A DNA stretch of 47,404 nt from the NCBI GenBank assembly GCA_016868915.1, contig VGFL01000008.1, positions 1 to 47,404 on the forward strand, given 5' to 3'. The notes below the pieces were generated by a model. The model was not told the origin of the DNA, made no database searches, and saw only the letters and a list, made by a program, of their open reading frames with translations. This document shows, piece by piece, positions 1-47,404 of the stretch. The first letter of the stretch is position 1. Every line of letters starts with the position of its first letter. This DNA comes from Bacteroidota bacterium. Lineage in GTDB: Bacteria > Bacteroidota > Bacteroidia > Flavobacteriales_D > Crocinitomicaceae. A program made the translations under genes and the position numbers.

Positions 1-179
1 ATCTCTATGACGGTACAGAATTGTCGGTCTATAATCGTTGGGGAAACTTGGTCTATTCGGCCAGTCCATACTTAAATAATTGGTCGGGTGATGACTTGAA
101 AGATGGTATCTATTACTATGTGCTAACGGTGAAGGACACAAATAGGACCTATACTAGTTTCTTTCATTTGATAAAATAA
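1..179 (+). CDS. C-terminal end of a T9SS-secreted protein, gliding-motility-type (CHU_C, type B) sorting domain; 5' truncated
   Basis: The window opens inside a reading frame that starts at base 3 and ends at a TAA at 177-179, giving 58 readable residues. They contain the block VYNRWGNLVY, then NWSGDD, DGIYYYVL and a short closing strand ending HLIK. This is the pattern of the gliding-motility-associated C-terminal domain, which directs large surface or secreted proteins through the type IX secretion system. The rest of the protein lies outside the window, so its function cannot be read. It converges on the glycosyltransferase gene with only 3 bases between the two stop codons. Confidence 0.8.
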   Translation, partial: LYDGTELSVYNRWGNLVYSASPYLNNWSGDDLKDGIYYYVLTVKDTNRTYTSFFHLIK

Positions 180-182
180 AAG

Positions 183-1286
183 TCAATTATTCTTTACTAG
201 GTTACCCAAAATATTTTCCATCTTGTCACAAACCTTTTCTTTGTTGTATTTTTGTATTTCTTGATTATAAATATCTGGATTAATTTCCCTTTTATTCTTA
301 GTAAACTCATTAATTCTTTTTAATAAATCCTCTTGAGAATTTACTTCAAAAAGAAGTCCTAAATCATGATTTGATAAAATTTCCAAAGTACCCCCTTTCT
401 TACTTCCTATCACAGGCTTTTTATATAGTATTGCCTCAATTGTTACCATACCTACCGTTTCATTTTCTGAAGGAACAATCAGAGCATCAATCGCAGCAAA
501 AAATAATTCCACATTTGATGAAAATGGTAAAAATACTATTCGGTCCTCCAATTTATTTGTTTCTACTAAATGATAGATTTCATTCAAATATTCCCGATTT
601 TCTGTGGTATCAATATCTCCTTGTATAAGTAAAGAAGCGTCTGAAATATTCTTCCATATTTCAATTACGAATTTTTGCCCCTTTCTAGGGTCAATTCTTC
701 CTAAAATTCCAAAAACAGTCTCCTTTTGATGTAGATTTAACTTTATTCTGGCTGTTTCCATGTTAAACTCATTTTTCTTTTGAATATCAATCCCAGATGG
801 AACTACAAATATCTTCTCTCTATTCATCCTAGTATTGGCTAAAACTTGCTCCTTCATATAATTTAAAGGACAGCACCAAGCATCAATATAGCTATATCGC
901 CAGGTCCTGAAAAATTGCTTTTTGGAAAAAGATAATTGCATCTCCATACAAAAAACCGTTTTGATTTTTCGTTTAGAAAAATATGAAATTGATGCGGCTA
1001 TACTCATATCAAAGTTGCTCCGAACAATGAGGCAATGAATTTTTAGAGAAGTTAGTAATTTAAACAACTTGAATGCCCGATAAAAATCGTAGTGCCGTTT
1101 GTGCTTCGAAATTACATGAATCGTTAAATTCTTGTCCTGTGCATCCTTATATGCTGGTGAGTTTAACGTAACAAAAACATGAACGTTATGACCCCTTTCT
1201 TTCATCCAAAAAGCATTTCTTATTTGGTTCATTTCAAGCCCACCCCAACTTTTTGTATTACATAAATAAGCTAAATTCAGTTTCAT
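183..1286 (-). CDS. Glycosyltransferase family 4 (GT-B fold)
   Basis: A 367-residue protein with the two-domain GT-B layout. The N-terminal half begins MKLNLAYLCNTKSWGGLE, a sugar-acceptor domain with the Gly-Gly loop of GT4 enzymes. A linker containing VVPSGID leads to the nucleotide-sugar domain, with FGILGRIDPRKGQ at about residues 192-204 and the EX7E-type motif ENETVGMVTIEAI at about residue 277-290. The family transfers a sugar from an activated donor to a glycan or lipid; acceptor and donor cannot be told here. The gene stands alone, not in a polysaccharide cluster, with convergent and divergent neighbours. The ATG start sits directly before the glycosyltransferase fold. There is no signal peptide, so it acts in the cytoplasm. 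Confidence 0.8.
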   Translation of the reverse strand: MKLNLAYLCNTKSWGGLEMNQIRNAFWMKERGHNVHVFVTLNSPAYKDAQDKNLTIHVISKHKRHYDFYRAFKLFKLLTSLKIHCLIVRSNFDMSIAASISYFSKRKIKTVFCMEMQLSFSKKQFFRTWRYSYIDAWCCPLNYMKEQVLANTRMNREKIFVVPSGIDIQKKNEFNMETARIKLNLHQKETVFGILGRIDPRKGQKFVIEIWKNISDASLLIQGDIDTTENREYLNEIYHLVETNKLEDRIVFLPFSSNVELFFAAIDALIVPSENETVGMVTIEAILYKKPVIGSKKGGTLEILSNHDLGLLFEVNSQEDLLKRINEFTKNKREINPDIYNQEIQKYNKEKVCDKMENILGNLVKNN

Positions 1287-1300
1287 TAGGCAATTCTCAA

Positions 1301-1308
1301 TATCTTTG
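1301..1308 (+). promoter_or_regulatory. Bacteroidota -7 element TATCTTTG
   Basis: It matches the TAnnTTTG consensus and lies 28 bases before the ATG of the small membrane-protein gene at 1337. No good TTG -33 box is seen at the expected distance. Confidence 0.4.
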
Positions 1309-1336
1309 AAAATTAAAATTACGGATTAATTCATTA

Positions 1337-1651
1337 ATGAAATTTCTAGCTAAACTTAGACCTCTTCAAATTTTTTTGCTCAGCTTTTTTTGTATTACCA
1401 CACCATTATTTCTGTTTCCGATTAATCTCTTTCCAGGAATTATTGAAATAAATCAGGGAAAATCATCCGTTGAAGCACCTTTAAGCTTGTCATACTTCAT
1501 TGGTCTTGGATATGATTCACAAGATCTTAAAGAATTGCACGTAACAGACTTTTATTTAACATTGAAGGGAAAAATTCTGGCAATTATTTTTTTACTTGGA
1601 TTTCCTGGAATATTGAGTTATGCCTCTTTCATTTATCGAAAAAAGGGTTAA
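1337..1651 (+). CDS. Small hypothetical membrane protein
   Basis: A 104-residue protein I do not recognise. It has two strongly hydrophobic segments, about residues 12-32 and 80-98, separated by a roughly 45-residue polar stretch. The C-terminus is basic (YRKKG), so a two-pass inner-membrane topology with the loop outside the cytoplasm fits. An ATG start is preceded at a normal distance by a Bacteroidota -7 element. Its TAA stop overlaps the stop of the convergent YwqK-repeat gene on the palindrome TTAA. No partner gene suggests a role. Confidence 0.6.
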   Translation: MKFLAKLRPLQIFLLSFFCITTPLFLFPINLFPGIIEINQGKSSVEAPLSLSYFIGLGYDSQDLKELHVTDFYLTLKGKILAIIFLLGFPGILSYASFIYRKKG

Positions 1652-2466
1652 TAACTGTCTGAATGATAAACCCCCTGTTTAAAAATTTTAACACGAATAA
1701 TAAATCCATTTTTATCATATTCGTATACTTTTCCATCCCATAATTCTCCATTTTTAAACGTCCCGTCTTGCCAAATTTCATCATTTATAGTGTAACATTT
1801 ATTGTAAGAGTTTGGATTAAACTCTTTTCCTCTTGTTCGAGGTACTCCTAAAACTGGAGCCTTTACACCAATCACAATTTTATTTGTCTTAGATTCCGGC
1901 GTTTTTTCAATTTTCCTTACTGTTTGAACAGCACCGCCGGGAGAATAGTTTAATTCTTTTCTAAAGGTCCCATCCTCAAAATAGTAAATGGCCTTCCCTT
2001 CAGGCTCTCCGTTATTTGCCTGGTATTCAAATTCTAAATTACCATTTTCATAATAATATTGTATCTTCCCATTTTCCAATCCACTTGAATTAAAATTACC
2101 TGAATACTCAATCTGCCCATTTGAGTAGTACCTTACCAAAGGGCCATTGTATTTATTTAAAATCAGACTTCCCTTTTCTCTTAAAACTCCATTTAAATAA
2201 TACCGAGAAAAAGAACCGAAGGGTCTATTATTTACATAATTTGACTCAATCATAATGGAGGTCCCATTTGAAAAATATCTTTTCCATAAACCCTCTTTTC
2301 TACCATTGACAAAGTTTCCTTCTTCGAAAATTTTTTTGGTCCCTTTAAAATAAATCTCCCATTTTCCAGTTTTCTTGCCTTTGGAATCTTTTTGATTAAT
2401 TTGGCAAAATGAGTATCCTTCTTCGATCCAAAGAAAAGCTATTAATACGATCAGGAACCATTTCAT
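1648..2466 (-). CDS. Secreted YwqK/MORN-2 repeat protein
   Basis: A 272-residue protein beginning with a cleavable-type signal peptide (MKWFLIVLIAFLWIEEGYSF). From about residue 25 to 180 it carries roughly six copies of a 22-24-residue repeat with the pattern NGxxEGxWxxYYxNG, for example GRKEGLWKRYFSNG. These are YwqK-type (MORN-2) repeats, which build an extended beta-sheet scaffold. The last 90 residues are not repetitive. Many Bacteroidota proteins of this kind are exported, with unknown partners. The name comes from the B. subtilis YwqK antitoxin, but nothing like a toxin gene is next to it, so I would not call it an antitoxin. A second, much larger member is at 7064-8767. Confidence 0.75.
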   Translation of the reverse strand: MKWFLIVLIAFLWIEEGYSFCQINQKDSKGKKTGKWEIYFKGTKKIFEEGNFVNGRKEGLWKRYFSNGTSIMIESNYVNNRPFGSFSRYYLNGVLREKGSLILNKYNGPLVRYYSNGQIEYSGNFNSSGLENGKIQYYYENGNLEFEYQANNGEPEGKAIYYFEDGTFRKELNYSPGGAVQTVRKIEKTPESKTNKIVIGVKAPVLGVPRTRGKEFNPNSYNKCYTINDEIWQDGTFKNGELWDGKVYEYDKNGFIIRVKIFKQGVYHSDSY

Positions 2467-2559
2467 ATATTCGAATTTACCGTTTTTTCGTTAACTTTTT
2501 CGTGTAATTTCAATTTGATTTCAATAAAAATTTCGGAAATTTGAAATTAAATTTAATCT

Positions 2560-4014
2560 ATGAATATCTCCTCTCTTGAACCTATTGAACTTTGGTCACA
2601 ATTTGAACAGCTAAATGCCATTCCCCGACCTTCTAAAAAAGAAGATCGAATTCGCCAATTTATGATTGATTTCGGTAACTCTTTAGAATTAGAAACTTTG
2701 GTTGATAAAATTGGAAATGTAATAATCAAAAAGCCGGCAAGTATAGGAATGGAAAATAGAAAAACGGTTATCCTTCAATCGCATTTAGACATGGTTCATC
2801 AAAAAAATTCTAATCGCGTTTTCGATTTCGATACGCAAGGGATTGAAATGATTATTGAGGGCGACTGGGTTCGGGCAAACGACACAACGCTAGGCGCCGA
2901 TAACGGAATCGGTGTTGCTGCTATAATGGCAATTTTGAAAGCAACTGATATTCAGCATCCTGCAATTGAAGCTTTTTTTACCATTGATGAAGAAACGGGA
3001 ATGACAGGCGCAATGCAAATGAACGGGAGTATGTTTGACGGTGAGATTCTTTTAAATTTAGACACCGAGGATGACGATGAATTATCAATAGGTTGTGCCG
3101 GTGGTATTGACACAAATACCTCCTACGACTACGAAGAATGCGTGGTGAATTCATCACACATGATTATGGAAATATCAATTCGTGGATTACTTGGTGGACA
3201 CTCAGGAATGGATATCGATAAAGGCAGAGGAAACGCAAATAAATGGATGGCGCGTATTCTCAGGACATTATCCGAAAAATTTTCCTTGCAGCTCATATCC
3301 TTCGATGGTGGAAGTTTACGCAATGCTATTCCGAGAGAAGCAACTGCAGTAATTTCATTTTCTAATGAAAATTTTAGCCAATTTACAGAGGAAATGGAAA
3401 ATTTAATCGCAACATTCCATAATGAGTATCATTCCATTGAGCCTTCAATATTAATTCAGACACAAGAAACAAAATCTGAGTCAAAAGCTGTATCTAATAA
3501 TGATTTCAAAAAAATAATTGCTCTTTTATGTTCGGTTCCAAATGGTGTTTTTAGAATGAGCCCTGACATTCAAGGTTTAGTTGAAGCTTCCTCTAGCCTT
3601 GCTCGGGTCATGATTTCAAACGGAATTTTTACTACCCAATCCTTGCAAAGAAGCAGTGTTGAAAGTACAAAGACAGAAATCGCTATGGCCGTAAGTTGTT
3701 CATTTGAAAACGCAGGTTGTGAAGTTATTCAGGGCGGTGAATACCCCGGTTGGAAACCTGATCCTAATTCAACAATACTCAAAATCATGGAAGATTTGTA
3801 TCATGAAATGTTCAAGGAATCTCCAAAAGTAAAAGCTTGTCACGCCGGATTAGAATGTGGAATTTTAGGGAAACACCTACCCGGAGTAGATATGATTTCT
3901 TTCGGGCCAAATATTCGTGCGGCGCATTCTCCGGATGAAAAAGTACAAATTTCTTCCGTTCAAAAATTTTGGAAGTACTACCTAGCAACGCTTAAACAAA
4001 TTCCTGCCAAATAA
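2560..4014 (+). CDS. pepD: Aminoacyl-histidine dipeptidase (beta-alanyl-dipeptidase, peptidase M20 family)
   Basis: A 484-residue, PepD-length (about 485 aa) metallopeptidase. Family landmarks appear in order: SHLDMVHQ with the metal ligand His75 and catalytic Asp77; GADNGIGVA with the bridging Asp; TIDEETGMTGA with the Glu pair; NLDTEDDDELSIGCAGG with a further Asp ligand; and near the end the ECGIL and AAHSPDEK motifs with the last His ligand. It hydrolyses Xaa-His dipeptides such as carnosine and related small peptides in the cytoplasm. There is no signal peptide. It is followed after 3 bases by an alpha/beta hydrolase and is probably cotranscribed with it. Upstream at about 2511-2540 there is only a poor promoter match. 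Confidence 0.93.
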   Translation: MNISSLEPIELWSQFEQLNAIPRPSKKEDRIRQFMIDFGNSLELETLVDKIGNVIIKKPASIGMENRKTVILQSHLDMVHQKNSNRVFDFDTQGIEMIIEGDWVRANDTTLGADNGIGVAAIMAILKATDIQHPAIEAFFTIDEETGMTGAMQMNGSMFDGEILLNLDTEDDDELSIGCAGGIDTNTSYDYEECVVNSSHMIMEISIRGLLGGHSGMDIDKGRGNANKWMARILRTLSEKFSLQLISFDGGSLRNAIPREATAVISFSNENFSQFTEEMENLIATFHNEYHSIEPSILIQTQETKSESKAVSNNDFKKIIALLCSVPNGVFRMSPDIQGLVEASSSLARVMISNGIFTTQSLQRSSVESTKTEIAMAVSCSFENAGCEVIQGGEYPGWKPDPNSTILKIMEDLYHEMFKESPKVKACHAGLECGILGKHLPGVDMISFGPNIRAAHSPDEKVQISSVQKFWKYYLATLKQIPAK

Positions 4015-4017
4015 GGA

Positions 4018-4872
4018 ATGAATCTCATTAATGAAAAGTATCTCGGCTCCCAAAATAGAGAGGCGCTTATTGATTTAGAAATTCCTGTCGATTTTAATCA
4101 AAATATCATTGTCTTTATCCACGGCTATATGGGGTTTAAAGATTGGGGCCCTTGGAGCTTGATGCAAAGCTATTTCGTTAAAAGAGGATTTGGTTTCTGT
4201 AAGTTTAATTTAACTCACAATGGTACAACACCAGAAAACCCAATTGATTTTATCGATTTAGAAGCTTTTGGGAATAATTGCTATACCTATGAAAAAAATG
4301 ATCTGAGCTGTGCTCTCGATTGGTTGAAAGAAAAAATAAACGTTTCAGTTTGCACTTTTCATTTGCTAGGTCATTCTCGTGGAGGAGGGATTGCCTTACT
4401 TTGTGCCCAGGATCAGCGCATTTCTTCCGTTATTACACTTGCATCAATATCCTCGATCGAAAAACGTTTTGATTTTGAAAAAGAGACCATTAAAAAGTGG
4501 AAAAAAACTGGAACCCGATATGTTAGAAATGGAAGAACAAATCAAGACTTGCCGCATAATTTTTCTCAATACTTGGATTTTCAAAAAAATAAGAAAATGC
4601 TGTCTATTCAAACTATGTGTAAATCGATTTCAAAACCATTACTATTCATTCATGGAGTTGAAGATGAGTCAGTCTCAATTGAAGAGGGGAAAGATCTAGC
4701 CCGATGGTCAAAGAAACAATTGGTCAAAATTTCCGGAGCTTCTCATACCTTTGGGGGTTTCCACCCATACACGAGTAAAACACTTCCGCCTCATTTAAAA
4801 GAATGTTGCATTCTAATTACTAAATTTATCAAAAAACAACAGCTTGAAAAAGTTAATTTAACTGGCAATTAA
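4018..4872 (+). CDS. Alpha/beta hydrolase (serine hydrolase)
   Basis: A 284-residue protein with the alpha/beta-hydrolase signature. The strand-loop IIVFIHGYMGFKDWG (about residues 30-44) supplies the oxyanion-hole HG. The nucleophile elbow GHSRGGG places Ser120. An Asp in FIHGVEDESV and the His of GASHTF complete the likely triad. It is cytoplasmic, with no signal peptide. Substrate is unknown; an esterase or acyl-peptide hydrolase role is typical of the fold. Its ATG is 3 bases after the pepD stop, so translation of the two is probably coupled. Confidence 0.82.
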   Translation: MNLINEKYLGSQNREALIDLEIPVDFNQNIIVFIHGYMGFKDWGPWSLMQSYFVKRGFGFCKFNLTHNGTTPENPIDFIDLEAFGNNCYTYEKNDLSCALDWLKEKINVSVCTFHLLGHSRGGGIALLCAQDQRISSVITLASISSIEKRFDFEKETIKKWKKTGTRYVRNGRTNQDLPHNFSQYLDFQKNKKMLSIQTMCKSISKPLLFIHGVEDESVSIEEGKDLARWSKKQLVKISGASHTFGGFHPYTSKTLPPHLKECCILITKFIKKQQLEKVNLTGN

Positions 4873-4952
4873 AGTTTTTAAAATAAATCATGTAATTTGG
4901 CTTTGAAAAAGCAAATTCAAAATGTATCTATAACTTTTTGTAAGATTAGCTG

Positions 4953-6512
4953 ATGGGATTATATTCAAATAAACAAAGATGGAAAATTATACTCTTCATA
5001 GGAGCCCTAATCCTATTTGTTATATCTCTCTATGTATCAAATTTATTGGTTTCTGATATCAGTATTCGCGAACGACAAAGAGCAAAAGAATGGGCGGAAG
5101 CGATAAAGAAAAAACTAGAGTTGATCAAATTGACAAATAATACCTTTACGAAACTTAGAGACCGAGAAAAACAAGAGGTTAATACTTGGGTTGATGCAAC
5201 AAAATCACTTTTTCTTTCACCATTTGACGGGGATGCAAGTATTCAATTAGCCTATTCAATAATAAATCAAAATAAAGACATTCCAGTAATTGTATTGGAC
5301 GACAAAAATAATGTTTCTAATTGGAAAAATACGCCCATTGACACATCCGATATAAATAAGCTTCACTCCTCCAAATCAGTAGCCGAAAAATCAAAGATAT
5401 TGGAAGATACTTTGAGAAAAATCGCACTACAGTGGAAAGAACAAGGCCGATTTTTTACTGCTGAAATTTTTGAAGGATTTACAATGACATGCACATATTA
5501 CGATTCCAAAGAATTAATAAAACTTGAATATGAACGCGACTCCATTATTCAATCTTTTAATAAAGAATTAATCGAAAATCAAGACCAAATTCCGGTACTT
5601 GTCTTAGACTCAAAAAGTGGAAAAGTAATTGGTGACAACCTGAAACTATCGAAAATGGATAAGAAGTTACGGGACAAATTCATTGCAGAATTCAAGTTAA
5701 AAAATGCCCCTATTAATATAGATTTTAAAGATGGATCAAAAAATGTGATCTATTTTGATGAAAGTGCTGAGTTAAAGAAAATTCAGTGGTACCCGTACAT
5801 CCAACTTTTCATCATTGGCATATTTGTTTTCACCTCATACATCGTATTTTCAACCTTTCGTAAGGCAGAACAAAATCAAGTATGGGCAGGTATGGCCAAA
5901 GAAACCGCTCATCAATTAGGTACTCCCCTATCCTCACTGATGGCATGGGTGCAATACCTTGAGGCTCAAAATATCGATGCAATGGTAACCAATGAAATGC
6001 AAAAAGACATAGATCGTTTAGAAACCATAACAGATCGATTTTCTAAAATAGGTTCGGGGGCTAAAATGGAAAAGAAAGACCTCGTAGTTACAATAGGAAA
6101 TATATTGGATTACCTGAGAAGTAGAATCTCAGATAAAGTGCGTATTGAATATAAAATTTTAAATGAAGAGCCCATTTATTTGAATCATAATACTTCATTA
6201 ATTGAGTGGGTTATTGAAAATATTTGTAAAAATAGTGTCGATGCAATGGAGGGAAAAGGACAATTACAAGTAAGAGTTGAACGAATTCAAAAATGGATTT
6301 ATATTGATATCAAAGATAGCGGAAAAGGAATGCCTAAAAATCAATTTAATAAAATCTTTAAACCTGGATTTTCTACCAAGACAAGAGGTTGGGGGCTCGG
6401 ACTAACATTGGCCCAGCGAATAGTAAAAAATTACCACCAGGGGAAAATAATAGTTTTACATTCCGAATTAGGAAAAGGTACGACATTTAGAATTTCCCTG
6501 CCTTCGATTTAA
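4953..6512 (+). CDS. Membrane-bound sensor histidine kinase (orphan)
   Basis: A 519-residue two-pass sensor kinase. A transmembrane segment at about 12-33 and another at about 283-303 enclose a roughly 250-residue periplasmic sensor region. Next comes the dimerisation/phosphoacceptor helix with the H-box KETAHQLGTPLSS, where His320 is the expected phosphorylation site. The ATPase domain has an N-box (KNSVDAM, Asn427), a G1 box (DSGKGM, Asp455) and a G2 box (GWGLGL, about 477). No HAMP domain is evident. No response-regulator gene adjoins it; the only response regulator in the window is PorX. Whether they work together is inference only. The gene ends before a convergent operon. Confidence 0.88.
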   Translation: MGLYSNKQRWKIILFIGALILFVISLYVSNLLVSDISIRERQRAKEWAEAIKKKLELIKLTNNTFTKLRDREKQEVNTWVDATKSLFLSPFDGDASIQLAYSIINQNKDIPVIVLDDKNNVSNWKNTPIDTSDINKLHSSKSVAEKSKILEDTLRKIALQWKEQGRFFTAEIFEGFTMTCTYYDSKELIKLEYERDSIIQSFNKELIENQDQIPVLVLDSKSGKVIGDNLKLSKMDKKLRDKFIAEFKLKNAPINIDFKDGSKNVIYFDESAELKKIQWYPYIQLFIIGIFVFTSYIVFSTFRKAEQNQVWAGMAKETAHQLGTPLSSLMAWVQYLEAQNIDAMVTNEMQKDIDRLETITDRFSKIGSGAKMEKKDLVVTIGNILDYLRSRISDKVRIEYKILNEEPIYLNHNTSLIEWVIENICKNSVDAMEGKGQLQVRVERIQKWIYIDIKDSGKGMPKNQFNKIFKPGFSTKTRGWGLGLTLAQRIVKNYHQGKIIVLHSELGKGTTFRISLPSI

Positions 6513-6606
6513 TTTGTCGAAGCATCTAAATTTTACTCCAAAAAAAGAAAATCAAAAATGGCTCTTTTCTAAAAATACTTTCCCCTTTTTTCAAAGAAAA
6601 ACCAAT

Positions 6607-7104
6607 CTAAAAGAAATTTCGAACTCTAGTACCCATTCCTTGTTCAACCAATTCCCATTTGGGAGATTCCAATCGGATTTCAACCATTTGACAAGTTGAT
6701 AAAAGTATACCTGTCTGTGTAATGTATGAAGCTAAATCACTTATCCCATTATTGTGGCCTATCACTAATAATTTATTTATTTTTTCAGATACTTGCTGTA
6801 TTTCAGATAAAATTAGTTCCTTTTCGGTCAGATACAAAGAGTCGCAAAATATAAAATCAATGCGCTTCAAATCAAGTAAATCCAAAGTCTGCCTTGTTCG
6901 TACAGATGTGCTACAAAGCACTAAATCAAACTGAAATTCAGAAGAAAAATTGGTAGTGAAATTGGTTACTTTTTGTTTGCCAAGACTATTTAATTCTCTC
7001 TGAAAATCATTTTGTCCAGAAATAATATTTTCTGCATCTGAATGTCTTAAAAAAAAGACTGTCTTATGGCTGAAATTGTTTTGTGTTACTCGCTCGTTGT
7101 CCAT
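6607..7104 (-). CDS. SixA-like histidine phosphatase family protein
   Basis: A 165-residue protein with the histidine-phosphatase core. The N-terminal LRHSDAEN places the phospho-accepting His21 in the RHG-type motif (here RHS). DLVLCSTSVRTRQT supplies the second Arg, and VIGHNNGISDLA supplies the second catalytic His. This short form resembles SixA, which in E. coli dephosphorylates phosphohistidine proteins, but other small-molecule or phosphoprotein substrates are possible. Its ATG lies 41 bases inside the 3' end of the preceding YwqK-repeat gene. It is therefore the last gene of an overlapping LysE/YwqK/SixA operon. Confidence 0.8.
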   Translation of the reverse strand: MDNERVTQNNFSHKTVFFLRHSDAENIISGQNDFQRELNSLGKQKVTNFTTNFSSEFQFDLVLCSTSVRTRQTLDLLDLKRIDFIFCDSLYLTEKELILSEIQQVSEKINKLLVIGHNNGISDLASYITQTGILLSTCQMVEIRLESPKWELVEQGMGTRVRNFF

Positions 7105-8767
7105 TTTTAAAATAAATTTCCTTTATCATTTTGCCGCGTTCATCGTAAAATCTCATTGCCCCATTCAATAAACCATTTTTGTAACTGGAAATTTGAATAA
7201 CTTTTCCTCTGCGATCAAATTGCTTCGACATACCATGTAATTTTCCTTTTTTGTATTCATTTGAAACTGCTATTATAGCTCCTCCTTGATGATATGCATA
7301 CCAAGTACCATGTTTTTCTCCATTTTTATAATTCCCCTCCTCCGTAGGTTGAAAATCTTTGTTTGAGAATGTTATAAAAACACCGTTTTTAACTGATAAT
7401 TTATGAATCCTGCCCTTTAAAATCATATCATTGGCCTTTGATTTTTTTCTAATTAACTTGTAATTAATTATTTCTTTTGGTCTACCATTTTCAAACCATT
7501 CCATCCACTTACCAGTTTGAAGATCATTTTTGTAAAATCCAACAACTTTCGGTTTTCCATATGGTGAGAATGATTTCCATTCCCCGTTTAATTTACCTTT
7601 TATAAAAAAAGCAAGGTTTTTTAATTTCCCATTTTCCCAATAATTTTTCCACTCCCCCTCCTCGTTGTTCTCTTTAAAAGATCCCTCCATAATTAATCCC
7701 CCATTCTCATCCCATGTTCTCCATAGTCCCTCTTTTTTATCATTTATATAACTGCCCCGTTTATATATTTTTAATTGTGAGTAATAATATTCCCATTCTC
7801 CATCGCGTTTGCCTTGTTTAAATTTGGCCTTGTACGATAATTCTCCATTACTAAAATAATATCTCCATTCACCCTCTTGAAGGTCATTCAAAAAAGAACC
7901 TTCTGAATCTAATTTTCCGTTTTCCCCATACCACTCCCATTTTCCATTTTTTTTCCCGCTTTCAAAAAAACCATGTACTCTTATATTTCCAACTTCATTG
8001 TAAGTGGTGTATTCACCGTAAAGAGTATCTTGCTTGTAACACGCAATTTTTTCAATTTGTTGATTGGTAAAAAAAGTATACCAACAACTGTCCTTAAAAC
8101 CATTCTTATAATATCCATCAATAAGAAGGGAGCCCCTTGCGCTGTATTCCTGATAAACCCCATTTTTTAATCCCTCTACAATTTGAAAAACCTCTTTTAT
8201 TTTACCACTTTTAAAATAACTTTTGGTACTTCCAAATCCATTTTTAATTGTTTGAGTATGTAAACTATCGTTTAACCAAAAATTATCGATAAAACAAACT
8301 CCTGAGATGTACTTTTCTTCAAGTTTTGCCCTTCCGTCATCATAGAAATAATACCATTTATCGGCTTTTGTACCGTAATCAAAAAAACCATCCAGGAGCA
8401 ATATTCCTGTTTCATTCCATATTTTAAAAATACTATCTGGGATACCTTGATAATAGTATGACTCCTGTTTTATTTGCTTTCCATTCCAAAAACTCAAATA
8501 TTTTCCGTGAAGTGAATCTATGTAATAATTTACTTCCTCTTCTAGGATTCCTTCCTTTGAATAATATAACCATGTACCATGCTTCTTAGTGGTTTTATTT
8601 ACTCTATCTTGATAGAAAGAGCCTTTGGCTTTTAGGTGAATTTTATTTTTATCCCAATATTCGTATTGAATCTTTGATAAATTTTTTTTCTTAACGCTAA
8701 GCTGTGCTTGTGAATGAAATGAAAAACAAAATAAAAGGATGGATAACGAATAAATTAACCTTCTCAT
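7064..8767 (-). CDS. Large secreted YwqK/MORN-2 repeat protein (about 20 repeats)
   Basis: A 567-residue protein with an N-terminal signal peptide (MRRLIYSLSILLFCFSFHSQAQ). Nearly the whole mature chain consists of about twenty 22-25-residue YwqK/MORN-2 repeats; the clearest are GKWEWYGENG, GEWRYYFSNG, GEWEYYYSQ, GEWKNYWENG and GTWYAYHQGG. The expected structure is a long beta-sheet scaffold outside the cytoplasm. Its start overlaps the LysE stop as ATGA, and its 3' end overlaps the SixA-like gene by 41 bases. The three are thus translationally linked. I see no catalytic domain and no T9SS tail. The link with a phosphatase and an exporter is not explained by known biology. Confidence 0.8.
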   Translation of the reverse strand: MRRLIYSLSILLFCFSFHSQAQLSVKKKNLSKIQYEYWDKNKIHLKAKGSFYQDRVNKTTKKHGTWLYYSKEGILEEEVNYYIDSLHGKYLSFWNGKQIKQESYYYQGIPDSIFKIWNETGILLLDGFFDYGTKADKWYYFYDDGRAKLEEKYISGVCFIDNFWLNDSLHTQTIKNGFGSTKSYFKSGKIKEVFQIVEGLKNGVYQEYSARGSLLIDGYYKNGFKDSCWYTFFTNQQIEKIACYKQDTLYGEYTTYNEVGNIRVHGFFESGKKNGKWEWYGENGKLDSEGSFLNDLQEGEWRYYFSNGELSYKAKFKQGKRDGEWEYYYSQLKIYKRGSYINDKKEGLWRTWDENGGLIMEGSFKENNEEGEWKNYWENGKLKNLAFFIKGKLNGEWKSFSPYGKPKVVGFYKNDLQTGKWMEWFENGRPKEIINYKLIRKKSKANDMILKGRIHKLSVKNGVFITFSNKDFQPTEEGNYKNGEKHGTWYAYHQGGAIIAVSNEYKKGKLHGMSKQFDRRGKVIQISSYKNGLLNGAMRFYDERGKMIKEIYFKNGQRASNTKQFQP

Positions 8768-9417
8768 TGCAATGGATCTATGTATGATCGAATTAATAAA
8801 AAAATACCAAAAAAAGAAAAGACAATCCCAATTAAAATATTCAACCCCTTCAACAAGGGGACTGTTACAAGGGGTCGTAAATATTTTGCCCCTACAATTT
8901 TTAATAAATCAATTGAAAAAAATGTCAGTATAACAATCATTAAAAAATAAAATATTGGATAAGTAGACTTTGCTGTTTCTGCATAAGAATGAGCCAAAGT
9001 CATAATACTAAACCAATAAAAAATTACCATCGGATTTGCCAAATTTAAAAGAAATCCCTTCACAATCAAAACCAAAACGTCTTTAGAATTTGTAATTTCT
9101 TGAATAGAGTTATTTTGCTCTTTTGGAAATCTTTTCACAAAGTTATAAACCCCATAACTGATAAATAAAATACCCCCCACTATATTTAAGGTCTGTCTAT
9201 TGTCTTTACTACCCAAGCTTGCCACCTCAGAATAGAATACATATGCAATTAGTATATATAAAAAGTCGCTTAATAAAACCCCGATATCAAGAGCAAGGGC
9301 AGCTCTTATTCCTTTTGTAACACTAGTTTCGAGTAAAACAAAAAAAATGGGTCCAATCATCACACTAAGTACAAAACCCGTTACTACTCCCTTTAATGTT
9401 AAATCGATATATGTCAT
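8764..9417 (-). CDS. LysE family translocator
   Basis: A 217-residue integral membrane protein of the LysE/RhtB superfamily, which exports amino acids or similar small molecules. The first helix carries the family pattern GxxxGxxxxxxIGPxxxxxxxxSxxxG, visible in GVVTGFVLSVMIGPIFFVLLETSVTKG split over the first helix and loop. About six hydrophobic segments follow. I start at the ATG at 9417. A longer frame opens at 9468, but the sequence just upstream of 9417 holds the promoter element TACCTTTG (9428-9435), so the extension is unlikely to be transcribed. First gene of the LysE/YwqK/SixA operon; the stop overlaps the next start (ATGA). Confidence 0.85.
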   Translation of the reverse strand: MTYIDLTLKGVVTGFVLSVMIGPIFFVLLETSVTKGIRAALALDIGVLLSDFLYILIAYVFYSEVASLGSKDNRQTLNIVGGILFISYGVYNFVKRFPKEQNNSIQEITNSKDVLVLIVKGFLLNLANPMVIFYWFSIMTLAHSYAETAKSTYPIFYFLMIVILTFFSIDLLKIVGAKYLRPLVTVPLLKGLNILIGIVFSFFGIFLLIRSYIDPLQ

Positions 9418-9427
9418 CAGCTCTTTA

Positions 9428-9435
9428 CAAAGGTA
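9428..9435 (-). promoter_or_regulatory. Bacteroidota -7 element TACCTTTG for the LysE operon
   Basis: It matches TAnnTTTG exactly and ends 10 bases before the ATG at 9417. It rules out the upstream start at 9468 and predicts a leader of only a few bases. No clear -33 box. Confidence 0.5.
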
Positions 9436-9540
9436 CTTTTTTACACAAAATAATAACTTAATTTCCAATCAACTTATACGCATTCAAAATATAATTAAAT
9501 CTATTCTACTAATTTACTACACAAGTTTAAGAGAATGTAT

Positions 9541-9548
9541 TATTTTTG
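9541..9548 (+). promoter_or_regulatory. Bacteroidota -7 element TATTTTTG
   Basis: It matches TAnnTTTG and lies 24 bases before the ATG at 9573. No convincing -33 box at the usual spacing. Confidence 0.4.
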
Positions 9549-9572
9549 TTCCTAATATCTTAAAATATTTGT

Positions 9573-9932
9573 ATGAAAACGCATGCGGCCAACGAAAAAT
9601 TACAGTCTATTATTAGCCTAGTTGAAAAAAAAGGGATTTCTGCCAATGGCTTAATTGACGATTTAAAAGCTCTTCGTGAGTTGGCTCAAATAGAACAAGA
9701 TCCATTAGTAACCAAAGTTTTGCGTTTAACCTATGAGTATTTACAAGAAAATCAATCATTTGATATTCAAGCACAATACGATGAAGATGAAGAAGGAAAT
9801 GAATATCCATTAGAAATAGATGATAATGAAAATTTATTATATCTTCTAAACTTGTTGAAAAACGCCGAGCACAAGTTGAATCGTGAAGAAATTAAAGATT
9901 ACAGAACGTCATTGAAAGAAGAGCTGTATTGA
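9573..9932 (+). CDS. Hypothetical acidic cytoplasmic protein (119 aa)
   Basis: A 119-residue protein that I cannot assign to a family with certainty. It looks helical at both ends (residues 1-60 and 85-115), with a strongly acidic linker, YDEDEEGNEYPLEIDDNEN, at about 70-88. There is no signal peptide or membrane segment. It is monocistronic, with its own -7 element, and faces the convergent DUF4924 gene. The charged, helical nature suggests a small protein-interaction or regulatory role, but this is a guess. Confidence 0.6.
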   Translation: MKTHAANEKLQSIISLVEKKGISANGLIDDLKALRELAQIEQDPLVTKVLRLTYEYLQENQSFDIQAQYDEDEEGNEYPLEIDDNENLLYLLNLLKNAEHKLNREEIKDYRTSLKEELY

Positions 9933-10008
9933 TTGTTATTTTACCTCAAATGCACAAATAGATAATCGTTAATATTGATTAATCAACCTCTGTGTTAATT
10001 CCGAAATA

Positions 10009-10560
10009 CTAATTCTGTAAATAACTTAACGTACCATTTTTCATTTGGTGATACGCTTTGACCAAATAGGCCAATTGGATGCGCATTGTATCAAATGCTT
10101 CCTCGGTTTCAGAACTGATTTCTTGTTTTTTCAAACGCATGAGTAACTTCATATACATTGCGTGTAACATAATTTCAATGTTATTCTTATCCTTTAAATT
10201 AGATTTTGCCTTAAATTCTTCAATGGTTGTTGAACCCTGCTCATTCAACGTTTTGTACTTCTCGTCGTTATAAACTGTTAATAGGGTATTATGTAAATAC
10301 GACAATTCGATTACAATATCTTGAATATCTGCTATGTGACCTTTTTGATCCAAACGTTGAGCTTTCATTTGACGAACAAGACCCTCAAACCACTTTTTGT
10401 TCGAGGTAAGTTCTTCATCATTTGTCGCGACTGGCTTTATGATAAATTCTACAATTTTATCCAAATCAAACTGAAAGGCACGAACAATATCCTCCATTTG
10501 GTACATATAAATTATATACTCGGCAATATTTTCTTGCTGTTTTTGACGAGCGATCAACAC
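10009..10560 (-). CDS. DUF4924 family protein
   Basis: A 183-residue, mostly helical protein. The opening MLIARQKQQENIAEYIIYMYQMEDIVRA resembles the start of Bacteroidota DUF4924 proteins, whose function is unknown. No signal peptide or membrane helix. It starts with GTG one base after the stop of the OmpH-like gene (TAAGGTG), so it is the third gene of an operon with the 84-residue protein and the OmpH-like lipoprotein. A TTG codon directly after the GTG could also serve as start. The family name is from memory of the N-terminal pattern. Confidence 0.65.
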   Translation of the reverse strand: MLIARQKQQENIAEYIIYMYQMEDIVRAFQFDLDKIVEFIIKPVATNDEELTSNKKWFEGLVRQMKAQRLDQKGHIADIQDIVIELSYLHNTLLTVYNDEKYKTLNEQGSTTIEEFKAKSNLKDKNNIEIMLHAMYMKLLMRLKKQEISSETEEAFDTMRIQLAYLVKAYHQMKNGTLSYLQN

Positions 10561-10561
10561 C

Positions 10562-11146
10562 TTATTTCAATTCTTTAGCAATTTCAGTTTGTTTTTCATT
10601 CAGGTAGTTCACAAATTCTTTTGTTACATCCATACCCACATCAATATATCCAATTTGTCCTCCTTTCCCATGAATCAGTAAAATATCAATTTTATTTTTC
10701 TGAGAAAACTCTTTAGCGAATTTCTCCACTTTATTTCCAATAACGGTCATTTTATCGACGGCTTCTTTCTCTAATACTTGGCCTTGACTTTGTTGAAAAT
10801 CCATAATTTGTTTCTGCATAGCTTGTGCCTTTTGAGATAAAGCGACCTGCTCATTTTCTGATAACAATCCTTGTTTCATCAAACCCTCATTTTTGGCTAT
10901 AAATGCCTCAAACTCTTGTTGTCTGCGCTGCAGTTCAGATTCAAAAGCCTTTTGTTTCGTTGTCATGATTGAGTCCTGTTCTTTAAAAAAAACAAATTGT
11001 TCCTTTAAGGTATCGCTATTGTAATAGGCGATTTTTAATCCTTTCATATCGCGTTTTTCTACCGTTGGAGTACTAGATGATTTGGACTTAGAACATCCTA
11101 CAAGAATAAAACCTAAAATGAATCCTGCTAAAAATAATTTATTCAT
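10562..11146 (-). CDS. OmpH/Skp family periplasmic chaperone-like lipoprotein
   Basis: A 194-residue exported protein. The signal peptide MNKLFLAGFILGFILVGC ends in a lipobox with Cys18, so it should be a lipoprotein. Residues about 35-190 show the OmpH/Skp plan: a strand (KIAYYNSDTL), a long Gln/Lys/Glu-rich coiled coil with EFEAFIAKNEGLM and KAQAMQKQIMDFQQ, and a closing strand block with IDILLIHGKGGQIGYIDVGMDVT. Skp proteins hold unfolded outer-membrane proteins in the periplasm; a lipid-anchored version is common in Bacteroidota. Its ATG overlaps the 3' end of the 84-residue gene by 8 bases. Confidence 0.82.
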   Translation of the reverse strand: MNKLFLAGFILGFILVGCSKSKSSSTPTVEKRDMKGLKIAYYNSDTLKEQFVFFKEQDSIMTTKQKAFESELQRRQQEFEAFIAKNEGLMKQGLLSENEQVALSQKAQAMQKQIMDFQQSQGQVLEKEAVDKMTVIGNKVEKFAKEFSQKNKIDILLIHGKGGQIGYIDVGMDVTKEFVNYLNEKQTEIAKELK

Positions 11147-11393
11147 AAGTTATGTTTTTTTGATTAAATGCATTTTCCCAATCTTCGCGCATCTGAACAA
11201 AGCGATGAAGACAGTTGGAAAGTAGTGTAGAAGTAACCATTCTTTCTAAATCTTCGAGTGATTGAACGTCTATTTCGCTTATTTTAAAGGTTTGCTCAAA
11301 TTGACCGAGCTCAATTTTTATTAAATACTTCTCATTGTAATTATGAATTGAAATACGGTATCGCTCGTGAGGAATTTCCTTTATTAATCGCAT
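11139..11393 (-). CDS. Hypothetical protein (84 aa), first gene of the OmpH-like operon
   Basis: An 84-residue soluble protein that I do not recognise. The first half is predicted beta (RYRISIHNYNEKYLIKIELG), the second half helical (DLERMVTSTLLSNCLHRFVQMREDWENAF). No other in-frame Met exists before residue 52, so the ATG at 11393 is the only sensible start. It lies 5 bases after a perfect -7 element, which predicts a leaderless message. The gene overlaps the OmpH-like lipoprotein gene by 8 bases, which argues that it is really translated. Confidence 0.6.
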   Translation of the reverse strand: MRLIKEIPHERYRISIHNYNEKYLIKIELGQFEQTFKISEIDVQSLEDLERMVTSTLLSNCLHRFVQMREDWENAFNQKNITYE

Positions 11394-11398
11394 GTATA

Positions 11399-11406
11399 CA
11401 AAGGTA
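11399..11406 (-). promoter_or_regulatory. Bacteroidota -7 element TACCTTTG directly before an ATG
   Basis: It matches TAnnTTTG; only TATAC separates it from the ATG at 11393. Transcription would begin at or next to the start codon. Confidence 0.45.
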
Positions 11407-11449
11407 AGTTAAAATATTCAGACCATGAGTAATTGGAAATAATTCATCC

Positions 11450-11482
11450 TTTGTTTTTACTTGTAAAATTTAATTACTTTTG
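11450..11482 (+). promoter_or_regulatory. Bacteroidota promoter of gdhA
   Basis: TTTG at 11450-11453 and TACTTTTG at 11475-11482 are separated by 21 bases, matching the -33/-7 consensus of the housekeeping sigma factor in this phylum. The predicted transcript has a leader of roughly 20-25 bases before the ATG at 11512. Confidence 0.65.
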
Positions 11483-11505
11483 CCTCGAAAACGTTAAAAA
11501 ATTAA

Positions 11506-12867
<1,362 letters not shown>

Positions 12868-12890
12868 ATCAATCGTTAGTTTGAATATGA

Positions 12891-12918
12891 AAAGGTTGTC
12901 TTAAGGCAACCTTTTTTT
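12891..12918 (+). terminator. Rho-independent terminator of gdhA
   Basis: AAAGGTTGTC (12891-12900) pairs with GGCAACCTTT (12905-12914) around a TTAA loop. This gives a 10-bp stem with one G-T pair, followed by a T-run to 12918. It begins 24 bases after the gdhA stop. Confidence 0.8.
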
Positions 12919-12979
12919 GTTTCCACAAATATTGGGATATTATTTCCACCAAAAAATAGGTTTTAGCAGCTCGTTCACC

Positions 12980-12987
12980 TACCTTTG
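12980..12987 (+). promoter_or_regulatory. Bacteroidota -7 element TACCTTTG before the DEAD-box gene
   Basis: It matches TAnnTTTG exactly and gives a leader of about 45-50 bases. Long leaders are common for cold-induced RNA helicases, but no specific structure is visible. No good -33 box. Confidence 0.45.
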
Positions 12988-13041
12988 TAAAAAATTCTAG
13001 GATTTCATTCTTTTTTTGTCTTCGTAGAATAACCGCTATTT

Positions 13042-14172
13042 ATGACATTCAAAGAACTCGATCTTTTAGAGCCGATCTTAAAAGCTCTTGAAATTAAAGG
13101 ATATTCCACCCCAACACCTATTCAACAACAAGCCATTCCAATTATCCTTTCAGGATCAGATATTATGGGTTGCGCACAAACGGGAACCGGAAAAACAGCC
13201 GCATTTGCCATCCCAATTCTTCAAAACTTGTACAAAACACAAAAGAACGAAGGACGTAGAAAAATTCGATCGTTAATATTGACTCCAACCCGCGAATTGG
13301 CTATTCAGATTGAAGAAAACATCAAAGATTATGGAAGCCAATTGAATCTGCGTCACGCAGTGATTTTTGGCGGAGTAAATCAAACCAATCAAATTAATCG
13401 CTTGAAAAGTGGAATTGATATTCTGGTTGCAACACCGGGTCGTTTGCTCGATTTACAACAACAAGGCTATATCGATTTAAGAAGCTTGGAAGTCTTTGTG
13501 TTAGACGAAGCAGATCGCATGCTAGACATGGGGTTCATACATGACGTGAAGAAAGTACTTAAACTCATTCCGGCAAAAAGGCAAACTTTGTTTTTTTCAG
13601 CCACCATGCCCAAGGAAATTAAAACGCTTGCCAGTACGATGCTAACAAATCCAAAGCAAGTTGTTGTTACTCCCGTCTCCTCAACCGCTGAAAAAATTGA
13701 ACAAGAACTCTTTCATGTGGTAACAGCAAAGAAAAAGGACTTACTCCTCCATATTCTAGGCGAAAAAGCTATAAATTTTGTATTGATCTTTACGAGAACC
13801 AAACATGGAGCGGATCGCGTGGTGAAAATTCTTTCGCGTGCAAACATTAAAGCCGCAGCAATACATGGAAATAAATCTCAAAACGCACGGCAAAATGCGT
13901 TAAACAATTTTAAAAATAGGACAATACAGGTATTAGTTGCCACCGATATTGCAGCCCGCGGAATTGATATTGACGAATTGGAATTGGTAATTAATTACGA
14001 CATTCCAAACATTCCTGAAACGTATGTTCACCGAATTGGTAGAACCGGTCGCGCAGGTGCAAGTGGAAAAGCACTTTCATTCTGTGATGTGGAAGAACAT
14101 CCTTATATCAGAGGTATAGAAAAGCTAATCGGCTTGCGAATCAAGGAAGTGAAAAATCATCCGTTTGGTTGA
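13042..14172 (+). CDS. DEAD-box ATP-dependent RNA helicase (RhlE-like core)
   Basis: A 376-residue helicase comprising little more than the two RecA-like domains. In order: Q motif [14 protein letters not shown] (Gln28), Walker A AQTGTGKT (Lys51), motif Ia [12 protein letters not shown] at residues 155-158, SAT in FFSATMPKE, the ARGIDID motif and [10 protein letters not shown]. It unwinds short RNA duplexes, typically in ribosome assembly or mRNA turnover, in the cytoplasm. Most Bacteroidota relatives carry a basic C-terminal tail; this one stops soon after the core, so it may depend on partners for RNA affinity. It is monocistronic, with a -7 element at 12980. Confidence 0.92.
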
Positions 14173-14623
14173 TTGAGTCTATGGACCATTGTTATTTGAA
14201 AAACTGAACTTATTACTTTTCAGTACCCAATTGACAAACCAAAAAATACTTACCGAATAATCCACCGTAATATTTTTGTCCAAAATCACCAAACGCACTA
14301 GTTGTTGAATAGGAATTATTGGCAACATATCCCCCGTATTCCATTCCCACGTGTAAAAACCTAGTTATAGCCCACTGTGCACCCATCGAAAAACCAAATT
14401 TAGCATAAGAATAGGTTCCTCCAGAGGTATATTTATAATCTCCCTGGGATGCAGAAATTACATAGTCTTTTGAGATTTTACGACCAATACCTACACTGAT
14501 ACTTGGCACAACATATCCTTTAAGCGCTTTATTTCGATACACATAAAACAATGGCTCGAAGCCAAGATCAGCCAGTATCGTTTTCTTAGCATTTCGATAA
14601 ATATCCTGATTAACCTGGCTTTC

Positions 14624-14626
14624 CTA
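14624..14626 (-). other. Premature TAG nonsense codon
   Basis: The TAG sits between the Asp of NANYD and the Glu of ESQVNQ. It is one substitution from sense codons such as AAG, GAG, CAG, TAT, TAC or TGG. TAG is used as an ordinary stop elsewhere in this window, for example at the end of the TraB/GumN gene and the EI24 gene, so codon reassignment does not explain it. Confidence 0.75.
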
Positions 14627-15337
14627 GTCATAGTTGGCATTCAAACCAATTCTAGCAGGAAACCTGAGCGCATATTTCGAAGAAATTTCTTTTTGAACAA
14701 AAAAATCAAAATTTGGATTTGAGGCAAAAAACAAATCAGGTTTACCCTGAAACACAAAATTTGGATTTATAAAAGAACTTAAATTAATGCCCATACTATA
14801 CTGCCTATTTTTTTTCAAAGAGGAAGGCTTTGGACTTTTTTCAATCTCAATCTTGGTTGGCTTTTTCTTCTTCTTTTTGAGTAAACGAATTTTCAAGCCC
14901 CCCATTGGAAAGTATTCACCATCAAAATAGAGAAGAGCTGCTTCGAGCGAAAAAGCATACCCTTTCGTGCTCAGAAATTGAATGCCAACTGGCACATAAC
15001 CAATTGGAGTTCCACCATCGTCAATGTATAAACCAGCACCGAAAGCAGCGCCGACATACGGTGAGAATCTTTGTAATTTATCCTTTTCACCAATATAATA
15101 GCGCCCTTCGACATAGACTGAACCGATAACTAAAAGTGTCCCAAAACCTGTTTCAACACTCCAATTTTGATTGAAAAAATGTTCATAATAAGCGCCAAAA
15201 AAACTTGGGCCACCTAAACTATATCCAAAATGATTTTTATGAATTAGGCGTAAATTCTTAGGTGCAGAAGTATCTGATTGAGCGAATGAGAAATATGTCC
15301 ACAAGAATAAAACGGAAACAATCAATCGCAGTACCAT
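14624..15337 (-). CDS. Surviving N-terminal part of the interrupted barrel protein (237 aa)
   Basis: This is the portion still translatable before the premature TAG. It has signal peptide residues 1-19, an Opa/OmpA-like barrel region with GFGTLLVIGSVYVEGRYYIG and FSPYVGAAFGAGLYIDDGG, the polylysine linker LLKKKKKKPTK, and the first strands of a second barrel segment. Without the downstream 137 residues the last barrel strands are missing, so it is unlikely to insert normally in the outer membrane. Confidence 0.55.
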   Translation of the reverse strand: MVLRLIVSVLFLWTYFSFAQSDTSAPKNLRLIHKNHFGYSLGGPSFFGAYYEHFFNQNWSVETGFGTLLVIGSVYVEGRYYIGEKDKLQRFSPYVGAAFGAGLYIDDGGTPIGYVPVGIQFLSTKGYAFSLEAALLYFDGEYFPMGGLKIRLLKKKKKKPTKIEIEKSPKPSSLKKNRQYSMGINLSSFINPNFVFQGKPDLFFASNPNFDFFVQKEISSKYALRFPARIGLNANYD

Positions 15338-15355
15338 TTAAAAGAATTTTACAGA

Positions 15356-15363
15356 CAAAAATA
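15356..15363 (-). promoter_or_regulatory. Bacteroidota -7 element TATTTTTG before the interrupted barrel gene
   Basis: It matches TAnnTTTG, 18 bases before the ATG at 15337, in the 40-base gap after miaA. It appears intact. No TTG at the usual distance. Confidence 0.4.
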
Positions 15364-15377
15364 ATTAAAATTTAAAA

Positions 15378-16286
15378 TCAATTTGTTAGGTTTATTTTAT
15401 TTTTAACTAAATTCAAAAAATCAACTTCCTTGGAAATTAAAGTTCCTTGATTGTGTGATTTAAACCACGTGATTTGACGTTTCGCATAATTTCGAGAATG
15501 TTGCTTTATTAAATCTATTGCGCTTTCTCTACTGATTTTTCCATCAAAAAAATCGAATAACTCGCGATAGCCTACCGTTTGTAAAGACTTTAAATGTTTC
15601 AACTTAAAAACTGAACGAGCCTCGTTTTCCAAACCTAACTCAAGCATGTGATCAACCCGGTCATTAATTCGCTTGTACAATTCTTCTCGGGGTAAATCTG
15701 TAGTGAAATAAAAAACGGTATCAAAGCCAGTCTTGGCATTCCCAGATCTCAATTCAGTCAGTGTTTTACCGGAAAGCCGAATAGCCTCAATAGCTCGAAT
15801 AACACGAAGTGGATTTTCTTTGTCAATTAGTTGGAAATAATCAGGATCTTTGTTTTTCAACTCTTCTAGAAATGCAGTTAATCCGTTTGATTTCCATTCT
15901 TCTGTAAGTTGATTTTGAAGGTTTAAATCGTGTGGAATTGCATCCAACCCTTCGCAAAGCGCTTGAATGAAAAGTCCTGAACCGCCAACGATTAGTATAT
16001 ATTCTAAATGAGATAGTTCCTTTAGAATCAATTCTCTGGCCTCAGTCGCAAAACAAGCTGCCGAAACCTCATCTTCCAGCGTATGCGAATCAATAAAATA
16101 ATGCGTTACGCCAGCCATTTCTTCCACGGTCGGTTTAGCGGTACCTATTGAAATCTCTCTGTAAAACTGCCGTGAATCTGCTGAAATCACCACCGTATTC
16201 AGGTATTTTGCGAGTTCTATAGCAATTTTTGTCTTTCCGCTAGCAGTTGGACCCTGAATTACAATGAGGCTGGGTTCTTTTTTCAT
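15378..16286 (-). CDS. miaA: tRNA dimethylallyltransferase
   Basis: A 302-residue enzyme that adds a dimethylallyl group to A37 of tRNAs reading codons that begin with U. Landmarks: P-loop VIQGPTASGKTKIAIELAK, SADSRQFYREISIGTAKPT (the DSRQ-YR tRNA/substrate loop), HYFIDSHTLEDEVSAACF and the C-terminal SLQTVGYRELFDFFDG and RNYAKRQITWFK blocks. I start at the ATG at 16286, which shares a base with the mltF stop (TAATG), typical of coupled translation. A longer frame to 16307 would lie inside mltF. It forms an operon with mltF. Confidence 0.95.
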   Translation of the reverse strand: MKKEPSLIVIQGPTASGKTKIAIELAKYLNTVVISADSRQFYREISIGTAKPTVEEMAGVTHYFIDSHTLEDEVSAACFATEARELILKELSHLEYILIVGGSGLFIQALCEGLDAIPHDLNLQNQLTEEWKSNGLTAFLEELKNKDPDYFQLIDKENPLRVIRAIEAIRLSGKTLTELRSGNAKTGFDTVFYFTTDLPREELYKRINDRVDHMLELGLENEARSVFKLKHLKSLQTVGYRELFDFFDGKISRESAIDLIKQHSRNYAKRQITWFKSHNQGTLISKEVDFLNLVKNKINLTN

Positions 16287-17704
16287 TACTGAAGCTGCTC
16301 CTTCCACTTCAAGTATTGGTTATAGATTGAATTTGCATAATCCGTTGCATGTCCACGGTAAGCCCCGCACTGAACAGCGTTGTCACGATAAAAAGAAGGG
16401 TTGGAAAGATTTCGAATCATTAACTCAACATTACCTTTCCATACGTATGGATTCATCTCATTTTTACCAGCTAATTTCATAGCATCATCAATATGACAAT
16501 ATCCGGCATTATAGGCAGCAAGGGCAAATTTGATTTGATCCTCGCGACTTGGAACACGCTCATAACGCTTCAAAAGTTCTTTCATCATTTTCATCCCCCC
16601 TTCAATTTGAACTTCAGGACTTGAGTCAGGATAAACCCCATATTGAGGGCCTGAAATTGGCATAAATTGCATCATTCCATAAGCACCCCCAAGTCCTATT
16701 ACATAAGGATTAAATCTACTCTCTTTATTCGCAATAGCAGCCAATAGTATCCAATCTTCACCGTATTTTTTCGCAGATGATTTGAATAAATGATCGAACG
16801 ATGATATTTGACCATTTTTTAACATCTCTTGCTCAATCGGTAATGATTCTTGAGGTTGAATTTCAACTCCAAAATAACGCTTCGCTAACTCTGCATACTC
16901 TTTGGATTTTAGAAAATTTTTCAACCAATTATCCAGAGCAGCCTTCAACTGTGGACTCGTTTTTCTTATGCCGAAAGCAATAGATTGTGTAAAAGAAATG
17001 ACTGTGGAAATATCCAAATTAGAGTTGCCTTTACTTACTACTTTAGCAATATTTTCATCGACAACAGTCAACGGAATGGATCCGTTCGCTACAGCTAAAA
17101 CGTAATCTTCTGGGGCTGGGTCACCCTCAATCTCTTTCACATAAATCGTATCTCCTATTTCTTGTTGCAAATTCACTATCCGTTGGTAATAAGAAGAATT
17201 ATTTCGAACATACACTGTCCGATTTTTGAGCATTAAAGGATCACTAATTAATTGTTTATTTATTTCATCTGGAGTCATTTCCTCCCAGCCATTTGGCTTC
17301 TGTTGCACAAGTACTTGCTTGCTTTTCAAATATGGGATTGAAAAATCATGAATTTTTCTTCTACTTCGAGTGACTGAATAATTACATGCGATTATGTCTC
17401 CTTCCCCATCATTTAAGTAACGAAAGAATTTTTTCGTATCTGAAATTACTTTAACTTTTAACTGCACGCCAATATGTTCTGAAAAACGCTTTAATAACTC
17501 ATATTCATAGCCTTGTTCATTTTCCCGAAAAATATAATAGGATGTTGAAGTATTCTCTGTGAGCATAGTTAATACGCCCTTTTCTTTTATTTGTGCGAGA
17601 TCAATCTTAGTCGAAATAAGCTCGGGAACTGATCTACTTGAGCAAGCTAAAAGAATTGAAATTCCTAGCGCAAAAATAAAATAACTAAATTTACGTGTTT
17701 CCAA
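16286..17704 (-). CDS. mltF: Membrane-bound lytic murein transglycosylase F (MltF-like)
   Basis: A 472-residue protein with the MltF architecture. A signal peptide (FSYFIFALGISILLAC) has a lipobox Cys at 21. A periplasmic solute-binding (SBP_bac_3) domain covers about 40-270, with RENEQGYEYELLKRFSEHIGV. A C-terminal lysozyme-like SLT domain covers about 305-450, with catalytic Glu328 in ANKESRF, followed by GAYGMMQFMP and AAYNAG. It cleaves peptidoglycan glycan strands with formation of anhydromuramic acid, anchored in a membrane facing the periplasm. No ATG is available before the signal peptide; the start is TTG at 17704. Its stop overlaps the miaA start. Confidence 0.9.
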   Translation of the reverse strand: METRKFSYFIFALGISILLACSSRSVPELISTKIDLAQIKEKGVLTMLTENTSTSYYIFRENEQGYEYELLKRFSEHIGVQLKVKVISDTKKFFRYLNDGEGDIIACNYSVTRSRRKIHDFSIPYLKSKQVLVQQKPNGWEEMTPDEINKQLISDPLMLKNRTVYVRNNSSYYQRIVNLQQEIGDTIYVKEIEGDPAPEDYVLAVANGSIPLTVVDENIAKVVSKGNSNLDISTVISFTQSIAFGIRKTSPQLKAALDNWLKNFLKSKEYAELAKRYFGVEIQPQESLPIEQEMLKNGQISSFDHLFKSSAKKYGEDWILLAAIANKESRFNPYVIGLGGAYGMMQFMPISGPQYGVYPDSSPEVQIEGGMKMMKELLKRYERVPSREDQIKFALAAYNAGYCHIDDAMKLAGKNEMNPYVWKGNVELMIRNLSNPSFYRDNAVQCGAYRGHATDYANSIYNQYLKWKEQLQ

Positions 17705-17780
17705 AACAGTTTCGTTCTACGGAAGAAAATCATTTTGGTTCTGATTTTTTTTTTCTGTGTTATGTTCAAATTTATTAAAA

Positions 17781-19019
17781 ATGAATGCTTTACACTTTTG
17801 GATTTATTTAATTTTAATCATCCCGAACATTTTTAGCCAAAATAATTCGTCGCTCTGGAGAATTCATACTGATACGATTGAATCATATCATCCATTTTTT
17901 AATGATGAATTTAGCGGCAAATCCTTGAATTCAGAAAAATGGCTGGATCGATATCAATGGGGAGGGTTAGATTTCAAAATAGGCATGTATTCTGCGCCGG
18001 AAATGGTCTATGTATCCAACGGCATTCTTACATTAGGGGCTGACACCACATCCATGTGGTATCAATTTCCTGATTGGATATTAGATTCAAATGAAATCAA
18101 AAAAAATCAGGTTGAGGTGAGAAATAATAACATCCAACTAAACTATTTAACCTCTGTTGCTTTCAGTAAACAAACTTTCAAATACGGCTATTTCGAATGT
18201 AAAGCAAAATCCCCTTCGGGACAAGGATTGTGGCCTGCATTCTGGTTATATGGTGGAGAACCAAATGAAGAAATTGACTTTATGGAAATGAAAGGGGAAA
18301 AATACAACAAAATGCATGTTGACATACATTGCCCTAATAGATGTAAATACATAAAAATGAGAGGGTTACCTTTTATTACAAAACGTTGGGGAAGCTGGCT
18401 TAAATTTAATGTAAGACTTGTGGACGAATGGGTAATATATTCGGGTTTATGGGAACCAGGCCGTGTTACATTTTATGTTAATGGAGAAATAGTTGGCGAA
18501 TATAGAGGTGATTTTAAAACATCAATGCACTTAATAGCTAATTTATCAATCGCTGTAAAAGGAGGCCCATTTGCACCAGGAATTAATAAGAAAACTGTTT
18601 TTCCTAATTCATTTGAGGTTGATTATATTCGGGTTTGGAAAAATGGTTCAGACACTGATTATCTGAAACTTAAAAATCAAATCGACTTTGGTAAGGAAGA
18701 TATTCATTACAATAAACCTGTAAAAGAAACAAAGCTTAAAACAAAAAAGAAATTTATGTTGAGGAGTAAATCTCTGAAAAATGAACTTGGTTATGTAACA
18801 ACAATGTTAACAGATAATCAACATTTGCAAGTAACTAAAAATGGTAGAAAAATTCAAGATATATTTATTGAAATTATTGATTCTCAGGGAAAAACTATGC
18901 TGAATGAAAAAATTTCAACTCAAGTTGGTCTTATAAACTTAAAGTTACTCAACAAAGGAAAATATACTGTTAAAATTAGGCACCAAAACTCATTTAACTC
19001 AACTGTTATCAGTTTGTAA
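17781..19019 (+). CDS. Secreted glycoside hydrolase family 16 enzyme with T9SS-type tail
   Basis: A 412-residue secreted glycosidase. After a signal peptide (MNALHFWIYLILIIPNIFSQ) comes the GH16 jelly-roll: FNDEFSGKSLNSEKW, FKYGYFECKAKSPSGQGLWPAFWLYGG and the catalytic EEIDFMEMKG. With this start, E164 is the likely nucleophile, D166 the helper and E169 the acid/base. The domain ends near EVDYIRVWKNG. About 100 further residues end in KGKYTVKIRHQN, resembling a T9SS type A sorting tail. The family cleaves beta-1,3/1,4-glucans, agar, carrageenan or porphyran; the exact polymer is not readable. The ATG at 17781 fits the signal peptide better than the upstream non-ATG start at 17757. The gene stands alone. 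Confidence 0.85.
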   Translation: MNALHFWIYLILIIPNIFSQNNSSLWRIHTDTIESYHPFFNDEFSGKSLNSEKWLDRYQWGGLDFKIGMYSAPEMVYVSNGILTLGADTTSMWYQFPDWILDSNEIKKNQVEVRNNNIQLNYLTSVAFSKQTFKYGYFECKAKSPSGQGLWPAFWLYGGEPNEEIDFMEMKGEKYNKMHVDIHCPNRCKYIKMRGLPFITKRWGSWLKFNVRLVDEWVIYSGLWEPGRVTFYVNGEIVGEYRGDFKTSMHLIANLSIAVKGGPFAPGINKKTVFPNSFEVDYIRVWKNGSDTDYLKLKNQIDFGKEDIHYNKPVKETKLKTKKKFMLRSKSLKNELGYVTTMLTDNQHLQVTKNGRKIQDIFIEIIDSQGKTMLNEKISTQVGLINLKLLNKGKYTVKIRHQNSFNSTVISL

Positions 19020-19038
19020 GAAACTCTTTAATTTCAAT

Positions 19039-19857
19039 CTACTTTTGAGAGTTTGGTTTATCAATCTCATACATGGCGAGTGTTGCAGAAACAATTCCAA
19101 AAATTGGTGCTGAAGCTGCTAAAACCCACCAAGATAACTGACGAATCAACTCATATGTATTTTCTAAAGTCAGTGTATATTCAAAAAATATTCGAAGATC
19201 TACCGGAACAAAAATCATTAAGTAATAAATTAACCCAATCGAAATAGCCAATCCATAATGTTTACGGATGAAAATAATACTCTCACTAACATTTCTCCTA
19301 CGACGTTCATTAACATAATCCAAAAAGCTGAATCCATAATAATAAGAAGCAATTAAAATAACTATCCATTGCAAAGGACTCTCACTCGGTTTTTCCCAAA
19401 AAATGAATGCGATCAGTTGAATGAATAAAAAATAAATGTAATACCACATTAAATTTCGAATCATTATTTTGAGGGCCCTTACAACATCCTCCTTAAACTG
19501 ACTCCATGAGAATTCTTGTTTCTCTTTGGTGAGAATTCGCTCCGTTTTCTCAGAAATATATGTAAGCAAGGGAGAAAGAAATGCAACCACCATGTATTTA
19601 GCGAAGTACATCAAAACCATCCCGATAGTAACCTCCACAAGCCCATATATCAAATACCAAATAAGACTGTTTATTGTGTCTAGCTTTGCTTCAAAAACAT
19701 TATTTTGAAGAATATATCCATACCTGTAAATTATAAATAGAAGAACAAAAGGAATAATCAAATAAAAGATAAAGCCGTGGCGAACGATAAAAAAAAATGC
19801 ACGGAAGTATGACGCTAGGCCAACCCAAAAAAGCTGTAAATTTCGCCTTATAAGCAC
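19039..19857 (-). CDS. EI24 domain-containing (CysZ-like) membrane protein
   Basis: A 272-residue integral membrane protein of the EI24 family, the same fold as the sulfate transporter CysZ. The start LQLFWVGLASYFRAFFFI and a helical hairpin at about 28-50 are characteristic, as are YGFSFLDYVNERRR (about 178-192) and the closing hydrophobic segments. Four to six membrane helices are expected. Substrate is unknown. The frame starts with GTG at 19857, 23 bases after cysS on the same strand; cotranscription with cysS is likely. That neighbour pairs loosely with a sulfur/cysteine role, but this is only suggestive. Confidence 0.8.
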   Translation of the reverse strand: MLIRRNLQLFWVGLASYFRAFFFIVRHGFIFYLIIPFVLLFIIYRYGYILQNNVFEAKLDTINSLIWYLIYGLVEVTIGMVLMYFAKYMVVAFLSPLLTYISEKTERILTKEKQEFSWSQFKEDVVRALKIMIRNLMWYYIYFLFIQLIAFIFWEKPSESPLQWIVILIASYYYGFSFLDYVNERRRRNVSESIIFIRKHYGLAISIGLIYYLMIFVPVDLRIFFEYTLTLENTYELIRQLSWWVLAASAPIFGIVSATLAMYEIDKPNSQK

Positions 19858-19880
19858 TTAATATTGGTTTTCAAAATTCT

Positions 19881-21344
19881 TCAACTCCAGGTAGTTCCTT
19901 CCTTTCCATCTTTTACTACAATTCCCGCTTCCTCCAACGCATTGCGTATTTTATCTGAAGTAGTCCAGTCTTTATTTTGTCGTGCTTGTTGACGTAAATC
20001 CATTACTAAATCCATCACCGGATTTAATTTTGAATGAGATGAAGCAGTTTTTAACTCCACACCTAACACGTCATAAATAAATCCATTCATTTCTTTATCC
20101 AACAGCGCCCTATCATCTGAAGAAATGGTTTCCTTTCCATCGTTAATTAAATTGACGAATTTTACGGCATCAAATAAATTTGCAATAAGAATTGGTGCGT
20201 TAAAATCATCGTTCATTGCCTCGTAAAAATTTTGAATAACCCCTTGAACATCAAAAGATGATTTATCTGAAACGGTGATTTTTTCCACTAGTTTAATTCC
20301 TTCGCTTAACCGAGAAAGACCTTTTTCAGCCGCATCTAATGCCGATTCTGTAAAATCTAACGTACTTCTGTAATGAGCCTGCATCATAAAAAATCGAATT
20401 ACATTGGCCGAATATGCTTTTTTAAAAAGTGATGTGGTTCCATCGATGATTTCTTTCGGTAGAAAATAATTTTCAAATGATTTACTCATTTTCTGCCCAT
20501 TAACATTTAGCATATTTGCATGCATCCAAACTTTTGCCGGATTACATCCAAACGAACCGCAACTTTGAGCGATTTCATCCTCATGATGTGGAAATTTTAA
20601 ATCCATTCCTCCTCCATGAATATCAAACTGCTTTCCTAAATATTTTGTACTCATAGCTGTACATTCAATATGCCACCCGGGATTTCCATCGCCCCATGGA
20701 GAACGCCAAATTTGCATATCCTCAGGATTCGCCTTTTTCCACAATGCAAAATCAGCAAAAAACCGCTTTTCATCTTGCGCATTCAAAGAACGAGTTTCAG
20801 TCGAAAGTTCCTCTACTTTTCTTCCGCTTAAAATACCGTAATTAAAATCCTGCATATATTTTTGGGTATCAAAATATACTGATCCATTTACAACATAGGC
20901 ATAGCCATTTTGAAGTATTTGTTCGATAATTTCAATCTGCTCTTGAATATGTCCCGTTGCAGTGGGTTCAATACTCGGTGATAATAGATTATAAATTCGC
21001 TGTAATTCTTGAAATTTCAAATTGTATTTGTAAACGATTTCAAGTGATTGTACTTGTTCTAACCGAGCTGCTTTACCAATACTATCCTCTTCGTATCCAG
21101 CGCTATTCGTTATGTGTCCGGCATCTGTAATATTTCTTACGTATTTTACCCTGTAACCCAAATGGAGTAAATAGCGATAAATCAAATCAAAATTGATAAA
21201 CGTTCTCATATTACCCATATGTGGTTCACTGTACAAAGTAGGACCACAAACGTACATCCCCACATAATTATCATGCAAAGGCACGAATAATTCTTTTTTA
21301 CCGGTTAAACTGTTGTAAATCTGAAGCTTTTTCTGATTTTCCAT
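19881..21344 (-). CDS. cysS: Cysteinyl-tRNA synthetase
   Basis: A 487-residue class I synthetase charging tRNA-Cys. The N-terminus has the zinc/cysteine-binding CGPT (Cys33) followed by the HIGH-type motif EPHMGNMRTF. Further zinc ligands are in HIECTAMS and FPHHEDEIAQS. The KMSKS loop is NGQKMSKSFEN. A C-terminal helical anticodon-binding region carries SDKIRNALEEAGIVVKDGKEGTTW, the usual end of CysRS. It is slightly longer than the 461 residues of E. coli. A -7 element at 21360 is placed well for its ATG. It is followed by the EI24 gene. Confidence 0.96.
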   Translation of the reverse strand: MENQKKLQIYNSLTGKKELFVPLHDNYVGMYVCGPTLYSEPHMGNMRTFINFDLIYRYLLHLGYRVKYVRNITDAGHITNSAGYEEDSIGKAARLEQVQSLEIVYKYNLKFQELQRIYNLLSPSIEPTATGHIQEQIEIIEQILQNGYAYVVNGSVYFDTQKYMQDFNYGILSGRKVEELSTETRSLNAQDEKRFFADFALWKKANPEDMQIWRSPWGDGNPGWHIECTAMSTKYLGKQFDIHGGGMDLKFPHHEDEIAQSCGSFGCNPAKVWMHANMLNVNGQKMSKSFENYFLPKEIIDGTTSLFKKAYSANVIRFFMMQAHYRSTLDFTESALDAAEKGLSRLSEGIKLVEKITVSDKSSFDVQGVIQNFYEAMNDDFNAPILIANLFDAVKFVNLINDGKETISSDDRALLDKEMNGFIYDVLGVELKTASSHSKLNPVMDLVMDLRQQARQNKDWTTSDKIRNALEEAGIVVKDGKEGTTWS

Positions 21345-21359
21345 AACTTATTTCGCAGT

Positions 21360-21367
21360 CAAAGTTA
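21360..21367 (-). promoter_or_regulatory. Bacteroidota -7 element TAACTTTG for cysS
   Basis: It matches TAnnTTTG, with 15 bases between it and the cysS ATG. No clear -33 box. Confidence 0.45.
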
Positions 21368-21452
21368 AGGAATTCTACGCGTAGATTTGGTGTGAAAAAT
21401 CCTAAAAAGTGAATTTAGTTTAATATCGACTTTTACTTTATTCGATGTTTCA

Positions 21453-22841
21453 TTAGGGTTTCTCGTAAATCACATCAAAAACCATTACTGTATTTCCGGA
21501 TCCTGGTGTAGTGCTTTTACCTTGTGAAGTAGTAACTAGTTGTTTCCCATCGGGGGATAATGACATTCCTACGGGAAATTTTGCAGCATCAACCTCCATA
21601 ATTTTTTTCATTGTTAATGCTTCAATAACGGATACTTTGCATGCATCATTTACACAGGCGAAAATATATTTTCCGTCTCTCGTTATATCGATTGTTCGGG
21701 CGCCTGGACCTACATCAACTGTTTCCCATTTGCTAAACGAAATTTCATTATTTTCATCAAAATTTTGAGAAAAAATATCATCTAATTTAGCCCTTTGTAC
21801 AACTCCATTTCTGTTTGAACTTAACATTAAATACCCTTGATTGATAATCAAATGACGTAAATTTGAGGATGCTCCAACTATCGTCCCCAAGTACTTGCGA
21901 CTTGCTACGTCTACGACTGCAATTCCATTACCAGACATTTTTGCAATTAGAATCTTTTTATTATCGGGAGTAAAAACAGTACCACGAAGGCAATTTCCAC
22001 AATCGTTATCTCTATCAGAACCTGAGCTGAAATTCATACTTAAACGATTGTCAACTACAATGTGGGAAACATACTTAAAATCAAATGGATTATTACTTGA
22101 TATGTCAATCAGCCCAATCGTATTATCTCCCCAATGAGTTACTGCAATTAACTTATTGTTGCTTGAGCATGCAATCATTTTTGGCAGAGGCCCACTTGGC
22201 ATTACTCGTATGATTTCATCGTTTTTAGTATCGATTATTGCCACAGCAGATGGAGATTCTGCCTTAGGATCCCAATCTCTTCTGTAATAGGTTACCCACA
22301 AATATTTGCCGTTGTGAGAAAGACAGCTCTCTACGGGTTTCCCAGAAAAATGATTGTATTCTGATTTTGTTTGTTTGAATTTATAATCAAAAACAGTATT
22401 TTCATTTTCCTTAAATAATCTATTATTTGAAGCTGAAAATATATGTTTAATTTCTTTCAGTTTTTTTAATGATTTGGCGTCAAAAACAACAGTGGTGTAT
22501 CCTTCCAAACTATTTACGTAAAATTTACTGCCGTCTGAAGAATACGTTACTGATTTTGGGGAGTTTATTGCAGCCTCATATACTGTCATTTTATCTTTTG
22601 TAGCCGCTGATCTACTTTGAATAACCTTTACAAGGGCTAAATCTTTAAAGGACCCATTATCAACATAGACAGGTGGCTTGATAGTATCATCTATGGGTTT
22701 CGTTGTTATTACATTGCCCGAAGTAGTTCCAATATTGCATGCAACGAGTAAGTATAGGCTAAATCCAAAAGTGCTAACTGACATAAATATTGATTTTTGG
22801 TAAAAGAACTTGAAAGGTAAAAAAAGTAAATTACAATTCAT
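21453..22841 (-). CDS. Beta-propeller lipoprotein (YncE/YVTN-type repeats)
   Basis: A 462-residue exported protein made of repeated propeller blades, with phrases such as VTYSSDGSKFYVNSLEGYTTVVFDAKSLK, AVAIIDTKNDEIIRVM and GMSLSPDGKQLVTTSQG, typical of YVTN/YncE seven-bladed propellers. The signal sequence ends SLYLLVAC, a lipobox. One loop, SGSDRDNDCGNCLRG, has a CxxC-type cysteine pair. Such proteins usually bind ligands or partners at the cell surface; no enzyme residues are evident. I start at the ATG at 22841. The frame is open to a TTG at 22898, but that TTG is part of the promoter element TACCTTTG, so it cannot be the start. An ATG at 22784 is an alternative. Confidence 0.75.
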   Translation of the reverse strand: MNCNLLFLPFKFFYQKSIFMSVSTFGFSLYLLVACNIGTTSGNVITTKPIDDTIKPPVYVDNGSFKDLALVKVIQSRSAATKDKMTVYEAAINSPKSVTYSSDGSKFYVNSLEGYTTVVFDAKSLKKLKEIKHIFSASNNRLFKENENTVFDYKFKQTKSEYNHFSGKPVESCLSHNGKYLWVTYYRRDWDPKAESPSAVAIIDTKNDEIIRVMPSGPLPKMIACSSNNKLIAVTHWGDNTIGLIDISSNNPFDFKYVSHIVVDNRLSMNFSSGSDRDNDCGNCLRGTVFTPDNKKILIAKMSGNGIAVVDVASRKYLGTIVGASSNLRHLIINQGYLMLSSNRNGVVQRAKLDDIFSQNFDENNEISFSKWETVDVGPGARTIDITRDGKYIFACVNDACKVSVIEALTMKKIMEVDAAKFPVGMSLSPDGKQLVTTSQGKSTTPGSGNTVMVFDVIYEKP

Positions 22842-22895
22842 AAAATTTATTTTAAACCCGAAATAATTAACTGATTTTATTGAATTAATATACCG

Positions 22896-22903
22896 CAAAG
22901 GTA
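22896..22903 (-). promoter_or_regulatory. Bacteroidota -7 element TACCTTTG for the propeller gene
   Basis: It matches TAnnTTTG. Its last three bases, TTG, form the longest possible start codon of the downstream frame, so that start is excluded and the ATG at 22841 or 22784 must be used. Confidence 0.5.
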
Positions 22904-22942
22904 AAATATTATTGGATAAAAACTAAAGAGGTCAAAGAGAGA

Positions 22943-24151
22943 CTAGTCTCGTCCTAACCAAACTTTTGCAAAGAAATTTTTATACCGTTTTGAAGCCATG
23001 AATTTATTTCCTCCATATACCTTCATTACAACAACAAGTGTATTGTTCTTATTCACACGCACCCAACTCAATCCTTCTGGGTAACTGTAGGATAATCCAT
23101 CCATTACCACAGTACCATCGTCAAGTTGAACTTTCAGTGGCTCCAAAACAGATGGGCTAGCGATATAAATAGAGGCATAATCTTCTAAGGAGAGAGAGTC
23201 TTGTGCTGGAATTAATTGCAAAATATAAGAATTTCCTTGGCCTAATTCACAATAAATCAACTCAATAGATCCATCGTCATTTATAAATTCAAAAGGCTTT
23301 CCAGGAAATATCGCTGAAACATTAAGTTCGCGATTTTGATAGTTGTAATAGTTTTTTTCCTTCACTTTTCTTTTTTCCGTAATAGACAGCTCACTGTATG
23401 TTGCCTCAACTTTGCGTACTGTATACCCTTTTTTCCTCAATAGATTTATAAGCCCTTTTCCGCCTCCTAAGTGAGCCGCCCCCACTGCGCAAAAAACACT
23501 ATTTAATTTGAGAATTGAATCAAGTTTTTCGGACATTTCTCCATTGCGGGTTATAATTAAATTAACATAATTTTCCTTCAGTAGACTTTTACGTGTAAAT
23601 TCTTCAATTTTCTCAATGTCTCCATTTACGTATAAATTAAACATGACCTCCTTCCTTGTTTCACTAAAATTGAAAAAAAGTTGGTTTGACTTTTTAACTT
23701 CGGAAAGCGCTTTTGTTTGATCGGTGTATGTTTCAAAAAAATACAGCTGTTTTTGAGCATTGGTCGCATACTGTTGAAAATATGCATCCATGAATTGAGG
23801 CATGCCATCTTCATCCCCATAAACGGTGTTTGAGGCTTTTTTACTTATTGAATATGGATCTCCATATATATCTAACTTCAACTCAACTGCATCCTTACGA
23901 ACGTCCATTTTTTTGAAAAGGGAGAATATATCAGTCTCAAGAGCAACTAATTCTACTTTATCCAATGCATAAAAGAGAGTATCAGAAAATCCAAATAAAT
24001 CTTTCTGATTGCTGTGGAAGGTTCCAAATAAATAAGATTTTTTTTTAAGCCCATTACCAGAAATTTCCCATAAAAGAGAATTTTCAGGCTTATACAACTG
24101 TGCATTACCAAAAAATGAACTACTTAAAAAGAAAAAGAAAAAAATTCGCAT
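22943..24151 (-). CDS. TraB/GumN family protein with C-terminal extension
   Basis: A 402-residue exported protein. A signal peptide (MRIFFFFFLSSSFFGNAQ) leads into the TraB/GumN core: LLWEISG, the YLFGTFHSNQKD motif with GxxH, VALETD, and the distal AVGAAHLGGGKGLINLLRKKGY. The core resembles Tiki-type metalloproteases, and bacterial members are of unknown or suspected peptidase activity. The core ends near residue 265; about 135 more residues (RELNVSAIFPGKPFEF onwards) form an extra domain of unknown type. The ATG at 24151 is chosen because the longer GTG start at 24157 overlaps the promoter element. Only 5 bases separate the element from this ATG. Confidence 0.8.
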   Translation of the reverse strand: MRIFFFFFLSSSFFGNAQLYKPENSLLWEISGNGLKKKSYLFGTFHSNQKDLFGFSDTLFYALDKVELVALETDIFSLFKKMDVRKDAVELKLDIYGDPYSISKKASNTVYGDEDGMPQFMDAYFQQYATNAQKQLYFFETYTDQTKALSEVKKSNQLFFNFSETRKEVMFNLYVNGDIEKIEEFTRKSLLKENYVNLIITRNGEMSEKLDSILKLNSVFCAVGAAHLGGGKGLINLLRKKGYTVRKVEATYSELSITEKRKVKEKNYYNYQNRELNVSAIFPGKPFEFINDDGSIELIYCELGQGNSYILQLIPAQDSLSLEDYASIYIASPSVLEPLKVQLDDGTVVMDGLSYSYPEGLSWVRVNKNNTLVVVMKVYGGNKFMASKRYKNFFAKVWLGRD

Positions 24152-24156
24152 TACCA

Positions 24157-24164
24157 CAAAGTTA
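24157..24164 (-). promoter_or_regulatory. Bacteroidota -7 element TAACTTTG directly before an ATG
   Basis: It matches TAnnTTTG; five bases (TGGTA) separate it from the ATG at 24151, predicting a leaderless transcript. It also overlaps the possible GTG start at 24157. Confidence 0.45.
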
Positions 24165-24196
24165 ATCTTTTTATAATTTAACCGGTGGTAGTTTCT

Positions 24197-25741
24197 TTAT
24201 TTCGAACTTAATTCAATATACGGAATGAGTAGTTCATCCAATGAAATTCCCCCGTGCTGAAAAGTATTTTGATAATAATTGACAAACTGATTGTAATTAT
24301 TCGGATAAACAAAGTAATCATTATCACCTGCAAAAACAAATTCAGCAGATATCTTTTGTTTCGGTAAAAATACGTCTTGTGGGTTTTTTACCACATAAAC
24401 TTCTTTTGTATTGTATGATAAACCACGTCCTACCTTATAACGAAGATTTGTATTTGTTGTTTTCTCACCAATTATCCGAATTGGATTGGAAACTTTTACG
24501 GTCCCATGATCGGTTGTAATAATAAGCTTCATCTTACTATCAGCAATTTTTTTAACAATTTCAAATAAAGGAGAATGCTGAAACCAAGACATGGTAAGTG
24601 ATCTGTAGGCCGCTTCGTCTGAAGCCAATTCTTTAATCATTTCCATCTCTGTTCTCGCATGAGATAGCATGTCAACAAAATTATAAACGATAAAACTTAC
24701 ATCATTTTCCTTCAATTTTGAGAATTGGTCATTCAATTTCTTTCCTGCTTCAAGATTTGTAATTTTATTGTATGACCATTTTACTTGTTTGCCCAATCTT
24801 TTAAGATTTGCCTCTAAAAAATCAGCTTCATGAAGATTTTTCCCCCCATCGTCATCCTCATTTTTCCATAGATTTGGAAAGCGCCTCTCTATCTCTGAGG
24901 GCATTAATCCGGCAAAAAAAGCATTTCGTGCATAGTGAGTTGCAGTCGGTAAAATCGAGAAGATCACCTCTTCTTTTTCAACTTTAAAATACTTTGAGAA
25001 TTCTGGTTCTAAAATTTTCCACTGATCGAATCGTAAGTTATCAATTACCAGAACAACAGTTTTTTGTTTTCCGATAAATGGAGAAATATTTTCTTTTAAA
25101 ATAGTATGAATCATTTTTGGAGCATCCTCTCCACCTTTCAACCAATCTTCGTAATTATTTTCAACATATCTGCAAAATAACTGGTTGGCCTCCTTTCGTT
25201 GCATTTCTAAAATTTCGCGCATCGCGATATTATTTGATTTTTCTAATTCTAAATCCCAATAAATCAATTTAGTAAAAAGTTCAACCCATTCCGAATGAGA
25301 TAATCTTCCAGCCATTAGCTGGCCAATTTGACGAAAATCTTGTTGGTATGCAGATGACGTTCGTTGAGAAACTAATTTCGAACTATCGAGATTTTTCTTG
25401 ATGCTTGATAATATTTGTTTTGGATTAACCGGTTTTATAAGATAATCAGAAATTTTGCTGCCAATAGCTTCCTCCATTATGTGTTCCTCTTCACTCTTTG
25501 TTATCATTACAATTGGAATCAAGGGACGAATTTCTTTTATTTTTACCAAGGCATCCAGACCTGATACACCAGGCATATTTTCATCTAAAAATATTATGTC
25601 AAAATCTTCTTCAAGACATGCATCAATAGCATCTCCACCTGACTTTACTGTTTTGACAAGATATCCTTTTTCCTCTAAAAATATTACGTGGGGTTTCAAC
25701 AAATCAATTTCGTCATCTGCCCAAAGGATTGTGCCTTGCAT
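24197..25741 (-). CDS. porX: Type IX secretion response regulator PorX (receiver plus PglZ domain)
   Basis: A 514-residue protein. Residues 1-120 are a receiver domain: acidic pair D9/D10, phosphorylation site Asp53 in FLDENMPG, switch Thr and Lys in MITKSEEE, and YLIKPVNP. A helical linker follows. From about 215 to the end is an alkaline-phosphatase-fold PglZ domain with VVLVIDNLRFDQW, PTATHYARNAFFAGLMP, IVYNFVDMLSHAR and LIITTDHGTVKV, carrying the expected metal-binding Asp/His residues. In Porphyromonas PorX controls T9SS gene expression with the kinase PorY and contacts the secretion motor. It starts with ATG only about 20 bases from the divergent HD-domain gene's promoter. Confidence 0.92.
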   Translation of the reverse strand: MQGTILWADDEIDLLKPHVIFLEEKGYLVKTVKSGGDAIDACLEEDFDIIFLDENMPGVSGLDALVKIKEIRPLIPIVMITKSEEEHIMEEAIGSKISDYLIKPVNPKQILSSIKKNLDSSKLVSQRTSSAYQQDFRQIGQLMAGRLSHSEWVELFTKLIYWDLELEKSNNIAMREILEMQRKEANQLFCRYVENNYEDWLKGGEDAPKMIHTILKENISPFIGKQKTVVLVIDNLRFDQWKILEPEFSKYFKVEKEEVIFSILPTATHYARNAFFAGLMPSEIERRFPNLWKNEDDDGGKNLHEADFLEANLKRLGKQVKWSYNKITNLEAGKKLNDQFSKLKENDVSFIVYNFVDMLSHARTEMEMIKELASDEAAYRSLTMSWFQHSPLFEIVKKIADSKMKLIITTDHGTVKVSNPIRIIGEKTTNTNLRYKVGRGLSYNTKEVYVVKNPQDVFLPKQKISAEFVFAGDNDYFVYPNNYNQFVNYYQNTFQHGGISLDELLIPYIELSSK

Positions 25742-25765
25742 ATTGTATTTTAATTCTTAGTTTTG
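25736..25765 (+). promoter_or_regulatory. Bacteroidota promoter of the HD-domain gene
   Basis: TTG at 25736-25738, a 19-base spacer and TAGTTTTG at 25758-25765 match the -33/-7 consensus. The -33 box overlaps the first codons of the divergent porX gene. The final TTG of the -7 box is also the furthest possible start codon of the HD gene, which is therefore not used. Confidence 0.65.
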
Positions 25766-25780
25766 AATAAAATTAATGTT

Positions 25781-27022
25781 TTGCGACCAAAACTCACTCT
25801 AAATAATAAAAAGAAAATTGTAAACGATCCCATCTACGGATTTATTACAATTCCTACTGAAATTCTTTTTGATATTATTGAACATCCATACATGCAGCGA
25901 CTCAGAAGAATTATGCAGTTAGGATTAAGTCATCTTGTATATCCAGGAGCCATCCATACACGTTTTCATCACGTTATTGGAGCTACCCACCTAATGAGTC
26001 TAGCCATTGAAACAATACGAAAAAAGGGGTTCGAAATCAGTGCCGATGAAGAACGCGCTGTACTCATTGCAATTCTGCTGCACGACATTGGCCATGGGCC
26101 ATTTAGTCATGCGCTAGAATATGATATTGTTAAGAATGTGAGTCATGAAAAAATTTCAGGTTATTTCATAAAAGAATTGTCTAACGAATTTGGCGATGAC
26201 CTCGAAAGAGCCCTTTTGATTTTTAAAGACACCTATTCTAAACCATTTTTACACCAACTCGTCTCAAGTCAATTGGACATGGATCGATTAGACTATCTAA
26301 ATCGGGATAGTTTTTACTCTGGAGTATCTGAAGGAATTATTGGGAGTAACCGCTTAATTGATATGCTCACAGTACATGATGGAAATTTGGTTATGGAAGA
26401 AAAAGGAATTTATTCCATTGAAAAATTCATTGTGTCGCGCCGCTTGATGTATTGGCAAGTATATCTACATAAAACAGTAGTTGCAGCCGAATTTATGTTG
26501 GTGCATGCCTTAAGAAGAGCTAAAGAACTAATTTTGCGTGGAGATGAATTATTTGGTAGTCCAGCACTATTATTTTTTCTTAAAAATCAGATAACTGAAA
26601 AAGAATTTACGGATAATTCACAGGTTCTGAAAAACTTTGCCTTACTTGATGACTATGATATTTTAGGTGCTATGAAAATCTGGCAAAATTGCAATGACCC
26701 GGTGCTGTCAAAACTGTCTTCAGGTATCGTAAATAGAAATCTATTCAAAATTGAAATTTCTCGAGAACCTTACAGTGAAGATCGAATGTCTCTAGAAAAA
26801 GAAATCGTTAAATCAAATTTCAAGTTGTCAGATGAGGAAGTTGACTATTTTGTCTACACAAATATTCTAAGTAATAAGGCATACAACGAAAACAAACAAA
26901 ATATTAATCTTATTATGAAAAGTGGTGAGATTATGGATTTAACAAAAGCCTCTGACAATCTCAATATTTCTGCACTAGCACAACCTGTAGAAAAGTTCTT
27001 TATTTGTTATCCTGTAAAATAA
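25781..27022 (+). CDS. HD-domain phosphohydrolase (dGTPase-like)
   Basis: A roughly 413-residue cytoplasmic protein of the HD superfamily. After KKIVNDPIYGFITIP come QLGLSHLVYPGAIHTRFHHVIGATHL and the metal-binding HD motif LLHDIGHGPFSHALE. A third block, SQLDMDRLDYLNRDS, supplies the last Asp. The family resembles dGTP triphosphohydrolases and SAMHD1. The start codon is not ATG: the TTG at 25763 lies in the promoter, so TTG at 25781 or another non-ATG codon just before KKKIVND must be used. The 3' end overlaps the DUF3817 start by one base (TAATG). It lies divergent to porX. Confidence 0.88.
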   Translation: MRPKLTLNNKKKIVNDPIYGFITIPTEILFDIIEHPYMQRLRRIMQLGLSHLVYPGAIHTRFHHVIGATHLMSLAIETIRKKGFEISADEERAVLIAILLHDIGHGPFSHALEYDIVKNVSHEKISGYFIKELSNEFGDDLERALLIFKDTYSKPFLHQLVSSQLDMDRLDYLNRDSFYSGVSEGIIGSNRLIDMLTVHDGNLVMEEKGIYSIEKFIVSRRLMYWQVYLHKTVVAAEFMLVHALRRAKELILRGDELFGSPALLFFLKNQITEKEFTDNSQVLKNFALLDDYDILGAMKIWQNCNDPVLSKLSSGIVNRNLFKIEISREPYSEDRMSLEKEIVKSNFKLSDEEVDYFVYTNILSNKAYNENKQNINLIMKSGEIMDLTKASDNLNISALAQPVEKFFICYPVK

Positions 27023-27309
27023 TGAAATTAATTCAACAATTACGAATTCTCGCATGGATCGAAGGATTTACCTATTTAGCTTTTGGTTTAACTATGCCTC
27101 TAAAGTACTTGTATGGAATAAAAGAACCGAACTTGATTGTAGGAATGACACATGGCATTTTCTTTATCGCCTACATTGTTTGGGTGCTCCTCGCAGGGCT
27201 AAAATACAAATATTCTTTTTCTAAAATTAGTTTGTTTTGTTTTGCCTCTTTACTACCAATAGGAACTTTCTGGATTGACTATAAATATTTGAAAAAAGAG
27301 GTTCAATAA
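27022..27309 (+). CDS. DUF3817 membrane protein
   Basis: A 95-residue integral membrane protein matching the DUF3817 pattern. The N-terminus is RILAWIEGFTYLAFGLTMPLKY, then GMTHGIFFIAYIVWV and a closing segment ending WIDYKYLKKE. Three membrane helices are expected. The function of the family is unknown; its members are widespread, short and often linked to transporter-like genes. The ATG at 27022 overlaps the stop of the HD gene (TAATG). I prefer it to the start at 27004, which lies inside the HD gene. Confidence 0.82.
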   Translation: MKLIQQLRILAWIEGFTYLAFGLTMPLKYLYGIKEPNLIVGMTHGIFFIAYIVWVLLAGLKYKYSFSKISLFCFASLLPIGTFWIDYKYLKKEVQ

Positions 27310-27336
27310 TTGTATGATTAATGCGTTTTTAAAACT

Positions 27337-28419
27337 ATGCGATTTTTATTTCCATCATTCGTCTTTATTTTTAAAATTTTTGGACTACTTGCACAACCTG
27401 TCGTGCCATTTGTTGATTTCAATAATTACTTTCGAGTTTTTCAAAATGACAACTTCCAAACGATTGAATTTCAACCGATTTTAAATTATAAGGCCGGAGA
27501 TGAGTTTGTTGCTTATATTGACAACCGTGAAAATCTCCGCATCTTTAATGGAAAAGAACGAAAAGATATAACTAATCTGAATATAAAATTCTCTATTTCA
27601 GATCACTTATTAGCGTATAATGTGGGGACCACTCTCAATATGTGGGATGCCGGAAAATTGAGAACTTTGACATATTTTGTTCGTGATTATGTCGTTAAAG
27701 ATAGTATTATCGTATACGAAGATACTCGCTATAATTCAGTTAATGTATACTACAATAAGCAAACATACACGCTTTATACCGTAACGGGGAATTTATATAT
27801 GCCAACAGCTGTTGGTGATAACATTGTCGCTTTTAAGGATAATGGCGGGCTTTATAAGATCTTTCACCGTGGGCAAATTACTGACTTAGGTGTTTGGAAC
27901 GGGGAAATTGATTTCAAGGTGGGTTGTGATATGCTTTGTTTCAATGATCCAACACAACGTTCATTTGCCTTGTTTGAAAATGGAAACTTTTTTGATGTTG
28001 AAAGTCAATACATGCAAAAATACCGCGCAGGCCGCGGATTTATCGTTTTTGAAGATTTGAATGGGAACCTATGGCATTACAAGGATGGAGAAAAAACAGA
28101 ATTAACCAATTTCAGTCCAAGTTTCTGGGAGGTACAAGATGATATGGTTATCTGGGCGGAAAATAATTATGTTTTTTCTTTTTTCCAAGGTGAAAAAAAA
28201 GAAATTTGTAATTACATCCCGAAAGACTATTTGCTCAAAAATGGTGTATTTGCCTTCCGTAATATCTCCGGGGGTGTAAGCGCTTTTGTGAATGGGAAAG
28301 TTCAAGAAATAACAATTCAAGGCGATTCAGAATATTCGATTTATGGAAATATCGTCCTTGTAAAATTATTTAATCGAAGCTATATTGTTCTGAAGGATGG
28401 ACAACTATTTTATTCGTAA
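27337..28419 (+). CDS. Hypothetical secreted repeat (beta-propeller-like) protein
   Basis: A 360-residue exported protein of no recognised family. After a signal peptide (about residues 1-19, ending GLLAQ) it repeats a loose 45-residue unit of the form hydrophobic strand, Asp/Asn turn, strand, Gly, strand: DEFVAYIDNRENLRIFNG, DSIIVYEDTRYNSVNVYYN, DNIVAFKDNGGLYKIFHRG, FIVFEDLNGNLWHYKDG, DMVIWAENNYVFSFFQG and GVFAFRNISGGVSAFVNG. About seven units would fit a beta-propeller. No lipobox, no T9SS tail and no catalytic residues. It follows DUF3817 by 27 bases and probably belongs to the HD operon. Confidence 0.7.
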   Translation: MRFLFPSFVFIFKIFGLLAQPVVPFVDFNNYFRVFQNDNFQTIEFQPILNYKAGDEFVAYIDNRENLRIFNGKERKDITNLNIKFSISDHLLAYNVGTTLNMWDAGKLRTLTYFVRDYVVKDSIIVYEDTRYNSVNVYYNKQTYTLYTVTGNLYMPTAVGDNIVAFKDNGGLYKIFHRGQITDLGVWNGEIDFKVGCDMLCFNDPTQRSFALFENGNFFDVESQYMQKYRAGRGFIVFEDLNGNLWHYKDGEKTELTNFSPSFWEVQDDMVIWAENNYVFSFFQGEKKEICNYIPKDYLLKNGVFAFRNISGGVSAFVNGKVQEITIQGDSEYSIYGNIVLVKLFNRSYIVLKDGQLFYS

Positions 28420-28437
28420 TTTGAATTTTTATTCAAA
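28420..28437. terminator. Possible weak bidirectional hairpin between convergent operons
   Basis: TTTGAAT (28420-28426) and ATTCAAA (28431-28437) form a 7-bp stem with a TTTT loop, just after the stop of the 360-residue gene. It is AT-rich and lacks a clean T-run, so terminator activity is doubtful. Confidence 0.25.
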
Positions 28438-28507
28438 CGTTAGAATTACAAGAAAAGATTCTTTAAACAAATGCTACTTATTTTGACGTTAAAGTGCACT
28501 TTTTTCC

Positions 28508-29026
28508 CTACCATTCAAATGCCTCAGGGAGCATCCACTTGCCTTGAACTCGTAGCGTTTGCTCAATAATATCTCTAACACAACCTTTTCCTCCACCGAA
28601 AGGCGACTGATAATCAACAATTTGTTTAATATCTGAAACCGCATCTTGCGGGCAACAAGGTAATCCTACTTGCTTTAAAAGAGGGTAATCGGGTATATCG
28701 TCCCCCATATACATAATTTCAATATCATTTAAAGAATATCTTGTTTTAATATCCTCGTAAATAGTCATTTTTTTCGATGATCGCATATGCACCTCTGTAA
28801 ACCCTAATCCGAATAATCTTACCTCGACGTCCTTTGAATTACCTCCTGTTATTGCGAATAACTTGTATCCCAATTTAGAGGCATATTGAACAGCATAAGC
28901 ATCTTTGGAATTAAACGTTCGTACCACGTCATCATTATACAACAAAACATTCCCATCCGTAAAAACACCATCGACATCGAATATAAAAGTTGTGATAGTA
29001 TTCAGTTTTTCCTTATAACTGATCAT
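28508..29026 (-). CDS. kdsC: 3-deoxy-D-manno-octulosonate 8-phosphate phosphatase (HAD, KdsC-type)
   Basis: A 172-residue HAD phosphatase. FIFDVDGVFTDG carries the DxD nucleophile pair; later come LFAITGGNSKDVEVR, VHMRSSKKM with the Lys, and IMYMGDDIPDYPLLKQVGLPCCPQDAV with the metal Asp pair, the KdsC signature. It removes phosphate from Kdo-8-phosphate in LPS synthesis, in the cytoplasm. The ATG at 29026 overlaps the end of the DUF2520 gene by 14 bases; the longer frame begins with TTG, so I reject that start. The pairing with a DUF2520 gene is common in Bacteroidota. Confidence 0.88.
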   Translation of the reverse strand: MISYKEKLNTITTFIFDVDGVFTDGNVLLYNDDVVRTFNSKDAYAVQYASKLGYKLFAITGGNSKDVEVRLFGLGFTEVHMRSSKKMTIYEDIKTRYSLNDIEIMYMGDDIPDYPLLKQVGLPCCPQDAVSDIKQIVDYQSPFGGGKGCVRDIIEQTLRVQGKWMLPEAFEW

Positions 29027-29777
29027 GATCAAATGTTTTTAATAAATTGTTTGTCATTAATTTATAAATTTCACGTTCGTCTCCCTGAAGTAAATTCAAG
29101 TGACTTTTTATGGTTGCTAAATCGTTTCTTGCGGCCGGGCCTGTTTGAGCTTCTTCTGGAGTGATATCTTTAAGTTTGGCAAATGTTTCTTCAATTAACG
29201 CTGCAAAGAGTTGCGGATCGATATCCTTCTGTCGAGCTAATTTCTGACCAAGATAAATTAAATGGTTGCTGAAATTATTGATGAAAACTGCCGAAAGATG
29301 AATATACTTTCGTTTTTCAGAATCACAGTACTCTACCTGATCGCTTATCTTATTTCCTAGTTCTTTTAAAAAATCTGAAACGCTAGAGGATTTAGACTCT
29401 ATCAAAATGGGATACCTGAGTGTGTTTTCCTTTCTCGCTTTTGAAAAAGTTTGCAATGGATAAAAAACTCCACAATTGGAATGAGAAATTTCAGTAAGCG
29501 AAAGTGATCCAGCAGTATATGCTACTATCTTTTGATTATCAATTTGTTCAACAACATTTTTAGTAACGGAATCAGGTAAACAAACCAATACAAATTCACC
29601 GCTAATTTTAGCAATATCTTCAATACGTGCAGACCATTTTTGAGCTAACTCAGAAGCTTGCCGTTTATTTCGCCCTACGAGAGAAACAATATGAAAACCT
29701 TCAGCAAAAAGTCGTTGTCCAAGAATTTCAGCCACATTCCCAGTTCCAATAATAGTAATTGTTGGAGGGAAATTCAT
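29013..29777 (-). CDS. DUF2520 Rossmann-fold protein (ProC/6PGDH-like)
   Basis: A 254-residue protein. The N-terminal NAD(P)-binding fold starts with ITIIGTGNVAEILGQRLFAEG. It then has VSLVGRNKRQASELAQKW, a LVCLPDSV strand and a FYPLQTFSK segment; the C-terminal DUF2520 part is helical, with SAVFINNFSNHLIYLGQ and a closing TGPAARND motif. It looks like an oxidoreductase related to pyrroline-5-carboxylate and ketopantoate reductases. Substrate unknown. The ATG at 29777 follows the secA stop by 4 bases. A longer frame to 29861 would lie inside secA and adds no conserved sequence. It forms an operon with secA and kdsC. Confidence 0.82.
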   Translation of the reverse strand: MNFPPTITIIGTGNVAEILGQRLFAEGFHIVSLVGRNKRQASELAQKWSARIEDIAKISGEFVLVCLPDSVTKNVVEQIDNQKIVAYTAGSLSLTEISHSNCGVFYPLQTFSKARKENTLRYPILIESKSSSVSDFLKELGNKISDQVEYCDSEKRKYIHLSAVFINNFSNHLIYLGQKLARQKDIDPQLFAALIEETFAKLKDITPEEAQTGPAARNDLATIKSHLNLLQGDEREIYKLMTNNLLKTFDHDQL

Positions 29778-29781
29778 GCTA

Positions 29782-32700
29782 TTATTTTCCGTGACATTGT
29801 TTATACTTCTTACCACTTCCACATGGGCAAGGATCATTTCTACCCGTCTTAGGATCAGCAATTATTGGTGTCCTCCTTTGTGTTTGGGGTATACTTGAAT
29901 CTAAAGCATTGCTATAACCGTTAGAGTCACCGAATTTTGGTGGTTCAGTACTACTTGAGTTTGATCTCGAATTACCGTAATTATTTTGTCGTTCCTCTTT
30001 GTTAGTACTTTGTAACTCTTGTTCAACAGGGATATCCAACTTCATTAATAACTCAACCGATTCCACATTCAAGCGATTAATCATACTTTTAAATAAATCA
30101 AATGATTCTAACTTATATACCAATAGAGGATCTTTTTGCTCGTAACTTGCATTGTGAACAGCAGAACGTAAATCATCCATGACGCGTAAATGTTCTTTCC
30201 ACTCGTTATCAATAGTCGATAAAATGACGTTTCGCTCCAACGATTTTGAAATAGCCCTACCCCCAGACTTATAGGCCTCTTCTAAATTTACAATCAACTG
30301 CATTTCCCTCCTTCCATCCGTTAAAGGAAAAACAATATTTTTATACTTGTTGGACATTGTTTCAAAAACATGTTTAATCTGCGGAAGTCCTTTTGAAGCG
30401 ATTTTATCTGATTTACGCTTATATTGCTCAACCATATTGGCATATACCGTGTCTACGAGAGTGTTTTCATCAGTTGAAGTAAAGGCAACACTATCTACAG
30501 GCGACTCAATTCCAATAATCCGGATTAACTCCATTTCAAACTCCTCGTAAGTCAAATTTTTGGCATTGTGAATAGTCGATTCACATAATTCGAAAAACAT
30601 ATTGTCAACGTCAATATCCAAACGATCTCCAAACAAGGCATTTCGACGTTTTTTATAGATCGCTTTACGTTGTGAGTTCATCACATCATCGTATTCCAAT
30701 AAACGCTTACGCATTCCAAAATTATTTTCTTCTACTTTTTTCTGTGCTCTTTCAATGGATTTAGTTACCATGGAATGCGTAATAACTTCTCCCTCCTTCA
30801 AGCCCATTCTATCCATTAACTTAGCGATTCTTTCCGACCCAAATTTTCGCATCAAATCATCCTCTAATGAAACAAAAAACTGAGATGAGCCGGGATCTCC
30901 TTGACGACCTGAACGACCCCTAAGCTGTCGGTCAACTCGACGAGAATCATGCCTTTCTGTACCAATTATTGCTAAACCACCAGCTTCTTTTACACCAGGA
31001 CCAAGTTTGATATCCGTACCACGCCCAGCCATGTTTGTAGCAATTGTAACCGTGCCGGCCAATCCGGCATTAGCAACTATTTCAGCTTCTTTCTGATGAT
31101 ACTTCGCATTTAAAACTTGATGTTCAATTCTCTTTAGTTTAAGCATTCGACTTAGTAATTCAGAAATTTCAACCGTTGTCGTACCCACGAGAACCGGTCT
31201 TCCAGCAGCAACAAGTTTTTCAATTTCATCAATTATTGCTGCATATTTTTCGCGTGCTGTTCTCAACACAAAATCATTTTCGTCTTTCCTTACAACATGT
31301 CTATGTGTTGGGACTACAACAACATCAAGTTTATAAATGTCCCAAAATTCTTTCGCCTCTGTTTCTGCCGTACCAGTCATACCAGCTAATTTGTGGTACA
31401 TTCGAAAATAATTTTGTAAAGTTACTGTCGCGTAAGTTTGTGTTGCAGCTTCTACTGTAACATTTTCTTTTGCCTCAATTGCTTGATGCAGACCATCCGA
31501 ATACCTTCTTCCATCCAAAATACGGCCTGTTTGCTCGTCAACAATTTTTACTTTCCCATCCAAAATAACATACTCAACCTCTCTTTCAAAAAGCGTGTAG
31601 GCTTTCAGTAATTGATTGATAGAATGAATTCGCTCTGATTTTATTGAATATTCTCGAATTAGGATGTCTTTTTTTTCAAAAAATAGCTCCTTGTCTATAT
31701 TTTCCTTTTGCAATTTTGCTATTTCTGACCCTATATCAGGTAAAATATAAAAGTCACGATCGTCATTTCCAGAAATTAAGTCGATTCCTTTCGTAGTTAG
31801 TTCAATGGAATTGTTTTTTTCATCAATGACAAAGAAAAGTTCCGCATCAATCTTTTTCATATGCTTTCCTTGCTCTTGCATATAATAATTTTCAGTCTTT
31901 TGCAGATGGACACGAATTCCTGGCTCCGAAAGAAATTTAATTAGAGCCTTATTTTTTGGTAAACCTCTGTGTGCTCTTAACAATGCAATACCCCCATCCT
32001 CTAATGCTTTTTTGGTATTCACCCCATTTTCAGGACTGTCACCTGATAAAAAAGATAAATGCTTTCGAGCTTCAGAAATACACTGTTGTATATACTGTTT
32101 TTGAGCGGTTACAACCCGTTCGATACGCGGTTTTAATTCATAATATTCATGCTCTTCCCCGCGAGGAGTTGGACCAGAAATAATGAGTGGAGTTCGAGCA
32201 TCATCAATTAATACTGAATCAACCTCATCAACGATTGCAAAATGGTGTTTGCGTTGAACAAGATCCTCAGTACTTCCCGCCATATTATCGCGCAAATAAT
32301 CAAACCCAAATTCGTTATTTGTTCCAAAGGTTATATCAGCATGATAAGCAGCCCTACGAGCGGGAGAATTCGGCTGATGTTTGTCTATACAGTCTACCTT
32401 TAGTCCATGAAATTGATACAACGGACCCATCCATTCTGAGTCGCGTTTTGCCAAGTAATCATTTACCGTTACAACATGAACTCCCTTTCCTGAGAGTGCA
32501 TTTAAAAACACGGGAAGAGTTGCCACGAGCGTTTTCCCCTCGCCCGTCTGCATTTCAGAAATATTCCCCCTGTGAAGGACAGCTCCACCCATCAACTGCA
32601 CGTCATAATGAACCATCTCCCACTTGACTTTTACCCCGGCGGCAGTCCATTCGTTATGCCAAATAGCTTTCTCCCCAGAAATAGTAATACCGTCCTTTTT

Positions 32701-33123
32701 ATTCGCTAATTCACGGTCATAATCCATTGCCGTAACCTCAAGCTTACCATTATTTGCCCATCTGTAGGCGGTTTCTTTCACAATCGCAAATGCCTGAGGG
32801 AGAATTTCAAGCAGAACTTCCTCAATTTTAATATCAATTTTTAACGATAATTTATCAATCTGCTCAAATAAATCTTCTTTCTCTTGAATGGAAAGAAGCG
32901 CATCCTCTGCTTTTTCCTTCATTGAAGCCAGCTCATCCTCTAGAGATTGAGTTTGTTCAATTATAAATTTTCGTAATTCTATGGAATGTAGACGAAGCTC
33001 ATCATCTGAAATTGATTTAATTTTTTCATATTCTTGATTAGACCTATCTACAAAGGGTTGATATTCTTTTTTGTCTTTCGAATTTTTATCTCCCAACAGA
33101 CGTTTCAACAAATCACCTAACAT
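29782..33123 (-). CDS. secA: Preprotein translocase ATPase SecA
   Basis: A 1113-residue SecA, longer than the 901 of E. coli and typical of Bacteroidota, which carry insertions. It drives preproteins through SecYEG. Visible are [13 protein letters not shown] with Walker A Lys197, the DYLAKRD/FGLKVDCI block, the [20 protein letters not shown] signature, [22 protein letters not shown] and [25 protein letters not shown]. The C-terminus carries the zinc-binding SEC-C motif [15 protein letters not shown] promoter lies in the short gap after fmt. Adjoining downstream genes are DUF2520 and kdsC. Confidence 0.97.
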
Positions 33124-33143
33124 GTAATTTTTTTTTAAGATTT

Positions 33144-33176
33144 CAAAGGTAACTATTTTATGGCATTAGGACCCAA
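33144..33176 (-). promoter_or_regulatory. Bacteroidota promoter of secA
   Basis: TTG (complement of 33174-33176), a 22-base spacer and TACCTTTG (complement of 33144-33151) lie before the secA ATG at 33123, with 20 bases to the start codon. The -33 box is inside the 3' end of fmt. Confidence 0.5.
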
Positions 33177-34120
33177 TCTTTTATCTTATAACCAGCTAGA
33201 AATTCTTTAAAATACATTTTTCGTTTCCCTTCTGGCTGCAATTCTGTAACAATTAAGTAAAAGTCCAAGCAAGGAATCAAAATTCCCCTTTCATTTGATG
33301 AAAGGTTTTGCCAATTTTTAACCTTAATTGAGCTTTTTTCGGAACGAAAAATTTTAAAATTTACCCATTCTTGTCTTTTAAGATTATACATCTTTGTCCA
33401 AGCACATGGATAAGGGGATAAACCTCGAATTAGATTGTGATTTTGGTTCATTAATTTTTGCCACAGAATTTCGCAATCACATTTATAAATTTTAGGCGCG
33501 TGTTTCAATGCCTCAACAATCAATTCTTCCTGTTTTTTGGTATTAATTTTACCCTCGGCGATTCTATTTATAGTTTTTACCGTTTGCCACGAACCAATTT
33601 TTACTAATTCCTCATATAAGTCGCCAGCAGTCATATTTTCAGAAATTTCCGTTTCAATCTGATCAATTACATTTCCTGTATCTATGTCTTTATCAATAAA
33701 AAATGTGGTAACTCCTGTTTTTTCTTCACCATTTATAAGCACCCAGTTGATGGGTGCCGCACCGCGGTACTGTGGAAGAAGTGAAGCATGTAAATTAATG
33801 GTGCCTTTTGGTGGCATTGACCATATGACTTCAGGCAACATCCTGAAAGCAACAACAACAAATAAATCGGCATTTAAACTTTTCAGTTCTTTAATAAAAT
33901 TTGAATCTTTTAAATTTTCAGGTTGTAATAAACTTAACCCATTTTTAAGAGCATATTCTTTAACTGCACTTCCCTGAAGATGCATTCCCCTACCCGCAGG
34001 CTTATCTGAGGCGGTAACAACACCAACTATTTTATGCGCCGAACAAACCAACCCTTCGAGAATGGAAACTGCAAATTCTGGAGTCCCCATAAAGACAATA
34101 TTCAAAGAATTTTCCTTCAT
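33158..34120 (-). CDS. fmt: Methionyl-tRNA formyltransferase
   Basis: A 320-residue enzyme, close to the 315 of E. coli. It formylates initiator Met-tRNA for translation start. [17 protein letters not shown] opens the Rossmann part. Then come [13 protein letters not shown], the catalytic Asn-x-His in [19 protein letters not shown], and the catalytic Asp in [11 protein letters not shown]. The C-terminal domain with [13 protein letters not shown] binds the tRNA. The ATG at 34120 is 4 bases after a -7 element, predicting a leaderless message. Confidence 0.95.
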
Positions 34121-34124
34121 TTCA

Positions 34125-34157
34125 CAAAAGTAGAGTTAAATTATTTTTTTTCTCCAA
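34125..34157 (-). promoter_or_regulatory. Bacteroidota promoter of fmt, abutting the start codon
   Basis: TTG (complement of 34155-34157), a 22-base spacer and TACTTTTG (complement of 34125-34132) lie in and just after the end of the MATE gene. Only TGAA separates the -7 box from the fmt ATG. Confidence 0.5.
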
Positions 34158-35464
34158 TTAAACCGTTTTAAATAGAAATATGAAAGTAAGCCAATTGTAC
34201 CAAAATAAATGTACTCTACCGACCAAATCCAAAGTATATCAAAATGAAGAATTTTAATAAAAACAAACGCCGCCGACAAATAGATAAGCACCGCGATCAT
34301 CTCTACCGCCATTGAAAAAATGGTATTTCCACTTCCATTAATCGTCTGGAAATAAACACTTACAAACCCATAAAGAAATATGGAAATGGACACAAAACGC
34401 AATATTTCTGCACTTTTTGTAATATATGTTTCATTCGGATTAACCAATTTAATTAACGACTCAGGATATAAAATAGACCCATGAAACGTGAAAAATAATA
34501 AAATAACGGTTATCAACTGAATTCTTTTCTGAATTATAGGAATAGAATCAAATTCAGAACGACCCATATATTGTGAAATATACGTTTTTGTTGTTCCTGC
34601 AAACCCCCAAATTGGCACGAAAGCAAACATATACAGCGACCGAATATTTTGAGAGACTGTTAATTCGTTTGACCCTATCTGCTCAATCCAAATAAAAAAT
34701 ATTGTCCACGTCGCCAAAGCGGTTAATCCTTGAAACATCAGCGGGGAGCCAATATTCAATAATTCTTTAAATGATAACCAATTAATTTTCAATTTTTTAA
34801 ATAATTTATATTCCTTTTTATAATTGGAAAAAATTGTAAAAACAACTAAAAATAAAGCACCTAGCCCGTCAGAAAAAGTTGAAGCCCATGCTGCTCCTTC
34901 CAAGCCCATCTTAGGAAAGGAAAAATTACCAAAAATAAGGGTGTAATCTAATACAATATTGCAAAGTGCAACTAGTAAAGATGCCACCAAGACTACCCAG
35001 GTTTTACCAATTGCCAAATAAAATGCTTGAATTGCCAATGTCAAAACTGATGCAAAAAGAGCATAGCTTCGAATTTTTAAATATCGCCCCTGATAATCTG
35101 CTATGATTTTACTTTTTGAATAACTAAGGATCCAATCAGGCATAAAGAAATAGAGCAAAATAAAAAGAAATAATGCTCCAATAAATAATACCGTAATTGA
35201 TGTACTAAATATTTTACTTATTGAATCTATCTTATTCTGTCCAACCCGACGTGCAATTAAAATTTGGGCGCCATCACCTATACCTAGAAGAGCAACGTAC
35301 ACTGTTACAAATATCAATCCTCCGTTACCAACTGCATCAAATGCCAGCGTATCAAAGCGACTAATAAAGGCAGAATCTGTTATTAAAACAATCGATTGAA
35401 TAAATGATGACACCATCAAAGGAAGTGCAACACCAAGAATAGTCCTATAACGAATATCTAACAT
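34136..35464 (-). CDS. MATE family multidrug/cation efflux transporter
   Basis: A 442-residue protein with about twelve membrane segments in two six-helix bundles, as in MATE transporters. The first bundle starts ILGVALPLMVSSFIQSIVLITDSAFISRFD, containing the P, Q and D residues commonly conserved in helix 1. LDYTLIFGNFSFPKMGLEGAAWASTFSDG carries the Gly/Pro-rich loop typical of the family. MATE proteins exchange Na+ or H+ for drugs or metabolites at the inner membrane. Substrate is unknown. It sits between fmt and dxr on the same strand, with 33 bases to dxr. Confidence 0.88.
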   Translation of the reverse strand: MLDIRYRTILGVALPLMVSSFIQSIVLITDSAFISRFDTLAFDAVGNGGLIFVTVYVALLGIGDGAQILIARRVGQNKIDSISKIFSTSITVLFIGALFLFILLYFFMPDWILSYSKSKIIADYQGRYLKIRSYALFASVLTLAIQAFYLAIGKTWVVLVASLLVALCNIVLDYTLIFGNFSFPKMGLEGAAWASTFSDGLGALFLVVFTIFSNYKKEYKLFKKLKINWLSFKELLNIGSPLMFQGLTALATWTIFFIWIEQIGSNELTVSQNIRSLYMFAFVPIWGFAGTTKTYISQYMGRSEFDSIPIIQKRIQLITVILLFFTFHGSILYPESLIKLVNPNETYITKSAEILRFVSISIFLYGFVSVYFQTINGSGNTIFSMAVEMIAVLIYLSAAFVFIKILHFDILWIWSVEYIYFGTIGLLSYFYLKRFNWRKKII

Positions 35465-35497
35465 TAACCAACATAAATTACAAGGACTTTAAAAGAA

Positions 35498-36664
35498 TCA
35501 ATTTAATTTTTTACAAATTTCAGCGGCTATTTTCCTAGCTTCCATGTCAGATGAAACATAGTCCTCATAGGTGGGAGATAAAATTTTTGGCGCTCTCACC
35601 AGTGTTTCCTCATTTACTTCAAATATGTCAATAAATTGAATTTTATCGTTAAGAAAAGCATCTACTGCCATTTCGTTTGCAGCATTTAAATAACAAGCTA
35701 CTACTCCATTTTGATGCATTGCCTCATAAGCCAAATTTAGGTTGCGAAAAACTTTCAAGTCTGCCTTTTCAAACGTAAGATTTGGATAATCCATGAAATT
35801 GAAACGCGGAAATGAGGTTTCAAATCGATCTGGATACGTGAGGGCATACTGAATTGGTAATTTCATATCTGGTAGGCCCATTTGCGCTTTCATACTCCCA
35901 TCTCTAAATTGAATCAATGAATGAATAATGGACTGAGGATGAACAATTACATCAATTTGTTCAGGTTGCAAACCAAACAGCCATTTCGCCTCGATGACCT
36001 CTAAGCCTTTATTCATCAAAGATGCTGAATCAATAGTTATCTTTGCGCCCATCGACCAATTTGGGTGCTTCAAAGCTTGATGCTTACTTACTTGACCTAG
36101 CTGTTCAGCGCTATAGCCTCGAAAAGGACCGCCTGACGCCGTAAGATATATTTTTTCTATTGGATTGTGGAATTCACCAACTAAACACTGAAAAATTGCT
36201 GAGTGCTCCGAATCTACAGGATAAATATTAACTCCATTTTCTTTGGCTAATTTTGTAATTAAATCTCCTGCAACAACCAAGGTTTCTTTATTCGCCAAAG
36301 CAATTGTTTTTTTTTCTTCAATGGCCTTTATTGTGGGCTTTAAACCCGCATACCCTACCATTGCAGTAAGGACGGTATCTATTTCAGTTGACTCGATTAC
36401 CTGACACATTGCATCCTCCCCCGCGTAGATATGTATGTCATCATTCGCCAAAGACTCGCGAAGATGAGAGTAAAGTCTTTCGTCACCGATGACTACACTA
36501 TTGGGCTTATATTTTTTCGCTTGTTCAATTAGTAAATCAACATTTTTGCCGGCAGTTATTACCTCCAACGAAAAGTAATTTGAGTAATTTTCAATCACTT
36601 CAAGTGCCTGTGTTCCAATGGAACCAGTTGATCCTAAAATTGCAATTCCTTTTTTTCTTTGCAT
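35498..36664 (-). CDS. dxr: 1-deoxy-D-xylulose 5-phosphate reductoisomerase
   Basis: A 388-residue enzyme of the MEP isoprenoid pathway, converting DXP to MEP with NADPH. The NADPH fold starts IAILGSTGSIGTQALEVI. It continues with TIALANKETLVVAG, the metal-binding PVDSEHSAIFQCL, the active-site LTASGGPFRGYS, HPNWSMGAKITIDSASLMNKGLEVIEAKWLF and HPQSIIHSLIQFRDGS, all hallmarks of Dxr. Cytoplasmic. It follows the Rieske-like lipoprotein gene by 18 bases, possibly in one transcript with it. ispF in this window acts later in the same pathway. Confidence 0.96.
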   Translation of the reverse strand: MQRKKGIAILGSTGSIGTQALEVIENYSNYFSLEVITAGKNVDLLIEQAKKYKPNSVVIGDERLYSHLRESLANDDIHIYAGEDAMCQVIESTEIDTVLTAMVGYAGLKPTIKAIEEKKTIALANKETLVVAGDLITKLAKENGVNIYPVDSEHSAIFQCLVGEFHNPIEKIYLTASGGPFRGYSAEQLGQVSKHQALKHPNWSMGAKITIDSASLMNKGLEVIEAKWLFGLQPEQIDVIVHPQSIIHSLIQFRDGSMKAQMGLPDMKLPIQYALTYPDRFETSFPRFNFMDYPNLTFEKADLKVFRNLNLAYEAMHQNGVVACYLNAANEMAVDAFLNDKIQFIDIFEVNEETLVRAPKILSPTYEDYVSSDMEARKIAAEICKKLN

Positions 36665-36682
36665 AAATTGTGAGGTGAATTG

Positions 36683-37111
36683 TCAATTATAGATGCGCAA
36701 AGAATTAGTCCCATTGAAAATGGTTGAATATTGCCTAAGCCCATACTGACTATTCGAAATTGGTGACCCATCATATAATGAAAATGTTGCATTATTACAG
36801 GTGTCGTTAAGTTGAAGAAAATTATCTGAATCAGGATATAATGGAAGAAAACATATTCCTTCAGGATCGGCAGGAGAATGTCTGTCAAAGGCTACGAACT
36901 CATCAATGGCCCTCCTGTAAATAATTAATCCTCTCGACCCTTCATTATTAACGTAAGCCCAACCACCAACTCCTGCTAGGTTTGAATAACTCGGTAAAGT
37001 AATATCAATTGTAATATCAAAGGGAATATTAGGGACTGGATTTCCTGTATTTTTATTACAAGATGAACCTATTAATATTAGTGAGACTAGCAAAAATAGA
37101 GTTGATTTCAT
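36683..37111 (-). CDS. Lipoprotein with a Rieske-like fold that appears to lack the cluster ligands
   Basis: A 142-residue lipoprotein: signal peptide MKSTLFLLVSLILIGSSC with lipobox Cys18. The body resembles Bacteroidota Rieske-type lipoproteins: GLIIYRRAIDEFVAFDRHSP, then a segment around Cys105 with FSLYDGSPIS, and a last strand LRQYSTIFNGTNSLRIYN. A true Rieske site has C-x-H and C-x2-H pairs. Here the first pair seems to be Ser79-Pro-Ala81, and the second Cys105-Asn-Asn-Ala108, so no 2Fe-2S cluster is likely. The resemblance is judged by eye. Function unknown. Confidence 0.6.
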   Translation of the reverse strand: MKSTLFLLVSLILIGSSCNKNTGNPVPNIPFDITIDITLPSYSNLAGVGGWAYVNNEGSRGLIIYRRAIDEFVAFDRHSPADPEGICFLPLYPDSDNFLQLNDTCNNATFSLYDGSPISNSQYGLRQYSTIFNGTNSLRIYN

Positions 37112-37270
37112 TTTTTAAAATTACGAAATGGATTTGAATAAGTCATGAGTGATGCCCATTTTATTTATTGGCCTTTACTTGTAAATGATATGAGTACAAT
37201 CCTTTAAAAAATAACGAATGATCTATCGTTCAATTTTAAAATAAGAAAAAAAGAAGGTAATCAAATAATT
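37112..37270. other. Gene-free spacer (159 bases)
   Basis: No reading frame or RNA structure of note. It holds a possible weak terminator for the bshA operon at 37205-37230 and presumably the promoter of the lipoprotein gene, although no exact TAnnTTTG is present there (only TAATTTTA just before the ATG). Confidence 0.5.
37205..37230 (-). terminator. Possible weak terminator downstream of bshA
   Basis: On the minus strand AACGA and TCGTT form a 5-bp stem with an 8-base loop, followed by ATTTTTT. It lies about 40 bases after the bshA stop. The stem is short, so confidence is low. Confidence 0.3.
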
Positions 37271-38398
37271 TTATTGTTTCAAAACTTCGCAATATAGCTT
37301 CTCATATCGAGGTAAAATAAGGTCTAAAGAAAATTCTTTAGCGCGTCTTTTTGCCTGCTCCCTAAATAAAGAAAGCTTATTTGTATCTAAGAGTAATCCA
37401 ATGGCAAAATCAGCCATACGCTGAACATCACCTACCTCGGTCAAATAGCCGGAAAAATTATGCGAGTTTACTTCAGAAATTCCTCCACTATTTGATGATA
37501 TAACAGGAACTCCAACAGCCATTGCCTCAAGCGCTGCCAATCCAAAGCTCTCAGTTTCAGAAGGGAGGAGAAATAAGTCTGCAATCGGTAAAATATGATT
37601 TGTATCTCTTACCTTTCCAAAGAAAATAACGCGATCAATCAATCCGAGTTCACGGCTCAATTTTTCGGCCATATAACGGTCTGGACCATCGCCAACTAAA
37701 ATTAATTTTGCATCTATTTTCTGATCAATCAATGCAAATATTTTAATTACATCTTCGATTCGTTTAACTGGACGGAAATTCGAAATATGACAAATTATTT
37801 TTTCATCCTTCTCAGCATATTTTTGTCGTAATTTTTGGTGACAGAAAACACTTGAGTTTTCTTGGATATGGATAAAATTAGGTATGACCTGAATGTCACG
37901 TTCAATCCCAAAGTACTTTATCGTATCATTCTTCAAGCTTTCGGAAACCGTAGTAACAGCATTTGAGGCATTAATACAGAATCGAATAACAGGTTCAAAG
38001 GAAGGATCTTTTCCAACCAAGGTAATATCGGTTCCATGAAGAGTAGTAATAAATGGAATTCTAATCCCTTGCGCTTTCAGAATCTGCTGAGCCATAAAAG
38101 CGGCTGAAGCATGTGGAATGGCATAGTGAACATGTAATAAATCCAATTTTTCATTTATTACAACATCAACTAGTTTACTGGTTAATTCGGTTTCATAAGG
38201 TTGGTACTCAAAAAGGGGATAATTACTAACTGAAACTTCATGGTAATAAATATTTTCATGAAAACTTCCTAGACGAACTGGTTGTGAATATGTGATGAAA
38301 TGAATTTGATGCCCTTTTTTGGCAAGTGCCTTACCCAGCTCCGTAGCCACAACACCACTCCCACCAAATGTAGGATAAAGTACAACACCAATTTTCAT
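37271..38398 (-). CDS. bshA: N-acetyl-alpha-D-glucosaminyl L-malate synthase
   Basis: A 375-residue GT4 glycosyltransferase with the BshA start MKIGVVLYPTFGGSGVVATELGKALAKKGH, the HVHYAIPHA block, TTLHGTDITLVG, SNFRPVKR in the donor domain and the EX7E motif in ETESFGLAALEAMAVG. It joins UDP-GlcNAc and L-malate in the first step of bacillithiol synthesis. Length matches B. subtilis BshA (377). The ATG at 38398 is preferred over the longer frame to 38455, which overlaps the preceding barrel gene; the two are separated by 13 bases. bshB and bshC are not in the window. Confidence 0.9.
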   Translation of the reverse strand: MKIGVVLYPTFGGSGVVATELGKALAKKGHQIHFITYSQPVRLGSFHENIYYHEVSVSNYPLFEYQPYETELTSKLVDVVINEKLDLLHVHYAIPHASAAFMAQQILKAQGIRIPFITTLHGTDITLVGKDPSFEPVIRFCINASNAVTTVSESLKNDTIKYFGIERDIQVIPNFIHIQENSSVFCHQKLRQKYAEKDEKIICHISNFRPVKRIEDVIKIFALIDQKIDAKLILVGDGPDRYMAEKLSRELGLIDRVIFFGKVRDTNHILPIADLFLLPSETESFGLAALEAMAVGVPVISSNSGGISEVNSHNFSGYLTEVGDVQRMADFAIGLLLDTNKLSLFREQAKRRAKEFSLDLILPRYEKLYCEVLKQ

Positions 38399-38411
38399 AG
38401 ATGTATCAATT

Positions 38412-39029
38412 TTAGTCTCCTTCAACATCTTCCTCATTCCGCTGCCCAGAACCACTTAATCGAATGATAAGCGAAAGTCGATAAATTATCGGTAAAATCT
38501 GAACAACCTGACCCTGATCATTTTTTATTTGAAAAGCATAAGCACTTCTGAAAGGACTATTTGGAGCATTTATAACATCATAGTAAATACCTGCTGTTAA
38601 TGCAACTGATTTTGCTACATCTATTTTTACTCCTCCTGCAAAAAATAAAGTTGGAGCCCAGATATTATTTGTGAGTTGTTGAAAATTAATGAAATTGAAC
38701 GGACTTCTTAACATTTCGAATTCAACTCCCCCATAGAGATGAGTTTTACCCGAACTTACATAACGCCCATGAGCGAACACTCCCCCACCATATACTCGAA
38801 TTGAAGTATTTACTCCCAAATTATTTGAATTTGTTTGTTGCAATCGAAACGAAGGACCAACCACAAAATTTTCTCCGAATAATAATCCAAATTTTGGCCC
38901 AATACCAAAAGACGATCCGAGATTTGAAGCCCCAAAAAAACCATCAACTCCTAATTCAGTCCCAGTAATAGATTGAGAATGTACAACCGAAGAAATTAAT
39001 ATAAGAAAAGAAAAAACAAAATTTTTCAA
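38412..39029 (-). CDS. Predicted outer-membrane beta-barrel protein
   Basis: A 205-residue exported protein. The signal peptide MKNFVFSFLILISSVVHSQ is followed by alternating hydrophobic strands and Gly-rich turns: FGIGPKFGLLFGENFVVGPSFRL, VYGGGVFAHGRYVSSGKTHLYGGVEFE and ALTAGIYYDVI. The pattern is that of small eight-stranded outer-membrane barrels. No function can be assigned. No ATG exists in the region; the frame extends to a TTG at 39047 which is part of the promoter element, so I start at TTG 39029, 15 bases after it. It precedes bshA in the same orientation and is probably cotranscribed. Confidence 0.7.
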   Translation of the reverse strand: MKNFVFSFLILISSVVHSQSITGTELGVDGFFGASNLGSSFGIGPKFGLLFGENFVVGPSFRLQQTNSNNLGVNTSIRVYGGGVFAHGRYVSSGKTHLYGGVEFEMLRSPFNFINFQQLTNNIWAPTLFFAGGVKIDVAKSVALTAGIYYDVINAPNSPFRSAYAFQIKNDQGQVVQILPIIYRLSLIIRLSGSGQRNEEDVEGD

Positions 39030-39044
39030 TTGTTTATTTTTAAA

Positions 39045-39052
39045 CAAAGATA
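39045..39052 (-). promoter_or_regulatory. Bacteroidota -7 element TATCTTTG for the barrel/bshA operon
   Basis: It matches TAnnTTTG. Its final TTG is the furthest start codon of the downstream frame, which shows that this start is not real. No clear -33 box. Confidence 0.45.
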
Positions 39053-39128
39053 CATCGTTTTTTACTATTGAGTATCTTTAACGAATTCAACCCACTTTAA
39101 CTGATTTATACAAAAAAGGTTTTACTTC

Positions 39129-41399
39129 ATGAATTATTTAGATGAATTAAATGCAAGTCAATTGGCAGCTGTAGAGCAAATTGATGGGGCTCTAATGGTC
39201 ATAGCGGGTGCTGGATCTGGAAAAACACGCGTACTTACCTATCGAATTGCATTCATGATAGAAAATGGCATTGATCCTTTTAATATCCTTGCCTTGACGT
39301 TTACCAATAAAGCTGCTCGAGAAATGACCGAGAGAATTGGAAAGATTGTTGGGCCAAGTGAAGCAAAGAATATTACAATGGGGACATTTCACTCCGTTTT
39401 TTCAAGAATTCTCCGTTTCAACGCTGATCGGTTGGGCTATCCAACCAATTTTACAATTTACGACACACAAGATTCGAAAAGTTTACTAAAAGATATTATT
39501 AAAGAATTAAATCTCGACGATAAAGCTTACAAACCTAGTTCGGTTCTAGGACGCATTTCCTCAGCAAAGAATAACCTTATTTCAGCAGATATGTACGCCC
39601 AAAACGAGGAGATACTCTTTGAAGACAAACAAGCCAAACGCCCACTTATTTCAACAATTTATAAAACGTATGAAAATCGCTGTAGAAAAGCCGGAGCAAT
39701 GGATTTTGACGATTTACTCTTTCAAACACATGTCTTACTGCGAGATTTTCCCGAAGTGTTAGCCTATTACCAACACAAATTTCAATTTATTCTTGTAGAT
39801 GAATATCAAGATACAAACTACGCGCAATATTTAATCGTAAAAAAACTAGCGGCTACCAATGAAAACATTTGCGTTGTTGGAGACGATGCACAAAGTATTT
39901 ACTCGTTTCGAGGAGCGAACATTCAAAATATCCTAAACTTCAAGGTTGATTACCCAGATTTTAAATTATTTAAATTGGAACAAAACTACCGAAGCACAAA
40001 AAATATCGTTGAAGCTGCAAATTCAATAATTTCAAAGAACAAAGACCAAATAAAAAAAACTGTTTGGACGGATAATAATGATGGAGCAAAAATTACTGTT
40101 ATTCGAACCTTAACAGATAACGAAGAAGGAAAAATTATCGGAGGCAAAATTTTTGATGCAAAACAATCTACTTCAATTTCATTTAACGATATTGCCGTTC
40201 TATACCGAACAAATAGACAGTCGAGAGCCTTTGAAGAAGCCTTGAGAAAATTCAACATCCCGTACAAAATTTATGGTGGTATTTCGTTTTATCAGCGCAA
40301 AGAAATTAAAGATTTACTGGCATATTTCCGCCTAACAACAAACCCTTCCGACGAAGAAGCTCTTAAAAGAATTCTTAACTACCCGAGAAGGGGAATTGGA
40401 AAAACAACGGAAGAAAATTTGATAATCGCAGCGAATAATAACTCCGTTAGCATTTGGGAAGTACTTATTAATCTTGATCAATATGGTTTAAATTTTAACA
40501 AAGGTGTTAGGGATAAACTCTATGAATTTGTAACGATGATTCGTAGTTTTCAAGCCCAACTCCATTCGTTAAATGCCTTTCAATTAGCTGAAACCATTGC
40601 AAAATCATCTGGAATATTAAAAGAACTTAAAGAAGAAAAAGATAAGGGCCCTGAAGAAGTTGAGCGTTTTCAAAACATAGAGGAATTGCTTTCCGGTATT
40701 CAAGAATTTGTCAATTCATCTGAAGAGGTAAAAACACTATCTGATTTTTTATTAGACGTTGCTTTATTGACAGACGCTGACGAAGATAAAAATGAAGGCC
40801 GTAACCATGTGACCTTAATGACCATTCACTCCAGTAAAGGACTTGAATTTCCGTATGTTTTCATTGTTGGAATGGAAGAAAATTTATTCCCCTCGCAAAT
40901 GGCTTTGAATTCGAGAACAGAACTTGAAGAAGAGAGACGCTTGTTTTATGTTGCATTGACACGCGCCAAAGAGTCATGTACTCTATCGTATGCCGCATCC
41001 CGATTTATATGGGGTCAATTAATTTCCTCCGAACCCAGCCGCTTCATTGACGAAATTGATGGTCGTTTCCTTCATTTTGATTCTCCACCAAGAGGTCAGG
41101 GTAGATCACTGGGAATGGGTATTAATCGGGGTGAAAGACCTTTTTCAGGGGGGTTAAATCGCACGATGGGAAGTCCAAAGTTGACATCCATGAATGACCT
41201 CAAAGGATCGAGTAATGCTAATGGTAACTCAAGCTACATGGTCGGTCAAAATGTTCAACACGAGCGATTTGGTAAAGGGAAAATTACAAAGTTGGAAGGA
41301 ATTGGTAACGATCAGAAAGCAACCGTATTCTTTCCTCATCATGGAATAAAAAATCTTATTGTCCGATTTGCAAACCTTCAAATTCTTGAAGAGGATTAA
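39129..41399 (+). CDS. UvrD/PcrA-type ATP-dependent 3'-5' DNA helicase
   Basis: A 756-residue superfamily 1A helicase. Near the N-terminus are LNASQLAAVEQIDGALMVIAGAGSGKT (Q motif and Walker A, Lys32), LTFTNKAAREMTERI and GTFHSVFSRILR. Motif II is VDEYQDTN, motif III is VGDDAQSIYSFRGA, and later YRSTKNI, VTLMTIHSSKGLEF and RRLFYVALTRAKE. The C-terminal 60 residues, with GQNVQHERFGKGKITKLEG, form the Tudor-like domain that contacts RNA polymerase in PcrA/UvrD. It acts in DNA repair and replication-transcription conflict. Its TAA stop overlaps the ispF stop by sharing TTAA. Confidence 0.93.
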   Translation: MNYLDELNASQLAAVEQIDGALMVIAGAGSGKTRVLTYRIAFMIENGIDPFNILALTFTNKAAREMTERIGKIVGPSEAKNITMGTFHSVFSRILRFNADRLGYPTNFTIYDTQDSKSLLKDIIKELNLDDKAYKPSSVLGRISSAKNNLISADMYAQNEEILFEDKQAKRPLISTIYKTYENRCRKAGAMDFDDLLFQTHVLLRDFPEVLAYYQHKFQFILVDEYQDTNYAQYLIVKKLAATNENICVVGDDAQSIYSFRGANIQNILNFKVDYPDFKLFKLEQNYRSTKNIVEAANSIISKNKDQIKKTVWTDNNDGAKITVIRTLTDNEEGKIIGGKIFDAKQSTSISFNDIAVLYRTNRQSRAFEEALRKFNIPYKIYGGISFYQRKEIKDLLAYFRLTTNPSDEEALKRILNYPRRGIGKTTEENLIIAANNNSVSIWEVLINLDQYGLNFNKGVRDKLYEFVTMIRSFQAQLHSLNAFQLAETIAKSSGILKELKEEKDKGPEEVERFQNIEELLSGIQEFVNSSEEVKTLSDFLLDVALLTDADEDKNEGRNHVTLMTIHSSKGLEFPYVFIVGMEENLFPSQMALNSRTELEEERRLFYVALTRAKESCTLSYAASRFIWGQLISSEPSRFIDEIDGRFLHFDSPPRGQGRSLGMGINRGERPFSGGLNRTMGSPKLTSMNDLKGSSNANGNSSYMVGQNVQHERFGKGKITKLEGIGNDQKATVFFPHHGIKNLIVRFANLQILEED

Positions 41400-41872
41400 C
41401 CTACAAGCAGACAAGCAGCATACGCTTTAATTGCTCGACATTCACCAAATGAATCTACTTTCTCGTGAGTTGTTGCCTTTATCGAAACAGCATCAACATC
41501 CATTTCTAAAATTTCAGCAATTACCACTTGCATAGCCGGAATGTGCGGATTTACTTTAGGTTTTTCTAAAATTACTGTACAATCAATATTTCCTACAGAA
41601 TATCGCTTCTCTTTAATTTTTATAAAGACTTCTCGCAGTAAAATTTTAGAATCAATTCCCTTATATTGAGAATCTGTATCAGAAAAATGAAATCCAATAT
41701 CTCTTAAGTTGGCTGCGCCCAAAAGTGCATCACAGATTGCATGGAGTAAAACATCCGCATCAGAATGGCCTACGGAACCTAGATCTGAGTCCAATTCTAT
41801 TCCACCAATAAACAGAGGCTTACCCCTCTCTAGCCGGTGCACATCTACACCATATCCAACACGAATTTTCAT
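41396..41872 (-). CDS. ispF: 2-C-methyl-D-erythritol 2,4-cyclodiphosphate synthase
   Basis: A 158-residue MEP-pathway enzyme that cyclises CDP-ME 2-phosphate. It begins with IRVGYGVDVHRL, whose Asp and His bind zinc, followed by GGIELDSDLGSVGHSDADVLLHAICDALLGAANLRDIG with the third His ligand, DCTVILEKPKV, and the C-terminal KATTHEKVDSFGE active-site block. Length equals the E. coli enzyme. It lies one base after the porV stop on the same strand and is the last gene of the porU-porV-ispF run. Its stop shares TTAA with the uvrD-type stop. Confidence 0.96.
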   Translation of the reverse strand: MKIRVGYGVDVHRLERGKPLFIGGIELDSDLGSVGHSDADVLLHAICDALLGAANLRDIGFHFSDTDSQYKGIDSKILLREVFIKIKEKRYSVGNIDCTVILEKPKVNPHIPAMQVVIAEILEMDVDAVSIKATTHEKVDSFGECRAIKAYAACLLVG

Positions 41873-43162
41873 TTAAATCCCCTCTTTTTGCTCAGGTGTA
41901 TATGATTTTCCATCAAGGTTTAATCTGAGGGTGAAACGAAGCGTATTTGCTAAAGGACTCTGTCTTCCGCTAATTGAGGCTAAATAAGAAAAATCTATTC
42001 CAAACATATTGTACTTGAAACTTGCCCCAAGATTAATGTATTGGCGATTTCCTTTATTTCTATTTTCGTAAAAAAGCCCCCCCCTAATGGCTAAAACATC
42101 ATTATACCACCATTCTACGCCTCCTGCAATATTTATTTCTGTTAATTCCTCTATAAATTTCGAGCCTTTTTTAACCTCAAAAGAACCATCCGCATTTTGA
42201 ATATATTGCCCATCCTCATTCATTATCGGTGCTCCAGGGGCATCGTAAAAAGATTGAAGCATTCCGGAAATTACACCTACATCACTTGACTTTCCAGAAA
42301 TCATCATGTACGTCCCATCTATGATATCGTAATATGCAGGGGTGGGAACTAACAGTTTTTGAAGATCCAAAGCAAAAGTTACTGTATTATATTTATCAAA
42401 TTCTGCTTTAACTGCATTTCCAATTTTTAGATTCATAGGGATAAAATCTCTCTGAGATAATTGAGAGTACGCAACTTTATTGCCAATATTATTGATTGTA
42501 GTTGCCAATGTATATGATCCTTTTGTTTTACCAATTTTAGCATCTTCATTAAAATAGGTAAAGGAAAGATCTGTCCCACCAACTATTCCGGCTTTGGTAT
42601 TTACACCACCAACGGTTAAACCACCCGTCAAATTTGAATAGGCAAACTTCCCATTTAGTCCAATACTAAATTTGTCAGAAAGTCTGAATGCGTAGGCCCC
42701 TGTGATTTCAAATTCACTTGGCTTATCGTCGCGGATGACATTTCCAGAGGCATCGGTAAACGTAATCTCACCCAAACTAAAAAAACGTAAAGCCCCCCCA
42801 ACTGAATGTAAGCGACTTACCTTATAATAAAAAGATAAATAGGATAAATGGATGTCATTTGTTAGTTGTCTCAACCATGGAGTGTAGGATAAACTCAACT
42901 CAGACTTTTCTTTTGAGAATGAAATCATTGAGGTATTCCAGTAAACCGACGTTGAAGATGGACTCAAAGCTGTTCCGGCATCACCCATACCTCCTGCCCG
43001 TGAATCAGGCGTAATTGCCATAAAGGGCAATGCAGTGGTTATGGTGTTTAATTGCAAATCCCCTTGATTTGCGCCGTTATCGCCTGTTGGCTGAGCAAAA
43101 CAAAATTGTGATAAAATTAAACAAAAAATAGAAATTGTTTTTTTTGTCATTTGATAAAACAT
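41873..43162 (-). CDS. porV: Type IX secretion outer-membrane protein PorV
   Basis: A 429-residue outer-membrane barrel of the PorV/LptO family. After a signal peptide (ending FCFAQPTG) comes the family signature ALPFMAITPDSRAGGMGDAGTALSPSSTSVYWN. The following strands include SELSLSYTPWLRQLTNDIHLSYLSFYYKV, GISGMLQSFYDAPGAP and a closing aromatic strand LRFTLRLNLDGKSY. In the T9SS, PorV receives substrates from the Sov translocon and delivers them to the PorU sortase. An ATG four codons later (43150) could equally be the start. porU lies 43 bases upstream, ispF directly downstream. Confidence 0.93.
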   Translation of the reverse strand: MFYQMTKKTISIFCLILSQFCFAQPTGDNGANQGDLQLNTITTALPFMAITPDSRAGGMGDAGTALSPSSTSVYWNTSMISFSKEKSELSLSYTPWLRQLTNDIHLSYLSFYYKVSRLHSVGGALRFFSLGEITFTDASGNVIRDDKPSEFEITGAYAFRLSDKFSIGLNGKFAYSNLTGGLTVGGVNTKAGIVGGTDLSFTYFNEDAKIGKTKGSYTLATTINNIGNKVAYSQLSQRDFIPMNLKIGNAVKAEFDKYNTVTFALDLQKLLVPTPAYYDIIDGTYMMISGKSSDVGVISGMLQSFYDAPGAPIMNEDGQYIQNADGSFEVKKGSKFIEELTEINIAGGVEWWYNDVLAIRGGLFYENRNKGNRQYINLGASFKYNMFGIDFSYLASISGRQSPLANTLRFTLRLNLDGKSYTPEQKEGI

Positions 43163-43205
43163 AGAACAATGTAAATATACGCAAAAGTGCTACTTATATT
43201 TTAAT

Positions 43206-46200
43206 TTATTTTAATAAAACTAATTTTTCTGTCTTTTCAGCAACCTGTCCATCGGGATTTTTGACTTTCAGGGAATAAATATAAACCCCCTTACCCAACT
43301 GATCTCCATAATCATCTCTCCCATCCCACATGATTCCTTGGTTTCTGAATCCAACAGTACTTACACTTTCATTAATTGTTTTAACCAACTTACCAGAAAT
43401 TGCAAAAATTTGAATCTGTACATCCAAACTACTACAAGATTGATTATGTTCAAACATAAATTCTGTCGATGTTGTAAATGGATTTGGATAATTGTACACG
43501 TGAGATAAAATTGGATTTTCCTTTTCGTAAACCATAAATTCACATTTTACAGTGGAAGAGTTGTTATTGACATCCCATGCCTTCACCTCCAATGTATGAA
43601 GCCCAGGTTCCAATAAACTCATTTGATAACGAATTTGACCTGATTGATATGAATCCAAATCACCCGTATAAAAATCATTTAAAACAATGGGGTCCGCAGT
43701 TTTATCATCTATAATTGCTGTAATATCATGGCCTATTCCATTTCCAACAGTATTTATCCCATTTTCATCAAATGCCTTAATGATAAGAACTGGTGTTTCA
43801 TCCGTAACGCTTCCACTAATAAAATTCTCGTCATTCAAATATAATTCTAACTCAGGCCCTTCATTGTCTACAAGTCCATTCGGATTTATCCCTCCAATTC
43901 TAAAGTTTGTATCGAAACCAAATGCGTCTGTTGCACTGTTCAATGCATAGTAACTTATTTTTCCCTTTCCAATATTCAAGGCAATATCTTTTGGCACCAC
44001 GAATGAAAAATCGAAATACCCATTGGTAATACTTGTTTTACCCTTGTAAACAACATTGCGTTGCAACTCAAATTCTATTTCTTGTGAATCAGGATCTTGC
44101 CCCAATGTTTTCATAGTTTTGACCTTATCAAAAATAGAGGGGGTCAAAATACCATTAAAATTTGTTTGTATTGCGCCTAAATGATCCTCTATATGACCTT
44201 TTACTCGAACCTTACTCAAGGCATTCAACGTATCAATTTCAATCATAGGATTTACCCCATTAATGCTATCTGTTTTTATAAGAATCTTTGGTAAAGAAAT
44301 TTTTAATGCCGGGTCTCCAATTAAAGTAAAACTTCGCTTATTGTCGCTTTGTAAAGCATCGTTTTTTGTTCGCATCATAATTTCACCAAATGTTAGAGGC
44401 GAATTATCGCTATTCCTATCAAAAACATTTTCAAAAAGTGCACTGCCCACTGAAGAATTTACACTAAAATAAACGGATCGAGTTGTGGTCATGAGAGCAA
44501 TTGCGCCACCGTATGGATTTAGCGAAACCCATTCACCAGCTGATACCCGCTTTGGATCGTCATACTTGGTGAATTCACAAGTCGCAGAAACAAAAAGAGT
44601 CAAGGCATTAATATTTGACCAACTGTTAATTTGAGGAATGGTCACAACGCGTTCCTCAGCAAGTCCAACCTCCCCGCCATGACCTACATAATTTACAAGT
44701 AAGGCCCCTCTTTGAATTCGGTCTGTAATTGCATTGTATACATCCGGGTATCGCTGACCTCCAGCCGTAGTTTGTTGAGGAAAAGCATCTAAATATAATT
44801 TATCACAATTCATTTCAAAATTATTGGTTAAAACTTCTTCGCACTGATTTTCAGTATCATTTACGATAAAATAATTATTTTCCTCATCATCTGCTATCTG
44901 TACATATTTTAATTTCCAGTCGCCGAAAGTTGAATTTACATTTGATTCTAAACAACAAGAAGTATTATTTGAATTGAAAAGCTGAGAACCATTTTTCATG
45001 TAATGTTCTATTTTATCGACTTGTTGCTGTGCTTGTGTTATATCAGATGCAAGTATTCTACCTATTCCGATATCTAACAAATCAATACTGGAAAATGCCT
45101 CGTTGTCGTCGAGCATTCCGAAAAAATCATCTGAAACGTAACAAGAAATATAATTTTCACTATTATCCGCCTGATAGGTTACAATCATATTGTTATTGTT
45201 GGCAAGTCGATTTTTTGGATCATACGTTCCATCTCCAAAAAGTAATAAATATTTCAAATCACTACCTGGATTTGTTAACGCCCTGTCGTGAAACATTTTT
45301 GCTAACATTCTTATTGCCACGGCATCTTGAGCTCCTGAACTAAATTCATTGTATACTTGTTCGGTTGTCACGACATGTGTTGTAGTTCCTTCAGCCCGAT
45401 GCAAGTCTGCTAGTCGATTAGCTTGACCAATAAAACTCGGGTGTGTTACAATTAAAAATTCTACCTGCTCCAATCCGTGAAGATTCTGGTATGATACAGA
45501 TCCAATCTTTTCGGGAGTATAAAAAGAAGACCCATTTGAAGCAACATATTCGATGTAAGATGAATTTGCTTTAAATTTAAACGTATTATTTTCAATGTTA
45601 CCCGTTACTTTTTTTGGAGCGTTTCGATCACTCAAATCCCATACAAAGCCCAAAGAAGGAAAGTTTGATATGTTATATTCGCTGATAGCATTTGGTTGAA
45701 TTTGTAAAATATTCCTAAAGTTCAATTGGGTTCCATAGAATGTTAATTTTCGCCTTGCATTTAATATCAATCTATCAAGATAAGTCAAGATAGATGGATT
45801 TGAACGAGAAACTGTAAGTTTTAGAGGGATATTCGGAACTTCAGACTCAAATGTAAAATTTGTTTCAATCCGGGTGTAGTCTCCTTGATAGATGAGATTT
45901 GAATTAAAAATCGGGGAACCATTTACCGAAAATGTTTGGCTATTGCCTGGTCCATTAACAGCAAGGGAGCTAGAAATTTTTATCGGAAAAGTATCAATAT
46001 TTGGAATTGAAAAATTGAATACCCTTTCCAATTCAACGTCAAATAATTCCCCATACCAACGTTTACCTCCACCGACTAAATTTACCAGATCATTTTCATA
46101 AATATCACGAAAATCATAACTCGAAACTGACAATACTGCAGGTTCAGATACTTCCGGTAAATTTTGGATACGAGAAGGGGTATTATTAGGGTCAATATTA

Positions 46201-47051
46201 ATAAAATAATAGGATAAATCTGAATATACATTCGTAGCTCTAAGAAATTCAGTGCCGTTTTTGAGACTCCATTTGTGGGGACCCCAACCATAAAATAAAA
46301 TGTAATCATCTGAATTAAATATACCATCACTTTCTCCCTTGATAAAAATTGCATTTTTTGCAAGATCATCAATTCTGGGTAAGGAATTTTTTTCTGGCAA
46401 CATGCCTTCGCCATTTCCATAAATGTTTATAAAATTCGGATTTAAATTGGCCGTATTTATACCGCAACTTTCTAAAAAATCCTTATCTATTTTAAAAATT
46501 CCATCTCGGTCAACAGCTATTTTGAACCAGACTCCCGAACCTTCTTTTAAAACGGAGTTGTCAACAAAATCTTTTTCAATATTTGTAATGTAGGAGTCCT
46601 CGATTAATTCCTCCAATTCAAATTCGAGAGATACAATTTTAAGGAATTCATTGTTTTTTTTAAAATAGGGCTTAACGTCAACAACGGTGAAGTAATCTTT
46701 TCTAACTCTTGTTACTTGGTGTAAAATTTGAGGCTCTTCAGGGATATTCGGAATAAATTCGTTTAAATAAATAATTTCTTGTTTAGATGCTTCCTCTGTC
46801 CTGAAAGAAATAAGTTTTAAATTTTTCGCTGAATTTATTTTTTCTTTCCAGAAAAAACTTGGTTCTCTATCATTAATTGTTTGATTTTTTATCGAAGGAA
46901 CTAATATTTCCCTTCCCTCAAAAAAATAAGGCTTTGGATCTTCATGAGGAATCTCAAGCCGAATAATTTTCTGAGAAAGTAAATTTTGATTTAAACAGAA
47001 AACAATATTGAAAAATCCAAAAAGGAAAATACTTTTATTTTTTTCTAACAT
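43206..47051 (-). CDS. porU: Type IX secretion sortase PorU
   Basis: A 1281-residue C25 (gingipain-family) cysteine protease. An N-terminal signal sequence and prodomain lead to SGVWFKIAVDRDGIFKID. In the catalytic domain NYVGHGGE gives the catalytic His (residue 791 with this start), and LFVSATCEF gives the Cys (825). LTFGEIMMRTKNDAL and LIGDPALKISLP close the caspase-like domain. The C-terminus has a T9SS-type sorting domain ending GVYIYSLKVKNPDGQVAEKTEKLVLL. PorU cuts the C-terminal domains of secreted proteins and attaches them to anionic LPS. The ATG at 47051 is chosen because TATTTTTG lies just upstream; the longer start at 47078 would be ahead of the promoter. Confidence 0.93.
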   Translation of the reverse strand: MLEKNKSIFLFGFFNIVFCLNQNLLSQKIIRLEIPHEDPKPYFFEGREILVPSIKNQTINDREPSFFWKEKINSAKNLKLISFRTEEASKQEIIYLNEFIPNIPEEPQILHQVTRVRKDYFTVVDVKPYFKKNNEFLKIVSLEFELEELIEDSYITNIEKDFVDNSVLKEGSGVWFKIAVDRDGIFKIDKDFLESCGINTANLNPNFINIYGNGEGMLPEKNSLPRIDDLAKNAIFIKGESDGIFNSDDYILFYGWGPHKWSLKNGTEFLRATNVYSDLSYYFINIDPNNTPSRIQNLPEVSEPAVLSVSSYDFRDIYENDLVNLVGGGKRWYGELFDVELERVFNFSIPNIDTFPIKISSSLAVNGPGNSQTFSVNGSPIFNSNLIYQGDYTRIETNFTFESEVPNIPLKLTVSRSNPSILTYLDRLILNARRKLTFYGTQLNFRNILQIQPNAISEYNISNFPSLGFVWDLSDRNAPKKVTGNIENNTFKFKANSSYIEYVASNGSSFYTPEKIGSVSYQNLHGLEQVEFLIVTHPSFIGQANRLADLHRAEGTTTHVVTTEQVYNEFSSGAQDAVAIRMLAKMFHDRALTNPGSDLKYLLLFGDGTYDPKNRLANNNNMIVTYQADNSENYISCYVSDDFFGMLDDNEAFSSIDLLDIGIGRILASDITQAQQQVDKIEHYMKNGSQLFNSNNTSCCLESNVNSTFGDWKLKYVQIADDEENNYFIVNDTENQCEEVLTNNFEMNCDKLYLDAFPQQTTAGGQRYPDVYNAITDRIQRGALLVNYVGHGGEVGLAEERVVTIPQINSWSNINALTLFVSATCEFTKYDDPKRVSAGEWVSLNPYGGAIALMTTTRSVYFSVNSSVGSALFENVFDRNSDNSPLTFGEIMMRTKNDALQSDNKRSFTLIGDPALKISLPKILIKTDSINGVNPMIEIDTLNALSKVRVKGHIEDHLGAIQTNFNGILTPSIFDKVKTMKTLGQDPDSQEIEFELQRNVVYKGKTSITNGYFDFSFVVPKDIALNIGKGKISYYALNSATDAFGFDTNFRIGGINPNGLVDNEGPELELYLNDENFISGSVTDETPVLIIKAFDENGINTVGNGIGHDITAIIDDKTADPIVLNDFYTGDLDSYQSGQIRYQMSLLEPGLHTLEVKAWDVNNNSSTVKCEFMVYEKENPILSHVYNYPNPFTTSTEFMFEHNQSCSSLDVQIQIFAISGKLVKTINESVSTVGFRNQGIMWDGRDDYGDQLGKGVYIYSLKVKNPDGQVAEKTEKLVLLK

Positions 47052-47058
47052 TATTTCG

Positions 47059-47066
47059 CAAAAATA
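47059..47066 (-). promoter_or_regulatory. Bacteroidota -7 element TATTTTTG for porU
   Basis: It matches TAnnTTTG and ends 7 bases before the porU ATG at 47051, predicting a near-leaderless message and excluding the upstream ATG at 47078. No TTG at the usual -33 distance. Confidence 0.45.
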
Positions 47067-47097
47067 TTTCTTTAACATACACGAACGAAAAAAAAAA

Positions 47098-47127
47098 TTG
47101 TTTATTTCGTAAAATAGTTTATTTTTG
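47098..47127 (+). promoter_or_regulatory. Bacteroidota promoter of the PorP/SprF gene
   Basis: TTG at 47098-47100, a 19-base spacer and TATTTTTG at 47120-47127 match the consensus exactly. It is divergent from the porU promoter, about 30 bases away, and gives a leader of about 40 bases before the GTG at 47176. Confidence 0.65.
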
Positions 47128-47175
47128 TAACCTTAATTTTACTTAAAAAGTATAATCGGGGCTAAATTTCGTAAA

Positions 47176-47404
47176 GTGAAAATAAAAAACTTTTATTTCT
47201 TAGGTATTACGTTGTTATTTCTAATAATGTCTTTAGATTGTACAAAAGCGCAAGACCCAACATTTACACAATTTTACGCTAATCCTATTTATTTAAACCC
47301 CGCTTTTGCTGGATCACACGGTTGCGCGAGAATAGCATCAAACTACAGAAATGAGTGGCCACAGTTAACAGGGAATTATGTTACATATGCGGCTGCATAT
47401 GATA
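47176..47404 (+). CDS. PorP/SprF family type IX secretion membrane protein; 3' truncated
   Basis: About 76 residues are visible before the window ends. A signal peptide (KIKNFYFLGITLLFLIMS) is followed by the family start AQDPTFTQFYANPIYLNPAFAGSHG and RIASNYRNEWPQL. This is the PorP/SprF outer-membrane family, which works with individual adhesin-type T9SS cargo or with the gliding machinery. No ATG precedes the signal; GTG at 47176 is the likely start. The frame is open upstream to 47137. It has its own consensus promoter and lies divergent to porU. Confidence 0.88.
   Translation, partial: MKIKNFYFLGITLLFLIMSLDCTKAQDPTFTQFYANPIYLNPAFAGSHGCARIASNYRNEWPQLTGNYVTYAAAYD

Follow-up and report, generated by a model that had tools for sequence, protein, structure and literature searches.

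A single in-frame TAG interrupts a gene for a putative surface protein in a bacterium of the Crocinitomicaceae (GenBank assembly GCA_016868915.1, contig VGFL01000008.1), and the question raised by this locus is what the stop represents: a recent nonsense mutation, an assembly error, a switch, a codon that is read through, or the border between two genes. The window, i.e. the whole stretch of DNA analysed (47,404 nucleotides), contained a minus-strand frame which ran from an ATG at 15337 to a TAA at 14213 and comprised 237 codons, the lone TAG at 14624-14626 and, in translation, a further 136 codons; retranslation confirmed these coordinates, which the preliminary description had given for one frame with one stop. 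The first start listed downstream of the TAG was a TTG at 14551, 24 codons on, with an ORF of 112 aa. The broken frame was more than a product of chance, since both sides of the TAG aligned in-frame to one uninterrupted gene of a sister species, and homology to the relatives covered the 24 codons between the TAG and the TTG, which had earlier been described as protein-like. The features of the region were:

13042 to 14172, plus strand: DEAD-box RNA helicase, the convergent neighbour.
14213 to 14623, minus strand: frame after the TAG (136 codons and TAA), remainder of the second domain, dN/dS 0.244 against the sister G014.
14624 to 14626, minus strand: in-frame TAG; aligned codon TGG (G014, G108) or GTG (G070, G064).
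14627 to 15337, minus strand: open part before the TAG (237 aa), consisting of a leader that resembles a signal peptide by eye, the first domain, a linker rich in Lys and about the first 57 residues of the second domain.
14660 to 14809, minus strand: stretch of 50 codons just before the TAG, with low divergence from G014.
14858 to 15337, minus strand: N-terminal domain and leader, with relatives that stand alone in the genus.
15378 to 16307, minus strand: miaA (IPP transferase family), the upstream gene, ending 40 nt before the ATG at 15337.

The genome of the window (2.2 Mb, 128 contigs, 98.46% complete) was compared within a set of 86 genomes of the genus, its own included, with one genome per species and completeness down to 59%, for which reason absences in this set are partly uncertain. 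The sister species (G014; the contig L003 appears to be the same as its contig C64, with a 100% identical protein in a matching place) carried an uninterrupted orthologue of 371 aa adjoining the same DEAD-box helicase, with 78% identity before the TAG and 74% after it. Some match was found in 22 of the 86 genomes and the two-domain gene in five of them (many genomes being incomplete): the own genome (G000, one TAG), G014, G108, G070 and G064, the frame of the last being uninterrupted and cut at the contig end. The codons at the column of the stop were TAG in G000, TGG in G014 and G108, and GTG in G070 and G064. The stop was thus private to the window genome (1/5 two-domain genes, with sense codons in the other 4/4), and the residue at this column, as judged from the alignment, is not strictly conserved (Trp in 2/4, Val in 2/4). 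Full-length homologues of the kind that the preliminary description had named as support for a nonsense mutation (with Tyr, Lys, Gln, Glu or Trp at this site) were present, with Trp, in G014 and G108. In the sister contig L003, two direct repeats of 63 nt (199-261 and 1657-1719, 79% alike) flanked the intact gene; their translations resemble the tails of two genes related to each other.

Relatives of each domain were also found alone. The N-terminal domain stood alone in, e.g., G001, G007, G104 and G002, and at a second locus of the own genome (frames of 153-195 aa, fragments uncounted), and the C-terminal domain in open frames of 306-309 aa in G034, G093, G003 and G074. Where a stand-alone C-domain gene was read over its full length, in G034 and G003, it had an extra N-terminal part of about 100 residues. 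In view of these one-domain matches, the 374-codon frame is a two-domain fusion whose second domain is cut by the TAG. The split of the gene stands as first described; its two-domain make-up, and the position of the TAG in the second domain, had been missed. Stand-alone N-domain relatives (e.g. G001, G007 and G104) consist of the first domain, with a Lys-rich tail in G001 and G007, and so correspond to the complete part of the truncated product; they end at or before the linker, whereas the truncated product adds a piece of the second domain. The stand-alone N-domain relative at the second locus of the own genome (L002, 1501-1866) was stop-free and 41% identical.

This comparison also bears on the idea that the locus holds two separate genes, the downstream one starting from TTG 14551, where the 112-aa ORF was listed. 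The relatives, however, encode one continuous protein, homology spans the 24 codons from the TAG to the TTG, and the stand-alone C-domain genes of G034 and G003 do not begin at the equivalent place, because of their further N-terminal part of about 100 residues. Homologues ending at the position of the TAG and followed by a separate gene, a pattern that the preliminary description had also considered, gave way to continuous relatives with sense codons in 4/4. A separate downstream gene was ruled out by these continuous relatives and by the G034 and G003 starts, and its probability is negligible.

Selection was similar on the two sides of the stop. The NG86 dN/dS with respect to G014 was 0.240 over the 237 codons before the TAG and 0.244 over 125 codons after it. 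With G108 as the outgroup, the changes polarised to the window branch were 23 nonsynonymous and 15 synonymous before the TAG and 15 and 13 after it, and those polarised to the G014 branch were 23 and 16 before and 9 and 7 after (40 differences before and 22 after the TAG were not polarisable). In a codon likelihood model built for this analysis, in which the background ratios were shared, the post-TAG ratio of the window branch was somewhat raised (0.18 vs. 0.097 in the background, 2 x delta lnL = 3.85), and a post-TAG ratio of 1 was strongly rejected (delta lnL 13). When both sides were freed, both ratios were raised on the window branch (0.233 pre-TAG and 0.315 post-TAG); with all tip ratios free, a neutral post-TAG branch was weakly rejected, at low power (2 x delta lnL = 4.8), and splitting the pre- and post-TAG ratios on both tips gained 2 x delta lnL = 2.5 for two parameters. 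These tests, which are of small power, suggest no clear relaxation after the TAG, as a recent stop predicts.

The frame itself was also kept: no frameshift or second stop was found in the 136 post-TAG codons, while 5.4-8.5 new stops would be expected if this part had been neutral all along the branch. Zero further stops are compatible with a TAG age of up to approximately 0.35-0.55 of the branch. Both estimates take the branch to be 0.25-0.35 changes per site long, which is an assumption. Given the similar dN/dS on both sides and the kept frame, the TAG looks younger than the split from G014; on this sequence comparison, either it is probably younger than that split or the frame is still in use.

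An intact and constrained surrounding is also just what would be seen in a true, unbroken gene if the TAG were an error of base calling or of the assembly consensus, and the TAG comes from one assembly of 128 contigs. This explanation is the main rival to the nonsense mutation, though an unlikely one. Against it, no other clearly broken gene was noticed when the 34 ORFs with profile support in the 47-kb window were inspected (unsystematically with respect to orthologues; some window ORFs, e.g. 6607-7104 and 28508-29032, matched part of their best profile only). The TAG also fell where a real mutation would, in a gene with signs of decay in other species of the genus; errors would hit genes of any kind. 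We infer that the mutation is real.

The decay elsewhere took several forms. In G083, a C-domain remnant (L090, 4017-4262) of about 82 matching codons, with one in-frame TGA near its start, had a conserved gene upstream of it and the DEAD-box helicase on its other side; the helicase adjoining the gene in the window also adjoined it in G014 (83% identity) and adjoined this remnant in G083 (61%). The gene directly upstream of the remnant, which we take to be a sugar transferase, was 73% and 76% identical to the gene that comes before the one-domain form in G001 and G007, respectively. By its sequence context, the remnant thus appears to have decayed separately at a locus common to these genomes, where it takes the place of the gene of G001 and G007. 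The gene of G104 was 93% identical in DNA to that of G108 until its end in the linker, a second domain was not found in G104 or G105 by the genus search, and the first domain of G105 was frameshifted. Because of the G083 remnant, the second domain not found in G104 and G105, the G105 frameshift and the presence of the two-domain gene in 5/86 genomes, the gene is considered dispensable and patchily held in the genus.

The N-domain tree comprised 18 rows cut by hand from the matches (G105, in two pieces, G093:C89, G085:C68 and G064:C175 were left out), and in it all five fusions grouped with the one-domain genes of G104, G001 and G007 in a clade of eight (100/99). By unweighted parsimony, the fusion label changed twice on this tree; the two changes are read as two gains, and a single fusion followed by later losses counts as three changes. 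One fusion with several losses was nevertheless preferred in our judgement, because the G083 remnant shows decay at the shared locus.

The 50 codons at 14660-14809 had 5 nucleotide differences with respect to G014, out of 185 across the 362 shared codons, and 0 of 5000 shuffles gave a value as low. Silent sites were also quiet in this stretch, which for that reason suggests either a recombination tract or a strongly constrained segment with a constraint as yet unseen. An overlapping antisense gene was rejected as the cause, there being stops in all three plus-strand frames of 14630-14860.

This tract suggests that alleles may pass between lineages, and together with the patchiness of the family it could speak for a switchable surface-protein allele, in which the TAG would be reversed or replaced by a local mechanism. 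The sequence around the stop offered no such mechanism: the only inverted pair in 13900-15700 was short and imperfect and did not enclose the TAG (14836-14851 / 15164-15179), none of the four short two-copy direct repeat families in the same interval lay over the TAG (runs of 1-3 nt units being outside the search), and no second copy of the post-TAG part that might act as a donor was found in the own genome. The switchable allele put forward in the preliminary description was therefore left with neither enclosing repeats nor a donor copy, and a true switch is extremely improbable. An ordinary nonsense allele may simply be segregating, but this would be a variant of the nonsense-mutation reading and not a switch.

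Readthrough of the TAG at some rate, giving one-domain and two-domain forms, would also predict the nearly equal dN/dS before and after the stop, though this support is not decisive, since a recent mutation gives the same result. Belinky et al. (2021, PMC7918605) argue for readthrough at many in-frame stops of bacteria; they also report that such stops are widespread in bacterial genes and tend to be short-lived, with a time scale like that of population polymorphism, and this short persistence speaks against readthrough here. The stop was not conserved (TAG in 1/5 two-domain genes), and the genome encoded release factor 1, above the profile cut-off. Thirty-three tRNAs were found (Rfam; 150 of 182 candidates scored), with anticodons named by ARAGORN for 33/33, and none of the 33 had a CUA anticodon; a tRNA may have been missed, with 150/182 candidates scored and the genome 98.46% complete, and the set is probably incomplete, since none was named Ala, Phe or Ile. 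The RNA downstream of the TAG was no more strongly folded than shuffled sequences (z = -0.66). As for stop usage, the window's 34 profile-supported ORFs ended in TAA 23 times, in TGA 6 times and in TAG 5 times.

With release factor 1 present, no CUA tRNA found and TAG serving as an ordinary stop, genetic-code reassignment was rejected. Programmed readthrough or recoding likewise gave a negative result (TAG conserved in 0/4 two-domain relatives, no suppressor tRNA found and release factor 1 not lost). The earlier remark that readthrough had no visible signal was borne out by the release factor, the tRNAs found, the stop usage and the RNA fold, and readthrough is very unlikely.

The intact promoter claimed in the preliminary description was not established: just 40 nt separate the end of miaA from the ATG, and sigma-70-like matches were absent from the gene's strand in 14000-15600, all four lying on the other strand, with a consensus that may not be that of the host. 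Promoters of Bacteroidota differ from the sigma-70-like type. For the signal peptide and 3' end, also claimed to be intact, both ends of the gene were common to the G014 orthologue, and the leader is signal-peptide-like by eye. Three terminator-like hairpins were located within the gene on its own strand (14552-15007), one of them about 60 nt past the TAG; these are consensus matches only, and 1.0 were expected from shuffles (sd 1.0). Elsewhere in the window, porV and porU (type IX secretion) lay together at the end (41873-47078), and a PglZ/response-regulator gene at 24197-25741 presumably resembles porX.

The encoded product is a two-domain protein, probably of the outer membrane, for which a barrel is plausible; the beta-barrel character given to it in the preliminary description was not established, as there was no barrel match for the protein and the models were of low confidence. 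NCBIfam gave no match for the window protein or for the intact orthologue, and in Pfam the window pieces came closest to an unrelated family, below the cut-off (E 0.11). Possible likenesses to OMP_b-brl_2 (PF13568) are the leader and the Gly/aromatic-rich strand-like sequence (both by eye) and a weak match of the C domain (1 of 10 rows, E 0.0011; unrelated families reached comparable weak values of 0.0027 and 0.0045 in the same domain scans), but the window protein had no barrel match, nor did any of the 18 N-domain rows. AlphaFold models from 3- and 2-sequence inputs were of low confidence (pLDDT 28.5 and 43.6), the N-domain model (43.6) being all-beta with ten listed strands. Profile searches against the PDB gave nothing convincing for the N domain (4 matches with E 0.45-0.98, one of them OmpW) and 0 matches for the C domain.

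Taken from these sequence comparisons, the best explanation, with a probability of about 0.8, is that a dispensable gene of patchy occurrence has recently gained a nonsense substitution. Among the four explanations offered at the outset, the comparative data favour this one; the switch and readthrough left no sign. The gene is an accessory one with two domains, relatives of each also standing alone in other species of the genus, and its second domain would recently have gained the substitution. Translation would then end after 237 residues, with the first domain complete, the second cut at about 57 residues and the C-terminal end missing. The second domain would most likely be lost. As for the first, the cell may go on making it or may break down the incomplete product. 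All this looks like an ordinary gene-breaking mutation and no new mechanism. That the stop is kept as useful, through low-level readthrough that mixes one- and two-domain surface proteins or as a selected first step in a shedding of the second domain that recurs across the genus, is quite unlikely.

No paper was found in a literature search on pseudogenes in Crocinitomicaceae. The window TAG fits the pattern of short-lived in-frame stops described by Belinky et al. (2021, PMC7918605). As in the single-substitution pseudogenes treated there, a lone in-frame stop interrupts a gene that is intact in all other respects, and dN/dS is still below 1 on its flanks. The stops of their large-scale study were common to orthologues of at least two species, whereas the TAG was present in one genome only.

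The locus thus provides a clean nonsense event, for which the intact sister gene serves as a comparison, in a patchy family of two-domain surface proteins; by itself, it matters little. It also warns against taking similar dN/dS on the two sides of a stop, by itself, as a demonstration of readthrough. The second domain may be lost repeatedly in the genus, and the family would then be a possible small model for domain loss.
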